Below are positions 1 through 48,634 of a DNA stretch of 48,634 nucleotides, in pieces (position 1 is the first letter of the stretch; the number at the start of each line of letters is the position of its first letter). Source of the stretch: a virus. The stretch is taken from positions 1-48,634 of IMG/VR virus record IMGVR_UViG_3300030099_001480; one strand, written 5' to 3'. The position numbers were made by a program, and so were the translations under genes. Below the pieces are notes generated by a model that worked only from the letters and a program-made list of their open reading frames with translations, had not been told where the DNA came from and ran no database searches.

Positions 1-88
1 GAAAATGAGTACGGGTTCGGGCGGTACAGGTAGTGTTCATACAAACACCCAAAGATACACCATTAAGGCAACGGAGATTGCCCAATGA
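1..88 (+). CDS. 3' end of small fibre-like ORF (continues from 48609 if circular)
   Basis: The reading frame is open from base 2 to a TGA at 86-88. Its last 28 codons end in KATEIAQ. The two complete fibre-like proteins downstream end in ILEIAQ and AMEIAQ, preceded by a similar Gly/Ser stretch, so this is a related C-terminal end. The TGA overlaps the next ATG as ATGA, which suggests translational coupling. If the window ends are joined, the frame continues from the ATG at 48609 and the product is only 37 residues, with a Lys/Met-rich N-terminus. It could be a recombination remnant of a deleted fibre gene, or the tail of a longer gene outside the window. Confidence 0.6.
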   Translation, partial: KMSTGSGGTGSVHTNTQRYTIKATEIAQ

Positions 89-603
89 GCAGCATATTGA
101 AAGTCTCCGAAATCCAAGACCCGACTAACGGGAACACCGCGCTGACGATTGATTCCGCTGGAAATGTGGCAAGTGCTGGTGCTGTGGTTCAAATGCAGTT
201 TGCGTCAAACAGCACTGCAATCACCATTACGACGAATAATAGTTATGTGGATGTTGTCACACTGAACTTTACTCCAAAGTTTTCAACCTCAAAACTTTTC
301 ATCATGTACACAATTCAAGGCGTTCAAGTTGGCACGAACACGAACTCTCGCCTGACTCCTAGAGGTGTGAGGGACGGCAGCACTTACCTATGGACTTCAA
401 ATGCCAACTTTTGGACGGTAAGCCGTAATGACGACTTCCGTCACGGTGGATGGGCCTATAATCACTACGACACGCCGAACACAACCAGCCAGATTACTTA
501 CAAATTACAGGCCAAGTATGATGATCCCGGCTCTGGTGGCTCAATAAACAAAGACAGCAACTCTGGTGGGTCGTCCATCGCAATTTTGGAGATAGCACAA
601 TGA
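85..603 (+). CDS. Tail fibre / receptor-binding-like protein (172 aa)
   Basis: The N-terminus (MSSILKVSEIQDPTNGNTAL...) is the type of short virion-anchoring segment common at the start of marine phage fibre proteins. The rest is Ser/Thr/Asn/Gly-rich and beta-prone, with no enzymatic motif. The C-terminus ILEIAQ is shared with neighbouring paralogues. It overlaps the ORF before it (ATGA) and the chaperone gene after it by 4 bases, so the three are read as a block. A role in host attachment is inferred from context and composition. Confidence 0.6.
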   Translation: MSSILKVSEIQDPTNGNTALTIDSAGNVASAGAVVQMQFASNSTAITITTNNSYVDVVTLNFTPKFSTSKLFIMYTIQGVQVGTNTNSRLTPRGVRDGSTYLWTSNANFWTVSRNDDFRHGGWAYNHYDTPNTTSQITYKLQAKYDDPGSGGSINKDSNSGGSSIAILEIAQ

Positions 604-989
604 CTACAGTAGCAGACGCAATCACAGCCCTCATCCCTGACGAACAGTGGGTGATGCGTGGTGAGCCAACCACAGAGGACGAGTTCAATGTCATGTTCCG
701 CCGGATCATCGGTGAGGACGAGAACGGCACCGCTGTTGAGTCCGACAACCCCGACAACTGGGGCGTATCGTGGACCACGGTATCTGCAAAGAAGGCCGAG
801 CTTGATGCCGCCGAGCCAATGAAGCTGCTTCGTGCCGAGCGGAACCGCCGTATCGCCGAGACAGATTGGTGGGCATCTTCGGATCTGACCATGAGTACGG
901 AGCGCACGGCGTATCGTCAGGCGCTGCGTGACATAACCAAAAGCTACAGCAGTCTTGATGATGTGGTGTGGCCGACGGAACCGGAGTAA
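600..989 (+). CDS. Tail fibre assembly chaperone-like protein (129 aa)
   Basis: The C-terminal half (residues about 75-115) has the pattern LRAERNRRIAETDWWASSD followed by YRQALRDIT. This is the hallmark of the phage tail assembly chaperone family (Phage_tail_APC), whose members help fibre proteins trimerise and are often encoded next to them. The N-terminal half is acidic and variable. The gene sits between two fibre-like genes and overlaps the upstream one, which fits a chaperone for one or both. The exact client is inferred. Confidence 0.7.
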   Translation: MTTVADAITALIPDEQWVMRGEPTTEDEFNVMFRRIIGEDENGTAVESDNPDNWGVSWTTVSAKKAELDAAEPMKLLRAERNRRIAETDWWASSDLTMSTERTAYRQALRDITKSYSSLDDVVWPTEPE

Positions 990-992
990 GCG

Positions 993-1526
993 ATGAGTAA
1001 CGCTCGTAAACTTGCAAACCTGCTGGGAACAAGCACTACAGTCCCATCTTCTAAACTGTCTCTTGTAACTAGCGACTTACCTGCTGGCTGCATTTTGCAG
1101 GTTCAGAATGTTGAGTTTACGCAACGTCACCACATCAGCACGACAGATAGAACGGGTCTTAGTGGGCAGTATGCCGTGTCGATTACCCCCACTTCTTCGT
1201 CCAACAAAATTCTAGTACAGACAAACATTGACTGCATTGCTGGTGACACAAATACAATTAGAGCCATTTTGGTCCGCAATCCGTCTGGTGGAAGTGCCGT
1301 CGATGTAGCCCAGTTAGGTTGGTATAGTACAAGTACAAACTGGGACCCGTTTAATACTAATTTCTGTCATCTTGATTCACCGGCTACGACTTCAGCAGTG
1401 ACCTACTATGTTGAATGGCGGTTAGAACAAACTGAAATTTACGTTAACTACGCAAATAACAATGCTGGATTTGGAAGTATAAACGATAGTCGTTCAACCA
1501 TTACGGCAATGGAAATCGCACAATAA
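993..1526 (+). CDS. Tail fibre-like protein, paralogue of the 85-603 product (177 aa)
   Basis: A beta-rich Ser/Thr/Asn protein without catalytic motifs. Its last residues, ITAMEIAQ after GFGSINDS, match the ends of the proteins closing at 88 and 603. The N-terminus (MSNARKLANLLGTST) differs from the upstream paralogue, so only the C-terminal module is shared. It starts 3 bases after the chaperone gene, and its stop overlaps the next ATG. It is likely a short fibre or appendage protein. Confidence 0.55.
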   Translation: MSNARKLANLLGTSTTVPSSKLSLVTSDLPAGCILQVQNVEFTQRHHISTTDRTGLSGQYAVSITPTSSSNKILVQTNIDCIAGDTNTIRAILVRNPSGGSAVDVAQLGWYSTSTNWDPFNTNFCHLDSPATTSAVTYYVEWRLEQTEIYVNYANNNAGFGSINDSRSTITAMEIAQ

Positions 1527-2239
1527 TGTTCGGCGAACTGGCACTATCTGAAAGGGCGATAGCCGCACAGGGCATTCTGTCTTTTGGTGGTTCCAGTATG
1601 ATCGGCACCTTTAGCAAGGTGAGTGCCGCCGCCGGTTTGCTCACCGCTATCGTTGAGGCTTCTGCGAACTTTACTCAAGACACTGACGCGATAATGATCG
1701 CCAGTGCAGATGTCGTAAAGTCCTTCAACTTTACGCAAACCGCAACGGGAATACGGGTGCAGACTGGGGCAGCAAGCTCTATTTCTGATTTCACGCAAAG
1801 CACTGACGGCATTTTTATTGGTTCTGGCGTGGCTACGTTGGACGCCAACTTTACCCAAGATACTACAGGCAACTTTATAGCCAGCGGCATTTCGGGCCAG
1901 TCGTTTAACTTTACGCAAGTCAGCACAGCAACTCTGATCGCCCACGGGCTTGCCAACATAAATACACAGTTTGATCAGACAACAGTTGGCATAGCAGTAC
2001 GAACCGACAGCGCCACGATGGATTTTGCGTTTGACCAGACAACCATTGCTAATGCTGTTCGCGTTTCTAGCGCTTCTATACAGGCTATCTTTGTAATGAC
2101 GGCGAATGGCGCTTTTTTGTGGGAGCAAGTAGATCCTAGCAACACCTATAGTTGGTCCGAGATAACGCATACGGGCGATACATGGACAGAAATTTCGTAT
2201 GGTGGTACAAATGAAACATGGACAGAGATGGTGAAGTAA
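1526..2239 (+). CDS. Tail protein with exact 20-residue F-T-Q repeats (237 aa)
   Basis: Phenylalanines recur exactly every 20 residues (29, 49, 69, 89, 109, 129, 149, 169, 189). Most are followed by TQ or DQ and then a T/S-rich, G-rich segment. The strict spacing suggests one structural rung per repeat, such as a beta-solenoid or a trimeric fibre shaft. The C-terminus carries three short W-(S/T)-E motifs (SWSEI, TWTEI, TWTEM). The ATG overlaps the previous TAA. No enzyme motif is visible. The position among fibre genes argues for an appendage component. Confidence 0.6.
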   Translation: MFGELALSERAIAAQGILSFGGSSMIGTFSKVSAAAGLLTAIVEASANFTQDTDAIMIASADVVKSFNFTQTATGIRVQTGAASSISDFTQSTDGIFIGSGVATLDANFTQDTTGNFIASGISGQSFNFTQVSTATLIAHGLANINTQFDQTTVGIAVRTDSATMDFAFDQTTIANAVRVSSASIQAIFVMTANGAFLWEQVDPSNTYSWSEITHTGDTWTEISYGGTNETWTEMVK

Positions 2240-3217
2240 ATGGCATCCACATACACCGACAATATAGGTCTTGAGAAACCCGGCACGGGAGAGCAGTCGG
2301 GTACTTGGGGAGACACAACAAACACAAACTTTGACATCATAGACAGAGCGATCAACGGCGTATTGGCTCTTTCACTCACCGGAACAACCACTATCTTGAC
2401 CACCACAGACGGGGCGCTGTCCAACGGTGGCTACAAAGTTCTTGTCCTTGGCGGATCACCCAGCGGCACGAACACCGTAACAATCACCCCAAATGATCAG
2501 GACAAACTCTATCTCGTTAAGAATGCGTCAGGGCAAACGGCCACCTTCACACAAGGCTCCGGCGGCAATGTATCTATTCTGAACGGCGAGACAGCGTGGA
2601 TCTTCGCTGATGGCGCTGGTTCTGGTGCAGAGGTTCAAAAAGCCAGCTTCATTGCCGACATAGTGCAGGACACTACTCCACAGTTGGGTGGTGATCTGGA
2701 TGTCAACGGCAACTCTATTGTGTCCACATCAAACGGACACATTGCACTGACACCGAATGGCACAGGAGATGTGCAGCTTGACACAGATACTGTGCGAGTT
2801 GGTGACAACAATGCTAACGCTACCATAACCACTTATGGAACGGGTGATCTCACCCTCAGTACAAACAGCGGAACAAACTCTGGGACTATTTCTATCGCTG
2901 ATGGCGCGGATGGCAATATTAGTCTCACGCCGAATGGCACTGGGGCCGTAGCTGTCGGGACTAAGCTGACCGTTGATAACATCAATGTCGATGGCAACAC
3001 CATCTCGACCACAGACACAAATGGCAACCTTACATTGTCTCCAAACGGTACTGGCGATGTGGTCATTGATGGAGAGTTGGCGTTAGGAAACTGGACTATC
3101 GAAGTCGATGGTTCAAACAATTTATTGTTTAAGTATTCTGGTAACACGAAAGTCCGAATGACATCGGCAGGCGCACTCGACGTAGAGGATGACATCACCG
3201 CTGTTGCAGGGATTTAA
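2240..3217 (+). CDS. Tail fibre protein with LTPNGTGDV-type repeats (325 aa)
   Basis: The N-terminus (residues 1-45, containing GLEKPGTGEQSGTWGDTTN) is a common head of marine phage fibre proteins, thought to dock the fibre. The second half repeats the motif (A/S)L(T/S)PNGTG(D/A)V with DGN spacers at least three times, typical of a beta-helical shaft. There is no signal peptide or membrane segment. It starts directly after the stop of the previous gene. Function as a host-recognition fibre is inferred from family resemblance. Confidence 0.65.
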   Translation: MASTYTDNIGLEKPGTGEQSGTWGDTTNTNFDIIDRAINGVLALSLTGTTTILTTTDGALSNGGYKVLVLGGSPSGTNTVTITPNDQDKLYLVKNASGQTATFTQGSGGNVSILNGETAWIFADGAGSGAEVQKASFIADIVQDTTPQLGGDLDVNGNSIVSTSNGHIALTPNGTGDVQLDTDTVRVGDNNANATITTYGTGDLTLSTNSGTNSGTISIADGADGNISLTPNGTGAVAVGTKLTVDNINVDGNTISTTDTNGNLTLSPNGTGDVVIDGELALGNWTIEVDGSNNLLFKYSGNTKVRMTSAGALDVEDDITAVAGI

Positions 3218-3220
3218 ACC

Positions 3221-3838
3221 ATGACACTACAGTCATCAGGCGCAATCTCAATCGCCAATCTGGCCTCGGAGTACGGTGGCTCCGCGCCACACTCTCTGAA
3301 CGAGTATTACAGGGGCGGCAGCTTGGTCCCAAGCACCGTAGCTGAAACGGTCACGGCGGCGAGTATGTCTGGCTCTGTGTATGATGGCAGAGGCAGTTAT
3401 TGGGGTACTGCTCCTGTTATAAATAGCGGAAACTATATATATCAACACTACAGATGGGCTGATAACGGGTACACCGGCACTGGCGATATTCAGTGGACTG
3501 TAGACAGAACAGGCACATATCACTATAGAGGCACTTACTACATTCAGAACGCCACGAGAACATCAACTCACACTTGGTATGTTGCTGGCTCTCAGGTTGC
3601 CACATATACGCTAACTGCGGGCAACAACACCGCGTCTACAACGGGTAGTTTTTCTGTCACCAACGGTCAAACGGTGCGTGTGGTTGTGTCGTGGCCGTCC
3701 GCAGGTTGGGCAAGTTGCGGGATTTATTTTGGTGGAAGCGCATATAACAACCGTTCCGTTCAAACAGCCGCAAATGGAGATGTGCCGACATCAGGTGCTG
3801 TTTCTCTCACTGACTTTTACGGTGGGAGAAAGACCTAA
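3221..3838 (+). CDS. Putative tail appendage / adhesin protein (205 aa)
   Basis: A 205-residue protein rich in Tyr, Trp, Thr and Gly. The N-terminus has LQSSGAISIANLASEYGGS and the C-terminus PTSGAVSLTDFYGGRKT, so the same SGA-(I/V)-S-(I/L) to YGG motif occurs at both ends. The centre (about 60-185) looks like a beta-sandwich of immunoglobulin or carbohydrate-binding type, but no family is certain. Its last base is the first base of the next gene. It is likely exposed on the virion. Confidence 0.5.
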   Translation: MTLQSSGAISIANLASEYGGSAPHSLNEYYRGGSLVPSTVAETVTAASMSGSVYDGRGSYWGTAPVINSGNYIYQHYRWADNGYTGTGDIQWTVDRTGTYHYRGTYYIQNATRTSTHTWYVAGSQVATYTLTAGNNTASTTGSFSVTNGQTVRVVVSWPSAGWASCGIYFGGSAYNNRSVQTAANGDVPTSGAVSLTDFYGGRKT

Positions 3839-5715
3839 TGCCGCTTACAAAGCTACAGTTTAACCCCGGCGTTAATAGAGAGGTTACCTCATATTCTAAT
3901 GAGGGCGGGTGGCGCGACTGCGATAAAATTAGGTTTAGGATGGGCTACCCAGAAAAGATGGGTGGCTGGGAGAAGTACGCATCCTCCACATATCTAGGCT
4001 CTGCCCGTGCGCTTCATAACTGGATTGCTCTTGATGGATCTAACTATTTGGGCATAGGAACGCACTTAAAATATTACATCGAAGAGGGCCAGTCTCTAAA
4101 CGACGTAACCCCTATAAGAAACACGACCTCAGCAGGAGATGTTACTTTTGCGGCAAGCAACGGTAGCACAACCATAACTGTAACAGACTCATCTCATGGT
4201 GCCTTTGAGAATGATTTTGTTACATTTTCTGGAGCAGCTTCTCTTGGTGGGGCGATAACGGCTGATGTTCTCAACAAAGAGTATCAGGTTGTTTCTGTCA
4301 CAGACGCTAACACTTTCACGATAACAGCATCAGTAGCAGCCAATAGCTCTGATACGGGCAACGGTGGAAGCAGCACCGTAGGGGCATATCAAATCAATGT
4401 TGGCTTGGACGCTGTTGTTGGGGGAACTGGCTGGGGCGCAGGCACATGGGGCCGTGGTGGATGGGGTTCGGCAGAGCCTAATGGTCTAACAACAACAAAT
4501 GAGATCAGGCTTTGGTCGCATGACAACTTTGGCGAAGATTTAATTATCAACCCAAGAGACGGAGGCATCTTCTATTGGGACAGATCGAACAACCTCTCCA
4601 CAAGGGCTATAGAGCTTTCTACCCTGTCAGGGACAAAGACCAGCGTTCCTACAATAGCTAAACAGGTTCTTGTCTCCGATCAAGACAGGCACGTCATCGT
4701 GTTCGGTTGTGATGACATCGGTGGAAACTCATCAGCGACACAGGGTAACGGCACCCAAGATCCGCTTTTGATAAGGTTTTCTGATCAAGAAAACCCTATA
4801 GATTACTTCCCGACTAGCACAAATACGGCTGGAAGCCTGCGTCTAGGATCAGGGTCTAAGTTTGTTCAGGCAGTAGAAACAAAGAGGGAGGTTCTGATAT
4901 GGACGGACACATCCCTGTTTTCGATGAGGTTCATAGGCCCTCCGTTTACGTTTGGCCTACAACAGCTTTCATCCAACATAACAATCATGGGTCCAAACGC
5001 TGCTACGGCCACAGAGGACGTGGTTTATTGGATGGGCATAGACAACTTTTATAGATACGCCGGTCAGACCGAGCAGCTTGAATGTACAGTGAAAGAGAAG
5101 GTGTTCTCTGATTTCAACCTTGCCCAGTCATCTAAGGTTGTTTCTGGTATCAACTCTGAGTTCTCTGAGATATTCTGGTTCTACCCATCTGCCAGCGCAT
5201 CAGATAACGACAAGTATGTAGTCTATAATTATGGTCAAAACATCTGGTACTTTGGTGATCTTTCAAGAACAGCTTGGCTGGACAGAGGTACAAGATCGTT
5301 CCCGATAGCCGCTGGCGGTCAGTATTTATACAATCACGAGCTTGGCTACGATGATGACGGCAGCGCGATGAACTCGTTTATTGAGTCCGCTGCCATGGAC
5401 ATCGGTGATGGCAATAAGTTTACCTACATAAGCAGGGTAATACCTGATCTTAGTTTTACAGGCTCTACACAGTTGAGCAGCCCGCAAGCCACATTTACTG
5501 TAAAATCCAGAAACTTTCCCGGTGCGAGCTTTGACAACACCGCGTCTGGCGTAGCAACTCGTACCGCATCATCCCCTGTTGAGCTTTACACTAATCAGTT
5601 GTTTTTACGCTCTAGGGGCAGATCGTTTGTCATACGGGTAGAGTCTTCGGCACTTGGCGCTAAATGGCAGCTTGGAAGCCCAAGGGTTGACTCTAGAGAG
5701 GACGGTAGAAGGTAA
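3838..5715 (+). CDS. P22 gp10-like tail / DNA-stabilisation protein (625 aa)
   Basis: The N-terminus (LQFNPGVNREVTSYSNEGGWRDCDKIRF) and the beta-rich body with repeated 'W..DGS.YL.IGT' segments resemble the P22 tail hub protein gp10 (Phage_stabilise family). In P22 that protein plugs the portal channel and joins the tail machine after packaging. The length is compatible, although this member is longer than P22 gp10. A Thr/Ser-rich insertion lies at about 100-180. It overlaps its neighbours by one base on each side. It would act with the tail adaptor encoded at 47930-48607. Confidence 0.65.
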   Translation: MPLTKLQFNPGVNREVTSYSNEGGWRDCDKIRFRMGYPEKMGGWEKYASSTYLGSARALHNWIALDGSNYLGIGTHLKYYIEEGQSLNDVTPIRNTTSAGDVTFAASNGSTTITVTDSSHGAFENDFVTFSGAASLGGAITADVLNKEYQVVSVTDANTFTITASVAANSSDTGNGGSSTVGAYQINVGLDAVVGGTGWGAGTWGRGGWGSAEPNGLTTTNEIRLWSHDNFGEDLIINPRDGGIFYWDRSNNLSTRAIELSTLSGTKTSVPTIAKQVLVSDQDRHVIVFGCDDIGGNSSATQGNGTQDPLLIRFSDQENPIDYFPTSTNTAGSLRLGSGSKFVQAVETKREVLIWTDTSLFSMRFIGPPFTFGLQQLSSNITIMGPNAATATEDVVYWMGIDNFYRYAGQTEQLECTVKEKVFSDFNLAQSSKVVSGINSEFSEIFWFYPSASASDNDKYVVYNYGQNIWYFGDLSRTAWLDRGTRSFPIAAGGQYLYNHELGYDDDGSAMNSFIESAAMDIGDGNKFTYISRVIPDLSFTGSTQLSSPQATFTVKSRNFPGASFDNTASGVATRTASSPVELYTNQLFLRSRGRSFVIRVESSALGAKWQLGSPRVDSREDGRR

Positions 5716-5945
5716 TGTCGTCTAATCAGATAGCGCCACCAAGACTGCCTGAAGCACCTCAAGAGTATTCTGCTAGATACATGGCTGATCTGTTGAGGGC
5801 TTTGGAGCTTTTTATATCGCAAGAGAGAAACCCCGGAGAGATGCGGGGGACCAAGATTACACTTACAAATCTTCCAACAAGTGCTTCAGGGCTTGAAAGC
5901 GGGGCGTTATACAACGACAGCGGGACTGTGAAGATCGTAACATAA
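5715..5945 (+). CDS. Small conserved virion-region protein (76 aa)
   Basis: I do not recognise a functional family. The protein is soluble. It has a Pro-rich start (APPRLPEAPQEY), a central amphipathic helix (MADLLRALELFIS), and a C-terminus with LESGALYNDSGTVKIV, a pattern seen in short phage neck or tail proteins. Its ATG overlaps the stop of the gp10-like gene, which suggests coupled translation. The stop codon (5943-5945) runs into a palindromic repeat at 5944. Confidence 0.6.
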   Translation: MSSNQIAPPRLPEAPQEYSARYMADLLRALELFISQERNPGEMRGTKITLTNLPTSASGLESGALYNDSGTVKIVT

Positions 5946-5960
5946 GTTACAGGTAACTTT
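5944..5960. repeat. Palindromic repeat, copy 1 (AAGTTAC-AG-GTAACTT)
   Basis: A perfect 7+2+7 palindrome. It overlaps the stop codon of the 76-aa gene and ends just before the ATG at 5963, so its AGG may also serve as a ribosome-binding site. It is one of twelve related elements in the window. Confidence 0.85.
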
Positions 5961-5962
5961 AC

Positions 5963-6307
5963 ATGTGGGGGCAGGCACTACTCGTCATGGGAAACAAAAA
6001 GTTACAAAATCAAAGTAAGTACGCACAGTACGACATGGATGGCGATGGCGTAGTTACTGATGAAGAGCTTGAACACGCAAAAGAAATAAAAGAAACTGAA
6101 AGAGATCTTAGAAAAAGCCTAGCCCAACTAAGAATGGCGAGGTTTACTTTGATAGGAATGGCTGTATTTACAGCAGCAATGTTTACACCGTGGGTTTCGG
6201 TAGAAAGAATACATGCGTTATCTGAAATATCGTCTCTGTTTTATATTTCAGGGGCGGGAATTGTGGGGGCCTACATGGGTACTACCGCATGGATAGCCAA
6301 GAAGTAG
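5963..6307 (+). CDS. EF-hand membrane protein (114 aa)
   Basis: Residues about 23-34 read DMDGDGVVTDEE, a canonical EF-hand loop with acidic residues at positions 1, 3, 5 and 12 and Gly at 6. A charged helix follows (EHAKEIKETERDLRKSLAQL). Then come two hydrophobic segments, about residues 60-78 and 88-110, that look membrane-spanning. A calcium-sensing membrane protein next to the lysis cassette could take part in lysis timing or envelope damage, but that is inference. The start at 5963 uses AGG in the upstream palindrome. An alternative ATG at 5989 would shorten it by nine residues. Confidence 0.65.
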   Translation: MWGQALLVMGNKKLQNQSKYAQYDMDGDGVVTDEELEHAKEIKETERDLRKSLAQLRMARFTLIGMAVFTAAMFTPWVSVERIHALSEISSLFYISGAGIVGAYMGTTAWIAKK

Positions 6308-6318
6308 CAAAGGGAGAT

Positions 6319-6362
6319 CTGTAGGGATGTGGGGAATGCACGGAAGAACCACATCTCTACAG
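6319..6362 (+). promoter_or_regulatory. Long RNA hairpin in front of the lysis genes
   Basis: CTGTAGGGATGTGG (6319-6332) pairs with CCACATCTCTACAG (6349-6362) over 14 positions with a single G-U wobble, around a 16-nt loop. No T tract follows, so it is not a typical terminator. It lies 25 bases before the holin ATG. It may be an RNase III site, a stability element or a translational control hairpin. Confidence 0.7.
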
Positions 6363-6387
6363 GCGCAAATAAACAGGAGAAGGCGTA

Positions 6388-6783
6388 ATGTTGCAGGCTT
6401 TGATTGGACCCGTAACGGGGCTTCTGGACAAGTTCATCGAAGACAAGGACCAGAAGAACAAGTTGGCACACGAAATCGCGACCATGGCCGAGAAGCAAAT
6501 GCACGAAGCCAACATGGGTCAGATAGAGATCAACAGGGCGGAGGCGCAGCATAGGTCTGTTTTCGTCGCTGGTTGGCGGCCATTTCTTGGATGGGGTTTG
6601 GCAACGGCCATGATCTGGCACTTTGTGCTGGCCCCTGTGACTATGTTTGGTTTTGCTTACGCGGGTATGGAAGCGCCAGATCTACCTACCTTTGACATGG
6701 ACAGCCTAATGACTGTTCTTCTTGGCATGCTTGGCCTTGGTGGCTTGAGGACTGTAGAGAAGGTTAAGGGGCTTACGAAATGA
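6388..6783 (+). CDS. Holin of the 3TM type (131 aa)
   Basis: An N-terminal amphipathic helix (MLQALIGPVTGLLDKFIEDKDQKNKL) is followed by a conserved block RSVFVAGWRPFLGWGLA. Hydrophobic segments lie at about 66-86 and 102-118. This matches the holin_3TM family found in phages and gene transfer agents. Holins permeabilise the inner membrane to release endolysin. The gene has a good AGGAG ribosome-binding site, and its stop overlaps the endolysin ATG (ATGA), forming a classical lysis pair. Confidence 0.8.
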   Translation: MLQALIGPVTGLLDKFIEDKDQKNKLAHEIATMAEKQMHEANMGQIEINRAEAQHRSVFVAGWRPFLGWGLATAMIWHFVLAPVTMFGFAYAGMEAPDLPTFDMDSLMTVLLGMLGLGGLRTVEKVKGLTK

Positions 6784-7235
6784 ATATAGATAAGCTACGA
6801 ACAGAGATCGCAGAGGACGAGGGGTGTAAGTACGAAATTTACTTAGATCATCTTCACCTGCCCACCTTCGGAATTGGCCACCTCATTACCAAGGACGATG
6901 AGGAGTATGGCAAGCCTGTAGGCACGGTGATCGAACAAGAGAGAGTTCAAAGGGTGTTCAACCTTGATATGACTGTGACCGTGGACGAGTGCAAAGTTCT
7001 GTATCCAGACTTCGATGATTTACCCGAGGAGTGTCAGCATATCATTTGCAACATGATGTTTAATATGGGAAGACCTCGTCTCTCCAAATTTAAGGGTATG
7101 AAGGCTGGAGTGGATGCAAGGGATTGGAACAAGGCAGCGGACGAGATGGTTGACTCGCGGTGGTATACGCAAGTCCCAAATCGTGCTAGAAGATTAGTAG
7201 ACAGGATGCGGGCCTTGTCTGAAGAAGAGGGATAA
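6780..7235 (+). CDS. T4-type lysozyme endolysin, GH24 (151 aa)
   Basis: The catalytic triad of T4 lysozyme is visible with exact spacing: Glu14 (EDEG), Asp23 (YLDH) and Thr29 (PTFGIGH), corresponding to E11, D20 and T26. Further conserved blocks include FNMG (about 97-100) and W.QVPNRA.R near the C-terminus. It hydrolyses peptidoglycan glycan strands. There is no signal peptide, so export should depend on the holin encoded immediately upstream. At 151 residues it is slightly shorter than T4 gpe. Confidence 0.92.
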   Translation: MNIDKLRTEIAEDEGCKYEIYLDHLHLPTFGIGHLITKDDEEYGKPVGTVIEQERVQRVFNLDMTVTVDECKVLYPDFDDLPEECQHIICNMMFNMGRPRLSKFKGMKAGVDARDWNKAADEMVDSRWYTQVPNRARRLVDRMRALSEEEG

Positions 7236-7238
7236 ACA

Positions 7239-8345
7239 ATGGCTTTACCACTGATATTAGGACTAGGCGGCTCTGCACTAGCTGGCGCAACGGGCGCTAA
7301 CGCCCTTCTCTATGGCGCTCTTGGCTCCGGTTTGGGGTCATTGTTGCAAGGTGATGACCTTGGCACAGCGATTGGCACGGGCATAATGTCATATTTCGGC
7401 GGTAAGGCTCTTGGCGGCATGTTTGGTGGCGGTGCAGATAAGCTAGCCACAGCAGATCCGTTCACAGGATCACTTCCTTCCGCAACAGGCCAAAGTGGTA
7501 CTGTTGCGACCATGGCTCCTTCGGGTGTGCAAACTGCGGCTGGTAAGGCGGGGTCATTTGGCCAGCAGTTGGCTCGTCAAACAACCATGCCCTCTGTCTC
7601 TTCAGTCGCCCCAGCGGCCACAACATCAGGCGGCACATTTACTGATTTCTTTAAGTCTCCTGCTGGAGCTAACATCCAAAGCACTGGCCTTGCTGGCCTC
7701 AAAGAGGCTGCAACTAACCCATATGCTTTGAGTGCGGTTGGCACGACAGGCCTTCTTGAGGGGATGAAGCCACAGGGTATAGATAAACCTGAAGATGCCC
7801 CTGACATACCAGAGGCAGAAGCTGCAAAGCGTAAGAGACGCCCGATACCGCTAGATTATGAACCCGGTAAAGATCCAGAGTTTGATTATTTTGAGCCATT
7901 TGCAAAGGGTGGTGAGGTGCAGAAGCCAAACGACAAAGAGATCATCAGCAATGCTGTTGACGCTATTAAGGGCAAAAGTCCAGACCCAGAGGTGGCCTTG
8001 GCCATGTTTGTCTCGACATATGGTGAAGAGGCTCTCAGAGATTTGGTTGGTCGTGTTCGCAGCGGCGAGTTTGACGACAATGCACAGGTTACAGAGGGCA
8101 TGGTAGAGGGTGTCGGTGACGGCATGGATGATATGATCCCCGCCACCCTTGAAGGAGAGCAAGATGTTGTCCTATCTGATGGAGAGTTTATCGTACCGGC
8201 TGACGTTGTTAGTGGGCTGGGCAACGGATCGACTGACGCTGGCGCGAAATCCCTCTATGAGATGATGGACAGGGTCAGAGAGATGCGTACAGGTATGACA
8301 GAGCAGCCTGATCAGGTGCCACAGGGTATGATGCTACCGGCATGA
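7239..8345 (+). CDS. Internal virion / structural protein, Gly-rich N-terminus (368 aa)
   Basis: Residues 1-65 are a Gly/Ala-rich hydrophobic segment, possibly membrane-inserting on ejection. A low-complexity linker follows. The C-terminal part (about 250-360) carries the acidic motif EGMVEGVGDGMDDMIPATL and then SDGEFIVPADVVSGLGNGS. I recognise this combination from virion proteins of marine podoviruses and cyanophages, where its function is unknown. It starts 4 bases after the endolysin stop with an AGAGGG site, and overlaps the next gene by 4 bases. Confidence 0.55.
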   Translation: MALPLILGLGGSALAGATGANALLYGALGSGLGSLLQGDDLGTAIGTGIMSYFGGKALGGMFGGGADKLATADPFTGSLPSATGQSGTVATMAPSGVQTAAGKAGSFGQQLARQTTMPSVSSVAPAATTSGGTFTDFFKSPAGANIQSTGLAGLKEAATNPYALSAVGTTGLLEGMKPQGIDKPEDAPDIPEAEAAKRKRRPIPLDYEPGKDPEFDYFEPFAKGGEVQKPNDKEIISNAVDAIKGKSPDPEVALAMFVSTYGEEALRDLVGRVRSGEFDDNAQVTEGMVEGVGDGMDDMIPATLEGEQDVVLSDGEFIVPADVVSGLGNGSTDAGAKSLYEMMDRVREMRTGMTEQPDQVPQGMMLPA

Positions 8346-8767
8346 TGATCACAGCGGTCCCCATGGAGGGGGTTGACATCGTTTGGGAGGATGTCACGAG
8401 GGTTTTAAGAAAGTCTGTAGAGACATCTTCAGGCAAGTTTGAGATAGAAGATTTAAAGAGTGATTTGAAGGATGGAGTTTTAGTGCTTTGGCTGGTCATG
8501 GAGGGAAGGGACGTTATAGCCGCCTTGACCAGCAGAGTCATAGAGTATCCCGGCAGAAGAGCAATGGCTCTTGATTGGGTTGGGGGCAGCAGGATGAAAG
8601 AGTGGATGCCTTCAGTGTTGGAAACTCTTGAGAAATACGCCGCAGACTGTGGCTGCAAGCACATAGAAGGTTATGGGAGAAAAGCATGGGGCAAAATCCT
8701 ACATAGGTATGGGTGGCGGCCTGAGTATATCGCCTATAGAATGGAGCTAAATCATGGGCAAGGGTAG
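8342..8767 (+). CDS. GNAT-fold-like phage protein (141 aa)
   Basis: The pattern of alternating strands and helices, the GRRAMALDWVGG segment (about 75-86) and the C-terminal CKHIEGYGRKAWGKILHRYGW resemble small GNAT-like proteins in podovirus structural clusters. The classical acetyl-CoA loop Q/RxxGxG/A is not clear, so enzymatic activity is doubtful. It lies between internal virion protein genes and overlaps both neighbours. It may be a core component or a modifying enzyme. Confidence 0.5.
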   Translation: MMITAVPMEGVDIVWEDVTRVLRKSVETSSGKFEIEDLKSDLKDGVLVLWLVMEGRDVIAALTSRVIEYPGRRAMALDWVGGSRMKEWMPSVLETLEKYAADCGCKHIEGYGRKAWGKILHRYGWRPEYIAYRMELNHGQG

Positions 8768-9683
8768 GCAACAAGCACCAGCAGAACAGACTGTTGTTCA
8801 GTCTAATCTGCCCAAATATGTTCAGCCATATTTTGAGCGCCTTCTAAACAGAACAGAAGCTGAGTCGAAGCGAGAGTATGAGCCATACGAGGGCCAACGT
8901 CTTGCGGGAGAGGCTCAAGACACTTTAGACGCGAGGCAAAAGGCCAGAGATGTTGCTGGGTCTGGCATAGCCGGTCTTCCCACTGCACAAGCAGCTACAA
9001 CGGCAGGAATCGGACGCGCTCTTCAGGGTATGGGCTATCAAGCTGGGCAGTTCGATTCTGATGCCGCAGCGCAATATATGTCTCCTTACATGCAACAGGT
9101 GGTAGATGTCCAAAAGGAACGAGCTATTCTGGACGCTCAAAGAGCGGGGGCGGGTAGAGCCGCAGAAGCTGTCGGTCAGGGCGCGTTTGGCGGTAGTAGA
9201 GCCGCAGTCCAAGAGGGAATGGCGCAAGAGGCTCTTGGCAGGCAACTCGCAGAAATACAGGCTTCGGGGCAGCAACAGGCATTTGAGCAGGCACAGCAAC
9301 AATTTGAGCGAGACAGGGCAGCAAGAGCAGACGCAGAAAGACTAGGCCTCGGCGCTGCTGAGTTGGCTGGCGGTCAGGCTCGTGGACTTGCTGATCTTGG
9401 GCGTTTGGCACGAGAGGGTGATGTTGAGGCCGCTCGTTTGCTTGAGCAGGTTGGTAAGGATATCACCGCAAGGGATCAGGCTGGCTTGGATCTAGCATAT
9501 CAAGACTTTGTCAGGCAGCGAGATTACCCCAGAGAACAGTTGCAGTTCTTGTCATCAGTTCTGAGGGGTGTCCCTGTACAGCCTTCTACAGAAACCACAT
9601 CAATGCAAGCCTACAACCCTATCCAACAGCTTCTTGGGACGGGCATATCTGCACTTGGTCTGTATAAGGGGCTTAGTGGCTAA
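8754..9683 (+). CDS. Internal virion (ejection) protein, Ala/Gln-rich (309 aa)
   Basis: An almost entirely helical, Ala/Gln/Arg-rich protein, with an extended coiled-coil-prone stretch at about 110-250. Landmarks are YMSPYMQQVVDVQKERAI, then RDYPREQLQFLSSVLRGVP, and a hydrophobic end LLGTGISALGLYKG. This arrangement is typical of core or ejection proteins comparable in role to P22 gp7/gp20 or T7 gp14/gp15. It overlaps the upstream gene by 14 bases and the downstream gene by one base. Confidence 0.6.
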   Translation: MGKGRQQAPAEQTVVQSNLPKYVQPYFERLLNRTEAESKREYEPYEGQRLAGEAQDTLDARQKARDVAGSGIAGLPTAQAATTAGIGRALQGMGYQAGQFDSDAAAQYMSPYMQQVVDVQKERAILDAQRAGAGRAAEAVGQGAFGGSRAAVQEGMAQEALGRQLAEIQASGQQQAFEQAQQQFERDRAARADAERLGLGAAELAGGQARGLADLGRLAREGDVEAARLLEQVGKDITARDQAGLDLAYQDFVRQRDYPREQLQFLSSVLRGVPVQPSTETTSMQAYNPIQQLLGTGISALGLYKGLSG

Positions 9684-11731
9684 TGAACATCATCGATATC
9701 CAAGATCAGCTAAAGAACTTCTCCGAACAGCAGCTTATTTCAGAGATGCAGATGCCGACAGGCTCTGCGCCTCAGTTTCTTGTTCTTGGTGAGATCAAGC
9801 GCCGTAAGCGCGTCCGTGACGACTTTATGAAGCGCGAGGCTGCAAACCAGCCTACGGTGGCAGAAGAGTCTATAGCAGCCGCTGGTGTACCTCAGAGCGG
9901 CATTATGGGCATGTCTGAGGCCATGGCACCGCAAGCAGCAGTCGCTGAGGGTGGTATTGGCTCTATCATGCCACAATCGATGCGCCCACAGACTATGCCT
10001 GCCCCGACAGATGATGCCATCCCAATGCGAGAAGGTGGAGTCCCTCTCGGCATACGTCAAAACAACCCCGGCAACATACGCCCCGGCGCTGGATTCTACG
10101 GAGAGACTGGCCAAGGTGGTGGGTATGCCACCTTCGGCACGGAGGATGAGGGGTTGAGAGCGTTAGCTAGGCTAATGGCGACATACGATGACGAGTATGG
10201 CATCAATACATTGCGCGGGTTTGCTTCAAGATTTGCACCAAGGTCAGACAATAAACTTAGTTTTGACAATTATGTCTCTTACCTTGGCAGCACTCTTGGT
10301 CTTGACCCTGATGAAGAATTTGATCTCAAGGCGCGTAGGGCTGACCTAATTCCTGCTGTGGTTGGATTTGAGCAGGGCCGTGATTATGAGGACAGGTACT
10401 CTGATGATCAGATAGCTCGTGCTATCACGGCTGCTGGCACAGAGGACGAGGCAGAGATTGCAGAGATACTTGCGGGTGGCATTTCTCCGAGCGTTCTTGA
10501 TCAGGTGGTGGATGCCGCTAAATCTGCTGGCACTGCAATCAGCGATGCTGTCATGCCATCAGCTACCGCAGCAACCCTTGGTGGGGAAACAAGAGATTTA
10601 GGAACTCCGCAAGAAGAGTTTGACCGTATTCAGTCTGAGAAACAGGGGACTCTTGAGTATCTGGGAGGATTGCTTGGCATAGGTGATCCAGAGCCATACG
10701 AGATGGGTGGCCGATCTTTTGATGACGTAAGAAAAGTCCCGATGTCAGAGGATGATGACTCTGTAAAAGAAATGGGAATTTTTGACTATTTGACTGAAAC
10801 TAGAGATGAGCGTCTAGCAAGGCAACAGAGGGAAGATCCGGCGGCCTTTGCCGAGAGGGAGAGGCAGGCAATAATTAAACGTGCCACGGAGATGGCAAAA
10901 CTTCCTCCTGCTATTAGAAGGGAGGAGATGAATAAACTTTATGATACCAATCGCGAACTCGCTATGGCCGTTGACGAGCTTTTGCCAGCCACAACGCAAG
11001 GTGGCGGCCTAAAGTATGAACTCTTCCCCGGTGCAAATGAGCCATCAATCACTTTAGAGTCTGCGCAGGAGCAAGCAGACGCAGCAGAGGCCGCAAATAT
11101 GGCAGACGCTGTGGAAAGGCTAGAGGCGAAACCTGAGACTATAGATCCTCAAACTGCTTTCGATGTGGAAGCATTGGCCCAAAGAGACTTTGCTGACTCC
11201 CTTGCTGAGGACCAAAAGAAATCTGATGCTGAGAAGCCACCTGAGCCTGCACCCAAAACAGATACAGAACCTCCAAAATCAGATCCTGATAAAAAGCCGA
11301 CAGTAACTCAACCCACAGTCCAAACTGGTCTTGCAAAAGAAATAGCTGATCTTCAGGCAAAACTTGAAAAAGACAGGGAGACAGACAAGTATCTGGCTCT
11401 GGCACAAGCTGGCTTGGCCCTCATGTCGTCTAAGGAGCCTACGCTTTTGGGCGCGGTTGGAGAAGCGGGGGTCAGCGGATTGCAAGCCTTCCGTGATGCC
11501 CAAGAAAGATATCAAGAGGGTGTAGTTGATCTAATTAACGCAAAGGCAAAGTTACAGAAAACTTCTGACACTAATGTGTTAAGCAGAGACGTTCTTTTGA
11601 GAGAGTCGGTAAGCCTCTTTGAGGCTGCACAAAAACCTGATGTTTTACCAGAGGACAAGGACGCATTGTTGGCGAGAGCGGCGCAACTGAGGGCGCTTGC
11701 AGGAATACCTGATTTCAGCGTAGTGAATTGA
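9683..11731 (+). CDS. Virion-associated lysozyme-like / internal protein (682 aa)
   Basis: Residues about 119-232 contain GIRQNNPGNIRPG, GYATFGTEDEGLRALARLM and SYLGSTLGLDPDEEFDL. This is a signature seen in phage structural proteins carrying a small peptidoglycan-lytic domain. The rest is low-complexity and acidic, with a Pro/Lys-rich linker at about 515-545 and a C-terminal helical region. It probably makes a local opening in the cell wall during DNA entry and travels with the neighbouring internal proteins. Start and overlap support one transcript. The catalytic residue is not certain. Confidence 0.6.
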   Translation: MNIIDIQDQLKNFSEQQLISEMQMPTGSAPQFLVLGEIKRRKRVRDDFMKREAANQPTVAEESIAAAGVPQSGIMGMSEAMAPQAAVAEGGIGSIMPQSMRPQTMPAPTDDAIPMREGGVPLGIRQNNPGNIRPGAGFYGETGQGGGYATFGTEDEGLRALARLMATYDDEYGINTLRGFASRFAPRSDNKLSFDNYVSYLGSTLGLDPDEEFDLKARRADLIPAVVGFEQGRDYEDRYSDDQIARAITAAGTEDEAEIAEILAGGISPSVLDQVVDAAKSAGTAISDAVMPSATAATLGGETRDLGTPQEEFDRIQSEKQGTLEYLGGLLGIGDPEPYEMGGRSFDDVRKVPMSEDDDSVKEMGIFDYLTETRDERLARQQREDPAAFAERERQAIIKRATEMAKLPPAIRREEMNKLYDTNRELAMAVDELLPATTQGGGLKYELFPGANEPSITLESAQEQADAAEAANMADAVERLEAKPETIDPQTAFDVEALAQRDFADSLAEDQKKSDAEKPPEPAPKTDTEPPKSDPDKKPTVTQPTVQTGLAKEIADLQAKLEKDRETDKYLALAQAGLALMSSKEPTLLGAVGEAGVSGLQAFRDAQERYQEGVVDLINAKAKLQKTSDTNVLSRDVLLRESVSLFEAAQKPDVLPEDKDALLARAAQLRALAGIPDFSVVN

Positions 11732-11741
11732 GGCGTGTCAC

Positions 11742-14700
11742 ATGGCAATAGTGCAGGCAAAAGCGCCAAATTCGGGTAGGTACTACAACATAGAAATCGC
11801 CGGTACTACGCCTACCCCAGAAGAAAAAATAAAAATAGACGAATACATCGCTAGTGTTGATGGTCCCCCCACAGGAGAACTAATAGAAAGCGATGAGGGC
11901 CGAGGGTTTTTCGGCGCTCTTGGCGCTGGCGTGGATACAGTGCAGCTTTTATATGGTTCTACGGTAGAGGGAATAGGGAAAGATCTGGGCATAGATGCCA
12001 TTGAGGATATCGGCTCAGGCATCGTTGAAACAAACAGGCAACAGCTTCAGGAGTCTGGTGCAAACGCCACTAGGCTTGAAGATGTAAAGGATATTGGCTC
12101 TGGCCTTGACTTCTTTGTAGAGACCCTTGGCGAACAGCTTCCAAATCTTGCCACCACCGTAGCGGGCGGTATCGCTGGAAAGAAGGTAGGGGCTGCCATA
12201 GGAACTGCGGTTGCCCCCGGCGTTGGAACATTGATAGGCGGCGGGGTGGGTCTGGCTGTTGGTGGTTTGTCAGCCAATATACCCTTCTTCTTTGGAGGCA
12301 ATAGAGAGGCCCAAAGAGACGCAGATATAGCCGCTGGCAGACCTGTGGAAATTGACAACAGGGTTGCATTTTTAGCCTCTATACCACAGGCATCTCTTGA
12401 CCTCATAGCGGACTATTTTTTGGTTGGCAGGTTCCTCACCCCGAAAATGATCAGGGGCGGGGGCTTATTCAGTCGAGGAGTTAAGGGTGTGGGTGCCGGT
12501 GCGATAGCAGAGGTGCCGACAGAAATTGGTCAACAGATCATAGAAAGATATCAAGCTGGCCAAAGCATAACCAGTGAAGAGGCCTTGGAAGAATATCTAG
12601 AGGTTGGTGTAGCTGCGGGTCTCGTTGGCGGCACGGTGAAGGGAACTGTTGGCGTTGTTGGCGGCGACATCAAAAAGCAAGAAAAGGCAGAGGCTACAAG
12701 GCAGCTACAAGAAGATGCGATTGAGGAAGGTGGCAGAGCAGACGCCAGAATAAAGGCTGGTAAAGTTGGCTTTGATCTCCGTCAGCCAATAGAAGAAGAG
12801 GCAGAGCCAGAGGTTGTTGCTGAAGTATCTGACACTAATCTCACTGACGCGCAAAAGAACCTAAGCCTTGCCAACGCTGCCAAGCAGGCCACAAGGCCTT
12901 TCATACCAATGCCTTTGTCCTCTTTCCCGCCGGAGGCTGCTGATTACATCAGGCAGTCAAGGCAGGGGACATCTATCCCACTTGATGCAGATGTCACAAA
13001 GGAAGAGTTGGCCAAGGTCTTTAATCAAGATGTTGCCGATCTAGCCGAAAGAGTGCAGAAGCCAGATCTGGCTGCAAAGCCAGCATCCCCCATATTCTCT
13101 GTAAAGCAAAAAGAAGATGCCAAGAAAGAAATACAGAAAAGGGGCAAGGTCAATAAGGGTCAAATCAAGAGGGCTATAAAGACAGACTCCACTGAGGTTG
13201 TCGATGAAATCCTAAGAGATTTGGAGACTGACGGTGTTGTCAAGCACTTGGAGCGTGGAAGGTATGTCCTGCCCGAGGACAAGAGGCTTGACCCCCTATA
13301 CAAAGAAAAAGAGCAAAGGGACAAGGCAAGGGCTGAGATCACAAGGATAGAGGCCCTGAAGCAAGAGGCCATAAGGCTGAGAGACAAGGCTCTTGAGGAA
13401 AACAATCCTGTAGCAGCCGAGGCTCTGAATCGAGAGATTGAAAACATAGAGGCTACAGTTGAGCAGCCCAATACACTTCTTGCAGAGGCTGAGGACCGCA
13501 TCAGAGCCAAAGAAGATGCCGAGAAGGCTGCTGCTGATGAAAGGCTGGACAAGACAGAGCGGGAAGAAGCCGAAGAGGCGAGCAAGATCGCTATGCAGGC
13601 TGAGTCCGCAAGGTATCGCGACGAGTATCAGACTAAGCGCAAGAAGGTTGCTGCTAGGCTGAGGCAATACATGCGCGGTCTCGGCTTGGGAGATGTTGGA
13701 CTCAAGATAGATGATTACATAGAGCGCGAGGGCGGCCTCAAAGACCCCAACATTGAGGGTGTTTTTGACCCCAGCAAGAGATCAATCTCTCTGGCTATGT
13801 CGATATACGACCCATCGGTTACAGACGACGAGTTGTATGTCTCTCTTAGGAATGTTCTCAATCACGAGATCATACATGCCATCAAAGAGATTGGTCTCTT
13901 CACAGACGCCGAATACAAGACCCTAGTAAAGGCTGCCACCAACACAAAGTATGTTGCTATCAAGCAGGGCAAGGGCGAGAAGAGAGCGTACACATTCCTT
14001 GATCGCGCAATCATGCTCAATCCAAAAGATCAAAATCTCAGCGAGGCTGAGATGCAGGCCCTGTTGGAAGAAGAAGCGATTGCAGAGATGTTCCGCGCTT
14101 ATGCGGATGGACGCCTCAAGATAGTTGGCAAGCCGAAGAACCTCCTCGACAGGATAGTCAAGTTCTTCAAGGCTCTTGGCGGCGCTCACTTTGATGAGGG
14201 CTTTGACTCGGCGGCATCAATCTTTGAGAACATACAGACGCAGGACAAGACCAAGCAGCTAGGCACTAGAAAGCGTGGGCAGTTCACGCCACCAAAGAGC
14301 AAGGACTTCCTGTACTCAACCCAAAAAAGCACCATCGAACCCTTCAAGTCTACACCTGAGAGGGTCAAATCAAATGTTGCCAAGTCTCAGTTGGGTATTT
14401 CTCAGAAGCTGGCTCAAGCATCAGTCCTTCACAGGATTGATGAGAACAACAACTTCATCGACACAAGAGTGTTCAATGAAAAGGGCAAGGTGGTTGCACC
14501 ACGGGTGGCAACTTCACTGCGTATTTTGCAGGAAGAGAGGGGCAATATAACCCTCGATCCCCTAGACCCGAAAGACTTCAAGAAGATCGTCATGATCATG
14601 GCGGCAGAGGCAGAGGCTGCCCTGCGCGGTGATAAGAACGCTATCGGTTGGTACGAAGACAAAGTCGCAACCATGTTTGAGTTCATGGGCAAGATTGAGG

Positions 14701-17700
14701 GCGGCAACCAACAGATATTGAATGACCCAGAGGCTAGGGCTGCATTTACATTTGCCATGGCCGTCACATCAAACGGCTTGTCTGTAAATCAAAACTTTGT
14801 CAGCGCGATGGAGGAGTACAAGGTCTGGAAAGAGACCGGCCTCTTCAAGGCAGATGGATATGGAGACAAGGGTGCCGCAGCTATGCGGAAGGCCTTTAAG
14901 TTCTATAATACCTTGAAGAGTGATTTGAACATGACCGATGTTCAAATACAAAACTACCTCACCCAAGAGACCACGGTACGAGAGCTAAAAAAAGATCCAC
15001 TAATCCAAGAGTTGGGCATACAAGTCCCCAGCGGAGAGCTTCAAGACACAAAAGTTAGGGTTGCTCATGTTCTTGGGGCCAAGATAGGAAACGGCTTCTA
15101 CATGAACCTTAATGGTGAGTTTGATGCGCTCACCATGGACATGTGGTGGATGCGTATGTGGAACCGCATCATTGGCAAGCCATTCAAGCAGCCCACGGAT
15201 GAGACCAATAACAAGAATAGAAAGAGAATACAGGAATCTCTTGAAGGGGATCTGACAGAGTTTGAGCAGCGTCTTGTAGACGAGACCATGCTGGATGAGG
15301 GCCTTGATTCTGTTGAGGGACAGAATGTCGATCAGTTCGCCACAGCCCTGAACGCCAAATTCCAAAGGATATTCACAAGATTCGGTAAGGCAGAAGCTGA
15401 CAAGAGGCCAGAGAAAACACCTCTGTTCCAAGCGGCAGATACACATGCACAAAACCTAAGCGGCAAGTTTGAGCAGGCCACACCTAGAAACGGCACTGAG
15501 CGTGAGGTGATGAGGGCCGCAGCAGAAAGTTCTAGGGAACTTTTGAAAGAGAAGACTGGCATTGATATCAACAATGCCGATTTCCAAGCGCTTATGTGGT
15601 ATCATGAGAAAAGGCTACTGTCCTCTATGGGTACACAAAGTACAGGCGCTGATAACGATTACGTTGACGGCGCGATAGCATATGCAAGAAGAGAGGGATT
15701 CACGGATGACCAAATCGCAGAAGCACTTCCCCCAACAGACAGAGACAGAGTCTATCCTGACTCAGGTGCCAGACGACCGGATGAAGGAATTAGCAGAGAG
15801 TCTGCTGAGAACGATACCGCCGCAAACCTCAAGTACAGCGTCAGCCCAGCAAAAGCTGCGGCCATCGCCGTCAGGATTGGTGCAGGGGATAATGGACGAG
15901 TATGGCGTAGGAAGAGATCAAGCCGAGAAGTGGGCCAATATGATGTAGCTGCCGAGTACAAGGTAGCTCCATATGCGGCAAGGCTCTTCAATGAGCAGGG
16001 CGTAAAGACACCAGCCATATTTGAGTTGGCTCAAACAATGAGGTCGGCCCAACAGTTTGCTGAGGCGATTGACAGGGCCAAGATTGCTCAAGGGCCACTG
16101 GGATCTTCAGTTTATGTTTATCCTGTAGAAACTACAGCGGACGAGACAGGCTATGCCGACATGCGTCTGTTCCTCACAAGAGATGGCAAGGCTGGTTTTG
16201 CTTTGAAAGAGGGCGAGATTGACGGCCTTGTTGACATCGTCTCTGTATTCAACACGCCAGACGCTCACAAGGGCTTCTCATACCCCGCTATCAGGCTGGC
16301 GGTTGACGAGGGCGGCAACAAGCTAGACGCCTTTGACACCTTCCTGCCGGGTGCTTACAGCGCGAATGGCTTCACAATAAGATCTAGAACGGCTTGGAAC
16401 GATGAGTTCGCTCCAGAGGGATGGGACAAAGAAGAATATTCAGACTTCAACAATGGTGAGCCTGATGTCGTCTTTATGTACTACAACCCCAAGCGGAGGT
16501 TCACATACAAGAACGGCGATCAAGAAGGTGAGTTGTTCTTAGACTATGATGATGCGGTTGACGCCCAAAACGGTGCAGCCCTGAATCCATCTTCTGTAAA
16601 CCGTCAGCTAGACATCAATCGTGCCGAGACGATACAGCTTTTTGACAATGAAGAGGCCACCCTTGGTGAGATAACACCCGAACAGGAGCAAGATCTAAGG
16701 TCCATAATGGACATGATGGAGTCGCTTCCTAAATCAACAAGGAAGTTTTCTACTGCTCCGTCCAACGCTTTCGCCACGATAAATGCTCCCAAGAGATTCC
16801 CTAGGTTTGAGAAGTACAACTCTCTCTTTGGGATCATGAAGGAGAACAACAACCTGATCCCTGTCATGTTCTTCGCTGGCAACCACGGCGTGGACTCTTC
16901 TGGCAGGGCCTTCGGCTTTGGCAAGTATCACATTCAAGAACGCGGTCATGAGAAAGAGATCGTAGAGAACTCAAAGTTCCCTGACGTAGAAACTGCCGTG
17001 CAGCAGTTGATGTTTGCTTGGCACAAACAGGGTCACAAAGACGGCCCCAATGTTGTTTCTTTCCCCGATGGCGGTGGTGGCCCAGCAGTCAGTGACGCCT
17101 TCATACCTATGGGCAAAAGGGATTTGAGATTGGAGTGGTTGCGCCCGTCTCATAGCTCTCCAAAAATTGTGCTTTCCCTCCAGTACGGAAGGTTGCAAGA
17201 CCCCGAAGTTCTGTCACAGTTTGGCTTCAAGAACCCTATCGGCATTTATTCTGTAAGAACGACGTACCCAGACCTCAAATCAAAGAAGCTCAGTAGGTCG
17301 TTCTCACGGTCTACATTTGCCAATGTGGACACAGGGTCTACTAACTTTGTAGCCAACCATAACAACAATCACATTTCGTACTCTGCTGCCCATAACACCA
17401 TATCCAAAATTCTAGGATTGGGTGGTCTGGTAAGTGAGCAGAAGGCGAGGGACGTATCGCAGTCGTTCATCACTAAGTTCCAAGACACCTTCCTGCCAGT
17501 CGGTGTGATGATCGACAAGCTGAAGCAGCAGGGCATGACCATCACCGATGGCATGGATACATACCTGCAAGAGACGCTGTTCCACGGCAAGACAGGGGAC
17601 ATACTCAACTCCAAGCAGAAAGAGATGTATGAGCCTCTCGCAAGGCTTGTTAAGGATCTTGAGGTTTCTGACGCTGACTTCTCTAGGTTGACAGGCAGAG

Positions 17701-20261
17701 GCTTTAACAGTGACTTTGAAGGTGGCAACTATGCTGCCAAATCATTCAAAGAAACTGGCAGCAAGAGACTGGCGATAGTTGACGCCTATCTATACGCGCT
17801 TCATGCCAAGGAAAGAAACGCCTACATCAGATCGATCAACAACGATCTCGCCAACGGCTCTGGTATGACCGACGCCGAGGCAGACTACATTCTGTCTTGG
17901 GTTGCCTCGCTTGACTCAGGCAACAAGCAGATCATAGCTGACGTACAGCAGAGAGTGCGTCAGGTTGTTGATGATACAAATGCAATCAGGGTTGCATCTG
18001 GCCTCACCCCAGACTTCAACAGCAGTGAGCCTCTTGTTCTTGAGAGCGGGGAGATCGTACAGCCCCCGCAGTATGAGAATTATGTACCTCTCAGGGGCAT
18101 ATTCGACTCCGATGGTGAGGCAACAGAAGACGCTTCCTACACCAGCCCAGTTACCAGCCAAGGGTATTCTGTGCGCGGCAGGGAGGACAGACGAGCCTTG
18201 GGCCGCCAAGAGTATGCAACGAACATACTGGCAGCCACCTTCTTGCAAAACCAAAACGCTGTCATCAGGTCTGAGCGCAACAAGGTTGGCCTGTCGTTCT
18301 TGAACCTACTGCGCGGCGATGAGCGACTCACCAGCCAGTTCGCAGAAGAGTTGGAGAGCGTCCCCCTCACCAGAGGCTTGGTAAAGGGTGCCGTCAGAAC
18401 GATAGTAGACAGAAACGCTTTGAACGATCCCAACATCATCACCGTCAAAGAAGATGGAAAGCACGTTTACATACGGGTGAGAGATCAGAGGCTTGCCAAT
18501 GCCCTCAAGGGTGGCGCTGGTGTTTCTACCCAGACATCAAACGCTGTGGTCAGAGGCCTTGGAAAGATCAACAGATATCTTTCCAACATCAACACATCTC
18601 TGAACCCTGAGTTCATGATTACAAACATGATACGAGACGTTCAAACAGCTGGTGTGAATATCAACCAGTATGAGCAAAAGGGTCTTGTATCAGAAGTTAG
18701 ACGTAACTTTCTTGATGCTTTGAGTGCTGTAAAGCAGGTCGTCAGGGAAGACGCGAATATAGTTGATGACCCAAGCATACCTGTATCAGAACTAACAGGC
18801 GCGGCTCTTTTCAGAAGATTTCAGAGGGCTGGGGGCCAAAACGCCACAAACCAGATCAGCGACCTCAGTGATCAGGTTGCCAACATCAAGAAGCTGACAG
18901 ACGACATTGCGGAGCAGGGTCTGAAGGGTCAGTGGAACGCTGTAAAGAATAGCTTTGTTGGCAAGAAGACTGGCTCAATGTTGAAGTTCTTGGAGGACTA
19001 CAACACCGTTGTTGAGAATGGTGTCCGTGTAGCCACGTTTAAGGCATTAGCACCAAGAATTGGAGAGCAGAGAGCAGCCTTTGCCGCTCGTAATGTCACC
19101 GTGGATTTTGCCAAGGGCGGTGAATACAAGACCCTAATGAACTCCATGTACCTGTTCTACAACGCATCGCTGCAAGGCTCATTCGCCATGCTGAGTGCGG
19201 CAGCAAGGTCCAAGAAGGTTCGCAAGATATGGGTTGGCCTCATGGTGGCTGGCGTGTTGCAGGACCAGCTTCTGGCCTTCACCTCGGAGGAGGATGAAGA
19301 CGGTCAGCTTATGGCTGACAAAATCCCAGACTACATTCTGGAACACAACCTTGTGTTCAGAGATCCATTTGGCATTACGGAGCGGTCTCACATAGTCATA
19401 CCGATGCCATATGGTCTCAACATGGCGGTCAACATAGGTCGTTCTTTGAGCAGGGCGTCCAGAGGTGGGTACACGCCAGCAGAGGCAGCGGACTCAGCAA
19501 TGATGACCATGATCGACACTCTCAACCCGCTTGGCGGCACAGAGAGTTTCATTAATTTTGTTATGCCCACTGTCGTTGATCCTATCATCGATCTCTACGA
19601 GAACGAGGACTTTGCCAATAAGCCGATATACAAAGAGACATCACCATTCGATCCTACGCCTCCGCCAGACAGCCAACTCTACTGGTCAACCACATCCCCA
19701 TCAGCGAAGTGGATTGCCCAGTGGCTGAACAGCCTAGATGGATCGACAGTAGAGAAAGGCACTCTTGATGTGTCCCCAGATGTCATTGAGTTCTGGGTTG
19801 ACTATCTGACAGGTGGTATTGGCAGGTTCGTCCAGATGTCTGGTGACTTTGCATTTTCTACGCTGCCCAAAGCTGTAGAAGATGGCTTCACCGATGAGAT
19901 GATCCGGCAGGTGCCTTTCGGCAGGAAGGTTGTGTATTCGGTTTCTGAAAGAGAGGATTTGGGTTCTTTCATAGAGAAGAGAGATAGGGTTCTGCAAGCT
20001 AGAGAGGTTCTCACCGATGCTATAAGGCGGGGAGACGCAGATCTCATACAGAATACTAGGTCTAAGTACAAAGACGAACTGAGGATAGCTGGCATCATTA
20101 AGTCCATAAACAATGGACGCAATAGCCTTCTTCGCAGAATGGCTCAGATAAAAGACAACCCAAGAATACCAGAAGAGCAAAAGAAGAAGATAATAGAGAG
20201 AATGAGCAAGCAAGTAGACGCGCTCATTCTGAGGGGCAACATTGCCATGAAAACTTTATAG
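11742..20261 (+). CDS. Giant polyvalent ejected protein with zincin, GNAT-like, nuclease-like and LPD38-like regions (2839 aa)
   Basis: One uninterrupted frame of 2,839 residues. Gly-rich hydrophobic segments lie at about 140-185 and 285-307, followed by coiled coil at about 520-640. A zinc-metallopeptidase motif HEIIH is at 708-712, with an EEEAIAEMF helix near 777 as a possible third-ligand region. Residues about 1400-1590 resemble a GNAT-like domain (MRLFLTRDGKAGF, KLDAFDTFLPG, NGEPDVVFMYYNP). A segment near 1725 (FGFGKYHIQERG) resembles phage Barnase/EndoU-type nuclease domains. NTSLNPEFMITNMIRDVQTA (about 2285) matches the large-polyvalent-protein domain LPD38. Such proteins are packaged and injected with DNA to disarm host defences. 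Order and motifs are seen; activities are inferred. Confidence 0.7.
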   Translation: MAIVQAKAPNSGRYYNIEIAGTTPTPEEKIKIDEYIASVDGPPTGELIESDEGRGFFGALGAGVDTVQLLYGSTVEGIGKDLGIDAIEDIGSGIVETNRQQLQESGANATRLEDVKDIGSGLDFFVETLGEQLPNLATTVAGGIAGKKVGAAIGTAVAPGVGTLIGGGVGLAVGGLSANIPFFFGGNREAQRDADIAAGRPVEIDNRVAFLASIPQASLDLIADYFLVGRFLTPKMIRGGGLFSRGVKGVGAGAIAEVPTEIGQQIIERYQAGQSITSEEALEEYLEVGVAAGLVGGTVKGTVGVVGGDIKKQEKAEATRQLQEDAIEEGGRADARIKAGKVGFDLRQPIEEEAEPEVVAEVSDTNLTDAQKNLSLANAAKQATRPFIPMPLSSFPPEAADYIRQSRQGTSIPLDADVTKEELAKVFNQDVADLAERVQKPDLAAKPASPIFSVKQKEDAKKEIQKRGKVNKGQIKRAIKTDSTEVVDEILRDLETDGVVKHLERGRYVLPEDKRLDPLYKEKEQRDKARAEITRIEALKQEAIRLRDKALEENNPVAAEALNREIENIEATVEQPNTLLAEAEDRIRAKEDAEKAAADERLDKTEREEAEEASKIAMQAESARYRDEYQTKRKKVAARLRQYMRGLGLGDVGLKIDDYIEREGGLKDPNIEGVFDPSKRSISLAMSIYDPSVTDDELYVSLRNVLNHEIIHAIKEIGLFTDAEYKTLVKAATNTKYVAIKQGKGEKRAYTFLDRAIMLNPKDQNLSEAEMQALLEEEAIAEMFRAYADGRLKIVGKPKNLLDRIVKFFKALGGAHFDEGFDSAASIFENIQTQDKTKQLGTRKRGQFTPPKSKDFLYSTQKSTIEPFKSTPERVKSNVAKSQLGISQKLAQASVLHRIDENNNFIDTRVFNEKGKVVAPRVATSLRILQEERGNITLDPLDPKDFKKIVMIMAAEAEAALRGDKNAIGWYEDKVATMFEFMGKIEGGNQQILNDPEARAAFTFAMAVTSNGLSVNQNFVSAMEEYKVWKETGLFKADGYGDKGAAAMRKAFKFYNTLKSDLNMTDVQIQNYLTQETTVRELKKDPLIQELGIQVPSGELQDTKVRVAHVLGAKIGNGFYMNLNGEFDALTMDMWWMRMWNRIIGKPFKQPTDETNNKNRKRIQESLEGDLTEFEQRLVDETMLDEGLDSVEGQNVDQFATALNAKFQRIFTRFGKAEADKRPEKTPLFQAADTHAQNLSGKFEQATPRNGTEREVMRAAAESSRELLKEKTGIDINNADFQALMWYHEKRLLSSMGTQSTGADNDYVDGAIAYARREGFTDDQIAEALPPTDRDRVYPDSGARRPDEGISRESAENDTAANLKYSVSPAKAAAIAVRIGAGDNGRVWRRKRSSREVGQYDVAAEYKVAPYAARLFNEQGVKTPAIFELAQTMRSAQQFAEAIDRAKIAQGPLGSSVYVYPVETTADETGYADMRLFLTRDGKAGFALKEGEIDGLVDIVSVFNTPDAHKGFSYPAIRLAVDEGGNKLDAFDTFLPGAYSANGFTIRSRTAWNDEFAPEGWDKEEYSDFNNGEPDVVFMYYNPKRRFTYKNGDQEGELFLDYDDAVDAQNGAALNPSSVNRQLDINRAETIQLFDNEEATLGEITPEQEQDLRSIMDMMESLPKSTRKFSTAPSNAFATINAPKRFPRFEKYNSLFGIMKENNNLIPVMFFAGNHGVDSSGRAFGFGKYHIQERGHEKEIVENSKFPDVETAVQQLMFAWHKQGHKDGPNVVSFPDGGGGPAVSDAFIPMGKRDLRLEWLRPSHSSPKIVLSLQYGRLQDPEVLSQFGFKNPIGIYSVRTTYPDLKSKKLSRSFSRSTFANVDTGSTNFVANHNNNHISYSAAHNTISKILGLGGLVSEQKARDVSQSFITKFQDTFLPVGVMIDKLKQQGMTITDGMDTYLQETLFHGKTGDILNSKQKEMYEPLARLVKDLEVSDADFSRLTGRGFNSDFEGGNYAAKSFKETGSKRLAIVDAYLYALHAKERNAYIRSINNDLANGSGMTDAEADYILSWVASLDSGNKQIIADVQQRVRQVVDDTNAIRVASGLTPDFNSSEPLVLESGEIVQPPQYENYVPLRGIFDSDGEATEDASYTSPVTSQGYSVRGREDRRALGRQEYATNILAATFLQNQNAVIRSERNKVGLSFLNLLRGDERLTSQFAEELESVPLTRGLVKGAVRTIVDRNALNDPNIITVKEDGKHVYIRVRDQRLANALKGGAGVSTQTSNAVVRGLGKINRYLSNINTSLNPEFMITNMIRDVQTAGVNINQYEQKGLVSEVRRNFLDALSAVKQVVREDANIVDDPSIPVSELTGAALFRRFQRAGGQNATNQISDLSDQVANIKKLTDDIAEQGLKGQWNAVKNSFVGKKTGSMLKFLEDYNTVVENGVRVATFKALAPRIGEQRAAFAARNVTVDFAKGGEYKTLMNSMYLFYNASLQGSFAMLSAAARSKKVRKIWVGLMVAGVLQDQLLAFTSEEDEDGQLMADKIPDYILEHNLVFRDPFGITERSHIVIPMPYGLNMAVNIGRSLSRASRGGYTPAEAADSAMMTMIDTLNPLGGTESFINFVMPTVVDPIIDLYENEDFANKPIYKETSPFDPTPPPDSQLYWSTTSPSAKWIAQWLNSLDGSTVEKGTLDVSPDVIEFWVDYLTGGIGRFVQMSGDFAFSTLPKAVEDGFTDEMIRQVPFGRKVVYSVSEREDLGSFIEKRDRVLQAREVLTDAIRRGDADLIQNTRSKYKDELRIAGIIKSINNGRNSLLRRMAQIKDNPRIPEEQKKKIIERMSKQVDALILRGNIAMKTL

Positions 20262-20282
20262 CCCCCCAAAAGAGGGGGGCTA
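20259..20282. terminator. Bidirectional terminator between convergent genes
   Basis: TAGCCCCCC and GGGGGGCTA form a 9-bp stem around AAAAGA. It starts at the stop codon of the giant gene. The leftward gene 20298-20804 ends just beyond, so it separates two converging transcripts. T tracts are weak on both sides. Confidence 0.75.
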
Positions 20283-20300
20283 AAGTTATAGGTAACTTTA
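20281..20300. repeat. Palindromic repeat, copy 2 (TAAAGTTA-TAGG-TAACTTTA)
   Basis: An 8-bp inverted repeat around TAGG, directly after the GC hairpin and overlapping the stop codon of the leftward gene. It has the same family consensus as the copy at 5944. Confidence 0.85.
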
Positions 20301-20804
20301 CGCTGCTTCTTCTTTCTCGTCCCGAAGCATACGCACCATGTCTTCAATGGGCGTCATATCAAGACCGATGTTCTCGGCAGATCCACGATACCGATTGAGC
20401 CACGCGGCAAGCTGAACACCAGCCTGACGACGCAACTCAGCCTGAGCCTCTTCATTGCTAGGATCGAAAGGCTCATAGCCGCCACCATCCTTACGCCCCT
20501 TCACAGGAGAGATGTAGGCAGGATACTCAGTTACCTTGACTGATGTGACACCGCTCTCAATGACCTCAGTCTTTGCAACGATGCGAAGACCGCTGGCCAT
20601 ATCACGAGCCATGTCGATACGATACTGACGAGCAGCATGTTCATCAGTCATCCCATAGAAAGCCGCATAGGCCTCATGGTCAGGCTGATCAGCAAGCCAA
20701 TCTACAAACTCATCAGCCCGAAATGTATTCAGTCCAGTGGATGCAAGATATTCATCAATGATCCGCTGCTTAGTGTCTTTTGAAAAGCGTACTGACTTCT
20801 TCAT
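20298..20804 (-). CDS. Conserved phage protein of unknown function (168 aa)
   Basis: A hydrophilic, probably cytoplasmic protein. It starts basic (MKKSVRFSKDTKQRIIDEYL), has a helical ADEFVDWLADQPDHEAY segment and then RQYRIDMARDMASGLRI. It ends in a helical acidic tail (MLRDEKEEAA). I have the impression of a hypothetical family in alphaproteobacterial phages but can assign no function. It has a GGGAG site about 8 bases before the ATG. It is the last gene of the leftward block and follows the periodic GG array, so its mRNA may carry that array as a 5' leader. Confidence 0.75.
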   Translation of the reverse strand: MKKSVRFSKDTKQRIIDEYLASTGLNTFRADEFVDWLADQPDHEAYAAFYGMTDEHAARQYRIDMARDMASGLRIVAKTEVIESGVTSVKVTEYPAYISPVKGRKDGGGYEPFDPSNEEAQAELRRQAGVQLAAWLNRYRGSAENIGLDMTPIEDMVRMLRDEKEEAA

Positions 20805-21221
20805 TTTATTCTCCCTTAGTACAAAGATTTTTGACCGCCTTGGCTGGCCCCATCAGAACACGCCTTGCCCTTACACACGACGCCTCAACTAGACCGCCTC
20901 GCCTCGCCAAAACTGACCGACCAGACCTAACGTCACCCAACCTTAACTCAACCGCCATGACCCACCAAGCCACACCTTTCCGTACCCCGACGCATCAGAC
21001 CAAGACCGCCTTGCCCAAACTTGCCCAGTCGAACCTTACGAGACCCAACCGAACCGCAACATACCAGAACCGCCACACCTAGAGACGCCTAGCCCTACCA
21101 GCCCTGACCATACCGAGACCGCCTAAACCGGCCATGCCTCGCCCTCCTCACCGGAACTCACCTCAACGGACCTCAACCGCCTCGCCATACCAGTCCTAAA
21201 CATATCTAACCGCGACCAGTG
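20805..21221 (-). repeat. Non-coding array with ~5-nt GG periodicity (CC on the plus strand)
   Basis: About 360 bases (20838-21196) are extremely G-poor and CC-rich on the plus strand, so the leftward transcript would read GG-N3-GG-N3. By hand count, CC dinucleotides keep a strict 5-base register in blocks. The register slips only by -1 between blocks, giving phases mod 5 of 3,2,1,0,4,3,2,1,0. Between 21006 and 21065 almost every pentamer is NNNCC. There is no credible reading frame on either strand, because a 5-base period cannot be codon-based. It lies between the genes at 21267 and 20804. Adjacent 2-tier G-quadruplexes or an RNA- or DNA-binding protein array are possible. Confidence 0.85.
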
Positions 21222-21245
21222 AGAGGGGCGAATATCGCCCCCCTC
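21222..21245. terminator. GC hairpin at the edge of the GG array
   Basis: AGAGGGGCGA pairs with TCGCC(CC)CCTCT around ATA, with two extra C on one side. On the plus strand it is followed by ATTTTG; on the minus strand no T tract follows. It could therefore be a leaky terminator or a processing site between the 253-aa gene and the array. Confidence 0.55.
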
Positions 21246-21252
21246 TATTTTG

Positions 21253-21268
21253 AAAGTTACAGGTAACT
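21253..21268. repeat. Palindromic repeat, copy 3 (AAAGTTAC-AG-GTAACT)
   Basis: The copy overlaps the stop codon of the leftward 253-aa gene and lies next to a GC hairpin, the same hairpin-palindrome pairing as at 20259-20300. Confidence 0.85.
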
Positions 21269-22028
21269 AAGCAGCCCGACGAAGGCGCTCTTCCTGCAAA
21301 TACTGCATGAGTTCCGCCGTCTGCTCATCTGCACAGATCGGCTGCTCCATGGCCAGCTTCTGGACCTCACGGTCCTCTTTGGTGATCTCGTCCCAGATTT
21401 CCTGATAGTCACCCATGTCCTCAGCACCAGAGACTGCGAAGGTGCCGTAAGAGCCACGGCCCTTCTCCTGACGGAAGTCACCGATGCCGACGATAGTGCC
21501 AGCGTTGGAAAGAAGGGAGACAATGGAGTGTGCGCTCAAAGTCGGAACGACATACTTCACAGTCACCTCTGCACACCACTGGGGGAGATATGCACGAGTA
21601 CGCACATCAGGCGTCTTGTTCATATCGGCAGAGCGTACAATATCCATCTTCAGCAATGGCTTGCCCCAGATCTGAATGTGACTTTCGGGAAGAAAGATCA
21701 GACGCTGAACGCTGGTCTTAGTGATGCCGCCAGTCTCAAGCGCGGCAGTAGCCATGGCACCCTTTACACCAGCAGCAGGGAAGCAAAGGTAAGTATCCCC
21801 AGTATCTTTCTTGTAGACACTGTCACGAAACTCAGCTTCTGGGTTGTGCTTGATGTCCTTCTTCTGAGCAGCAGTCTTCTTGCCGCCACCAACCAGAAGA
21901 TCACGCCATGCCTTAGCACCCATAGAGTTGAAATACATTGGCGTCTGGCCAATCATACGCAACTTGATATGTCCCTGCTTTAATGCGTGGATTTCCATAG
22001 TCTCAGTGGTCTTTTTCGATACAGCCAT
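21267..22028 (-). CDS. Phage early protein, possible RAMP/Cas7-like RNA-binding fold (253 aa)
   Basis: The layout is: a strand KLRMIGQTPMYFNS (about 21-35), then YLCFPAAGVKGAMATAALETGG (about 80-102), a KPLLKMDIVR strand, RTRAYLPQWCAEV, and a Gly-rich end GIGDFRQEKGRGSYGTF (about 204-220). In RAMP proteins (Cas7, Cmr4) a 'P-x-S-x-(I/L)KG' helix start and a Gly-rich RNA-contacting loop occur in comparable places. A similar family is widespread in phages without known role. The fold call is an inference from motifs only. The gene is promoter-proximal (TTGACA at 22087-22092), with an AAAGGAGG site before the ATG, and the GG-periodic array follows it directly. Confidence 0.55.
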   Translation of the reverse strand: MAVSKKTTETMEIHALKQGHIKLRMIGQTPMYFNSMGAKAWRDLLVGGGKKTAAQKKDIKHNPEAEFRDSVYKKDTGDTYLCFPAAGVKGAMATAALETGGITKTSVQRLIFLPESHIQIWGKPLLKMDIVRSADMNKTPDVRTRAYLPQWCAEVTVKYVVPTLSAHSIVSLLSNAGTIVGIGDFRQEKGRGSYGTFAVSGAEDMGDYQEIWDEITKEDREVQKLAMEQPICADEQTAELMQYLQEERLRRAA

Positions 22029-22056
22029 AACGGCCTCCTTTCGTATCGGTTTCGAT

Positions 22057-22103
22057 GTTTATAGAGATAATACGGCTGTCTCCCAGTGTCAACCCCTATA
22101 AAC
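22057..22103 (-). promoter_or_regulatory. Leftward promoter flanked by an inverted repeat
   Basis: On the minus strand TTGACA (22087-22092) is followed at promoter spacing by a T/A-rich segment (TTATCT / TATAAA). An 8-bp inverted repeat, GTTTATAG (22057-22064) and CTATAAAC (22096-22103), brackets the promoter and could be an operator. It would drive the 253-aa gene and the GG array. Confidence 0.5.
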
Positions 22104-22116
22104 ACATTATTTTACA

Positions 22117-22332
22117 TTATTTGTCATCAGCATCCATATGCGACTTTTTATCGATCCAGTTGATGATCTGTGTTCGTGTCCATCGCCTTGGCTTCTTGAA
22201 AGCCGGTTCTGGGAAAGACGCATCTGTAGTCCTGATTTTGTATAGAGATGTTCTGGACATGGATAGCATTGCAGCCAACCCATTAACGTCCAGCAGTTCA
22301 GCCTCTATCTTGCCATCCCTGATTTTTTCCAT
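22117..22332 (-). CDS. AlpA/excisionase-like HTH DNA-binding protein (71 aa)
   Basis: Residues about 14-62 read LLDVNGLAAMLSMSRTSLYKIRTT, then FPEP and RRWTRTQIINWI. This is the winged-helix pattern of AlpA and phage excisionase-type regulators, with the W(T/R)..(E/Q)I..W ending. It should bind DNA as a small regulator. No integrase is seen in the window, so a regulatory role fits better than excision. It overlaps the upstream gene by 28 bases. It is a candidate reader of the palindrome family or of the inverted repeat just downstream. Confidence 0.75.
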   Translation of the reverse strand: MEKIRDGKIEAELLDVNGLAAMLSMSRTSLYKIRTTDASFPEPAFKKPRRWTRTQIINWIDKKSHMDADDK

Positions 22333-22736
22333 TTCTCGTACTCCTCGACTAAAGTTTTGAACCTTTCTCTGGCGTCTGAGTTATTGTTGAACTCAGTCCT
22401 AGACTTGATGCCGAGCCTGTTCCGAAGGACACTGGCAACGGCTTCTTCTCCACCAGACACACCGAGAAACACTGCGAACTCCTCGTTTCTGCAAAGCATC
22501 CCTGCGCTGGCAATCATGGTTTTGATCTCTCTCTGTTGATCGGACACCTCTGGTTCATCCTGATCGTTCAGCTTGACCATCCCCACCATGTATCGGGAAC
22601 CAACCCAGTCAGTATGCAAGCTGGGTGGACATTCATTCGGATGCAGCGACAGGCGAAGCGTGATGCCATTCTTGTCTTGCGACATGGATATCTTCACCGC
22701 CTCAAAGCTGACCGCTGCGTCTCTAACCTTTTCCAT
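22305..22736 (-). CDS. Conserved phage protein of unknown function (143 aa)
   Basis: The start at 22736 is chosen because GAGGAGATTTTTG precedes that ATG. An upstream start at 22772 would lack a site and overlap the neighbour more. Conserved-looking segments are SMSQDKNGITLRLSLHPNECPPSLH, split here as a strand-turn-strand, then DWVGSRYMVGMVKLND, and a helical C-terminus ending EEYEKWKKSG. It is soluble. I have an impression of relatives in other alphaproteobacterial phages, but the function is unknown. It belongs to the leftward recombination operon. Confidence 0.65.
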   Translation of the reverse strand: MEKVRDAAVSFEAVKISMSQDKNGITLRLSLHPNECPPSLHTDWVGSRYMVGMVKLNDQDEPEVSDQQREIKTMIASAGMLCRNEEFAVFLGVSGGEEAVASVLRNRLGIKSRTEFNNNSDARERFKTLVEEYEKWKKSGMAR

Positions 22737-22935
22737 CAAAAATCTCCTCAGTATGAATGTGATGAATATCACCTAAAATCTTTTGGAACTTCTGCATCGC
22801 AACCTGTTTGTTTCGGATCATCTCTTCTACCCTTTCAAACGCATGGTCCTCATCATCGCCCCTGACTTTGTAGGTTCTTGTGTATTCCTCAATCACTGTG
22901 ACCCTATAAGTATAATTTGGCCTTTTACGTCTCAT
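22723..22935 (-). CDS. Small unknown protein (70 aa)
   Basis: A small charged protein beginning MRRKRPNYTYRVTVIEEYTRTYKVRG, a basic beta-rich start, followed by a helix (DEDHAFERVEEMIRNKQVAMQKF) and a short acidic end. The shape suggests a small alpha/beta domain, perhaps nucleic-acid binding from the basic start. It overlaps the HNH gene upstream by 11 bases and the next gene by 14, typical of real operon members. No family is recognised. Confidence 0.6.
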   Translation of the reverse strand: MRRKRPNYTYRVTVIEEYTRTYKVRGDDEDHAFERVEEMIRNKQVAMQKFQKILGDIHHIHTEEIFDGKG

Positions 22936-23206
22936 TGAACTTCTCCCAATTACCCTTGGCCCACTCCATGGGATCGATACCTTTCAGATCCCACCAAGTC
23001 CTTTCATCGCCAAAGTGATGAAGTTTCATATGGCAAGAGTGGCACAGAGGAACGCACCAGTTGTCTCCCACTTTCATGCCGAGAGCGTTAGGCTCCGCGA
23101 ACATAACGTGATGCGCCTCTGCGCCGTACCCACAGACCAAGCAGGGCTTACCCCGCAAGGACTGTAGATATTTCTTTGACCTGATCCGTTTAGAACGGAA
23201 TGTCAT
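22925..23206 (-). CDS. HNH endonuclease (93 aa)
   Basis: Two zinc-ribbon-like pairs, CLVCG and CHSCH, flank EAHHVMF and the closing MKLHHFGDE, giving the HNH/beta-beta-alpha-metal arrangement. Small HNH enzymes of this kind occur in phage recombination or packaging clusters. The start at 23206 (MTFRSKRIRS) overlaps the SSB-like gene by 17 bases. A start at 23257 has a better GGGGG site but would overlap by 68 bases. The substrate is unknown; nicking or processing of recombination intermediates is plausible. Confidence 0.85.
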   Translation of the reverse strand: MTFRSKRIRSKKYLQSLRGKPCLVCGYGAEAHHVMFAEPNALGMKVGDNWCVPLCHSCHMKLHHFGDERTWWDLKGIDPMEWAKGNWEKFNET

Positions 23207-23480
23207 CTTCAATCGGGGCCGGTGAGGGCCTTGCGGAATACTGACCCCTCTCTTCATGCTTTGACCCCCTCAGAGACAGGAACGTATCACCTGTCTTCTT
23301 AGCCTGTTTCTTCCATCCAGCGAGGGACAGCTTTGGCTTATCGACACCCCTCTCCATCTGCGAAACAAGATCACTCACAACCTCACTGGGCAACTCAAGG
23401 TTGCCGGTGTAGTCGGGTGATGTCGGCTTGGTCTTCTTCTTGTTAGCGAACAAGACCCCGGACGCCGGATAATCAGTCAT
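23190..23480 (-). CDS. SSB-like protein with DDIPF tail (96 aa)
   Basis: The C-terminus ends in IEDDIPF, almost identical to the acidic tail of bacterial single-strand binding protein that docks partner enzymes. The body (GVLFANKKKTKPTSPDYTGNLE, then SLAGWKKQAKKTGDTFLSLRGSK) fits a short OB-like beta fold found in phage recombination operons. It is much smaller than a canonical SSB. It lies between the annealing protein and HNH genes with 4- and 17-base overlaps. Binding to ssDNA and recruitment of host or phage partners is inferred. Confidence 0.6.
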   Translation of the reverse strand: MTDYPASGVLFANKKKTKPTSPDYTGNLELPSEVVSDLVSQMERGVDKPKLSLAGWKKQAKKTGDTFLSLRGSKHEERGQYSARPSPAPIEDDIPF

Positions 23481-24160
23481 GCCTTTTCTCCTTTTTTCTT
23501 CAGCATTTCACTACGAGCGGTAAAGTTACCTAGAACTTTTTGATACAGCTTCTCGTTACCCCTCTTGAGTATTTCCAGAGCGTCCTTGTTCTTACCCCAG
23601 AACTCCCGAAGAGTTTCAACGTCTGCACAGTCAGGTATGAATGTCTCAAAGACCTCGGCAATCAGATCCATGCCCTCGACTGTCTTTTCTTTGCCGTCGT
23701 GAGACTCAAGCGTCACCGTTACATTCGGGTCAACGCCACCGCCTTGGGGCAAATCTTCACCGGCATAGATGTAGTGGCCAAGTCCGTGCATGGCACAACA
23801 CTTAGCCAAGCACCTTTGCAGGGCTGTATTGACTTGAAAGCTGTCTGGGTTCTGGACAGCCTTGTTCTTGTAATCAAGGACAGGCATCAACTCAGTCTGT
23901 TCTTCATCACCAATGCGAACAGTCACCATGACATAGGCATAGCCGTGTTCATCTCGCGTGTATGGCAAGCCACGGTCAGGCCGGTCTGGGTTATCCAGAT
24001 AGGTCTCGGTGGTCCATATATGTTTGATGAACTTTGCCTGTGGGTAGTGATCTTTCACCTTCCCCCACGCCCATGCCCAACTCAAATATGTAAGGCCGTT
24101 CTTCTGTTCCGTGTGTTCCGAAACATCGACCTTGGATAAGGTCTCCCAAATACTGCTCAT
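23477..24160 (-). CDS. Sak-type single-strand annealing protein (DUF1071-like, 227 aa)
   Basis: LTYLSWAWAWGKVKDHYP near the N-terminus and FQVNTALQRCLAKCCAMHGLGHYIYAGEDLP in the middle are the signature segments of the Sak/DUF1071 family of phage recombinases. These anneal complementary single strands during phage recombination. The start at 24160 follows AGGAGATCAAAA and overlaps the upstream stop as ATGA. A palindromic repeat (23522-23540) lies inside the C-terminal coding part. It works with the upstream nuclease and downstream SSB-like protein. Confidence 0.82.
   Translation of the reverse strand: MSSIWETLSKVDVSEHTEQKNGLTYLSWAWAWGKVKDHYPQAKFIKHIWTTETYLDNPDRPDRGLPYTRDEHGYAYVMVTVRIGDEEQTELMPVLDYKNKAVQNPDSFQVNTALQRCLAKCCAMHGLGHYIYAGEDLPQGGGVDPNVTVTLESHDGKEKTVEGMDLIAEVFETFIPDCADVETLREFWGKNKDALEILKRGNEKLYQKVLGNFTARSEMLKKKGEKA
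23522..23540. repeat. Palindromic repeat, copy 4, inside a coding region
   Basis: AAAGTTAC-CT-AGAACTTT, with one mismatch between arms. It lies within the 3' part of the annealing-protein gene, so its retention is compatible with coding. Confidence 0.75.
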
Positions 24161-25026
24161 TTTTGATCTCCTGTATACTGTGAGCAAAACGTGGCAACAC
24201 CGCAGTAGTTGCCGTTACATCGGACATATTCACCTTCACGGTGTTCTATCTCCAAATTCTCTTGATCCCCCATAAACTCTTGCGCTGAGGCCTCATTGTC
24301 GAACACCCTCTGCGCTCTCTTGTTACCCTTCTTTTTCACCGCCCATGCCTCGCCGCGCTTCCATCTGTCCTCATCGCTACACATCGGCAGTTCTGCACCC
24401 AAGTCAAAGGCAAGTTGTGCCTCTTGATGTAAGGCCACTCTGTCGCTCACATAGCGGTCTCTCTTGGCCTTGGGCCACAGGGGTACGTCTATGGTCATTA
24501 CAGGGGCCTGTGGGTAGTCTGGGCGGCGTCCAGCCTCCCTTCTGTTCCAGTCCCTCAGTATCGCCACGACCTGTAGCGACTTAACCGGCATTTTCTTGGC
24601 ATGTTCCACAAGGTATGCGTAGCAATTTAGCTGGTATTCCCATTCGACTTTGCCGTGTATGACTGACCACACACTGGTGACCTTGTAGTCACTTATGTGT
24701 ACGGCATCACCATCGGTTCTCTGGTGGTCAATCGCCCCAGAGAGAACCCAATCATTTACGGTTTCAAACAGCCGTTCTTCTATCGTGACATCATCATCAG
24801 AAGACGCCGTCTCAAGAACGTGATGCACAGCAGTGCCGAAGAGTGGCCAGATCATGTCGCTGACATCAGATGTCATCTGATCACGATGCCGGTCACGCAT
24901 CAGTCGTATGCGCGGACTATCGATAACTGAGGTAACAGATATGTCAGCCTTGCCTTTGGAATACTTGTCATTCCGTGCAAAGTTGACAAAGGACTGAGGC
25001 AGCCCATAATCATTCGTGATATTCAT
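24157..25026 (-). CDS. Cas4/RecB-like PD-(D/E)XK exonuclease (289 aa)
   Basis: The active-site pattern is visible: H68/H69 in FGTAVHHVLE, D100 in SGAIDH and D113-Y-K115 in HISDYKVTS. The C-terminus has a cysteine set RCNGNYCGVATFCSQY, as in Cas4/AddB-type iron-sulphur nucleases. The enzyme would resect DNA ends to make single strands for the Sak-type protein encoded next. The ATG at 25026 is preferred over the TTG at 25029 and has TTGGGAG 8 bases upstream. It is the first gene of the leftward recombination operon. Confidence 0.85.
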   Translation of the reverse strand: MNITNDYGLPQSFVNFARNDKYSKGKADISVTSVIDSPRIRLMRDRHRDQMTSDVSDMIWPLFGTAVHHVLETASSDDDVTIEERLFETVNDWVLSGAIDHQRTDGDAVHISDYKVTSVWSVIHGKVEWEYQLNCYAYLVEHAKKMPVKSLQVVAILRDWNRREAGRRPDYPQAPVMTIDVPLWPKAKRDRYVSDRVALHQEAQLAFDLGAELPMCSDEDRWKRGEAWAVKKKGNKRAQRVFDNEASAQEFMGDQENLEIEHREGEYVRCNGNYCGVATFCSQYTGDQK

Positions 25027-25050
25027 CAATACTCTCCCAAGTACATAGCG

Positions 25051-25079
25051 AAGGTAACGCGGTTGTTAATACATGTCAA
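25051..25079 (-). promoter_or_regulatory. Leftward promoter for the recombination operon
   Basis: On the minus strand TTGACA (25074-25079) is followed 17 bases later by TACCTT (25051-25056). The nuclease ATG (25026) is about 25 bases further, with GGGAG between. The rightward RusA gene begins just outside, at 25093. Confidence 0.5.
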
Positions 25080-25092
25080 TAGGTGGTTTTAG

Positions 25093-25485
25093 ATGACTTC
25101 TAATTATTGTCAGTTCGTTATTGAGGGTGAGCCAGCCTCGAAATCCAACCAGCGGAAGATCGTTTCATTCGGCGGCAGACCGGCGCTGATCAAAAGCGAC
25201 AAAGCACGAAAATATGAAAAGACTTTCCACTCGCAATGCCCAAAGCTAGACGAGATGCTGGAGGGTGATCTAGCTGTCTGCATGAGAATATTCTATGCCA
25301 GCCGACGACCTGACCTTGATGAAAGCCTGATATTGGATTTGATGCAGGGGTTGATATACAAGAACGACAGGCAGGTGAAGCACAAGAATGTTTTCTGGGG
25401 ATTGGACAAGGAAAGGCCAAGATCCATCATCAGGGTTTGCCCCATCGAAGATGGTTTGATGCCGGAATATTTAGAGGCAAGTTAA
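25093..25485 (+). CDS. RusA-like Holliday junction resolvase (130 aa)
   Basis: RRPDLDESLILDLMQGLIYKNDRQV (residues 71-95) carries the RusA signature, with D74, D76 and D92 matching the three catalytic aspartates (D70, D72, D91 in E. coli RusA). The N-terminal strand FVIEGEPASKSNQR also fits. RusA dimers resolve four-way junctions; here they would process recombination or replication intermediates before packaging. AGGTGG precedes the ATG. It is divergent from the recombination operon and upstream of the primase-helicase. Confidence 0.88.
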   Translation: MTSNYCQFVIEGEPASKSNQRKIVSFGGRPALIKSDKARKYEKTFHSQCPKLDEMLEGDLAVCMRIFYASRRPDLDESLILDLMQGLIYKNDRQVKHKNVFWGLDKERPRSIIRVCPIEDGLMPEYLEAS

Positions 25486-25488
25486 AAT

Positions 25489-25572
25489 CATTATATATTA
25501 AAATATATAGCAAGTGATTATAACCCTGCCGCTTGGGGTCAGGTTGACATCATCTTCCTCTGGACATAGTCT
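25489..25572 (+). promoter_or_regulatory. AT-rich island and rightward promoter before the primase-helicase
   Basis: The segment 25489-25510 is A/T-only apart from single bases and includes TATTAAAATATATA (25496-25509), an exact 14-mer also found at 36238-36251. Downstream, TTGACA (25544-25549) and TAGTCT (25567-25572) are 17 bases apart, a plausible promoter with a weak -10. Confidence 0.45.
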
Positions 25573-25598
25573 TGGATCTGTTCTTGGAGGGACATGAT

Positions 25599-27350
25599 AT
25601 GAAAGCAGAAAATTCACTACAAAATGATGCGTCTAGATTAGGCACCGGCCAGCATAGGGTCCGGTGTCCATTTTGTTCGTCTACACGGCGAAACAAGAAG
25701 GCCAAAGACATGGCGATCAACGTCGAGCCTGACCACGTTCTCTACAACTGCCACCACTGCGAGGAATCTGGAAAGGTAAAAATAGAAAACAGAGAGGTGC
25801 GAGCGAGGAGAACTTACATGCAACTGGTGTCCAAAGAAAGTTACATGGAACTTTCAAACAAATCAGTGGCTTGGCTCAAGACGAGGGGGATATCGAAGAA
25901 GACCGCAGAGAAGCTAAATCTTCAAACATCGAATACTTACATCCGTTCTGTCGAAAAAGAAACAGAGTGCGTAGTGTTTCCGTACATCAACAAGGGAACG
26001 AATTACGCTTCTAAAATCCGCAGCATTTCGGAGAAGGGTTTTTCGTGCAGCGGTAGCCCACAATCTTTTTACAACATCGATAACGTGCAGCCCGATGGCG
26101 ACCTAATCATCTGCGAAGGCGAGATGGATGTGGCATCGTTTGTCGAGGCCGGATGGACCAGCGTTGTGTCAGTGCCTAACGGCGCAGTGATGAAGGTTGT
26201 AGACAACGATATCGATCCAGAGGACGACAACAAGTTTCGATTTCTGTGGGACGCTAAGGACGAACTTGACCAAGCTGGGAAAATAATTATCGCAACAGAT
26301 GCCGACAGCGCAGGTCAGGCCATGGCCGAAGAGATTGCTCGTCGCATAGGCAGGGACCGCTGCTGGAAAGTCGAATACCCAGAGGACTGCAAGGACGCAA
26401 ACGATGTCCTGATGAAGCACGGCTCGAAAAAGTTGAACGACATCACGGCGTTCTGTAAGCCGTGGCCTGTTGCGGGTCTCTACGATGCCGCACACTTCTA
26501 CGAAGAACTGGACGAGATTTACGAGAAGGGAATGGCGAAAGGTCTCGGGACCGGATACCCGAACCTTGATGAACTCTACAGCGTGGTAGAGGGGCAGCTT
26601 ACCGTCGTCACTGGGCATCCATCGTGCGGCAAGTCGGAACTGATCGACCAGTTGATGGTGAACCTAGCCGTCAGGCACGATTGGAAGTTTGGCATCTGTT
26701 CGTTTGAGAACGAGCCACGACTGCACATAGCCAAGCTGATATCGAAGTATTTGGAGAAGCCGTTCTTTGATGGGCTGACGCCACGCATGACGAAGGGCGA
26801 GTTGGAGAAGGGCAAGCACTTTGTGCAGAAGCACTTCTCTTTCGTGTATCAGGCCGATGGATCGATGGCGACAGTCGATGGCATCATCGAAAGGCTGAAG
26901 GTTGCGGTGATGCGTAACGGCATCAAGGGCGCGATCATAGACCCATACAATTACATATCGAAGAACAGGGATATCCCAGAGACAGACTGGATATCAGACA
27001 TGCTGACAAAGCTGCGGGTATTCGCTCAGTCGCATGGGATACATCTCTGGTTTGTGGCGCATCCAACGAAGATGATGCGTGACGCTGACGGCAATGTGCC
27101 GCCACCGAAAGGGTATGACATCTCTGGTTCTGCTGCATGGTTTGCCAAGGCCGATGTTGGCCTCACAGTGCATAGGCCGCAGCCGGAAGGCACAGAGAGT
27201 GAAGTTCACATATGGAAGTGTCGATTTTCATGGGTGGGACAACAGGGCAAGACAAGCCTGTTCTTTGATCCTGTAACGTCAACCTATTCTGATACAAGGG
27301 AAGACCCCTTTGAGGATTTGACGCCGCCAGAATACGACACGCCATTCTGA
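25599..27350 (+). CDS. T7 gp4-like primase-helicase (583 aa)
   Basis: The N-terminal zinc finger has cysteines 23, 26, 51 and 54. The TOPRIM primase domain shows CEGEMD (about 172-177) and ATDADSAGQ (about 232-240). The RecA-like helicase has Walker A GHPSCGKS (339-346) and IIDPYNY as Walker B. It unwinds DNA 5'-3' and primes lagging-strand synthesis at the fork. The start at 25599 follows GGAGGG by 7 bases; an in-frame TTG at 25572 is less likely. No phage DNA polymerase is seen, so it presumably works with the host replicase. A palindrome lies inside the gene at 25836. Confidence 0.92.
   Translation: MKAENSLQNDASRLGTGQHRVRCPFCSSTRRNKKAKDMAINVEPDHVLYNCHHCEESGKVKIENREVRARRTYMQLVSKESYMELSNKSVAWLKTRGISKKTAEKLNLQTSNTYIRSVEKETECVVFPYINKGTNYASKIRSISEKGFSCSGSPQSFYNIDNVQPDGDLIICEGEMDVASFVEAGWTSVVSVPNGAVMKVVDNDIDPEDDNKFRFLWDAKDELDQAGKIIIATDADSAGQAMAEEIARRIGRDRCWKVEYPEDCKDANDVLMKHGSKKLNDITAFCKPWPVAGLYDAAHFYEELDEIYEKGMAKGLGTGYPNLDELYSVVEGQLTVVTGHPSCGKSELIDQLMVNLAVRHDWKFGICSFENEPRLHIAKLISKYLEKPFFDGLTPRMTKGELEKGKHFVQKHFSFVYQADGSMATVDGIIERLKVAVMRNGIKGAIIDPYNYISKNRDIPETDWISDMLTKLRVFAQSHGIHLWFVAHPTKMMRDADGNVPPPKGYDISGSAAWFAKADVGLTVHRPQPEGTESEVHIWKCRFSWVGQQGKTSLFFDPVTSTYSDTREDPFEDLTPPEYDTPF
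25836..25855. repeat. Palindromic repeat, copy 5, inside the primase-helicase gene
   Basis: GAAAGTTAC-AT-GGAACTTTC, 9-base arms with one mismatch, in frame within the linker between the zinc finger and TOPRIM domain. Confidence 0.8.
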
Positions 27351-27377
27351 CAGGATGATGATAGTAGTTGACATTGG

Positions 27378-27397
27378 AAAAGTTATATATAACTTTT
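27378..27397. repeat. Palindromic repeat, copy 6 (perfect 20-mer)
   Basis: AAAAGTTATATATAACTTTT is a perfect palindrome 28 bases after the primase-helicase stop, preceded by TTGACA at 27368. A second hairpin, TCACGAT-TGT-ATCGTGA, follows at 27402-27418. Confidence 0.85.
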
Positions 27398-27439
27398 GAG
27401 GTCACGATTGTATCGTGATTTCCTCCCAAGTACAAAACT

Positions 27440-27471
27440 GGGGTGGCCCTTCAAAAGGCCACCCCTTTTTT
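27440..27471. terminator. Strong terminator at convergent junction
   Basis: GGGGTGGCC and GGCCACCCC form a perfect 9-bp stem around an 8-base loop, followed by six T on the plus strand. On the minus strand it follows the end of the leftward operon, so it stops transcripts from both sides. Confidence 0.9.
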
Positions 27472-27556
27472 ATTCGTCGAGGTGTATGTCGTGGTTGGGA
27501 ACACTGAGGGGCCACGACATACTTTCACCGGCAGCCTCGTACCACCGTTCAACCAC
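27470..27556 (-). CDS. Possible 28-aa microprotein (GTG start) after the 69-aa gene
   Basis: After the TGA of the 69-aa gene the same frame continues GGG, GTG and then 27 further codons to a TAA that abuts the terminator at 27471. The peptide has balanced, protein-like composition (begins V/M-VERWYEAAGES, ends NHDIHLDE). It could be a GTG-started microprotein, a read-through extension or chance. An 11-bp hairpin (27484-27522) lies within it. Confidence 0.3.
   Translation of the reverse strand: MVERWYEAAGESMSWPLSVPNHDIHLDE
27484..27522. other. 11-bp perfect inverted repeat
   Basis: GTATGTCGTGG (27484-27494) pairs with CCACGACATAC (27512-27522) around a 17-base loop. It lies in the 3' region of the leftward operon and may be an mRNA-stabilising hairpin. 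Confidence 0.75.
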
Positions 27557-27559
27557 CCC

Positions 27560-27769
27560 TCAGATTTTCGGTTTGTTCCAGTGCATACGCAGAACGAACC
27601 CATTGGGTTGGAGGTCTGCTATATCACCATCGCGTGTGTTGCCGATAGTGTATTGTTCACTGTACCTGTCGAAGGTCATGTAAGTCACCATGCGCGGCAT
27701 GGCACCGACTTCATGGCACTCTTTGATGTATGCCTCTTTGGCATCTTGAATGTTGAGATTGTCACTCAT
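27560..27769 (-). CDS. Small unknown early protein (69 aa)
   Basis: The start at 27769 is taken because GGAGGGATAGAG directly precedes it. A longer frame upstream would overlap the membrane-protein gene. The protein begins MSDNLNIQDAKEAYIKECHE, with a helix then short strands (MVTYMTFDRYSEQYTIG), and ends basic (MHWNKPKI). It is soluble. No family is recognised. It is the last clear gene of the leftward operon. Confidence 0.65.
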   Translation of the reverse strand: MSDNLNIQDAKEAYIKECHEVGAMPRMVTYMTFDRYSEQYTIGNTRDGDIADLQPNGFVLRMHWNKPKI

Positions 27770-27953
27770 CTCTATCCCTCCGAACCATTTGCACGATGCC
27801 ATAAAACAGCATGCCCATGCCAGTATACAAGATGCCGATACCAACCCAAAGATTGTTGCTTGGGTTTTCGGCATATCCTGCACCGGCAGTCGCTATCATC
27901 AGCCCTAAGAATACAACGAAGGACCAGAAGAACAGTTGCTTAATTGTAGCCAT
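27762..27953 (-). CDS. Small membrane protein, two TM segments (63 aa)
   Basis: Hydrophobic segments at about 7-26 (LFFWSFVVFLGLMIATAGAG) and 35-57 (WVGIGILYTGMGMLFYGIV) are joined by a short polar loop and end in the basic tail RRDRDE. It is likely an inner-membrane protein. In an early operon such proteins may act in superinfection exclusion or membrane remodelling, but nothing here proves that. It overlaps both neighbours by 8-14 bases. Confidence 0.7.
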   Translation of the reverse strand: MATIKQLFFWSFVVFLGLMIATAGAGYAENPSNNLWVGIGILYTGMGMLFYGIVQMVRRDRDE

Positions 27954-28230
27954 TATTTTCTTCCTCTTCCATTTCGTAGCCTAGTGTGAATTGAATGTTG
28001 TGATAATCGCAGTACCCGATCACTGAATACATTTGATCGCTTGGCGCACAATCTTCATCGATGATAACGCCCAGCTTTCCATTGTCATCGACAATGAAAC
28101 GCAACCAGTAATCTGGGGATTTGTCTGCGGCCCACGCATACATCAGGGTGGTCATGCCCTCGCCTGATGTTGCGGTTACCTGCCCTGCTACTGAGGACAG
28201 GTAACTCAGCGTCCAGTCCTTATCCATCAT
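27940..28230 (-). CDS. Unknown early protein (96 aa)
   Basis: The ATG at 28230 (MMDKDWTLSYL) overlaps the stop of the preceding gene and follows GAGATCAAAG. The track-length alternative at 28290 would overlap more. The protein mixes strands (WLRFIVDDNGKLGVIIDED) with an acidic C-terminus (EMEEEENNGYN). A split version of the palindrome, GTTACCTG then CAGGTAAC 15 bases on, lies in the gene at 28175-28205. Function unknown. Confidence 0.65.
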   Translation of the reverse strand: MMDKDWTLSYLSSVAGQVTATSGEGMTTLMYAWAADKSPDYWLRFIVDDNGKLGVIIDEDCAPSDQMYSVIGYCDYHNIQFTLGYEMEEEENNGYN

Positions 28231-28777
28231 CTTTGATCTCAGACAGGACAAACTTGCGGAACTCTGCTGGGTCCAAGTCACCATTAGCAAGTTCAGTGAT
28301 AACAGTCACAAGGGTTGATGCCTTGAGGCCGTCAGCCAGATACTGATCCTGCACCTCGTCCTCGGTCACAAGAGGCACACCACCGCAGCGGAGATCAACC
28401 TCACGCTGGAACTCATCAAGAGTGAGCCAGTGATAGGGTGAGGCGTCGATGATGAAATCGTGCTTTTCCTGACCATTACGATGAACGTAGTGGGTTGCTT
28501 TGCGGATGCCCTCGTCATCTTCATAGTCGATGCAGGGCTTGTAGGTGAAGCCGAGATAGGCGAACTCTGGCGCGTTGTGGTGATTGATCATGATTTCCCT
28601 CTCTTGTATCCAACCGTTCTCACGGTCATAGATCGAATAGGTGCCGCTCGGTTTCCAAACGCCACCGTCCAACATGTCGGCAAACATCATTGCAAACTTC
28701 AGATGCTTGAACTGGCCAAGGATGAAGCCGTCTTTCAGAACCTCAAACCTTGCCCCTTCCATTGATGTACTAGGCAT
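28220..28777 (-). CDS. Unknown early protein (185 aa)
   Basis: A soluble acidic protein. The N-terminal third has strands and aromatic residues (FEVLKDGFILGQFKHLKFAM, SIYDRENGWIQER). The middle has HYVHRNGQEKHDFIID, and the C-terminus is helical (DPAEFRKFVLSEIKDDG). No catalytic motif is clear. It starts inside the end of the preceding gene (GATGCCTAG), a coupled arrangement. No family is recognised. Confidence 0.65.
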   Translation of the reverse strand: MPSTSMEGARFEVLKDGFILGQFKHLKFAMMFADMLDGGVWKPSGTYSIYDRENGWIQEREIMINHHNAPEFAYLGFTYKPCIDYEDDEGIRKATHYVHRNGQEKHDFIIDASPYHWLTLDEFQREVDLRCGGVPLVTEDEVQDQYLADGLKASTLVTVITELANGDLDPAEFRKFVLSEIKDDG

Positions 28778-28958
28778 CGCTTACCCTTTCATAGTTGCGA
28801 AAGTCGTTAGGACGATCTTCATTTATCATAACATAGCCTTTGCCCTCCATCTCCTCTTGGATATGGATGTCGAGGTCACTCATCGATTTGCATTTGCCAA
28901 CAGCATCAAGATAGGCCTCATTGAAGGCCCGACAGGTTTTGGCTTGTTCTTCAGTCAT
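28770..28958 (-). CDS. Small unknown early protein (62 aa)
   Basis: A short acidic helical protein, MTEEQAKTCRAFNEAYLDAVGK then DIHIQEEMEGKGYVMINED. GGGAG lies about 8 bases before the ATG. It overlaps the flanking genes by 8 bases on both sides, which supports it being real. No function can be given. Confidence 0.6.
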   Translation of the reverse strand: MTEEQAKTCRAFNEAYLDAVGKCKSMSDLDIHIQEEMEGKGYVMINEDRPNDFRNYERVSDA

Positions 28959-29238
28959 TACAAATCTCCCATTCTCCCAGAGGATGCTCTGTGCCGTTTA
29001 GCTTCTTGATTAGAAGCTGTTCGTTGTCATCAAGTTTTCGGGTGCAGGTCAGTCGTGTGACGCTCATCTCGTCTTGTTCAAGGTATTCTGTGACAGCATC
29101 AAACTGATCGACAACCCTGTGCCAAAGATCAGGGTTTTCAATTCGCATCTCTGGCATTGTGCGGAAAACATCGAGATAGTCTTCTCGCGCCTTGATCAAG
29201 TCCATCCGATCTTCTCGGCTCAAAAGTTTCTCAGTCAT
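28951..29238 (-). CDS. Unknown early protein (95 aa)
   Basis: The ATG at 29238 follows TTTTGGGAGAATGAA, the header shared by many leftward genes. The protein is helical at first (KLLSREDRMDLIKAREDYLDVF) and beta-prone later (VTRLTCTRKLDDNEQLLIKKL). A palindrome and GC hairpin lie just upstream at 29250-29288, so expression probably restarts here. Function unknown. Confidence 0.7.
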   Translation of the reverse strand: MTEKLLSREDRMDLIKAREDYLDVFRTMPEMRIENPDLWHRVVDQFDAVTEYLEQDEMSVTRLTCTRKLDDNEQLLIKKLNGTEHPLGEWEICND

Positions 29239-29249
29239 TTCATTCTCCC

Positions 29250-29288
29250 AAAAGTTACATAGAACTTTTGAGGGCGGCATAGCCGCCC
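29250..29288 (-). promoter_or_regulatory. Hairpin plus palindrome header, copy 7
   Basis: In leftward order: GGGCGGC-TAT-GCCGCCC hairpin (29272-29288), then AAAAGTTCTATGTAACTTTT (29250-29269, one arm mismatch), then GGGAG and the ATG at 29238. The same module recurs at 31253-31292. Confidence 0.8.
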
Positions 29289-29298
29289 CCAATCTTGA

Positions 29299-30093
29299 TT
29301 AGATGTCGAACTGATCAAGGACATACTTCTTGACCCTGCGATCAAACAGAGCCTTGCAGTCGCCCAGATACTTGTGGAAGGCATGCACATTGTTTTGTGC
29401 ATATTTCTTATCGCCCTCGGTGAAGTCCCAGACAGGCTGTGTCTCTGTGCTGCTGCCGTGAACCATGAGCCAGCCATCATCGCTGAAGGCCTTCTTCTGA
29501 TGAATCCCAAAGGCCTTCACCTCAAACACCCTAGTGGTCTCGGTGACGCCGCGAACATCTTTGGGCTTGGCAGACAGAACAAAGCGCAAGCCCTTTGATG
29601 AATTGATGATGGGGATGCCCCGCTCATAGACAGTCTTTGCCCAAGCCTGAGACACGGTAACATGGTTGCGCACCCAGTAGTCGCTGCCGTCAGTGCTGAC
29701 GCCAACCTCTTTATCCTCTGCATGCCGCTCACCCTTGATCCACAGATCAAACCGTGACCGTGGGAAGGCAAGGTCCAGAACAGTGCCAGCTGCTTTGCGG
29801 CTGTCCTTCTCATGCCGTGCCAGTGGGCGATAGGCCTCAACCTCACGACGGCCCAGCCGGATCTGCTGGATGGAACGCTGAAGGTTATGGACATACTCAA
29901 AGAAGGCATCAGAGGCATCACGATGGATGTCTATGAGGCTGTCATTGAAGGCGTCAGCATCACCAGACATGCGATACCTAGAGCCGCCCTTTAGCTGCCG
30001 GATGTAGGAATGGGGCGCACCCCATTCCTTCCTTGCCTTTTCGATCTGTTCTGCCGCGAAGGACAGGAACTTGTGCTGATCAGGTGTATACAT
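29299..30093 (-). CDS. Unknown early protein (264 aa)
   Basis: A soluble basic protein. The N-terminal helical part (QHKFLSFAAEQIEKARKEWGAP, DASDAFFEYVHNLQRSIQQIRLGRREVEAYR) is followed by a strand-rich part (FDLWIKGERHAEDKEVGV, GLRFVLSAKPKDVRG). It ends in a charged helix (RRVKKYVLDQFDI). It starts 1 base after the VWA gene, so the two may function together. No family is recognised. Confidence 0.7.
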   Translation of the reverse strand: MYTPDQHKFLSFAAEQIEKARKEWGAPHSYIRQLKGGSRYRMSGDADAFNDSLIDIHRDASDAFFEYVHNLQRSIQQIRLGRREVEAYRPLARHEKDSRKAAGTVLDLAFPRSRFDLWIKGERHAEDKEVGVSTDGSDYWVRNHVTVSQAWAKTVYERGIPIINSSKGLRFVLSAKPKDVRGVTETTRVFEVKAFGIHQKKAFSDDGWLMVHGSSTETQPVWDFTEGDKKYAQNNVHAFHKYLGDCKALFDRRVKKYVLDQFDI

Positions 30094-30094
30094 A

Positions 30095-31240
30095 TCAGTC
30101 TCCCATTTTCAGAATGGCAACCTCACCCCAAGGGGCTTTGTCGGAGCCAATGTCGGTTGATACCCAAAGCACCGGATAGTCCGGCTTGTCGGGGAAGTCG
30201 GTGATCTCCAAGTCAGTCAGGACCACCATGTTGTCACAAGGCAACTGATGCTCATCGACATAGTTGAAAGCCGGTGTGACGCGAGTGCCGCCCCTGCCGG
30301 ACAGTCCAACCTTTTCGATGACCTCGCCTTGCTCATACCGCTTCACAGTCTGCACCTTGGTGTCGAAGGTGATGACCGTGACAGAGTTGGGCTTGTGTTC
30401 ATCACTGATGGCGTTGATCTCACCAAGGAAGTGGGACCATTCATCATCAGTCACAGAGGCTGAACTGTCGCCAAGGATGATGATGTCACCGGCACCCATG
30501 CGGTCAACGCTGGGCAGATAGATGCCCTGATTGAACCATGCGTTCTTCTGGGGCCGACGCCATGTGTAGTCGTCAGGCTGGTCACCACCGATGAAACGAT
30601 GCAGAACATCACGCCAGTCAACCTGTGAGCGGCGCATGACCTGCACAAGCTGATCGATGGCAGCAGGAAGGTTGCCGCGAGACTTGGCAGCATCAGCGGC
30701 CATGATGACCTTGATGTCCATCTCAGCCTCAACCTGTTGGGTCTCAGCCTCGGACATCTCGCTGCCGTCCTCACCCTGCATGGGTATGACCTCACCCCAT
30801 GCTGGGCCATCTTCTGGCACATCATCGTCAGGCATCTCGGCGTAAATCTTCTCAGCAGCCCAGCCCTTGAACTTGTTCCACTCAGGCTTGCTGGTGCTGA
30901 ACAGGCCTTGCTCAGGGATAGAGAAGCCACTGTCGATCAGGATATCGTTGATGGCGATATCGGTGCAGACGTTCCACTTTTTGTGGACGCGCTTGCCCAT
31001 ACGCAGCATGTGCTTGAAGACAACGTGCAGCACCTCATGCGCGATCACGCCCATGACATGGTCCTTGTCCAAGCTGTCAACGAAGGCACGGTTCCAGAGA
31101 ATGGACCGGCCATCTGTCGCCATAGTCGGAACCTTGTCAGTCTCGACAAAGTTGAGACCGGCAGCACATGAGCCGAAGAATGGATGCCGCAGCATCAGTT
31201 GCGTCTTGGCCTGTGCAACCTTGAGATTTGCATCAGTCAT
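30095..31240 (-). CDS. Metallopeptidase-like / VWA domain protein (DUF2201-type, 381 aa)
   Basis: The N-terminal half carries a zincin motif HEVLH (68-72) with a further His at 77, as in the DUF2201 'putative metallopeptidase' domain. The C-terminal half is a VWA domain with a MIDAS motif D258-S-S260-A-S262 (LGDSSASV). Bacterial relatives pair with MoxR-like AAA+ ATPases to remodel target proteins or complexes. The AAA+ gene lies directly upstream in the same operon. The phage target is unknown. Good GGGAG site. Confidence 0.8.
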   Translation of the reverse strand: MTDANLKVAQAKTQLMLRHPFFGSCAAGLNFVETDKVPTMATDGRSILWNRAFVDSLDKDHVMGVIAHEVLHVVFKHMLRMGKRVHKKWNVCTDIAINDILIDSGFSIPEQGLFSTSKPEWNKFKGWAAEKIYAEMPDDDVPEDGPAWGEVIPMQGEDGSEMSEAETQQVEAEMDIKVIMAADAAKSRGNLPAAIDQLVQVMRRSQVDWRDVLHRFIGGDQPDDYTWRRPQKNAWFNQGIYLPSVDRMGAGDIIILGDSSASVTDDEWSHFLGEINAISDEHKPNSVTVITFDTKVQTVKRYEQGEVIEKVGLSGRGGTRVTPAFNYVDEHQLPCDNMVVLTDLEITDFPDKPDYPVLWVSTDIGSDKAPWGEVAILKMGD

Positions 31241-31252
31241 ATCGTACTCCCA

Positions 31253-31292
31253 AAAAGTTAGATGGAACTTTTGAGGGGCGGCGAACCGCCCC
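31253..31292 (-). promoter_or_regulatory. Hairpin plus palindrome header, copy 8
   Basis: GGGGCGG-TTCG-CCGCCCC hairpin (31275-31292), then a 20-base palindrome with AAAAGTT/AACTTTT arms (31253-31272), then GGGAG and the VWA-protein ATG at 31240. The 20-mer is identical to the one at 32384. Confidence 0.82.
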
Positions 31293-31299
31293 CCATAGA

Positions 31300-32337
31300 T
31301 TAGGCTGCAAACAGATCAGCCCCACCGTTGATGATCCACTGCCGGACAGCCTCAGATTTCTTGATCTCAGGGTCACGAGTGACAGCGTCCTTGATGCAGA
31401 AGCCAGCGAACTCTTGCTGATCAAGCCGCTTGAGATAGCGGACGATGTTGCCAGCGTTGCCCTGCGTCATGCGATAGGCAAGGCCGGATGACATGGCATA
31501 GAGAACCATTGCATCCTGCGGCACCTCGGCACCGTCAGGGTTGCTGATGATGCCGTCTAGGTCAGGCATGTTGGCTTTCATCTTGCGGAAGCCGGTGAAG
31601 TCAGCCGTCGCAGGACGGCCAACCGTACCAGCGATAGCCTCGGCCTCTGCGACAGGCGACAGGCCCCATGACAGGATGGTGCTGACGCGATCCCATGAAC
31701 GGAAAGATGGGTTGGCGTTGGCGTCACGATCAAACTTGACGGCGAACTCAGGCCGTGCGCGGAGATATGCGGTAACGTCCTCATGCACACCGTTGGCCAC
31801 CATGTAGGCAATAGCGTCCTCAACGTCAGGGTCAATCTCCAAGAACATCAGGCAGTCCTTGAGATGCGACGGCATGTTGTTGGTGCCAGCCCGATCAGAC
31901 ATGCGGTTGCCAGCGGCGCAGATCACGACATTGTGCGGCAACTCAAACTCACCGACGCGCCATTCGTTGATAAGCTGACGCCCAACATTCATGTTGGCGA
32001 CAGGTGCCTGTGGCAACTCATCCAAGAAGAGGACAACCACCTCATAGCTGGCGGCCATCTCGTGTATGCGGCGAAGCCAGAATGGCATCACACGGTGAGC
32101 CTCACCGTCGATCAGCGCGATAATGCCGTTCACCTCGGCGGCATCCATCGATGCCAGCGAAAGGATGTACAGGCCCCAGTCACGCTCTGTCGTGATCTGT
32201 TGCACCATAGATGTCTTGCCGATACCCATAGTGGCCTCGGCATAAGGTATGGTCCGGTCAGCATCACGGCTTTCGCGGTTGGCGATCTGGCTGTCGAATG
32301 AAGCCTCGAAAATAGTCTTAGCAAGTGAAAGTTTCAT
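31300..32337 (-). CDS. MoxR-like AAA+ ATPase (345 aa)
   Basis: Walker A is EATMGIGKTS (34-43), Walker B LFLDELPQA (103-111), followed by an AAGNRMSDRAG sensor-1-like segment (about 137-147). The first Gly of Walker A is replaced by Ala. Organisation fits MoxR-type ATPases, which act with VWA proteins; the VWA gene follows in the operon. The pair may act as a chaperone or remodelling machine on a host or phage complex. Start follows TTTTGGGAGACGTTTCGTT. Confidence 0.8.
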   Translation of the reverse strand: MKLSLAKTIFEASFDSQIANRESRDADRTIPYAEATMGIGKTSMVQQITTERDWGLYILSLASMDAAEVNGIIALIDGEAHRVMPFWLRRIHEMAASYEVVVLFLDELPQAPVANMNVGRQLINEWRVGEFELPHNVVICAAGNRMSDRAGTNNMPSHLKDCLMFLEIDPDVEDAIAYMVANGVHEDVTAYLRARPEFAVKFDRDANANPSFRSWDRVSTILSWGLSPVAEAEAIAGTVGRPATADFTGFRKMKANMPDLDGIISNPDGAEVPQDAMVLYAMSSGLAYRMTQGNAGNIVRYLKRLDQQEFAGFCIKDAVTRDPEIKKSEAVRQWIINGGADLFAA

Positions 32338-32383
32338 AACGAAACGTCTCCCAAAAGGTTGATTGATGAAGGTTGAAGGTTGA

Positions 32384-32403
32384 AAAAGTTAGATGGAACT
32401 TTT
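32384..32403. repeat. Palindromic repeat, copy 9
   Basis: A 20-base palindrome with AAAAGTTAG and GGAACTTTT arms, identical to 31253-31272. It overlaps the 3' end of the 77-aa gene and precedes the AAA+ gene header. Confidence 0.85.
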
Positions 32404-32622
32404 CTTGATGATGAAGTCAGGGTCATCAGTCTTGAAAATCCAACGCTGATCATGGCTGCCCCGATCTGTGGGGCGCAGGGACATGACCAGCCACGATGGC
32501 TGCCCTTTGCACATGCCATCGCCTGTCAGACGCCAGCGGGTGCCGTGTTGATGGCAGCGGTTCTTGCCGTGGCGTGACTTGCCGATCAGCGTGACGAACT
32601 CATGCCCGATAAGTTTTTTCAT
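32389..32622 (-). CDS. Small unknown basic protein (77 aa)
   Basis: The ATG at 32622 follows TTTTGGGAGACTGACC. The protein begins MKKLIGHEFVTLIGKSRHGKNR. Two Cys and three His in the middle (CHQHGTRWR, GMCKG) might coordinate metal but match no known finger. It ends FIIKKSSI. Its 3' end overlaps a palindrome copy. No function is known. Confidence 0.65.
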   Translation of the reverse strand: MKKLIGHEFVTLIGKSRHGKNRCHQHGTRWRLTGDGMCKGQPSWLVMSLRPTDRGSHDQRWIFKTDDPDFIIKKSSI

Positions 32623-32639
32623 GGTCAGTCTCCCAAAAG

Positions 32640-32659
32640 AAAAGGGGGCCGAAGCCCCC
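32640..32659 (-). terminator. Terminator with UUCG tetraloop
   Basis: On the minus strand GGGGGC-TTCG-GCCCCC is followed by TTTT, just after the 232-aa gene and before the GGGAG of the 77-aa gene. It probably attenuates rather than fully ends the operon. Confidence 0.85.
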
Positions 32660-32663
32660 ATGA

Positions 32664-33362
32664 TTATGCGGCGTCGATGGCATCCATGACAGCGTCGACG
32701 ACCTCGTTTTCTTCAGCAACCTTGGCCGCTTCCTCGGCTGCTGCCTTGTCGGCGGCGATACGCGCCGCCTTGTACTGGCGATATTCGTTGTCGAAATCGG
32801 CCCAGTCTGCCTCGTCAAACTTGCTGGCGTTGAAGCCGCCATCATGGTTGCGCTTGCCGAATAGACGCTGGGCCAGTGCTTCCATTTCACCGACATGCTT
32901 GCCCTGTTTCACATGCGCTGCCAGCTTGGCCTCGGATGTGATGCCAGCGTCAGAGAAGGCAGCCTTCACGCCATCAGCCGTCAGGTTGGATGCGTTCTTA
33001 TCCCACCCAAAGGCGACGATGGCCTTGATGGTGTTTTCATACCGCTTTTTCACGACGGCATCTTCAAAAGCGGCGTCTTTTCTCAGGGCGTCTTTGAAGT
33101 TGTCAATGGCAAGTTTGCCGCCAACCATCTTGCCCTTTTTGATTTCGCCAACACCTTCTACATCTTTGGTGGTGACGCGAACACCCACCGACACAGCGGC
33201 AGGGATAAGCTGGGCGTATTGCTCGACGACAAGGCCGTTGATGGCTTGAGTGTCAGCCTTTTTGTTGCCTTGAAGCGTGACAACCTGACCTTGCAGGTCA
33301 TGGACGGTTTCAAGAATGTTGTTGTCAGCGAATGGATCGACGTAAGTGTTTTTTGTAGGCAT
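32664..33362 (-). CDS. Unknown early protein, Lys/Ala-rich helical (232 aa)
   Basis: The start at 33362 follows TTTTCGGGAGACCTGAT. The N-terminal part has short strands and a possible coiled coil (ILETVHDLQGQVVTLQ). The middle is basic. The end is an Ala/Glu/Lys coiled coil (KAAAEEAAKVAEENEVVDAVMDAIDAA). It is probably abundant and oligomeric. No family is recognised. It lies between two UUCG-loop hairpins, hinting at independent control of its mRNA level. Confidence 0.65.
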   Translation of the reverse strand: MPTKNTYVDPFADNNILETVHDLQGQVVTLQGNKKADTQAINGLVVEQYAQLIPAAVSVGVRVTTKDVEGVGEIKKGKMVGGKLAIDNFKDALRKDAAFEDAVVKKRYENTIKAIVAFGWDKNASNLTADGVKAAFSDAGITSEAKLAAHVKQGKHVGEMEALAQRLFGKRNHDGGFNASKFDEADWADFDNEYRQYKAARIAADKAAAEEAAKVAEENEVVDAVMDAIDAA

Positions 33363-33451
33363 ATCAGGTCTCCCGAAAAGGTGTGTGTTTCGCCCATGCT
33401 TGGGCCAAGGCCGCACCATGCGGCTCATCAGTGCGCCAGCAACAGGCGCAG

Positions 33452-33476
33452 ACACAGGGGCCGAAGCCCCCAGTGT
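33452..33476 (-). other. Hairpin with UUCG loop between operon genes
   Basis: ACAC-A-GGGGC-CGAA-GCCCC-CA-GTGT on the plus strand gives GGGGC-TTCG-GCCCC in the leftward RNA. It overlaps the stop of the 133-aa gene. No T tract follows, so it may be a processing or stability hairpin. Confidence 0.7.
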
Positions 33477-33877
33477 TATGCGTCAGGCATCTTCAACTCT
33501 AAAATTTCAACGCCCTGTTCCTCGGCAATTTCCCTGACGATCTGGGTCTTGCCACAGGACATGTCAGGCTTGGGCATATATGGCAGCGTCTTGTAGCCAT
33601 GGTCAGCGGCAATTATACGATGCATCCGCTCGTGTGTTTCCAGCACATCATCGTGCTTCCACAGTGATTTCAGCTGGCAACGTCCATAGTGAGTGCCGAT
33701 ATGGACAGTCACCATTTTGCCCTCATAGTTTTCGATCATGTAGGCGACCATGCAGTCGGGCTGGGTGCAGAATGTCCAGCCGTCGCAGCGCAGCATGAAG
33801 CGCGGGTTGCCGTTGACGCTGTTATCCATGCGCTTGACGATTTCCAGAATGCCGGTGTGGCTTGTGACGTTTTTCAT
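33476..33877 (-). CDS. Unknown early protein (133 aa)
   Basis: Begins MKNVTSHTGILEIVKRMDNS. A beta-rich middle with cysteines (FMLRCDGWTFCTQPDCMVAYMI, HIGTHYGRCQLKS) may bind metal or form a small beta-barrel. The C-terminus contains PDMSCGKTQIVREIAEEQG, where GKT is probably not a true Walker A because the upstream Gly pattern is missing. AGGAGAT precedes the ATG. No family is recognised. Confidence 0.65.
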   Translation of the reverse strand: MKNVTSHTGILEIVKRMDNSVNGNPRFMLRCDGWTFCTQPDCMVAYMIENYEGKMVTVHIGTHYGRCQLKSLWKHDDVLETHERMHRIIAADHGYKTLPYMPKPDMSCGKTQIVREIAEEQGVEILELKMPDA

Positions 33878-33889
33878 GTTGGCAATCTC

Positions 33890-34123
33890 CTATTGACCAG
33901 ATTGAAAGTAGTAACCGGAAGCGTTCGACACGATGGCGTCATAGCGGTCAGAGGCGGCTTGCACCTCTGAGACATCGACCATGTAGGATTTGACCGTCAC
34001 CTTGTCGGCGAGGTAGCCGCAGTGGCGTTCACGCAGTGCCTTAGCAACGTCGGTTGCGCGGGCCAGTGAGCAGGTGACCTCGATCAAGTCGCAGTCAGCG
34101 AAAATGTAGAATTGCTCTTTCAT
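33890..34123 (-). CDS. First gene of the leftward early operon, unknown (77 aa)
   Basis: A small alpha/beta protein, MKEQFYIFADCDLIEVTCSL then ATDVAKALRERHCGYLADKV and ending in ASGYYFQSGQ. GGAGGTG lies directly upstream. It follows the long structured leader, so it should be the first protein made from the leftward promoter near 34450. Early first-in-operon phage proteins often target host functions, but nothing here identifies a target. Confidence 0.65.
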   Translation of the reverse strand: MKEQFYIFADCDLIEVTCSLARATDVAKALRERHCGYLADKVTVKSYMVDVSEVQAASDRYDAIVSNASGYYFQSGQ

Positions 34124-34165
34124 GTTACACCTCCAAGGTTGGTTGGTTGAAAAGGGTCAAATGAA

Positions 34166-34207
34166 TAGGGGCAGGGCGACAGTGCCGCCCAGCCCTAGAT
34201 TTTTTTT
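34166..34207 (+). terminator. Rightward intrinsic terminator with T8 tract
   Basis: TAGGG(G)C-A-GGGCG and CGCCC-A-GCCCTA form a long stem with one A-A mismatch around a 7-base loop, followed by GATTTTTTTT (T8 at 34200-34207). No rightward gene ends here, so it may stop antisense transcription. In leftward RNA the same stem would sit after an A8 stretch. Confidence 0.75.
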
Positions 34208-34210
34208 GGA

Positions 34211-34363
34211 ACCTCTCCGCAGGAACGGCATCGTGCCGCCGCCCTGCCAGACTTACGCCCCCGCCTACAAGCGCGGCCAGCCGGAGCCAGCCGCATCAGC
34301 GCATTGGGTGCTGCCCCGCGAAGCGGCGTAGTCCGAGCCTTCAGCCTCGCGGGTGGGAGAGGT
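34211..34363 (-). ncRNA. GC-rich structured leader or non-coding RNA
   Basis: The ends, ACCTCTCC (34211-34218) and GGAGAGGT (34356-34363), close a 153-base domain with a perfect 8-bp stem. Inside are non-overlapping helices: 34219-23/34243-47 enclosing 34226-30/34234-38, 34273-77/34290-94, 34297-300/34310-13, 34316-19/34323-26 (GAA loop) and 34334-37/34346-49. GC content is far above the surroundings. The candidate leftward promoter at 34447-34474 would place this in the 5' leader of the operon at 34123. The strand is uncertain because most helices fold on either. I match it to no Rfam family from memory. Confidence 0.55.
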
Positions 34364-34446
34364 GACACCGCCCCGCCACTCAGTGGGGTAGGTGAGCCAT
34401 GCATTTCACAGACATAGAGTTTTGGCGTACAGGGCCTGTAAGGGTG

Positions 34447-34474
34447 TTTATATACTAGTAAACGATTGAGACAA
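34447..34474 (-). promoter_or_regulatory. Leftward early promoter candidate
   Basis: On the minus strand TTGTCT (34469-34474), a 16-base spacer, then TATAAA (34447-34452). It would start a transcript running through the structured leader into the 33890-34123 gene. Confidence 0.45.
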
Positions 34475-34756
34475 CCCTTTTATTGCCATCTATGAACATT
34501 TTTTTTCATTTATTTTCATATATGGTCTGTAACGTAGGCTGGAAGCTAAAAACGCCTCTAGCACTTTTTTGGTAGTAAACCACCGGAAAACACCTGAAGG
34601 CGCTGTACGGGCCTCCTAGAGCGATTGAGGGCATATTGAGATTTTGGGGTGCGGGTAGGTTACCGGTAACTTTTCAGACGGTGCCGGATAGTCTAGGGTG
34701 ACCGACAGGTAAAACCGCGAAAGCACCCGCAGGGGCAAACTGGTAGGGGTAAGGTA
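34475..34756. other. Intergenic region between divergent operons
   Basis: No gene is seen here. An AT-rich stretch with T8 and CATTTATTTTCATATATGG (34498-34526) is followed by mixed sequence and one palindrome copy. Promoters for the small terminase gene are expected here but I cannot place one firmly. A replication origin is possible, with no direct evidence. Confidence 0.4.
34657..34674. repeat. Palindromic repeat, copy 10 (AGGTTAC-CG-GTAACTTT)
   Basis: A GTTAC-CG-GTAAC core with the TTTT tail on the right; the left AA is replaced by AG. It lies about 80 bases before the small terminase ATG. Confidence 0.75.
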
Positions 34757-35236
34757 ATGGGAAAGAATACAGGCAAGGGCAAGGGTGGCCATCTCAGGGT
34801 AGTGGGGAAGGTAGACAAGCTGACATCCAAGCAAGAGGCATTCGCCATGCAGGTGGCCAAGGGTGCAATGCTCAGTGAGGCGTATAGAGACTGCTATTCA
34901 GCCGACAGCATGCGAGACAGCACCATATGGTCAGAGGCATGCAAGCTGGCACAGAACCCCAAGGTTGCCACAAGGATTAAGGCCATACAGGCTGATATGG
35001 AGGCCAGTCAGCGCACGAGGGACCAAAGGTTGAGAGAACATGTTTTGAAACGGCTGATGGAAGAGGCCGACAATGCGGAGACTGATGGCGCTAGGGTCAG
35101 AAGTCTTGAGCTATTAGGCAAAACGGTTTCGATGTTCACCGACAGGATTGAACAGGCCGACGATGCGGAGCGGTCAGCATCCGATATCGAAGCGGACCTG
35201 CGCAAGCGGTTGGACCGGCTGCTCGGCGACGGCTGA
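34757..35236 (+). CDS. Terminase small subunit (159 aa)
   Basis: After a Gly/Lys-rich start, residues about 21-50 (KLTSKQEAFAMQVAKGAMLSEAYRDCYS) match the HTH region of small terminases ('LT.KQE.F...'). A long central helix (IKAIQADMEASQRTRDQRLREHVLKRLMEEAD) and a C-terminal coiled coil are consistent with ring oligomerisation. The protein binds the packaging site and recruits the large subunit. It is unusual in being separated from terL by a leftward gene and an AT-hook gene. TAAGG lies before the ATG. Confidence 0.78.
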   Translation: MGKNTGKGKGGHLRVVGKVDKLTSKQEAFAMQVAKGAMLSEAYRDCYSADSMRDSTIWSEACKLAQNPKVATRIKAIQADMEASQRTRDQRLREHVLKRLMEEADNAETDGARVRSLELLGKTVSMFTDRIEQADDAERSASDIEADLRKRLDRLLGDG

Positions 35237-35494
35237 TGGCCTGACCCCCACCCGCCCCCATCCCCCCGTGACACTACGCGGCACTGCGGTCGTATATACA
35301 TGAACATCTACTCATCCAATCCCCCTATCTGCTGAATAGCTATAAAGCCTCTACAGCGTCCTTAGAGTGTTTTTGGGTATACCCCACCCCTTTGATGTTA
35401 GAAGGGTGCCACAAGGCTCTTAAAACGCGGTTAAACGGTATTCTATGTGGCTAGGAATCCTAGGGGGGTGGGTATTACAGAAAAAATTTTTAAA
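35237..35494. other. Intergenic region with G-quadruplex motif and short palindrome
   Basis: No ORF is credible here. The minus strand of 35245-35267 carries four G runs of 5, 3, 5 and 6 with 1-2-base loops, a strong G-quadruplex motif. CTAGGA-A-TCCTAG (35451-35463) and A6T5A5 (35481-35496) follow. The position after the small terminase gene allows a packaging or termination role. Confidence 0.6.
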
Positions 35495-35510
35495 AAGTTC
35501 CCTGTAACTT
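35495..35510. repeat. Palindromic repeat, copy 11 (AAGTTCC-CT-GTAACTT)
   Basis: It overlaps the stop codon of the leftward 225-aa gene and is followed in leftward direction by T5-A5-T6, so it may also work as a weak terminator. Confidence 0.8.
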
Positions 35511-36186
35511 ACTCATCCTCTGCATAGAGGTTATTGAAGATCTGAGTTGTGTCTAAGGTGTAGTCCAGATCTGACTTTGAGTAGTGGATATGCTGTGATG
35601 GTAGGAAGTCTGGTGCGCCTTCACCTGTTTCAAACCACGCTGGGTGTGTGACTCTCACGCGGTTGTTGGGAAGTGCTATGATGTTTCCTGTCCATTCTCC
35701 TGCGTCTAGAAGCTCCATGACGTGGCTCTGCTTGTGCTGTGCGGGGTCATCTGCAATCTCACTGTCAGTGTAGTCCACTGTGAATAGATACTTTGCGGGA
35801 TAGAACTCACTATCCACTTTTGCCAACCACGGACAAGGTGTTGCCCGGTTCAGTGTGTAGACGGAGTGGGTATGTGACATGCAATCCCATGGCTGGGCGT
35901 AGTGGACCGGCATCGGTTCTGGCCAATCCTCAAAGGCTGTATCCCCCACTAAAGCCGTGATGGGCATTCTGGCCCACATGGCCCCACCATGCACATTCGG
36001 CTCGTCTTCATCGTCCGATTCACATCCTGTGAATATCACCTGAAAACTCAAACACCGATTAGGCATTGTAGTCACTGCAATACACATCGCATGCAGAAAC
36101 TCACCATGATACCTCATGTGATTACATGTGTACTCACGTCTAACCCAGCATTTGAAATGATTTATGTTACTCTGTAAGAAAGGCAT
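35509..36186 (-). CDS. Conserved marine-phage protein of unknown function (225 aa)
   Basis: I recognise the pattern FLQSNINHFKCWVRREY, then HGGAMWARMPITALVGD, QPWDCMSHTHSVYTLNR and ADDPAQHKQSHVMELLD as one present in many marine phages without a known role. It is soluble and rich in His, Trp and Cys. It lies alone in leftward orientation between the terminase subunit genes, with header CTTGGGAGATAGAT before the ATG. It is convergent with the small terminase gene. Confidence 0.75.
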   Translation of the reverse strand: MPFLQSNINHFKCWVRREYTCNHMRYHGEFLHAMCIAVTTMPNRCLSFQVIFTGCESDDEDEPNVHGGAMWARMPITALVGDTAFEDWPEPMPVHYAQPWDCMSHTHSVYTLNRATPCPWLAKVDSEFYPAKYLFTVDYTDSEIADDPAQHKQSHVMELLDAGEWTGNIIALPNNRVRVTHPAWFETGEGAPDFLPSQHIHYSKSDLDYTLDTTQIFNNLYAEDE

Positions 36187-36203
36187 ATCTATCTCCCAAG
36201 CCT

Positions 36204-36266
36204 CTTAATTAATACATTATAATACATTAGTCATATCTATTAAAATATATATATATTATAATATAA
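36204..36266 (+). promoter_or_regulatory. AT-rich island with tandem 10-mer and -10 box
   Basis: TAATACATTA occurs twice in tandem (36210-36229). TATTAAAATATATA (36238-36251) matches the island at 25496. TATAAT is at 36257-36262, about 30 bases before the AT-hook ATG. It is likely a promoter with an UP-like element and a natural target for the AT-hook protein. Confidence 0.55.
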
Positions 36267-36291
36267 GGGCTTTAACTGTCAGAAAGGAAAA

Positions 36292-36540
36292 ATGATGTTA
36301 AAAGCATTTATGAAGGCTTTCTTTCCTAGTTTGGTTCAAGACGAACCTGAAAGGGCTAGGGATGAGAAAGGGAGACTTGTGGGAGACGATAAGAAAACAC
36401 CTAGCTTCAATGAAGCATGGGTTGGTGGAAAAGCCCCCCCAAAAAAACGTGGACGACCTAAGAGGGTCGTTGAGGCCAGTGCCACTCTTACCCCACCCAA
36501 GAGAAAGAGAGGCCGTCCCAAAAAAGTGGATGCTATATAA
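36292..36540 (+). CDS. AT-hook DNA-binding protein (82 aa)
   Basis: Two AT-hook motifs, PPKKRGRPKRV (about 49-59) and PPKRKRGRPKKV (about 68-79), each with the GRP core that fits the minor groove of A/T tracts. The N-terminal half has a short helix (MLKAFMKAFFPSL) and an acidic linker. AAGGAAAA precedes the ATG. The gene starts 26 bases after an A/T-only island. Autoregulation or a role in packaging-site or genome architecture is inferred. Confidence 0.8.
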   Translation: MMLKAFMKAFFPSLVQDEPERARDEKGRLVGDDKKTPSFNEAWVGGKAPPKKRGRPKRVVEASATLTPPKRKRGRPKKVDAI

Positions 36541-36555
36541 GGGGATGGTTAAATA

Positions 36556-36637
36556 GGGAGACTGGGTTTATAGTTTCGGGGGATGTCAGTCTCCCTGCAT
36601 CCCCGGCGGGTGTAGCGTTCCTTTCCGCTCCCCGCCG
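36556..36637 (+). promoter_or_regulatory. Two consecutive stem-loops before terL
   Basis: GGGAGACTG (36556-36564) pairs with CAGTCTCCC (36587-36595), and CGGCGGG (36604-36610) with CCCGCCG (36631-36637). Both are perfect. No T tract follows. They occupy nearly the whole gap between the AT-hook gene and terL, and may control terL mRNA or contribute to packaging recognition. Confidence 0.65.
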
Positions 36638-36658
36638 TCATTATTTTGGAGGCCGTGA

Positions 36659-38167
36659 ATGAACGATCTTGCTTTGATAAAAGCAAAGATAAACACCCTT
36701 CCTGTAGAAGATCAGAAAGAGATGCTCGACCTGATTGTCGAGTTGGAAGAAGCAAAAGATCGCGAAGAGTCGCGTGTTGATTTCCTGACATTCGTGAGAA
36801 AGATGTGGCCTGCTTTTATTGGTGGTCGGCACCATGAGATCATGGCAGATGCCTTTGAGCGTGTGGCAAACGGTGAACTGAAACGCCTGATTATCAACAT
36901 GCCACCCCGACACACCAAGTCGGAGTTCGCCTCATACCTGTTTCCGGCATGGTTTCTTGGCAGATACCCAGAGAAGAAGATCATTCAGACGGCACATACT
37001 GCCGAACTGGCAGTTGGTTTTGGCCGTAAGGTGAGGAACCTGATAGGTCAGGACGACTTCCAAAGCGTTTTCCCCGGCATCGAACTGTCTTCTGACTCCA
37101 AAGCAGCGGGAAGATGGAACACAAACAAGCGTGGTGACTACTTCGCTATCGGTGTTGGCGGTGCTGTTACGGGTAAAGGCGCGGATGTTCTGATTATTGA
37201 TGATCCGCACTCGGAGCAAGAGGCCGCATTAGGCGCTTACAACGCGGAAGTCTACGAGAAAACCTACGAATGGTACACATCTGGCCCCCGACAGCGACTT
37301 CAGCCGGGGGGAGCCATCATCATTGTGATGACAAGGTGGTCCACAAGGGACTTGACAGGCAAAATCATCAAGTCTGTCACCCAAAAAGAGGGCGTTGACG
37401 AGTGGGAAGTCATAGAACTCCCCGCAATCATGCCGTCTGGCCAGCCTTTGTGGCCTGAATTTTGGCCGATTGACCAGCTTGAGTCCCTAAAAGCTGAACT
37501 TCCTGTCTCAAAGTGGTCTGCTCAGTACCAACAGAACCCAACTTCGGAAGAAGGTGCGCTGATAAAGCGAGAATGGTGGCAGGATTGGGACAGGCCGAAC
37601 CCGCCGCCATGTGAAGCCATCATTCAAAGCTGGGATACCGCGTTCTTGAAGACTCAAAGGGCTGACTACAGCGCCTGTACAACGTGGGGAGTCTTTTATC
37701 ACCCCGATGAGAACGGGGATTCGCAGCCAAATCTGATATTGCTGGACGCATACAAAGAAAAGCTGGAGTTTCCTGATCTCAAAAGGGCGGCATACGAAAA
37801 ATACTGGGAATACGAGCCGGATCAGATGATTGTCGAGGCGAAAGCAGCGGGATCTCCACTGATCTTTGAGCTTCGCGCTATGGGTATTCCGGTCACGGAG
37901 TTTACACCTTCGCGAGGTCAGGATAAGATAGCCCGTGTAAATGCGGTCAGTGACTTATTCGCTAGTGGTGTTATATGGTGTCCAGCGACTCGTTGGGCTG
38001 ATGAGGTTATCGAAGAGTGCGCCTCATTTCCATCTGGAGATCATGATGATTTGGTTGACTCCACCACTCAGGCACTGTTGAGATTCCGTCAAGGAGGCTG
38101 GATCAGAACGACCATGGATGAATGGGATGATGAGCCGACCTACAGAAGGCCGGTTGATTATTATTAA
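36659..38167 (+). CDS. terL: Terminase large subunit (502 aa)
   Basis: ATPase motor: Walker A MPPRHTKS (81-88) and Walker B VLIIDDPH (177-184). Nuclease domain: D326 in IIQSWDTAF, the VEAKAAG strand near 392, and the DHDDLVD cluster (461-467), as in RNase H-fold terminases. Length is typical. It cuts concatemers and pumps DNA through the portal. GGAGG lies 9 bases before the ATG. The portal gene follows after 11 bases. Confidence 0.95.
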   Translation: MNDLALIKAKINTLPVEDQKEMLDLIVELEEAKDREESRVDFLTFVRKMWPAFIGGRHHEIMADAFERVANGELKRLIINMPPRHTKSEFASYLFPAWFLGRYPEKKIIQTAHTAELAVGFGRKVRNLIGQDDFQSVFPGIELSSDSKAAGRWNTNKRGDYFAIGVGGAVTGKGADVLIIDDPHSEQEAALGAYNAEVYEKTYEWYTSGPRQRLQPGGAIIIVMTRWSTRDLTGKIIKSVTQKEGVDEWEVIELPAIMPSGQPLWPEFWPIDQLESLKAELPVSKWSAQYQQNPTSEEGALIKREWWQDWDRPNPPPCEAIIQSWDTAFLKTQRADYSACTTWGVFYHPDENGDSQPNLILLDAYKEKLEFPDLKRAAYEKYWEYEPDQMIVEAKAAGSPLIFELRAMGIPVTEFTPSRGQDKIARVNAVSDLFASGVIWCPATRWADEVIEECASFPSGDHDDLVDSTTQALLRFRQGGWIRTTMDEWDDEPTYRRPVDYY

Positions 38168-38178
38168 GGGGATTTGAA

Positions 38179-40617
38179 ATGGCAGTCGAAAAGCAAATGA
38201 CACCATCCGATGTCGAGGCTGAGGGTACAGAGGCTGTCGAGGTTGAGATTGTTAACCCCGAAGCGGTCTCCATATCCGACAGTGACGGCGCGATGGTCAT
38301 AGACTTCTCCGGAGACATGGTCGATGAGATCATGGGACCAGAGCATGATGCCAATCTCGCCGAATACATGGATGACGCAGATCTTGAGTCTCTTGCATCC
38401 GAATTGGTTACAGACTTTGAAAGCGACAAGCAATCTCGCCGTGATTGGGCAAGAAGCTACACACGCGGACTTGATCTCCTTGGAATGAAAATTGAAGAGC
38501 GCACCCAGCCTTGGCAAGGTGCTGCTGGCGTGTTTCACCCCCTTCTCACAGAAGCTGTTGTTCGTTTCCAAGCTCAAGCAATGGGAGAGCTATTCCCCGC
38601 CTCTGGTCCTGTACGCACCAAGATCGTAGGCCGCAAAGACGCGGACAAGGCAGAGCAGGCGCAGCGTGTCGAAGAGGAGATGAACTATCTCCTGACAGAG
38701 AAGATGACAGAGTACAGGGATGAGACAGAGCAGATGCTCTTCCGCCTTCCTCTGGCTGGTTCTGCTTTCAAAAAGGTTTACTATGATCCGCTGATGGAGC
38801 GCCCCGCTGCCATGTTTGTTCCGGCAGAGGACTTCGTTGTCTCTTATGGCGCATCTGATCTCGCCACATGCCCCCGATACACTCATGTGATGAAGAAGAA
38901 CGCGAATGAGATTGTTGAGCTTCAGGTCAACGGTTTCTATCGGGATGTAGAATTGCCAGACCCAGAGCCAGACTATTCTGACATTCAAGAGAAGTATGAT
39001 GAGATCGAAGGCGAAAGCGCAGTTATAGAAGATGATGACCGCTACACAATCCTTGAGGCACATGTCGATCTGAACATGCCTGAGCCGTTTGATGATCCAG
39101 ATGGCATCGCTCGTCCGTATGTTGTTACACTAGACAAATCTTCAAAGATCGTCCTGTCAGTGAGAAGGAACTGGTATGAGGGAGATCCTAAGAAACGTAA
39201 GAGACAACACTTCGTACATTATCGGTACTTACCGGGCCTCGGGTTTTATGGAACGGGCCTTATTCATCTTATTGGCGGTCTTGCTAAGAGCGCCACTTCT
39301 ATTCTTCGTCAGCTTATTGATGCTGGCACTCTATCAAATCTCCCAGCTGGCCTCAAAGCTAGGGGTCTTCGCATTAAGGGTGATGATTCTCCTCTCATGC
39401 CGGGTGAGTTCCGCGATGTGGACGTACCGGGTGGTGCAATTCGGGATTCTATTGCATTCCTTCCTTACAAGGAGCCGTCATCGGTACTCTATCAACTTCT
39501 TGGAAACATCGTCGAAGAGGGGCGCAGGGTTGGCTCCGTTGCGGATGTACAAGTTGGAAACCTCAATCCACAAGCGCCAGTAGGCACAACTCTCGCTTTG
39601 ATGGAGCGCAGCATGAAAGTGATGTCTGGTGTTCAGGCCAGACTGCATGCCGCCCTCAAACGAGAGCTTGGTTTGCTGGCCATAGTCATCAAGGACTACA
39701 TGCCTTCAGAGTATGCCTACGAAATGGATGGTGAGTTTGACCGCCGCAAAGACTTTGATGACCGTGTTGATGTTGTTCCGGTATCTGATCCAAACGCGGC
39801 AACCATGTCACAGCGCGTGGTTCAGTATCAGGCGGCACTTCAGTTGGCGCAGCAGGCACCAAACCTGTACGACATGGGCAAGCTGCACAGGCAGATGCTA
39901 GAGGTTCTGGGCATCAAGGATGCTGACGAGATTATCAAGCTGCCTGATGACATCAAGCCAGCAGATCCGGTCACAGAGAACATGGCCATCCTCAAGCAGG
40001 AGCCGGTCAAGGCGTTTAAGTATCAAGACCATGAGGCCCACATTCAGGTTCACTTGGCTGCGGCGCAAGATCCAAAGCTGCAAGAGATCATCGGGCAAAG
40101 CCCATTCGCTGGGGCGATCCAAGCTGCTATGGCGGCTCATGTTACAGAGCATGTGGCGTTCCAGTATCGTAAAGAGATTGAGAAGAATCTCGGTGTGGGC
40201 ATGCCAGATGAAGATAAGCCTCTGCCGGAAGACATTGAGATTGAGGTCTCTCGCCTTGCATCTGAGGCGGCTGCAAAGCTGTTGAAGAAGGATCAGGCAG
40301 AGATGGCGCAAGAAGAGGCTATGAAAAAACAGCAAGATCCGCTCACACAAATCCAGCAGCGTGAACTGGCGCTGAAGGAAGCGGAGTTTGAGCATAAGAA
40401 GCAACTTGATATTGCTAAATTGCAGTCAGACGCTCAGGCCAAGGCTGCGAATGTTGAGGTGCAGAAAGATCGTATCGAGTCTGAAGAGAAGCGCGAGGGC
40501 GCAAGGCTCGGTGTTCAAATCGCCCAAGACGCAGAGAATATCCGTCGAGAGGACATTAGGGACGGGATAGAGCTTGGGCGTGAAATAGCAAGGGAGATAG
40601 TGGAACAAAATGAATGA
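38179..40617 (+). CDS. Portal protein, P22-like (812 aa)
   Basis: RDWARSYTRGLDLLGMKIEERTQPWQGAAG and then HPLLTEAVVRFQAQAMGELFPASGPV are typical of marine podovirus and P22-type portals. A long C-terminal coiled coil (about 680-800, many Gln/Lys/Glu) would form the internal barrel. Twelve copies build the DNA entry channel. The gene lies directly after terL and overlaps the next small gene by 8 bases. Length is somewhat above P22 gp1. Confidence 0.88.
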   Translation: MAVEKQMTPSDVEAEGTEAVEVEIVNPEAVSISDSDGAMVIDFSGDMVDEIMGPEHDANLAEYMDDADLESLASELVTDFESDKQSRRDWARSYTRGLDLLGMKIEERTQPWQGAAGVFHPLLTEAVVRFQAQAMGELFPASGPVRTKIVGRKDADKAEQAQRVEEEMNYLLTEKMTEYRDETEQMLFRLPLAGSAFKKVYYDPLMERPAAMFVPAEDFVVSYGASDLATCPRYTHVMKKNANEIVELQVNGFYRDVELPDPEPDYSDIQEKYDEIEGESAVIEDDDRYTILEAHVDLNMPEPFDDPDGIARPYVVTLDKSSKIVLSVRRNWYEGDPKKRKRQHFVHYRYLPGLGFYGTGLIHLIGGLAKSATSILRQLIDAGTLSNLPAGLKARGLRIKGDDSPLMPGEFRDVDVPGGAIRDSIAFLPYKEPSSVLYQLLGNIVEEGRRVGSVADVQVGNLNPQAPVGTTLALMERSMKVMSGVQARLHAALKRELGLLAIVIKDYMPSEYAYEMDGEFDRRKDFDDRVDVVPVSDPNAATMSQRVVQYQAALQLAQQAPNLYDMGKLHRQMLEVLGIKDADEIIKLPDDIKPADPVTENMAILKQEPVKAFKYQDHEAHIQVHLAAAQDPKLQEIIGQSPFAGAIQAAMAAHVTEHVAFQYRKEIEKNLGVGMPDEDKPLPEDIEIEVSRLASEAAAKLLKKDQAEMAQEEAMKKQQDPLTQIQQRELALKEAEFEHKKQLDIAKLQSDAQAKAANVEVQKDRIESEEKREGARLGVQIAQDAENIRREDIRDGIELGREIAREIVEQNE

Positions 40618-40792
40618 ACTTGAAGCAGTAAGGCAAAAGATCAGGGAGTACATGAATCACATCGCAGACCACATGGCTGGCGGGGGTTGCGAGGACTACG
40701 AGTCCTACATGCGTCTTGTTGGCAAGGTAGAAGCACTTGCTTTAGTGGAGAGAGATGTATTAGATTTGGAAAAATTGCTCCAAGAGGATTAA
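40610..40792 (+). CDS. Small helical protein after portal (60 aa)
   Basis: Two helices, MNELEAVRQKIREYMNHIADHM and YMRLVGKVEALALVERDVLDLEKLL, joined by a GGGCEDYESY turn. It resembles small helical hairpins found next to portal genes in other phages. It overlaps the portal gene. The role is unknown; it could assist head assembly. Confidence 0.6.
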   Translation: MNELEAVRQKIREYMNHIADHMAGGGCEDYESYMRLVGKVEALALVERDVLDLEKLLQED

Positions 40793-40844
40793 TTCGGGTA
40801 ACACCGCAAGGTACTGTGAACCTCAATCACTGCAAGGAAGACAG

Positions 40845-41213
40845 ATGTATTCTGCAACAAAAGAAGTCGATCAGAAGGTCGCAACTAAAATACCAGAGCC
40901 TACGGGCTACAAACTCTTGATAAAGCCTTTAGAGGTTAAAGAGAAAACGGATAGCGGCGTTTTTATGCCGGATTCCCTCAAATCAGCAGAACAAACAGCT
41001 TCAGTCATTGGCTTTGTGGTCAAGGCTGGACCTGATGCGTATATGGACAGAGACAAGTTTCCTAATGGCCCTTATTGCAAAGAAGGGGACTTTGTCATCT
41101 TCAGATCGTATTCAGGTACACGTTTCAAGATTGATAAGCAGGAATTTCGTTTGATCAACGACGACACAGTAGAGGCTGTTGTCGAAGACCCAAGAGGATA
41201 CACAAGAGCATGA
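40845..41213 (+). CDS. GroES-like co-chaperonin (122 aa)
   Basis: GYKLLIKPLEVKEKTDSGVFMPDSLKSAEQTASVIGFVVKAG, split as strand, mobile-loop region and strand, followed by GDFVIFRSYSGTRFKIDKQEFRLINDDTVEAVV, reproduces the order of the GroES fold (conserved start, mobile loop, GD-V-F segment, dipped C-terminal strand). Phage GroES homologues replace the host cap on GroEL to fold capsid proteins. It lies just before scaffold and capsid genes, which supports that role. It overlaps the scaffold gene by 4 bases. Confidence 0.85.
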   Translation: MYSATKEVDQKVATKIPEPTGYKLLIKPLEVKEKTDSGVFMPDSLKSAEQTASVIGFVVKAGPDAYMDRDKFPNGPYCKEGDFVIFRSYSGTRFKIDKQEFRLINDDTVEAVVEDPRGYTRA

Positions 41214-42163
41214 GTACGAACCCAGCAGAAAAGTTTGATGACCTGCCTCAAGAGAACGAGGTAGAAACCGTTGATACTGGAGAGTTTGAAATCGATATCG
41301 TCGATGACACTCCGGAACAAGATCGCAATCGCTCTAAGAAAGAGGCTGAAAAAGAGCCAGAGGTGAGCGAGGATGACGAGATCTCCAACTATGGAGAGAA
41401 TGTTCAAAAGCGCATCAAACAGATCAAGTATGAGTATCACGAAGAGCGTAGGGCAAAAGAAGAGGCCCAGCGTGTTCGTGAAGAGGCCATTGCCTACGCT
41501 CAGAAGGTTCAAGAAGAAAACAAAAAGTTGCGGAAAACCCTAGAAGATGGGGAGTCCACTCTTGTTGAGCAGGCGAAGGGCCGCGTTGAAGCTCAGATTA
41601 ACACTGCAAAAGCAGCCTACAAAGAAGCCTATGAAACAGGTGATCCTGACAAGCTGATCGAAGCTCAGGAAAAATTGACCGCCCTACAGAACGAAAAATT
41701 CAAGGTGGAGTCTTACAAGCCAGCCAAAAGGGAACAGGAGACCCCGGTCCCCCAAGCGCAACCAGTACAGCAGCCAAAATATGAGGTTGATGACCGCACG
41801 AAACAGTGGGCGGCACAGAACGAATGGTTTGGTAAAGACGAAGAAATGACTGGATTTGCTTTCGGTGTTCATGAAAAACTAAAAAAGAATGGTATTGATC
41901 CAGCAAACCCACAAAGGGTAGAAGAGTATTATAGCGCAGTCGATGAGGCTATGCGCAAAAGGTTTCCAGACAAGTTTGACGAGGTAGAAATTGAGGAAGC
42001 ACCGCCCCGTCAGACTGGTAACGTGGTTGCCCCCGCTAATAGGAGTGCAAAAAAACCACGCAGAGTGCAACTAACCTCGACTCAAGTCTCCCTCGCCAAG
42101 AGGCTTGGTTTAACACCAGAGCAATACGCGGCGCAACTTATGAAGGAGGCATCTAATGTCTAA
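41210..42163 (+). CDS. Scaffolding protein (317 aa)
   Basis: An acidic N-terminus (residues 1-65), a long charged coiled coil (about 70-160, KRIKQIKYEYHEERRAKEEAQR...), a Gln/Pro linker and a basic C-terminal end (RSAKKPRRVQLTSTQ, then MKEASNV). This is the usual plan of podovirus scaffolding proteins, which guide capsid assembly and leave. The position before the capsid genes supports it. It overlaps the next gene by 8 bases. Confidence 0.72.
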   Translation: MSTNPAEKFDDLPQENEVETVDTGEFEIDIVDDTPEQDRNRSKKEAEKEPEVSEDDEISNYGENVQKRIKQIKYEYHEERRAKEEAQRVREEAIAYAQKVQEENKKLRKTLEDGESTLVEQAKGRVEAQINTAKAAYKEAYETGDPDKLIEAQEKLTALQNEKFKVESYKPAKREQETPVPQAQPVQQPKYEVDDRTKQWAAQNEWFGKDEEMTGFAFGVHEKLKKNGIDPANPQRVEEYYSAVDEAMRKRFPDKFDEVEIEEAPPRQTGNVVAPANRSAKKPRRVQLTSTQVSLAKRLGLTPEQYAAQLMKEASNV

Positions 42164-42599
42164 CCGTACACCTCGCTCAAACGAGTCAAGAGACAAGCAA
42201 GAGCGCAAGAAAACGTGGCAAAGGCCGACAATGTTGCCTGATCCAGAGCCTCGTGAGGGCGTTGAGTACCGCTGGGTACGCACATCTCTCATGGGTGATG
42301 CAGACAACAAAAATGTGTCGTCTAAGTTCCGCAATGGGTGGACACCGGCTAAGGCAGAAGATCATCCGGAGTTACAAGTTATACCCGATCACGATTCTCG
42401 TTTTGAGGGTAATGTTGAGGTTGGGGGTTTGCTCCTCTGCGAAAACTCCACAGAATACGTTGATTCACGAACTGATGCGCACCAACAGATGAACCAAGAT
42501 CAACAGGATGCTGTTGATAATAGTTATCTCCGTCAGTCTGATCCACGCATGCCCGTTCTGAACCCAGAGCGCACGACTAAAACTTCGTTTGGTAAGTAA
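42156..42599 (+). CDS. Head-region protein of unknown function (147 aa)
   Basis: A hydrophilic protein rich in Arg, Asp and Gln. It begins NRTPRSNESRDKQERKKTWQ, with a central EYRWVRTSLMGDADNKNVSSKF segment, and ends DPRMPVLNPERTTKTSF. I have seen similar short proteins between scaffold and capsid genes in marine phages. It may be a minor head component or assembly factor. It overlaps the scaffold gene. Confidence 0.6.
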   Translation: MSNRTPRSNESRDKQERKKTWQRPTMLPDPEPREGVEYRWVRTSLMGDADNKNVSSKFRNGWTPAKAEDHPELQVIPDHDSRFEGNVEVGGLLLCENSTEYVDSRTDAHQQMNQDQQDAVDNSYLRQSDPRMPVLNPERTTKTSFGK

Positions 42600-42650
42600 C
42601 CCTTACGGGGCGCTTACCATTGTAAATGGCTTGATTAGAAGGAGAGACAC

Positions 42651-43253
42651 ATGTCTTCAGTAGCCGCTCCCTTCGGTCTGCGCCCGATTGGTCGTCTTGA
42701 TAACGGCTCTCTTGAGGTTTTCCGTCAGTACCCGATTGCTTCGGGTTATGGCACAGCAATTGCCACAGGGGATGTTGTTCAACTGGTTGACGGTGGAACC
42801 GCAACCACAATCGAAAAGCAGTCCGCCACTGGCGATGATTCGACTGAAATCGATATCGTCGGTATCTTCCTTGGTTGTTCGTACACAGATCCGAACACCA
42901 ATCAAAAGACGTTCAGCCAGCTATATCCGGCAAGCACTGCTGCTTCCGATATCATGGCGTATGTTGTTGATGATCCGAGTGTTCTGTTCACCATTCAAGC
43001 AGATGGTGCGCCGACTAACACTGGTGATATCTATGGCAAGAACACTCTTCTCGTCCAAACTGCTCCCAACACCTCGCTGAAAGTCAGCCGCGTTGCGTTG
43101 GACATTTCTGAAATCAGCACAGATGCTCAGAATCCAATTCGGATTATTGATTATCTGGGCGGTGATCAGGGTGACGAAAAGGGTACGTCTTTCCCGATTC
43201 TGGTGTGTAAGTTCAATTACCATCAGCATTCATCAACCACTGGCTCGTCATAA
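42651..43253 (+). CDS. Head decoration-like protein (200 aa)
   Basis: A beta-rich protein starting SSVAAPFGLRPIGRLDNG, with GTAIATGDVVQLVDGG and then IVGIFLGCSYTDPNTNQKTFSQLYP. Such 'PFGLRP' proteins sit directly upstream of the major capsid gene in many marine podoviruses, and are probably capsid-stabilising or decoration proteins. GAAGGAGAG precedes the ATG. Ten bases separate it from the capsid gene. Confidence 0.65.
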   Translation: MSSVAAPFGLRPIGRLDNGSLEVFRQYPIASGYGTAIATGDVVQLVDGGTATTIEKQSATGDDSTEIDIVGIFLGCSYTDPNTNQKTFSQLYPASTAASDIMAYVVDDPSVLFTIQADGAPTNTGDIYGKNTLLVQTAPNTSLKVSRVALDISEISTDAQNPIRIIDYLGGDQGDEKGTSFPILVCKFNYHQHSSTTGSS

Positions 43254-43263
43254 GGAGTAGAAA

Positions 43264-44169
43264 ATGGCTATTACACGCGCACAACTCCTGAAGGAGCTAC
43301 TCCCCGGTCTTAACGCACTGTTTGGTCTTGAGTACGAAAAGTACGAAAACGAACATGCCGAGATCTACGAAACGGAGAACTCAGAGCGTAGCTTTGAGGA
43401 AGAGGTAAAATTATCTGGTTTCGCCGCAGCGCCGGTTAAGCCAGAGGGTTCTGCCATTACCTTCGATTCCGCACAGGAATCGTTCACTGCTCGTTACAAC
43501 CACGAAACGGTTGCGATGGGATTCTCGGTGACCGAAGAAGCTATGGAAGACAACCTCTACGACGCTCTTTCGGCTCGTTACACCAAGGCTCTTGCACGGG
43601 CCATGGCTTACACCAAGCAGGTCAAGGCTGCGGCCCTGTTAAACAATGGTTTCACCACGTTCCAATCTGGAGATGGTGTCACCCTGTTTAATGCGTCTCA
43701 CCCGACAGTGGCTGGTGGAACTAACGCAAACCGTCCGTCAACAGATGTTGATCTGAACGAGACATCACTGGAAGACGCAGTAATCAAGATCGCAGCTTAT
43801 GTAGATGAGCGTGGCCTTCTGATTGCAGCGCGTCCTCGTAAGCTGATTGTCCCGCCAGCGTTGATGTTTGTGGCAACTCGCATACTGGAAACAGATCTTC
43901 GCACTGGCACTGCCGATAACGATCTGAACGCGATCCGTAACAACGGGTCGATTCCAGAGGGGTATCGTGTCAATCACTATTTGACAGATACCGATGCGTT
44001 CTTCCTGACAACCGACGTTCCTAACGGAATGAAGCACTTTGTCAGGACGCCTATGGCAACCTCTATGGACGGCGACTTTGACACCGGCAATGTACGGTAC
44101 AAGGCTCGTGAGCGTTACAGCTTCGGTGTCTCCGATCCGCTTGGAATGTACGGTTCTCGCGGAGGCTGA
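43264..44169 (+). CDS. Major capsid protein (301 aa)
   Basis: The pattern LLKELLPGLNALFGLEY at the N-terminus, NHETVAMGFSVTEEAMEDNLYD, and a C-terminal RVNHYLTDTDAFFLTTDVPNGMKHFVR then RERYSFGVSDPLGMYG, matches HK97-fold capsids of the Mu gpT-like group found in marine podoviruses. Length is typical. A strong AAGGAGTAG site precedes the ATG. A palindrome and a strong terminator follow, as expected for a highly expressed gene. Confidence 0.85.
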   Translation: MAITRAQLLKELLPGLNALFGLEYEKYENEHAEIYETENSERSFEEEVKLSGFAAAPVKPEGSAITFDSAQESFTARYNHETVAMGFSVTEEAMEDNLYDALSARYTKALARAMAYTKQVKAAALLNNGFTTFQSGDGVTLFNASHPTVAGGTNANRPSTDVDLNETSLEDAVIKIAAYVDERGLLIAARPRKLIVPPALMFVATRILETDLRTGTADNDLNAIRNNGSIPEGYRVNHYLTDTDAFFLTTDVPNGMKHFVRTPMATSMDGDFDTGNVRYKARERYSFGVSDPLGMYGSRGG

Positions 44170-44182
44170 TTCAGTCTTCGTG

Positions 44183-44198
44183 AAGTTACCTGTAACTT
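44183..44198. repeat. Palindromic repeat, copy 12 (AAGTTAC-CT-GTAACTT)
   Basis: A perfect 7+2+7 palindrome, 13 bases after the capsid stop and 19 bases before the terminator stem. Confidence 0.87.
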
Positions 44199-44217
44199 TC
44201 TATGCAAGAAAAATAAG

Positions 44218-44244
44218 AAGGGCGGTTTCACACCGCCCTTTTTT
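44218..44244 (+). terminator. Terminator after the major capsid gene
   Basis: AAGGGCGGT-TTCAC-ACCGCCCTT, a 9-bp stem, is followed directly by four T beyond the stem (six in all). Downstream, a TTGACA at 44262 may begin a new promoter for the 171-aa gene. Confidence 0.9.
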
Positions 44245-44307
44245 GTGTATAGTAATTAGGAACCTTGACAGCATTTAGCTGACACTGGCCAAGACAAGGA
44301 GTTCCTC

Positions 44308-44823
44308 ATGGCTAATACGACCTTTTCAGGTCCGGTACGTTCTCGCCGTGGTTTTGTAACCGCAGGACCGGACTCGGTAATTGATATTACCGCAGAGACA
44401 ACCCTCACCTTTGCAGATCATGCTGGGCGACTGATTACCGTCAACGATGCTGACGGTGCCATCACTCTTCCAACCATTGCTTCAGGCTCCAAGGGGGCTA
44501 GTGCTGGCGATGATGATCCGACAGTGAACAACCATTTTGGTGCAGTTTATCGTTTCTACATCGAAACTGACTGCTCTGACTGTGACATCAAGACAGATGG
44601 AACAGATAAGTTTGTCGGGTCTCTAGAGGTAATGGGCGACAGCAACGCTTCCTCTACCTTTGTGCCGGGCGCAACCAACGACGTAATTTCGATGAATGGA
44701 ACCACAACTGGTGGGGACAAGGGATCTTACGTTGAAGTTACGGCTGTAAAAGACAACGTGTATCTTGTGCAAGGCGTTCTTGTAGGATCGGGCAGCGCGG
44801 CAACACCTTTCGCTGACAGCTAA
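44308..44823 (+). CDS. Head fibre / decoration protein (171 aa)
   Basis: Begins ANTTFSGPVRSRRGFVTAG, a common start of marine phage capsid fibre or decoration proteins, followed by beta-rich sequence (TADHAGRLITVNDADGAITLP-like, GDKGSYVEVTAVKDNVYLVQG). No catalytic motif is seen. It follows the capsid terminator and has an AAGGAG site. It is likely on the virion surface. Confidence 0.6.
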   Translation: MANTTFSGPVRSRRGFVTAGPDSVIDITAETTLTFADHAGRLITVNDADGAITLPTIASGSKGASAGDDDPTVNNHFGAVYRFYIETDCSDCDIKTDGTDKFVGSLEVMGDSNASSTFVPGATNDVISMNGTTTGGDKGSYVEVTAVKDNVYLVQGVLVGSGSAATPFADS

Positions 44824-44837
44824 AATAGGAGGCTGTA

Positions 44838-45116
44838 ATGGCGATGTCTGATGTATTCGCGGTAACCAAGACAGCGGACGCTACGGTGTACGATGGCAGG
44901 GTTCGTGTGCGTCAGATCTCAGTAAAGACAGCCGGTTCAGGCAGCCCTCAAGTCGTTCTCAAAGACGGGGGTTCCAGCGGGACGACAAAGTTAGATGTTG
45001 CCTTTGGCACATCTAGCACCTTCTCGGTGAATATTCCTGATAACGGAATATTGTTTGAATCTGATGTTTATCTGGATCTGACTAACTGCTCTAGCGTGAC
45101 GGTGTTTCTCTCGTAG
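44838..45116 (+). CDS. Small beta-rich head protein (92 aa)
   Basis: A small protein of alternating strands: VRVRQISVKTAGSGSPQVVLKD, TKLDVAFGTSSTFSVNIPDNG, SDVYLDLTNCSSVTVFLS. It resembles short decoration or spike-like proteins found after capsid genes. AGGAGG is upstream of the ATG. The exact role is unknown. Confidence 0.6.
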   Translation: MAMSDVFAVTKTADATVYDGRVRVRQISVKTAGSGSPQVVLKDGGSSGTTKLDVAFGTSSTFSVNIPDNGILFESDVYLDLTNCSSVTVFLS

Positions 45117-45124
45117 GGGTTATC

Positions 45125-45409
45125 ATGGCAGAGCGTAAGGCCAAGATGCCCCCTAGAAACAAGAAGAACTTCCGTCCCACAAAGTCAGGCGCTGGCATGA
45201 CAAAGGCTGGCGTTGCGGCTTACAGGCGCAAGAACCCCGGTAGCAAGCTGAAAACAGCGGTTACAGGCAAGGTAAAACCCGGAAGTGCAGCAGCGAAGCG
45301 CAGGAAGTCTTTCTGCGCCCGTTCTGCTGGGCAAATGAAAAAGTTCCCGAAGGCTGCAAAGAATCCAAACAGCAGGCTTCGTCAGGCTAGAAAGAGATGG
45401 AAATGCTGA
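45125..45409 (+). CDS. Very basic small protein (DUF6321-like, 94 aa)
   Basis: About one third of residues are Lys or Arg. The sequence SGAGMTKAGVAAYRRKNPGSKL, then RRKSFCARSAGQMKK and NPNSRLRQARKRWKC, is a recurring marine-phage family that I recall as DUF6321. The function is unknown; binding of packaged DNA is likely from charge. It overlaps the next gene by 13 bases. Confidence 0.65.
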   Translation: MAERKAKMPPRNKKNFRPTKSGAGMTKAGVAAYRRKNPGSKLKTAVTGKVKPGSAAAKRRKSFCARSAGQMKKFPKAAKNPNSRLRQARKRWKC

Positions 45410-45660
45410 ATACTAACTTCATAGCCGGAACACTATTTGTTTCTGTTGTCGGCATGTGTGCCACAGGGGTCACATGGATATCATCTACACTGATTGGTGT
45501 TGATAAGAGCGTGGCTGTCATGGCTGTAAAGATCGATGACAACAGTCAGAAGATCGATGAGCTACACGATATGCTGAAACCAATGTGGGAAGAGTTCACA
45601 GGAAGGAGCTATGATGACAATCTCGCGGGCTTCCATGCAGCAACAGTTAAAGGGGAATAA
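45397..45660 (+). CDS. Small membrane-anchored protein (87 aa)
   Basis: One hydrophobic segment (about 8-30, FIAGTLFVSVVGMCATGVTWIS) is followed by a helical domain (AVKIDDNSQKIDELHDMLKPMWEEF). The topology resembles small holin-accessory or spanin-like inner membrane proteins, but no lipobox is seen and it lies far from the lysis genes. It overlaps the previous gene. Confidence 0.6.
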   Translation: MEMLNTNFIAGTLFVSVVGMCATGVTWISSTLIGVDKSVAVMAVKIDDNSQKIDELHDMLKPMWEEFTGRSYDDNLAGFHAATVKGE

Positions 45661-45661
45661 G

Positions 45662-46180
45662 ATGAAGAAGAAAGGCAAAGGCCCAGCTAGGCCAAAGTCA
45701 ATAAGAGAGTCTTTAAAGGATGCGTATCAAAGCAATCTAAAGGAAGAGAATTTTCTGGCCCCTGAAAGGTTTGATCCTAAAAGTGGCATTCCAGTTAAGG
45801 GCAGTAAGGTTCGCAAGAAAAGAGCCTACAACAGGACTATAAAAGAAAACCCAAAGGCTGTTGCAAGAGTTAACAAGCGGGCGCAGCAAAACAAAAATGT
45901 TGGCGGTTTCCTAGAGACATTCTCTCCGGCTTACAGCATTGCTAAGGGCAAAGGGCCGATATCGGAAATGGCCTCAAAGATCCCCGGTTTGGGTCTTGCG
46001 GGCATGGTTGGTAAGTTGGCCAAGAAGCAGAGAAAGAAGGCCGGATCAGACGCAATGAAGGCAGAGGGCATGGCCGGAGCCGACAGGATGTCTGGTGGCG
46101 GCAAGGTGGTGAAGTCAAAGCGCACACGCTCTATTGACGGCATTGCCACAAGAGGAAAGACCCGTGGCTCCCAGCGGTAA
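45662..46180 (+). CDS. Basic protein of unknown function (172 aa)
   Basis: The ATG at 45662 follows AAAGGGGAATAAG and begins MKKKGKGPARPKSIRESLKDAYQSN. Lys-rich throughout (KVRKKRAYNRTIKENPK, LAKKQRKKAGSDAMKAEG), with a central GKGPISEMASKIPGLGLAGMVGKL that could be amphipathic. It is one of several basic proteins between the capsid and tail adaptor genes. A virion DNA-associated role is inferred. Confidence 0.6.
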   Translation: MKKKGKGPARPKSIRESLKDAYQSNLKEENFLAPERFDPKSGIPVKGSKVRKKRAYNRTIKENPKAVARVNKRAQQNKNVGGFLETFSPAYSIAKGKGPISEMASKIPGLGLAGMVGKLAKKQRKKAGSDAMKAEGMAGADRMSGGGKVVKSKRTRSIDGIATRGKTRGSQR

Positions 46181-46433
46181 GCGCAACTACAGGTCTGAGT
46201 ATAAGAACTACCAGTCCGCCACGAGTCAGAAGAAGGCTAGGGCTGGAAGAAATACGGCAAGGCGGAAGATGACGGCTGCCGGTAAAGTAAGAAAGGGTGA
46301 CGGCAAGGATGTCGCCCATAGGAACGGAAACCCTAGGGACAACAGGAAGTCTAATCTGAAGGTTGTCTCTGCTTCTAAGAACAGGTCTTTTAAGCGGACA
46401 AGAACCGCAGGTAAGACAAACAGAAGAGCATAG
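46164..46433 (+). CDS. Basic HNH-like small protein (89 aa)
   Basis: The GTG at 46164 has AGAGGAAAG upstream and begins VAPSGKRNYRSEYKNYQ; an ATG at 46134 would add ten residues. The C-terminal half, KGDGKDVAHRNGNPRDNRKSNLKVVSASKNRSF, matches the HNH_3-like pattern (H..GNP.DN...NL......N). A related marine family usually has DVDH where this one has DVAH, so metal binding may be impaired. It is very basic, so DNA binding is likely either way. Confidence 0.6.
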   Translation: MAPSGKRNYRSEYKNYQSATSQKKARAGRNTARRKMTAAGKVRKGDGKDVAHRNGNPRDNRKSNLKVVSASKNRSFKRTRTAGKTNRRA

Positions 46434-46442
46434 GAGGTTCTG

Positions 46443-46787
46443 ATGAGGGCAGCAAAGATGCTCTGTAAAAAGAAAAAGCCTATAGCCATGAACCATGGCG
46501 GCATTGCGAAGAAAAAAGTAGATGGTGTGGTGAAGGGGCTAAAGAAGGCCTCAAAGCTACATGCCAAACAAGCAAAAACTTTGAAGACATTGAAGTTTAG
46601 TAAGGGTGGCAAAACAAAGTCGAGGGTAAATGAGGCTGGCAACTACACCAAACCGGGCCTGCGTAAGCGGATCTTTAACAGGATCAAGGCTGGCGGAAAG
46701 GGCGGCGCTCCGGGTCAGTGGTCAGCGAGAAAGGCGCAAATGATGGCGTCTGCCTATAAAAAGGCAGGGGGAGGATACAAGGATTAG
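46443..46787 (+). CDS. Basic marine-phage protein (DUF5872-like C-terminus, 114 aa)
   Basis: The C-terminal block SRVNEAGNYTKPGLRKRIFNRIKAGGKGG, followed by APGQWSARKAQMMASAYKKAGGGYKD, is a widespread marine-phage motif that I recall as DUF5872. The N-terminal half is almost pure Lys-rich helix. AGGAGG lies before the ATG. It probably interacts with nucleic acid; no experimental role is known to me. Confidence 0.65.
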   Translation: MRAAKMLCKKKKPIAMNHGGIAKKKVDGVVKGLKKASKLHAKQAKTLKTLKFSKGGKTKSRVNEAGNYTKPGLRKRIFNRIKAGGKGGAPGQWSARKAQMMASAYKKAGGGYKD

Positions 46788-46789
46788 AT

Positions 46790-46978
46790 ATGAAGCATGC
46801 CTTTCTTCTCTTCGTTTTCTTGGGCGTTGGGGAGAATAAGCAGCTTGTTAGCAATGATATGTATTTTGCGAATGTAAACGACTGTGTTTATTTCGCACAA
46901 AAGCTACACAAACAGGGAGAGAGAATAACTTCGTATTGTCTGCCGAAGTTGGTGGATGAGGATATAAGGCTTTACTGA
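46790..46978 (+). CDS. Small protein with signal-like N-terminus (62 aa)
   Basis: A hydrophobic start (HAFLLFVFLGVG) is followed by a polar domain with two cysteines (VNDCVYFAQKLH, TSYCLPKLV). It may be exported or membrane-tethered, with a disulphide. Its stop overlaps the next ATG. No family is recognised. Confidence 0.55.
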   Translation: MKHAFLLFVFLGVGENKQLVSNDMYFANVNDCVYFAQKLHKQGERITSYCLPKLVDEDIRLY

Positions 46979-47670
46979 TGGATCCAGTATCTGCAATGGC
47001 AACCGCATCTGCGGCTTTTTCAGCCCTCAAGAAGGGCTTTGCTATTGGTCGCGATATTGAGTCCATGGCAAGCGATCTATCAAGGTGGATGGGTGCGCTT
47101 TCCGACCTAGATCAGGCCGAAAAAGAGGCCAAAAACCCCCCTATATTTAAGAAGCTGTTTGCCGGGAAGAGTGTAGAGCAAGAGGCCGTAGAGGCCTTTG
47201 CCGCTAAGAAAAAGGCACAACAGCAGCGTTATGAGCTACAGCAATGGATTAGCCTTACCATGGGCAAATCCAAGTGGGATGAGCTTGTGCGCATGGAGGG
47301 GTCAATCCGAAAAAGACGCCAAGAAACTCTTTACAGGCAAAGAGAGCGGAGGCGAAAGTTTGTAGAGATTGTGGCTTGGACCGTGATGATAGGCGTTGGT
47401 CTAGCGGTTTTGACGGGCTTCGTATTGTTGTTAAAGTCTCATACCGCACGTGCAGATCAAATGGTTACATGCCGCAAAGTAAAGTGTGAGAAGCTAGACA
47501 ATAGACGGTTAGTCTGCGTATTTAGAGGGGCCAACAACACTATTGAGTCGCAGTTTTTTGAGTATCTGGATTTTGTGCCTAACGAGTATCAGTGCAAATA
47601 TGATCCAAATGCGAAAAAAGATGTTACTATACAGGAGACTCTAAAAGAAATACGGAAGTCGAGGGACTGA
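46978..47670 (+). CDS. Membrane-anchored virion-region protein (230 aa)
   Basis: The N-terminal part (SAMATASAAFSALKKGFAIGRDIESMASDLSRWMGAL) and then LDQAEKEAKNPPIFKKLFAGKSVEQEAVEAF, a pattern known from many marine phages, is followed by a basic helix. One membrane segment lies at about 135-155 (VAWTVMIGVGLAVLTGFVLLL). A C-terminal domain with cysteines follows. It could bridge membrane and virion or aid DNA entry. Function is not established. Confidence 0.6.
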   Translation: MDPVSAMATASAAFSALKKGFAIGRDIESMASDLSRWMGALSDLDQAEKEAKNPPIFKKLFAGKSVEQEAVEAFAAKKKAQQQRYELQQWISLTMGKSKWDELVRMEGSIRKRRQETLYRQRERRRKFVEIVAWTVMIGVGLAVLTGFVLLLKSHTARADQMVTCRKVKCEKLDNRRLVCVFRGANNTIESQFFEYLDFVPNEYQCKYDPNAKKDVTIQETLKEIRKSRD

Positions 47671-47930
47671 TGCCTCTAAAGAAATCACAGAGAAGTCTAA
47701 AGTCTTGGACGAAACAGAAGTGGAGGACAAAGAGTGGGAAGCCGTCCACACAGGGTCCGAAAGCTACCGGGGAAAGATATCTACCGGCTAGTGCCATCAA
47801 GTCACTTTCGTCGAAGGAGTATGCGGCAACGACTAGGGCAAAGCGGAAAGCTAAGAAAGCAGGGAAGCAATTCTCAAAACAGCCCAAAAAGATTGCCGCA
47901 AAGACCAGAGCGCACAGGAGAACTAGCTAA
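47670..47930 (+). CDS. Basic small protein, conserved in marine phages (86 aa)
   Basis: LKKSQRSLKSWTKQKWRTKSGKPSTQGPKATGERYLPASAIKSL, split by a GKPSTQG loop, followed by EYAATTRAKRKAKKAGKQFSKQPKKIAAKT, is a pattern I recognise from marine phages, with an R-T-K-S-G-K-P core. It is very basic. It overlaps flanking genes by one base each. Role unknown; nucleic acid or head association is likely. Confidence 0.65.
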   Translation: MPLKKSQRSLKSWTKQKWRTKSGKPSTQGPKATGERYLPASAIKSLSSKEYAATTRAKRKAKKAGKQFSKQPKKIAAKTRAHRRTS

Positions 47931-48607
47931 TGTCAGTAGTGACGCCTGATCTTCCAGAAATATTTGAAGAGGCCTTTGAGAGGGCCGGTCTTCAAATGAC
48001 TACGGGATACGATCTAAAGACGGCCCGAAGAAGCCTCAACTTATTAACATTGGAGTGGCAGAACCGTGGACTTAATCTCTGGACTATTGAGTCTGGTACG
48101 CAGGCTCTCACAGCGGGGACAGCAACTTACACGCTTCCTACAGACACAATCGACCTTATTGAACATCAAATTAGAACTGGCACTGGAACGTCTCAAGTCG
48201 ATACCAATGTCAGTCGTATCAGCGTTTCGACGTATGCTAAACAAAGTTCAAAAAATACTCAGGGACGCCCTAATCAAATTTATGTAGATCGACAGGCAAC
48301 ACAGGTAAATTTCACTCTATGGCCTGTGCCTGATTTGAGTACCTATACCCTTTTCTATTATAGGCTGAAGGGAATATCAGGGGTGTCCTCTGGTATTGGG
48401 ACTACAGCAGACATGCCGCCAAGGTTTGTGCCTTGTCTAGCGGCTGGATTGGCTTATTACATTGCAATGAAGAAGCCTGAAGTGGCGGGCCGTGTGGCAC
48501 CGCTTAAACAAGAGTATGAGTTTCAGTTTGAGTTAGCAGCAAACGAAGACACAGACTCATCATCGATCAAGTTCGTGCCATACAACACGTTTTTCACAGG
48601 AGGTTAA
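47930..48607 (+). CDS. Tail adaptor / head-completion protein (P22 gp4 or T7 gp11 type, 225 aa)
   Basis: An N-terminal helical bundle (FEEAFERAGLQMTTGYDLKTARRSLNLLTLEWQNRGLNLW) is followed by a beta domain (GTATYTLPTDTIDLIEHQI, then QVNFTLWPVPDLSTYTLFYYRLKG) and PPRFVPCLAAGLAYYIAMKKPE. This is the adaptor fold that docks under the portal and carries the tail hub. It should contact the portal (38179) and the gp10-like protein (3838). Confidence 0.75.
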   Translation: MSVVTPDLPEIFEEAFERAGLQMTTGYDLKTARRSLNLLTLEWQNRGLNLWTIESGTQALTAGTATYTLPTDTIDLIEHQIRTGTGTSQVDTNVSRISVSTYAKQSSKNTQGRPNQIYVDRQATQVNFTLWPVPDLSTYTLFYYRLKGISGVSSGIGTTADMPPRFVPCLAAGLAYYIAMKKPEVAGRVAPLKQEYEFQFELAANEDTDSSSIKFVPYNTFFTGG

Positions 48608-48608
48608 A

Positions 48609-48634
48609 ATGGCAATGAAGAAAAAGGGTATGAA
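48609..48634 (+). CDS. 5' end of a small Lys-rich ORF, cut by the window end
   Basis: ATG at 48609 follows ACAGGAGGTTAAA, a strong ribosome-binding site. Only eight codons are in the window (MAMKKKGM). Joined to base 1 the frame continues KKMSTGSGG and on to the stop at 88. If the genome is not circular, this is an unrelated basic protein of the kind seen just upstream. Confidence 0.6.

What the first reader, a model, noticed from the sequence alone, without database searches (positions are those of the whole stretch)
20298..22028. Possible RAMP/Cas7-like protein encoded next to the periodic GG array: a candidate ribonucleoprotein system
The 253-aa protein has a P-A-A-G-V-K-G helix start and a Gly-rich C-terminal loop placed as in RAMP-family RNA binders. 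Cas7 subunits polymerise along RNA with regular nucleotide spacing. The periodic array lies immediately downstream in the same transcription unit, with only a leaky hairpin and a palindrome between. The link between a filament-forming protein and a regularly spaced RNA is my inference; no crRNA-type repeats or cas genes are present.
Basis: inference. Interest (0 to 1): 0.76.

Follow-up and report, generated by a model that had tools for sequence, protein, structure and literature searches.

The report
Phage VIPR RNA-guided silencing locus
This phage carries a small Cas7-like protein beside a bank of guide RNAs written in an unusual two-letters-out-of-five code, a recently described phage-against-phage system called VIPR, and two of its guides can be decoded to the genes they probably switch off.

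Summary
The 253-aa protein has a RAMP/Cas7 fold (closest solved folds: Csm3) and is a distant relative of SUSP1 Vipr in the PDB. The array is a bank of six guide modules with period 5 (G-[G/T]-Y-N-N), each opened by GGCGGTY. All 78 testable close relatives carry an array directly after the gene; nine further homologues (actinophages, plasmids, MAGs) carry one nearby. This is a VIPR system, reported in a 2026 preprint (PMC13142463): Vipr protein, vap gene, and GGY/NN vrRNAs that read DNA with one base skipped per dinucleotide. I tested that rule on this clade. Window guide M3 decodes to antisense of tyrosine-integrase HD(L/F)RHEA codons (24 of 25 IMG/VR hits; 0 hits with a 2-nt skip). M4 decodes to queC (2 of 2 hits, 20/20 bases). 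In both, the skip falls on codon wobble positions. So this is a new member of a known kind; the target choice and the GGCGGTY-delimited layout are the additions. RNA binding and silencing by this member are inferred from the preprint's work on other members.

The parts
21267..22028 (-). vipr gene: 253-aa RAMP/Cas7-like protein
   Evidence: ORF; fold Csm3/Cas7; profile match to SUSP1 Vipr chain 36pp_D, E 3.7e-4
21221..21245 (-). strong hairpin between vipr and the array
   Evidence: -21.8 kcal/mol, z -5.0; G+C-rich inverted repeats are visible at the same place in relatives
21182..21220 (-). array leader with repeats of the 5-nt type, near-identical in several relatives
   Evidence: sequence
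21124..21181 (-). guide module M1 (58 nt; contains one internal 1-nt register slip)
21075..21123 (-). guide module M2 (49 nt)
21011..21074 (-). guide module M3 (64 nt, 12 NN): decodes to antisense of the tyrosine-integrase HD[LF]RHEA motif
   Evidence: 25 IMG/VR hits, 24 in integrases
20957..21010 (-). guide module M4 (54 nt, 10 NN): decodes to antisense of queC
   Evidence: 2 of 2 hits match 20/20 NN bases; QueC by Pfam for the L242 hit
20899..20956 (-). guide module M5 (58 nt; one internal 1-nt register slip)
20840..20898 (-). guide module M6 (59 nt, 11 NN): target not established
   Evidence: 3 hits, about chance level; shifted pattern 0 hits
20833..20839 (-). terminal delimiter GGCGGTC
20298..20804 (-). 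candidate vap gene: 168-aa third component
   Evidence: homologue found in 70 of the 80 loci and in 4 of the further loci (alignment); no confident fold match

Best explanation
The locus is a VIPR system. The RAMP protein Vipr is inferred to coat a guide RNA made from the array, one subunit per G-[G/T]-Y-N-N repeat, holding GGY and exposing NN. The exposed dinucleotides pair with double-stranded DNA of a competing phage, skipping one target base after each dinucleotide, and the bound complex blocks transcription of the target gene. In this clade each guide runs from just after one GGCGGTY to the next. The window phage aims M3 at integrase genes of other temperate phages (conserved catalytic motif) and M4 at queC. 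Shown here: the fold, the co-occurrence, the GGY/NN composition, and natural targets matching the 1-nt skip rule with the skip on wobble positions. Inferred: RNA processing, binding and silencing by this particular member, and the benefit to the phage.
For: Fold: Csm3/Cas7. Profile match to SUSP1 Vipr in the PDB, E 3.7e-4. Composition of 219 clean modules: position 1 G 96%, position 3 pyrimidine 96%, positions 4-5 mixed. Arrays in 78 of 78 testable relatives (2 of 80 were cut short); 0 of 157 control loci reach the lowest relative's score of 0.76, best control 0.57. Arrays also beside homologues in Gordonia and Mycobacterium phages, four plasmids and two MAGs. Targets: M3 core 25 hits, 24 in integrases at HD[LF]RHEA with the skip at wobble; the same bases with a 2-nt skip 0 hits. 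M4: 2 of 2 at 20/20 in queC. A module shared by relatives: 47 of 47 at 20/20, in a BppU_N-like phage protein. Another module: 18/18 in tail-fibre-like genes of L199 and L210, loci not fetched with it. Delimiter GG not read: 0 of 47 and 0 of 25.
Against: No transcription, RNA-binding or silencing data for this locus. M6 gave only chance-level hits; M1, M2 and M5 were not scanned against the collection. M3 hits are imperfect at the ends: NN1 matches in 5, NN11 in 2 and NN12 in 20 of 25, so the exact present-day target was not found. A search of VIPR and terminase flanks found no targets for any skip. Once each module's own pattern-fetched loci are left out, local hits at <=2 mismatches are no more frequent than in shuffles, except for one module family at 0 mismatches. 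The single-sequence match to Vipr is weak (E 0.099).
Confidence: 0.94

Rival explanations
1. A CRISPR-type or other RAMP ribonucleoprotein that pairs contiguously with RNA or DNA, as in class 1 CRISPR.
For: The fold is closest to Csm3/Cas7.
Against: Natural targets match NN dinucleotides with a 1-nt skip, not a contiguous stretch. PADLOC gives no hit and NCBIfam none above cut-off for either protein; no CRISPR-type tandem repeats in the window.
Confidence: 0.03
2. The periodic array is a DNA element (origin, packaging or protein-binding site) and its place beside the gene is incidental.
For: It is intergenic, and the phage's replication and recombination genes lie close by.
Against: Two guides decode to specific gene families far above the controls. 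Array and gene stay together at about 30% protein identity and in different orders.
Confidence: 0.02
3. A VIPR-type regulator of host genes or of the phage's own genes rather than a weapon against other phages.
For: queC can be a host gene, and the decoded stretch is a conserved motif that host genes may share (inference).
Against: No scored guide or guide segment matches the window itself better than shuffled guides (best M3 9 of 24 and M4 6 of 20 mismatches). Integrase, BppU_N-like and tail-fibre-like targets lie on viral contigs. Host genomes could not be scanned, so host queC is open.
Confidence: 0.12

Closest known systems
VIPR (Viral Interference Programmable Repeat), Escherichia phage SUSP1 and Pseudomonas fulva prophage (PMC13142463)
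   Same: RAMP protein, accessory gene, vrRNA with alternating GGY/NN, 1-nt skip code, skip on codon wobble positions, guides aimed at other mobile elements
   Different: Here 8-14 NN per guide in one compact array whose modules share a 7-nt GGCGGTY delimiter; no separate structured 3' tail recognised; GTY often replaces GGY; decoded targets are integrase, queC and virion genes. The preprint mentions staggered arrays of overlapping vrRNAs, which may be this layout; its supplement was not readable here.
Class 1 CRISPR effector subunits (Csm3/Cas7, types III and VII)
   Same: RAMP fold; closest solved structures
   Different: No CRISPR repeats or Cas family hits; 5-nt rather than 6-nt guide period (the 6-nt figure is from the preprint); gapped reading
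TIGR-Tas (PMC12045711; seen only in search listings)
   Same: Phage-encoded arrays of short guides
   Different: Different protein family and array grammar, by recall; not compared here

Membership tests
VIPR | Vipr: single RAMP protein with RRM core, thumb and G-loop | tested here: met
   Csm3-like fold; profile match to SUSP1 Vipr 36pp_D, E 3.7e-4; glycine loop GIGDFRQEKGRG at residue 181. The thumb was not assessed separately.
VIPR | vrRNA of YNNGG repeats, GGY conserved and NN variable | tested here: met
   219 modules: G 96% at position 1, G 68% or T 26% at position 2, Y 96% at position 3, mixed at 4-5. Between 87 pairs of homologous modules position 1 changes least and changes at position 3 are mostly C/T; position 3 changes are not rarer than those at 4-5.
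VIPR | 9-16 repeats per guide | tested here: met
   Clean modules hold 8-14 NN (44-74 nt); those with 8 (40 of 219) fall just below the stated range
VIPR | Targets read by the 1-nt skip rule, skip on wobble | tested here: met
   M3 24 of 25, M4 2 of 2, shared module 47 of 47 NN-matched with 45 of 47 in the antisense wobble phase; 2-nt skip control 0 hits
VIPR | Accessory vap gene | tested here: inconclusive
   A conserved third gene is present but was not matched to a named vap1-6; fold search weak
VIPR | Invariable structured 3' tail on each vrRNA | tested here: inconclusive
   Only the 7-nt GGCGGTY is common to the modules; the preprint says architectures differ between types
VIPR | vrRNA co-purifies with Vipr; silencing of dsDNA targets | not testable with these tools
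   needs bench work
Class 1 CRISPR-Cas | CRISPR repeat-spacer array and cas genes | tested here: not met
   No Cas family hit for the two proteins; no tandem repeats of CRISPR type in the window. A neighbouring exonuclease gene has a secondary hit to a PHROG labelled CRISPR/Cas system associated.

The most novel reading that the evidence does not exclude
This VIPR clade makes broad-spectrum guides: they spell codons of near-universal protein motifs (integrase HD[LF]RHEA, QueC), so one guide covers many competing phages. They are inherited, shuffled between phages as GGCGGTY-delimited cassettes, and edited at NN to follow alternative codons for the same residue (CT or CG for the catalytic Arg, AA or AG for Leu), with no spacer capture at all.
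Probability: 0.5. Interest if true: 0.75.

Novelty: new member of a known kind. Interest (0 to 1): 0.58.

Why it matters
It extends VIPR, whose experiments in the 2026 preprint concern an Escherichia phage and a Pseudomonas prophage, to a large clade of environmental phages with relatives on Rhodobacterales plasmids and in actinophages. It supports the gapped code independently from natural targets of another clade. It also gives decoded guides against integrase and queC, so the idea that phages use RNA guides to stop rivals from integrating, or from modifying their DNA, can be tested directly.

Tried and rejected
Pfam, NCBIfam and PADLOC searches of the two proteins gave nothing above cut-off. 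Blastn of the array against phage records gave no match. A local target search in VIPR and terminase flanks gave no signal for skips 0-4; the first version showed false 3-nt-skip hits, which I put down to incompletely masked arrays, and was redone. The skip comparison is biased, because its database held loci fetched with 1-nt-skip patterns; removes each module's own fetched loci, and there only one module family (18/18) stands out. M6 as an integrase guide (EVVSKVLGH) was considered after one of its 3 hits; the shifted pattern gave 0 hits, so it is dropped. A self-targeting reading was rejected. Rfam on 20200-21400 gave one sub-threshold nematode snoRNA match, taken as chance. The vap fold search had no match at E <= 0.001, VIA-align best Z 4.1. 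A literature search for RAMP genes with tandem repeats in phages listed nothing relevant.

Full report
What is there. The window is an IMG/VR virus record of 48,634 bases with terminase, portal, head, primase-helicase and Sak-type annealing genes. On the minus strand lie, in order, a 253-aa gene (21267-22028), a hairpin (21221-21245), a periodic array (about 20833-21220) and a 168-aa gene (20298-20804). The array is far beyond chance: its score is 0.71 against 0.37 +- 0.03 in 500 dinucleotide shuffles. Seven copies of GGCGGTY cut it into six modules of 49-64 nt.

Relatives. A scan of viral contigs found 234 relatives and returned the best 80 loci. Two end too soon after the gene. All other 78 have an array directly after it (lowest score 0.76), while 0 of 157 control loci (80 terminase loci, 77 target loci) reach 0.60 and five reach 0.56-0.57. 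The third gene was found by tblastn in 70 of the 80 loci; I did not check which of the other ten are truncated. Distant homologues at about 28-40% identity (Gordonia phages UmaThurman and Ecliptus, Mycobacterium phage Brocalys, Rhodoplanes and Nostoc plasmids, two MAGs) and closer ones on Sulfitobacter and Paracoccus plasmids also have arrays beside the gene, sometimes upstream or after the small gene. The weakest is L166 (score 0.64-0.65). In UmaThurman the array is annotated as gene 40, probably a spurious ORF. In 219 clean modules the repeat is G (96%), G or T (94% together), Y (96%), N, N.

The protein. AlphaFold2 on 26 relatives gives pLDDT 78.8 and pTM 0.75. Foldseek in the PDB lists CRISPR Csm3/Cas7 complexes first; VIA-align gives Z 10.1, rmsd 3.5 over 153 residues. 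A profile search of PDB sequences finds one significant match, SUSP1 Vipr protein, chain 36pp_D, E 3.7e-4.

What it is. A preprint (PMC13142463; main text and legends read, supplement not read) describes VIPR: Vipr, vap genes and vrRNAs of alternating GGY/NN that recognise double-stranded DNA by NN dinucleotides with one target base skipped, used between phages. A further search for its terms found no other paper. The locus here fits that description.

Testing the code on this clade. I wrote guides as NNxNNx. An 18-base core of window guide M3 hits 25 viral contigs; 24 of 25 lie antisense in genes with the tyrosine-integrase motif HD[LF]RHEA, with the skipped base at the codon wobble position (Pfam Phage_integrase for L167). 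The best match is 23 of 24 bases (L176). The same bases spaced with a 2-nt skip give 0 hits. M4 gives 2 hits; both match all 20 bases, including two not in the search pattern, antisense in queC (Pfam QueC for L242). A module shared by several relatives gives 47 hits, all 20 of 20, at the start of a BppU_N-like phage protein. A fourth module matches 18 of 18 in tail-fibre-like genes of L199 and L210 (my naming, not tested by a family search), loci that had been fetched with a different guide, so two guide families meet on the same phages. The bases of the delimiter are not read: GG follows the guide in 0 of 47 and 0 of 25 targets.

Integrase guides recur. 6 of 298 distinct modules, in 9 of 83 loci with modules, spell the antisense of HDLRHE; order shuffles give 0.0. 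They partly descend from one another, so this is not six inventions. They differ at the Arg and Leu codons, which suggests editing to follow codon choice.

Limits. M6 has no convincing target. M1, M2 and M5 were not scanned against the collection. Binding, processing and silencing are inferred from the preprint's experiments on other members.

Noticed in passing
L081:5625-5948: Gordonia phage UmaThurman gene 40 (annotated CDS) is the GGY/NN array read as an ORF, probably a mis-annotation.
   Followed up: partly
L199, L210: Phage contigs carrying sites for two unrelated guide families of this clade (BppU_N-like gene and tail-fibre-like gene).
   Followed up: partly
window 11742-20261: A single 2,839-aa ORF; PHROG hits mainly of unknown function.
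   Followed up: no
window 40845-41213: A GroES-like co-chaperonin gene among the head genes.
   Followed up: no
window 35509-36186: A ferredoxin-like auxiliary gene by PHROG.
   Followed up: no
window 36210-36265: Short A+T-rich tandem repeats just upstream of the terminase large subunit region.
   Followed up: no
L247:3230-3364: Nostoc plasmid homologue with an array of GTY rather than GGY type.
   Followed up: no

What the first reader, a model, noticed from the sequence alone, without database searches (positions are those of the whole stretch)
20838..21196. Non-coding array with strict ~5-nt GG/CC periodicity and one-way phase slips
Seen directly: CC on the plus strand (GG in leftward RNA) recurs every 5 bases over about 360 bases. 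By hand count the register moves only by -1 between blocks, through phases 3,2,1,0,4,3,2,1,0. That gives an average unit of about 4.9 bases and about 73 units. The other three bases vary, so this is not an ordinary microsatellite. A 5-base period cannot encode protein. I know of no described phage element like it. Possible roles are tandem 2-tier G-quadruplexes (GG-N3 four times), a scaffold for a polymerising RNA- or ssDNA-binding protein, or a sponge RNA.
Basis: partly seen in the sequence, partly recalled or inferred. Interest (0 to 1): 0.86.

Follow-up and report, generated by a model that had tools for sequence, protein, structure and literature searches.

The report
Phage VIPR guide-RNA array (GGY/NN repeats)
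The odd 5-base rhythm is a row of seven gapped RNA guides, made by a marine phage beside a CRISPR-like guide-binding protein, and at least two of them spell conserved parts of genes in other mobile elements (an integrase and the queuosine gene queC), so it is a newly decoded member of the recently described VIPR phage-against-phage systems.

Summary
On the minus strand, 20835-21216 tiles as G-K-Y-N-N pentamers (tiling score 103 versus 72.9±2.6 in shuffles) with 4-nt slips. Related phages carry the same array at the same place (79 of 80 loci). It lies directly behind one gene (window 21267-22028, minus strand; 111 of 123 distinct arrays). That protein folds as a CRISPR RAMP (all 49 PDB fold matches at E<1e-3 are Csm3/Cas7-like) and its profile hits the solved SUSP1 Vipr protein (E=4e-7). 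This matches VIPR, described in a 2026 preprint: vrRNAs of GGY/NN repeats whose NN pairs read DNA with a 1-nt skip. I tested the rule independently: guides cut at the slips find targets with skip 1 (17 of 599 at E<0.01) but not with skips 0, 2, 3 or shuffled NN (1-2 each). Match is 94% inside the slips and 24% outside, so the slips are guide boundaries. The window's guide 4 reads a tyrosine-integrase box (exact 24/24 nt in a marine alphaproteobacterium). Guide 5 reads the QueC motif IPNTFVPARN (20/20 nt, two phages). Guide 7 possibly reads a phage late gene. Verdict: new member of a known, very new kind; not a G-quadruplex or sponge.

The parts
20835..21216 (-). VIPR guide (vrRNA) array: GKYNN pentamers in 7 blocks
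   Evidence: DP score 212.6 against at most 19.6 elsewhere in the window; conserved in relatives
21182..21216 (-). guide 1 (7 NN: GC TA AT TA CT AT GA); similar first block seen in L002, L007 and L042
   Evidence: target not searched (too short)
21124..21177 (-). guide 2 (GA CC GA GA CC GA G? GA AT CG TA; one 4-nt unit inside)
   Evidence: no exact target in viral contigs
21075..21119 (-). guide 3 (TC AT CA CT AG TA GT TA GT)
   Evidence: no exact target in viral contigs
21011..21070 (-). guide 4 (CT AT GC TC TG CT AA TC TG AA TG AA): reads the tyrosine-integrase box FHDLRHEAIS antisense, wobble positions skipped
   Evidence: 28 integrase hits, 21-24 of 24 nt
20957..21006 (-). guide 5 (TT CT GC GG AC AA GT TT GG AT): reads the QueC motif IPNTFVPARN antisense
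   Evidence: 20/20 nt in two virus contigs
20899..20952 (-). guide 6 (GA AA TG GA TA CT C? CA TT GA GA; one 4-nt unit inside)
   Evidence: no exact target
20840..20894 (-). guide 7 (TA GA GT GT AG AA GT CT GG CA AA): candidate target is a small late-region gene of another phage
   Evidence: 19 of 22 nt, single hit, weaker
20834..20839 (-). delimiter GGCGGT closing the array; copies also at 20893, 20951, 21005, 21069, 21118 and 21176
   Evidence: boundary test
21218..21250 (-). hairpin between the vipr stop codon and the array
   Evidence: a stable hairpin in 58 of 59 distinct relatives
21267..22028 (-). vipr gene, 253 aa, RAMP/Cas7-like (phrog_4652)
20298..20804 (-). g168: 168-aa protein that travels with vipr and the array, candidate vipr-accessory protein (vap)
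   Evidence: 87 of 123 array loci, other window neighbours 6-8; no Pfam match to the window protein, no significant fold match

Best explanation
The region is the guide array of a VIPR system. The leftward transcript gives RNA in which each pentamer (GKY+NN) is held by one subunit of the adjacent Vipr RAMP protein (21267-22028). GKY contacts protein; the NN pairs face outward and pair with double-stranded DNA as NNx NNx NNx, skipping one base, usually the codon wobble base. Each block between GGCG|GTY slips is one guide of 7-12 NN pairs. The complex binds genes of rival mobile elements and blocks their transcription; here one guide reads integrases, one QueC and one possibly a phage late gene. 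Shown here by computation: array, gene pairing, fold, skip rule, guide boundaries, two good natural targets. Inferred from the published system: transcription, processing, protein binding, repression.
For: Periodicity far beyond shuffles. Family-wide conservation at the locus. The array pattern alone leads back to the same gene in unrelated contigs, 111 of 123 distinct arrays; most of the 12 without it begin within 220 nt of a contig end, where the gene would lie. AF2 pLDDT 85, all 49 Foldseek PDB matches at E<1e-3 are CRISPR RAMPs. Profile hit to PDB 36pp 'SUSP1 Vipr protein', E=4.4e-7. Published VIPR vrRNAs are YNNGG repeats with a 1-nt skip. Skip rule reproduced independently: 17 hits at E<0.01 for skip 1 (best 22/22 nt) against 1, 1, 2 for skips 0, 2, 3 and 2 for shuffled NN. 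Match inside slips 93.7%, outside 24.4%. Window guide 4: 23 of 23 GTDB hits and 5 of 7 virus hits in one integrase motif. Guide 5: both hits 20/20 nt in QueC. Wobble skipped in these targets and in the coding targets checked. No self-target above 16 of 21 nt. Substitution between close relatives: position 1 1.3%, positions 4 and 5 14%.
Against: No RNA data for this phage. Three of the seven guides (2, 3, 6) gave no exact target, guide 1 was not searched, and guide 7 has one imperfect hit. Published type II vrRNAs carry a structured 3' tail that I do not see between blocks. Guides 4 and 5 hit conserved protein motifs, so the exact victim element is not identified.
Confidence: 0.96

Rival explanations
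1. Tandem 2-tier G-quadruplexes or another structured G-rich RNA or DNA element.
For: GG recurs every 5 nt in the leftward strand.
Against: Position 2 is T in 33% of units and position 3 is almost never G; fold energies are not better than shuffles; it does not explain the target matches of the NN bases.
Confidence: 0.01
2. Protein-binding sponge or decoy RNA (for example for a host RNA-binding protein), the NN being filler.
For: Constant GKY triplets with 2-nt spacers resemble ring-protein sites such as TRAP (own knowledge).
Against: NN strings spell gene motifs with a 1-nt skip far beyond controls, and match stops exactly at the slips; a RAMP gene is nearly always adjacent.
Confidence: 0.01
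3. VIPR array whose guides act on the phage's own or host genes for regulation rather than on rivals.
For: queC occurs in many bacteria and phages (own knowledge), and integrase motifs are broadly conserved, so host copies could be hit.
Against: No self-target in the window; in ten genomes that carry the integrase site only one place came within 3 mismatches of the guide-5 site, no more than the reversed-pattern control; hits for guide 5 lie on virus-classed contigs, one beside terminase and portal genes; relatives' guides hit terminase, prohead protease, capsid and tape measure genes.
Confidence: 0.08

Closest known systems
VIPR systems (Vipr + vrRNA; PMC13142463, bioRxiv 2026.04.26.720920), SUSP1 / type II
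   Same: RAMP-like protein gene beside non-coding GGY/NN pentamer RNA; NN code with 1-nt skip; skipped base is the codon wobble; phage-encoded; targets are rival mobile elements; an accessory gene beside it.
   Different: Window protein is 253 aa with a helical C-terminal part (SUSP1 chain 202 aa); guides are fused head to tail and separated by a GGCG|GTY slip, no structured 3' tail seen between them; second letter is often T (GTY); accessory gene g168 has no recognised fold. The preprint mentions staggered arrays with overlapping vrRNAs, which may be this type; its supplement was not readable.
Class 1 CRISPR effector backbone proteins (Cas7/Csm3, Cas7-11, type VII Cas7)
   Same: Fold; RNA held in a fixed repeat length per subunit, with bases periodically excluded from pairing.
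   Different: 5-nt not 6-nt step, 2 of 5 bases read, no CRISPR repeats, no cas genes nearby.

Membership tests
VIPR | RAMP-fold Vipr protein with G-loop, homologous to known Vipr | tested here: met
   Foldseek all RAMPs; profile hit to 36pp SUSP1 Vipr E=4.4e-7 covering the G-loop region; GIGDFRQEKGRGSYG conserved
VIPR | Adjacent non-coding RNA of alternating GGY/NN pentamers | tested here: met
   G-K-Y rather than strict GGY
VIPR | NN hypervariable, GGY conserved | tested here: met
   substitution 1.3/7.7/9.5/14.2/14.4% at positions 1-5 between close relatives
VIPR | NN code reads DNA with a 1-nt skip | tested here: met
VIPR | Guide of 9-16 repeats | tested here: met
   mostly 8-12 five-nt units per block over the family; window blocks 7-12
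VIPR | 3' tail with conserved structure (seen in type II) | tested here: inconclusive
   no tail between blocks in the window; a conserved hairpin lies 5' of the array
VIPR | vap accessory gene in the locus | tested here: inconclusive
   g168 travels with the pair but could not be matched to vap1-6; no significant fold match
VIPR | Vipr-vrRNA complex forms and represses transcription | not testable with these tools
   needs experiment
CRISPR-Cas | cas genes and repeat-spacer array with contiguous spacers | tested here: not met
   no cas profile hit to the window protein (weak Cas5g hits to one other member only); guides match only with periodic skips

The most novel reading that the evidence does not exclude
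A VIPR subtype not covered by the published seven: tail-less, contiguous arrays of up to tens of guides in which a 4-nt GGCG unit followed by GTY is at once the separator and probably the processing or end-binding signal, with a C-terminally extended Vipr and a new accessory protein (g168).
Probability: 0.3. Interest if true: 0.68.

Novelty: new member of a known kind. Interest (0 to 1): 0.6.

Why it matters
It is an independent, sequence-only confirmation of the non-contiguous VIPR code in uncultured marine phages, with a clear answer to what the phase slips are (guide boundaries). It shows what a marine podovirus aims at: integrases, the QueC pathway (known from some phages for 7-deazaguanine DNA modification; own knowledge) and, in relatives, packaging and capsid genes. 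Any phage genome with such an array can now be decoded to predict its rivals. It also shows that arrays in sequenced actinobacteriophages are annotated as hypothetical proteins.

Tried and rejected
RNA folding of both strands: no structure beyond shuffles. Rfam: no match. Nucleotide search of INPHARED: no match. Promoter/terminator scan: at shuffle level, though one terminator-like hit is the hairpin at 21225-21241. Ring-protein sites (TRAP-like triplets with 2-nt spacers) and SSAP binding (the phage has a Sak) were considered until the RAMP fold and target matches ruled them out. Guides 2, 3 and 6: exact patterns found nothing in viral contigs. Guide-5 site in ten genomes carrying the integrase site: one place with 3 mismatches, no more than the reversed-pattern control. 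Arrays in HTVC027P (first 20 kb) and CRP-901 (first 48 kb), relatives by portal/terminase: none. g168 fold: well predicted, no significant PDB match.

Full report
The observation. Tiling 20838-21196 into CC-led units gives 73 units, 65 of 5 nt and 8 of 4 nt, score 103 against 72.9±2.6 in 1000 dinucleotide shuffles. On the minus strand the array spans 20835-21216 and reads as G-K-Y-N-N. Most slips sit at one motif, GGCG|GTY, every 49-64 nt; two more lie inside blocks 2 and 6. No other place in the window scores above 20.

Conservation. The gene just 5' of the array in the leftward direction (21267-22028, phrog_4652, unknown function) brought in 80 loci from IMG/VR; 79 have an array directly 3' of it, 0.2-1.1 kb long. 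Over 58 distinct arrays there are 5063 units of 5 nt, 555 of 4 nt (452 GGCG) and only 20 of 6. A scan with an array pattern alone found arrays in many more contigs, up to 501 units (L095) and on a contig of 376 kb (L141). Of 123 distinct arrays 111 have the same gene upstream, median 39 nt; most of the 12 others begin within 220 nt of a contig end, and L143 and L177 truly lack it within 4 kb. Gordonia phages UmaThurman and Ecliptus and Mycobacterium phage Donkeykong, the nearest cultured carriers of the gene, have arrays too.

The protein. AF2 on 26 relatives gives pLDDT 85, pTM 0.80. All 49 PDB matches at E<1e-3 are CRISPR RAMPs. The family profile hits one PDB sequence, 36pp 'SUSP1 Vipr protein', E=4.4e-7, over the region ending in the glycine-rich loop.

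The known system. PMC13142463 describes VIPR: a phage RAMP and vrRNAs of YNNGG repeats; the NN pairs read dsDNA with a 1-nt skip, mostly the wobble base; seven types, some with staggered arrays. I found no other paper.

Independent test of the code. I cut every array at its slips and searched 599 guides of at least 9 NN against 1.57 Mb of the fetched loci with arrays masked. Hits at E<0.01: skip 1, 17; skip 0, 1; skip 2, 1; skip 3, 2; skip 1 with shuffled NN, 2. The best is 22 of 22 nt. Guides of different phages converge on one site in a large terminase gene; others hit a prohead protease, a capsid gene (antisense), a tape measure gene and a gene resembling a small terminase; the gene names are my reading of the translations. 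In these the skipped base is the wobble base. For 17 guides with good targets, match is 93.7% of 350 nt inside the slips and 24.4% of 316 nt just outside: the slips are guide boundaries. Inside values are inflated by selection of hits; the outside value is not.

The window's own guides. Guide 4, first 9 NN: 7 hits in IMG/VR, 5 in the tyrosine-integrase box FHD(L/F)RHEAISR, and over all 12 NN they match 22-23 of 24 nt, while the two non-integrase hits match 18. First 10 NN in 257 Gb of GTDB: 23 hits, about 0.5 expected for random sequence (own estimate from 20 fixed bases), all 23 in that box, 21-24 of 24 nt, exact in marine single cell AG-900-J20; many are SAR116 or other marine alphaproteobacteria. 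Because the motif is conserved these hits are not independent events; the evidence is that the guide spells the motif. Guide 5: both hits are 20 of 20 nt in QueC, reading IPNTFVPARN antisense, one on a contig with terminase, portal and primase genes. Guide 7: one hit, 19 of 22 nt, in frame, in a small gene next to a virion gene of the same family as one in the window; with chance expectation near one hit this is only suggestive. Guides 2, 3 and 6 gave none; guide 1 is too short to search. The window has no self-target and no integrase or queC.

Selection and growth. Between 32 pairs of related arrays the substitution rate is 1.3, 7.7, 9.5, 14.2 and 14.4% for positions 1-5, and gaps favour 5, 10, 15 and also 39-54 nt, that is whole units or whole guides.

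Module and host. g168 (20298-20804) accompanies the pair in 87 of 123 loci, while sak, exonuclease and other neighbours of the window do so in 6-8, so vipr-array-g168 looks like a cassette moving between phage backbones. g168 has no significant fold match; I call it a candidate vap. Terminase and portal place the window nearest Pelagibacter phages HTVC027P/HTVC023P and the phage record 023Pt_psg01 at 44-58% identity. Host unknown; the SAR116 integrase hits are a hint only.

What is shown and what is inferred. Shown by computation: periodicity, conservation, gene pairing, fold, skip rule, boundaries, two strong natural targets. Inferred from the published system: transcription, processing at the slips, Vipr filament on the RNA, transcriptional repression of rivals.

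Noticed in passing
L201:5625-5948 (Gordonia phage UmaThurman gp40) and L203:4450-4836 (Mycobacterium phage Donkeykong gp48): Annotated hypothetical proteins lie over the guide arrays (arrays at L201:5608-5936, L203:4465-4814) and are probably not genes.
   Followed up: partly
L095:2036-4499: Largest array seen: about 2.46 kb, 501 units.
   Followed up: no
L143:8600-8894 and L177:7047-7248: Arrays without a vipr gene in the 4 kb examined; could be orphan arrays or have the gene elsewhere.
   Followed up: no
L110 and L137: Arrays with more 6-nt units (10 and 3) and lower scores per unit; perhaps another consensus or decay.
   Followed up: no
window 11742-20261: Very large ORF (2839 aa) with virion-protein family hits.
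   Followed up: no
window 30095-32337: Phage-borne pair of a DUF2201 metallopeptidase/VWA-like protein and an ATPase-family protein (phrog_1297).
   Followed up: no
window 21218-21250 and relatives: Stable hairpin between vipr stop and array in 58 of 59 distinct relatives with differing sequence; in L042 followed by a T run like a terminator.
   Followed up: partly

Follow-up and report, generated by a model that had tools for sequence, protein, structure and literature searches.

On comparative sequence evidence, positions 34208–34440 of the window, a marine phage record of 48,634 bases (an IMG/VR virus record), are a structured leader RNA on the minus strand that heads the leftward early operon. 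Its fold is conserved among relatives, it matches no Rfam family, and in relatives a type III hammerhead sequence sits directly at its 3′ end. The reading that we favor, with a probability of roughly 0.55, is that the leader is severed from the leftward early mRNA as a separate RNA and, once freed, acts in trans.

Layout of the region and sampling of relatives

Rightward genes lie to the right of 34757 and the leftward operon to the left of 34123, with the leader region between them. The elements discussed below are as follows.

38179–40617, rightward: portal
36659–38167, rightward: large terminase (TerL)
34757–35236, rightward: small terminase
34447–34474, minus: candidate early leftward promoter TTGTCT-N16-TATAAA, read directly, 9 of 12 consensus positions
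34208–34440, minus: structured leader RNA (type A, model R1), running from where transcription is expected to start through the P1 domain
34371–34388, minus: conserved hairpin CCCC-ACUGAGUGGC-GGGG upstream of P1, from comparative pairs
34211–34363, minus: P1-closed domain with P2, P3 and P4 (four-way junction)
34356–34363/34211–34218, minus: P1, an exact, perfect stem of 8 bp
34344–34353/34315–34324, minus: P2, from pair counts
34310–34313/34248–34252, minus: P3, from pair counts
34241–34247/34219–34226, minus: P4, from pair counts
34166–34210, minus: A8 tract and hairpin, where relatives carry a hammerhead; candidate rightward terminator (T8 on the plus strand)
33890–34123, minus: operon gene 1, an ORF of 77 aa without a family match
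33476–33877, minus: operon gene 2, 133 aa, PHROG 20597, of unknown function
33382–33458, minus: type III hammerhead ribozyme between genes 2 and 3 (Rfam Hammerhead_3), predicted cut between 33451 and 33450
32664–33362, minus: operon gene 3, start codon about 20 bases past the hammerhead, no Pfam family

Two neighboring segments deserve mention in their own right. The minus-strand gene at 30095–31240 is labeled an HNH endonuclease by PHROG and a DUF2201 metallopeptidase with a VWA-like domain by Pfam (E 5e-47); an ATPase gene (31300–32337) adjoins it, and we take a MoxR-VWA-like pair to be likelier than an HNH endonuclease. The non-coding stretch before the small terminase gene (34497–34757, GGTCTGTAACGTAGGCTGGAAGCTAAAAACGCC...) is 74–83% conserved in L007, L011, L014 and L017 and is possibly a rightward promoter, a leader or a packaging site.

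Viral contigs were scanned with TerL, yielding 80 loci. A blastn search with the gap returned one identical contig (L002) and diverged matches in L043/L044 and L011; the L043/L044 gap is 72% identical over 235 bases, whereas the small terminase has only 46% amino-acid identity. Exact motif scans added L082–L091 and L110, and the ribozyme pattern added L136. In the isolated-phage collection, neither the window's region nor four other leader types had a DNA match; the nearest TerL sequences there are about 57% identical (phage 023Pt_psg01 and Pelagibacter phage HTVC027P) and stand in a different gene order. Plasmids yielded only chance matches to the region. A host copy of the leader was considered and rejected, the exact motif being absent from the genome contigs searched; the three TerL relatives among genome contigs, all metagenome-assembled and assigned to unrelated bacteria, indicate no host.

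A conserved fold on the leftward strand

The contrast in composition noticed in the first-pass annotation is real (GC 0.65–0.67 in the leader region vs about 0.50–0.57 in neighboring genes), and the perfect 8-bp stem that it placed around 34211–34363 is exact. The 153-nt domain folds better on the minus strand (−84.9 kcal/mol, z −2.41; equalled by 2 of 200 shuffles) than on the plus strand (−70.6 kcal/mol, z −1.36; 18 of 200), and a 301-nt segment has a z of about −1.3 on both strands. Folding energy by itself is weak evidence for a structured RNA. Because the single-sequence energy is only modestly below that of shuffles, homologues were needed to decide the matter. At least six further helices had been proposed within the closing stem; several do appear in the minimum free-energy fold, but comparative support is limited to P2, P3, P4 and one hairpin outside the domain.

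Type A occurs in seven distinct versions: those of the window (identical in L002, L087 and L088), L091, L110, the L084 group (L043, L044, L085 and L086), the L083 group (L011 and L090), L082 (near copy L089) and L136. Three of the seven are near-identical in the P1 domain. Covariation was assessed in five distinct sequences (window, L091, L084, L083 and L082) over a structure of 29 pairs. Here 143 of 144 pair cells are paired (99.3%), vs 40–54% in controls slid by 1–3 columns; double changes fall at 12 of the 29 pairs, vs 1–4 in the slid controls, and none of 500 shuffles comes up to this. RNAalifold recovers both P1 and P2 without being given a structure, together with P3 and more of P4, in a consensus of 45 pairs of which 20 have double changes. 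P1 reads ACCUCUCC/GGAGAGGU in the window, AACCUUCC/GGAAGGUU in L083, GACAACCC/GGGUUGUC in L082 and ACCCAGCC/GGCUGGGU in L136, which was held out of the set. The ten pairs of P2 include no broken cell, and the arm between the P3 strands ranges from about 10 to about 60 bases across versions. By eye, L136 also has a counterpart of the hairpin upstream of P1, CCUCAC-GGAGUG-GUGAGG. The covariation among homologues that the first-pass annotation had named as a check is thus present, and with it the structured leader or non-coding RNA that it had placed before the leftward operon.

Strand is set by the same alignment. Conserved G-U pairs in P2 and P3 fit the leftward strand only, since the other strand would give A-C, and the leader RNA is therefore transcribed leftward; an antisense pair, as once suggested, does not agree with these pairs.

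A covariance model of the five sequences finds the held-out L136 at E 3e-24 despite its different P1 sequence, and L110 at E 4e-28, a match not independent of the window. The window, itself one of the model's five sequences, matches at 34209–34432 on the minus strand (E 1.4e-61). Nothing else was significant in 48 sources, and 32 more returned only copies of known members. L111 and L112 were set aside as chance pattern hits in other sequence, the sole R1 match between them being one of 9.1 bits (E 0.52) in L112. L110 (2129–2345) has the window's P1 domain and hairpin joined to a different 5′ part and a longer P2 arm, so the leader seems to be built of exchangeable halves.

Two ORFs cross the region (34195–34404 on the minus strand and 34122–34331 on the plus strand), neither with a Pfam or PHROG family match, and no reading frame across the leader is kept among relatives. 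Translation of the segment, which would have told against the first-pass annotation, finds no sign here, and a coding gene was rejected on these two grounds. No tRNA or tmRNA was found in the window or in 16 loci. The 5′ part of the leader in L084 and L091 includes a T-arm-like element, GGUUCGAA/GGUUCUAG (GGUUCGAACCCCGGC / GGUUCUAGCCCCGGC); because the window, L083 and L082 leaders lack it, it is not a required feature of the leader.

A hammerhead ribozyme behind the leader in relatives

In relatives, the 50–70 bases between the RNA and the first gene are a type III hammerhead. Its elements follow in the order stem III (CCUGU/ACAGG), a cut site after GUC, stem I, UGANGA, a short stem II and GAAA, and the 3′ strand of stem III runs into the ribosome-binding site. 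Directly 3′ of the type A RNA stands a hammerhead in four of the seven versions (L083 group, L084 group, L136 and L082, the last with a different but canonical hammerhead in the same position) and a hairpin in the other three (window, L091 and L110).

The ribozyme fold is conserved in its own right. Among 13 canonical leader copies, 99.5% of 207 cells pair, vs 32–49% in slid controls, and stem I has double changes at five of its seven pairs. The contact between loop I and loop II can form in 30 of 33 distinct sequences, counting one G-U (G-C 16, C-G 8, A-U 3, U-A 2 and U-G 1); two of the remainder are mismatched and one is not applicable. Ten relatives with upstream DNA read were chosen by TerL regardless of ribozyme presence, and the hammerhead occurs in eight of them (L007, L011, L014, L038, L040, L044, L051 and L052) and is absent from L041 and L074. 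A joint alignment of all hammerheads was set aside on account of mixed lengths.

A pattern scan located 60 hammerhead places, 44 of them with distinct upstream sequence, and an ATG follows within 30 nt of the leader hammerhead in 34 of the 44. At least eight of the 44 follow a protein gene and a GC hairpin and have no structured leader (clusters 2 and 6); in L119, L120, L123, L132, L140 and L143, and in L115 and L127, the hammerhead comes after an apparent protein-gene end and a GC-rich hairpin. More distant relatives have one to three hammerhead-like motifs each, in the leftward sense (L059 at 7723–7774 and 3881–3932, L063 at 5028–5079 and two more places, L065 and L056); of these, model R2 recovered only L063 5029 and L059 7724.

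The canonical C directly before UGANGA (C3) is present in 18 of 33 distinct leader hammerheads. The other 15 carry an extra base or bases, as in L083 (11775–11823). In many of these copies the pair that closes stem I is G-U as well, so that the core varies naturally, and similar insertions near C3 in saltern hammerheads go with slow cutting (PMC3088659). In L014 (4152–4220) and L136 (7294–7361), a whole extra hairpin is inserted between stem I and the UGANGA core. From their sequence, we infer that the leader ribozymes cut the transcript.

Candidate promoter, end hairpin and second hammerhead in the window

A start of the leader transcript near 34440 is suggested by the promoter candidate. The hexamers lie at 34447–34474, as had been reported, but they do not rise above shuffled background: neither the window nor its relatives are enriched for such sites over shuffles, a 9-of-12 site occurring in 9 of 46 upstream stretches vs 19% of shuffles. 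The L102 and L093 leaders are also preceded by similar hexamers, and those of L095 and L098 by looser ones. Use of the candidate would be consistent with its position, beyond which the statistics give it no support.

Model R2 finds no hammerhead at the window's leader end (34123 to 34211). Its place is taken by the A8 tract and hairpin at 34166–34210, which folds to −21.6 kcal/mol on the minus strand (z −4.1) and −19.6 kcal/mol on the plus strand (z −2.8). A T8 tract follows the GC hairpin on the plus strand, at 34200–34207, as in an intrinsic terminator. The rightward terminator first proposed here is accordingly present in its parts and plausible, although the terminator scan, by its own rule, does not list it. 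The element is common to the window, L091 and L110; the L041 version has a different inner stem, and by eye the L041 leader resembles type C. Behind the hairpin, the leftward U-tract is weak (UUCAUUUG). Because there is no ribozyme at the leader end in the window, release of the leader there would rest on this hairpin.

The window does contain a hammerhead farther along the operon. The sequence at 33382–33458 scores 35.0 bits against Rfam Hammerhead_3 (RF00008; E 2.2e-6 in the stretch and 1.6e-7 for the whole record), below the gathering cut-off of 48.5 bits, and no match was obtained in 14 control genomes. It has the Hammerhead_3 architecture, with three stems, an open stem III and a CUGANGA plus GAAA core, and self-cleavage after its GUC is predicted. 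Model R2 finds it at 33384–33456, along with one chance-level match elsewhere in the window. Six relatives (L007, L011, L044, L093, L097 and L105) have this same second hammerhead, 554–994 nt past the leader hammerhead.

One slot, several RNAs

By sequence clustering, the position ahead of the leader hammerhead is occupied by five or more unrelated RNAs, single cases not counted. Next to the window's type A are types B, C, D and E, with 4, 15, 7 and 4 distinct members, respectively. Types B–E are treated as unrelated to A because the type A model does not find them. Type C has a consensus fold of its own, with 27 pairs, 9 of them with double changes. RNA type does not track relatedness of the phage backbone: type B is found in L007, whose large terminase matches the window's at 97% identity (80% for the DNA ahead of the small terminase gene), whereas L044 (86%) has type A. 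From this distribution, the slot RNAs look like cassettes that are exchanged.

Comparison with known RNAs

No leader RNA match to the 4227 models of Rfam 15 was obtained at gathering score in the window or in 24 related loci, as the first-pass annotation, which could name no family, had anticipated. The only Rfam matches at these loci are elsewhere, to Mu-gpT-DE RNA (RF03012; L011 17679–17731 and L040 17750–17802), which is not in the window, and a low-threshold search of 34100–34770 gave two chance matches (E 1.2 and 2.3). Weinberg and colleagues (2010) reportedly described conserved RNAs with several helices and no assigned function, part of them from phage and metagenome DNA; the leader RNA differs in having no match among the Rfam 15 models. 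The put RNA of phage HK022 resembles it in being structured and in opening an early phage transcript. The put RNA is much shorter, consisting of two hairpins with no known ribozyme behind, and it binds RNA polymerase, causing read-through of later terminators.

The leader RNA itself is no hammerhead. The ribozymes resemble Hammerhead_3: the window copy has three stems, CUGAUGA, GAAA, a GUC site and complementarity between loops I and II, and the relatives' leader ribozymes share this plan with a covarying loop-loop contact. They depart from it in an extra hairpin in stem II of the window copy and, in the leader copies, a very short stem II and the insertion or change at C3 in 15 of 33. All Rfam hammerhead matches are below gathering score, the cut-off being exceeded in none of 20 records.

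Multiple hammerheads flanking genes in prophages, with loop-loop pseudoknots, have been described (Perreault et al. 2011, PMC3088659). In the portion of that work drawn on here, several hammerheads per transcript flank single genes or short blocks, as in the present phages, and core insertions near C3 are reported as seen only in salterns; no structured RNA family upstream of a ribozyme is described there, whereas in the IMG/VR relatives of the present phage the copies with insertions come after a structured leader that is swappable. The same portion suggests a processing role for phage hammerheads, by which long transcripts become mRNAs of gene length, and another study calls the role of prokaryotic and phage hammerheads an open question (PMC6155905). 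In the open-licence literature, no description was found of the leader RNA, of the alternatives sharing its slot or of a hammerhead at its end. Hammerheads flanking phage genes are thus already known; the leader RNA and the swappable arrangement of RNA plus ribozyme appear to be new.

Proposed release and function of the leader

In the favored reading, RNA polymerase would start near 34440 and at once make a folded RNA of ~230 nt, comprising a 5′ part with the conserved hairpin and then the 8-bp helix that closes the four-way junction. In relatives, the type III hammerhead directly behind would cut the transcript, freeing the structured RNA and leaving an mRNA that starts with a ribozyme remnant and a ribosome-binding site. 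In the window, the hairpin that replaces the ribozyme may end part of the transcripts (attenuation), and the second hammerhead would cut between genes 2 and 3. We hypothesize that the freed RNA acts in trans on a host or phage target. Transcription and cutting are read from sequence features. The trans-acting small RNA suggested at first thus becomes plausible as a small RNA, given the relatives' hammerhead exactly at its 3′ end, its action in trans being conjectural.

A cis role, as an antitermination or mRNA-end element, is less probable. As a control element of its own transcript, the leader might bring about put-like read-through of later terminators by RNA polymerase, the window's hairpin included, with the hammerhead merely trimming the mRNA. 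The start of an early operon is the usual place of cis antitermination RNAs; the leader lies directly after the promoter candidate, and a terminator-like hairpin comes next in the window, L091, L110 and L041. Such control is nevertheless unlikely, in that a cut directly behind the RNA in most relatives would remove it from the transcript and several unrelated folds occupy the same slot. We consider it quite improbable that leader and ribozyme only shape mRNA ends (5′-OH, stability and translation), the leader having no role after the cut. In most cases the ribosome-binding site comes right next to the ribozyme, the six relatives with a second copy have one or two genes between their tandem hammerheads, and the same arrangement is read in this way in PMC3088659, but a precise fold with double changes over ~230 nt of upstream RNA would be left unexplained.

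A riboswitch, an early suggestion in which the P1 domain would be the aptamer and the hairpin at 34166–34210 the expression platform, fits the succession of a multi-helix junction and a terminator-like hairpin. It is very unlikely: close relatives swap the hairpin for a ribozyme and the domain for unrelated structured RNAs in the same slot, no Rfam riboswitch matches, and a fold of 34140–34440 gives separate helices, with no domain helix seen sharing bases with the hairpin. Chance folding of GC-rich intergenic DNA, or a short gene, is scarcely tenable, for although the single-sequence z is only −1.3 to −2.4, the pair counts contradict it, as do the match of held-out L136, the frames not kept and the lack of any protein family.

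The favored reading places hammerheads in a fixed position where the product of a cut is obvious, with a conserved RNA to one side and the ribosome-binding site of the first gene to the other, and this placement makes the question of hammerhead role testable. More tentatively, and with the odds against it, the early transcript may hold a slot for interchangeable structured RNAs, freed by hammerheads or ended by hairpins, that are delivered early during infection, act in trans against host functions such as defence and pass between phages like cargo genes. A slot filled by unrelated RNAs would be a new way for phages to vary early functions by RNA rather than by protein.
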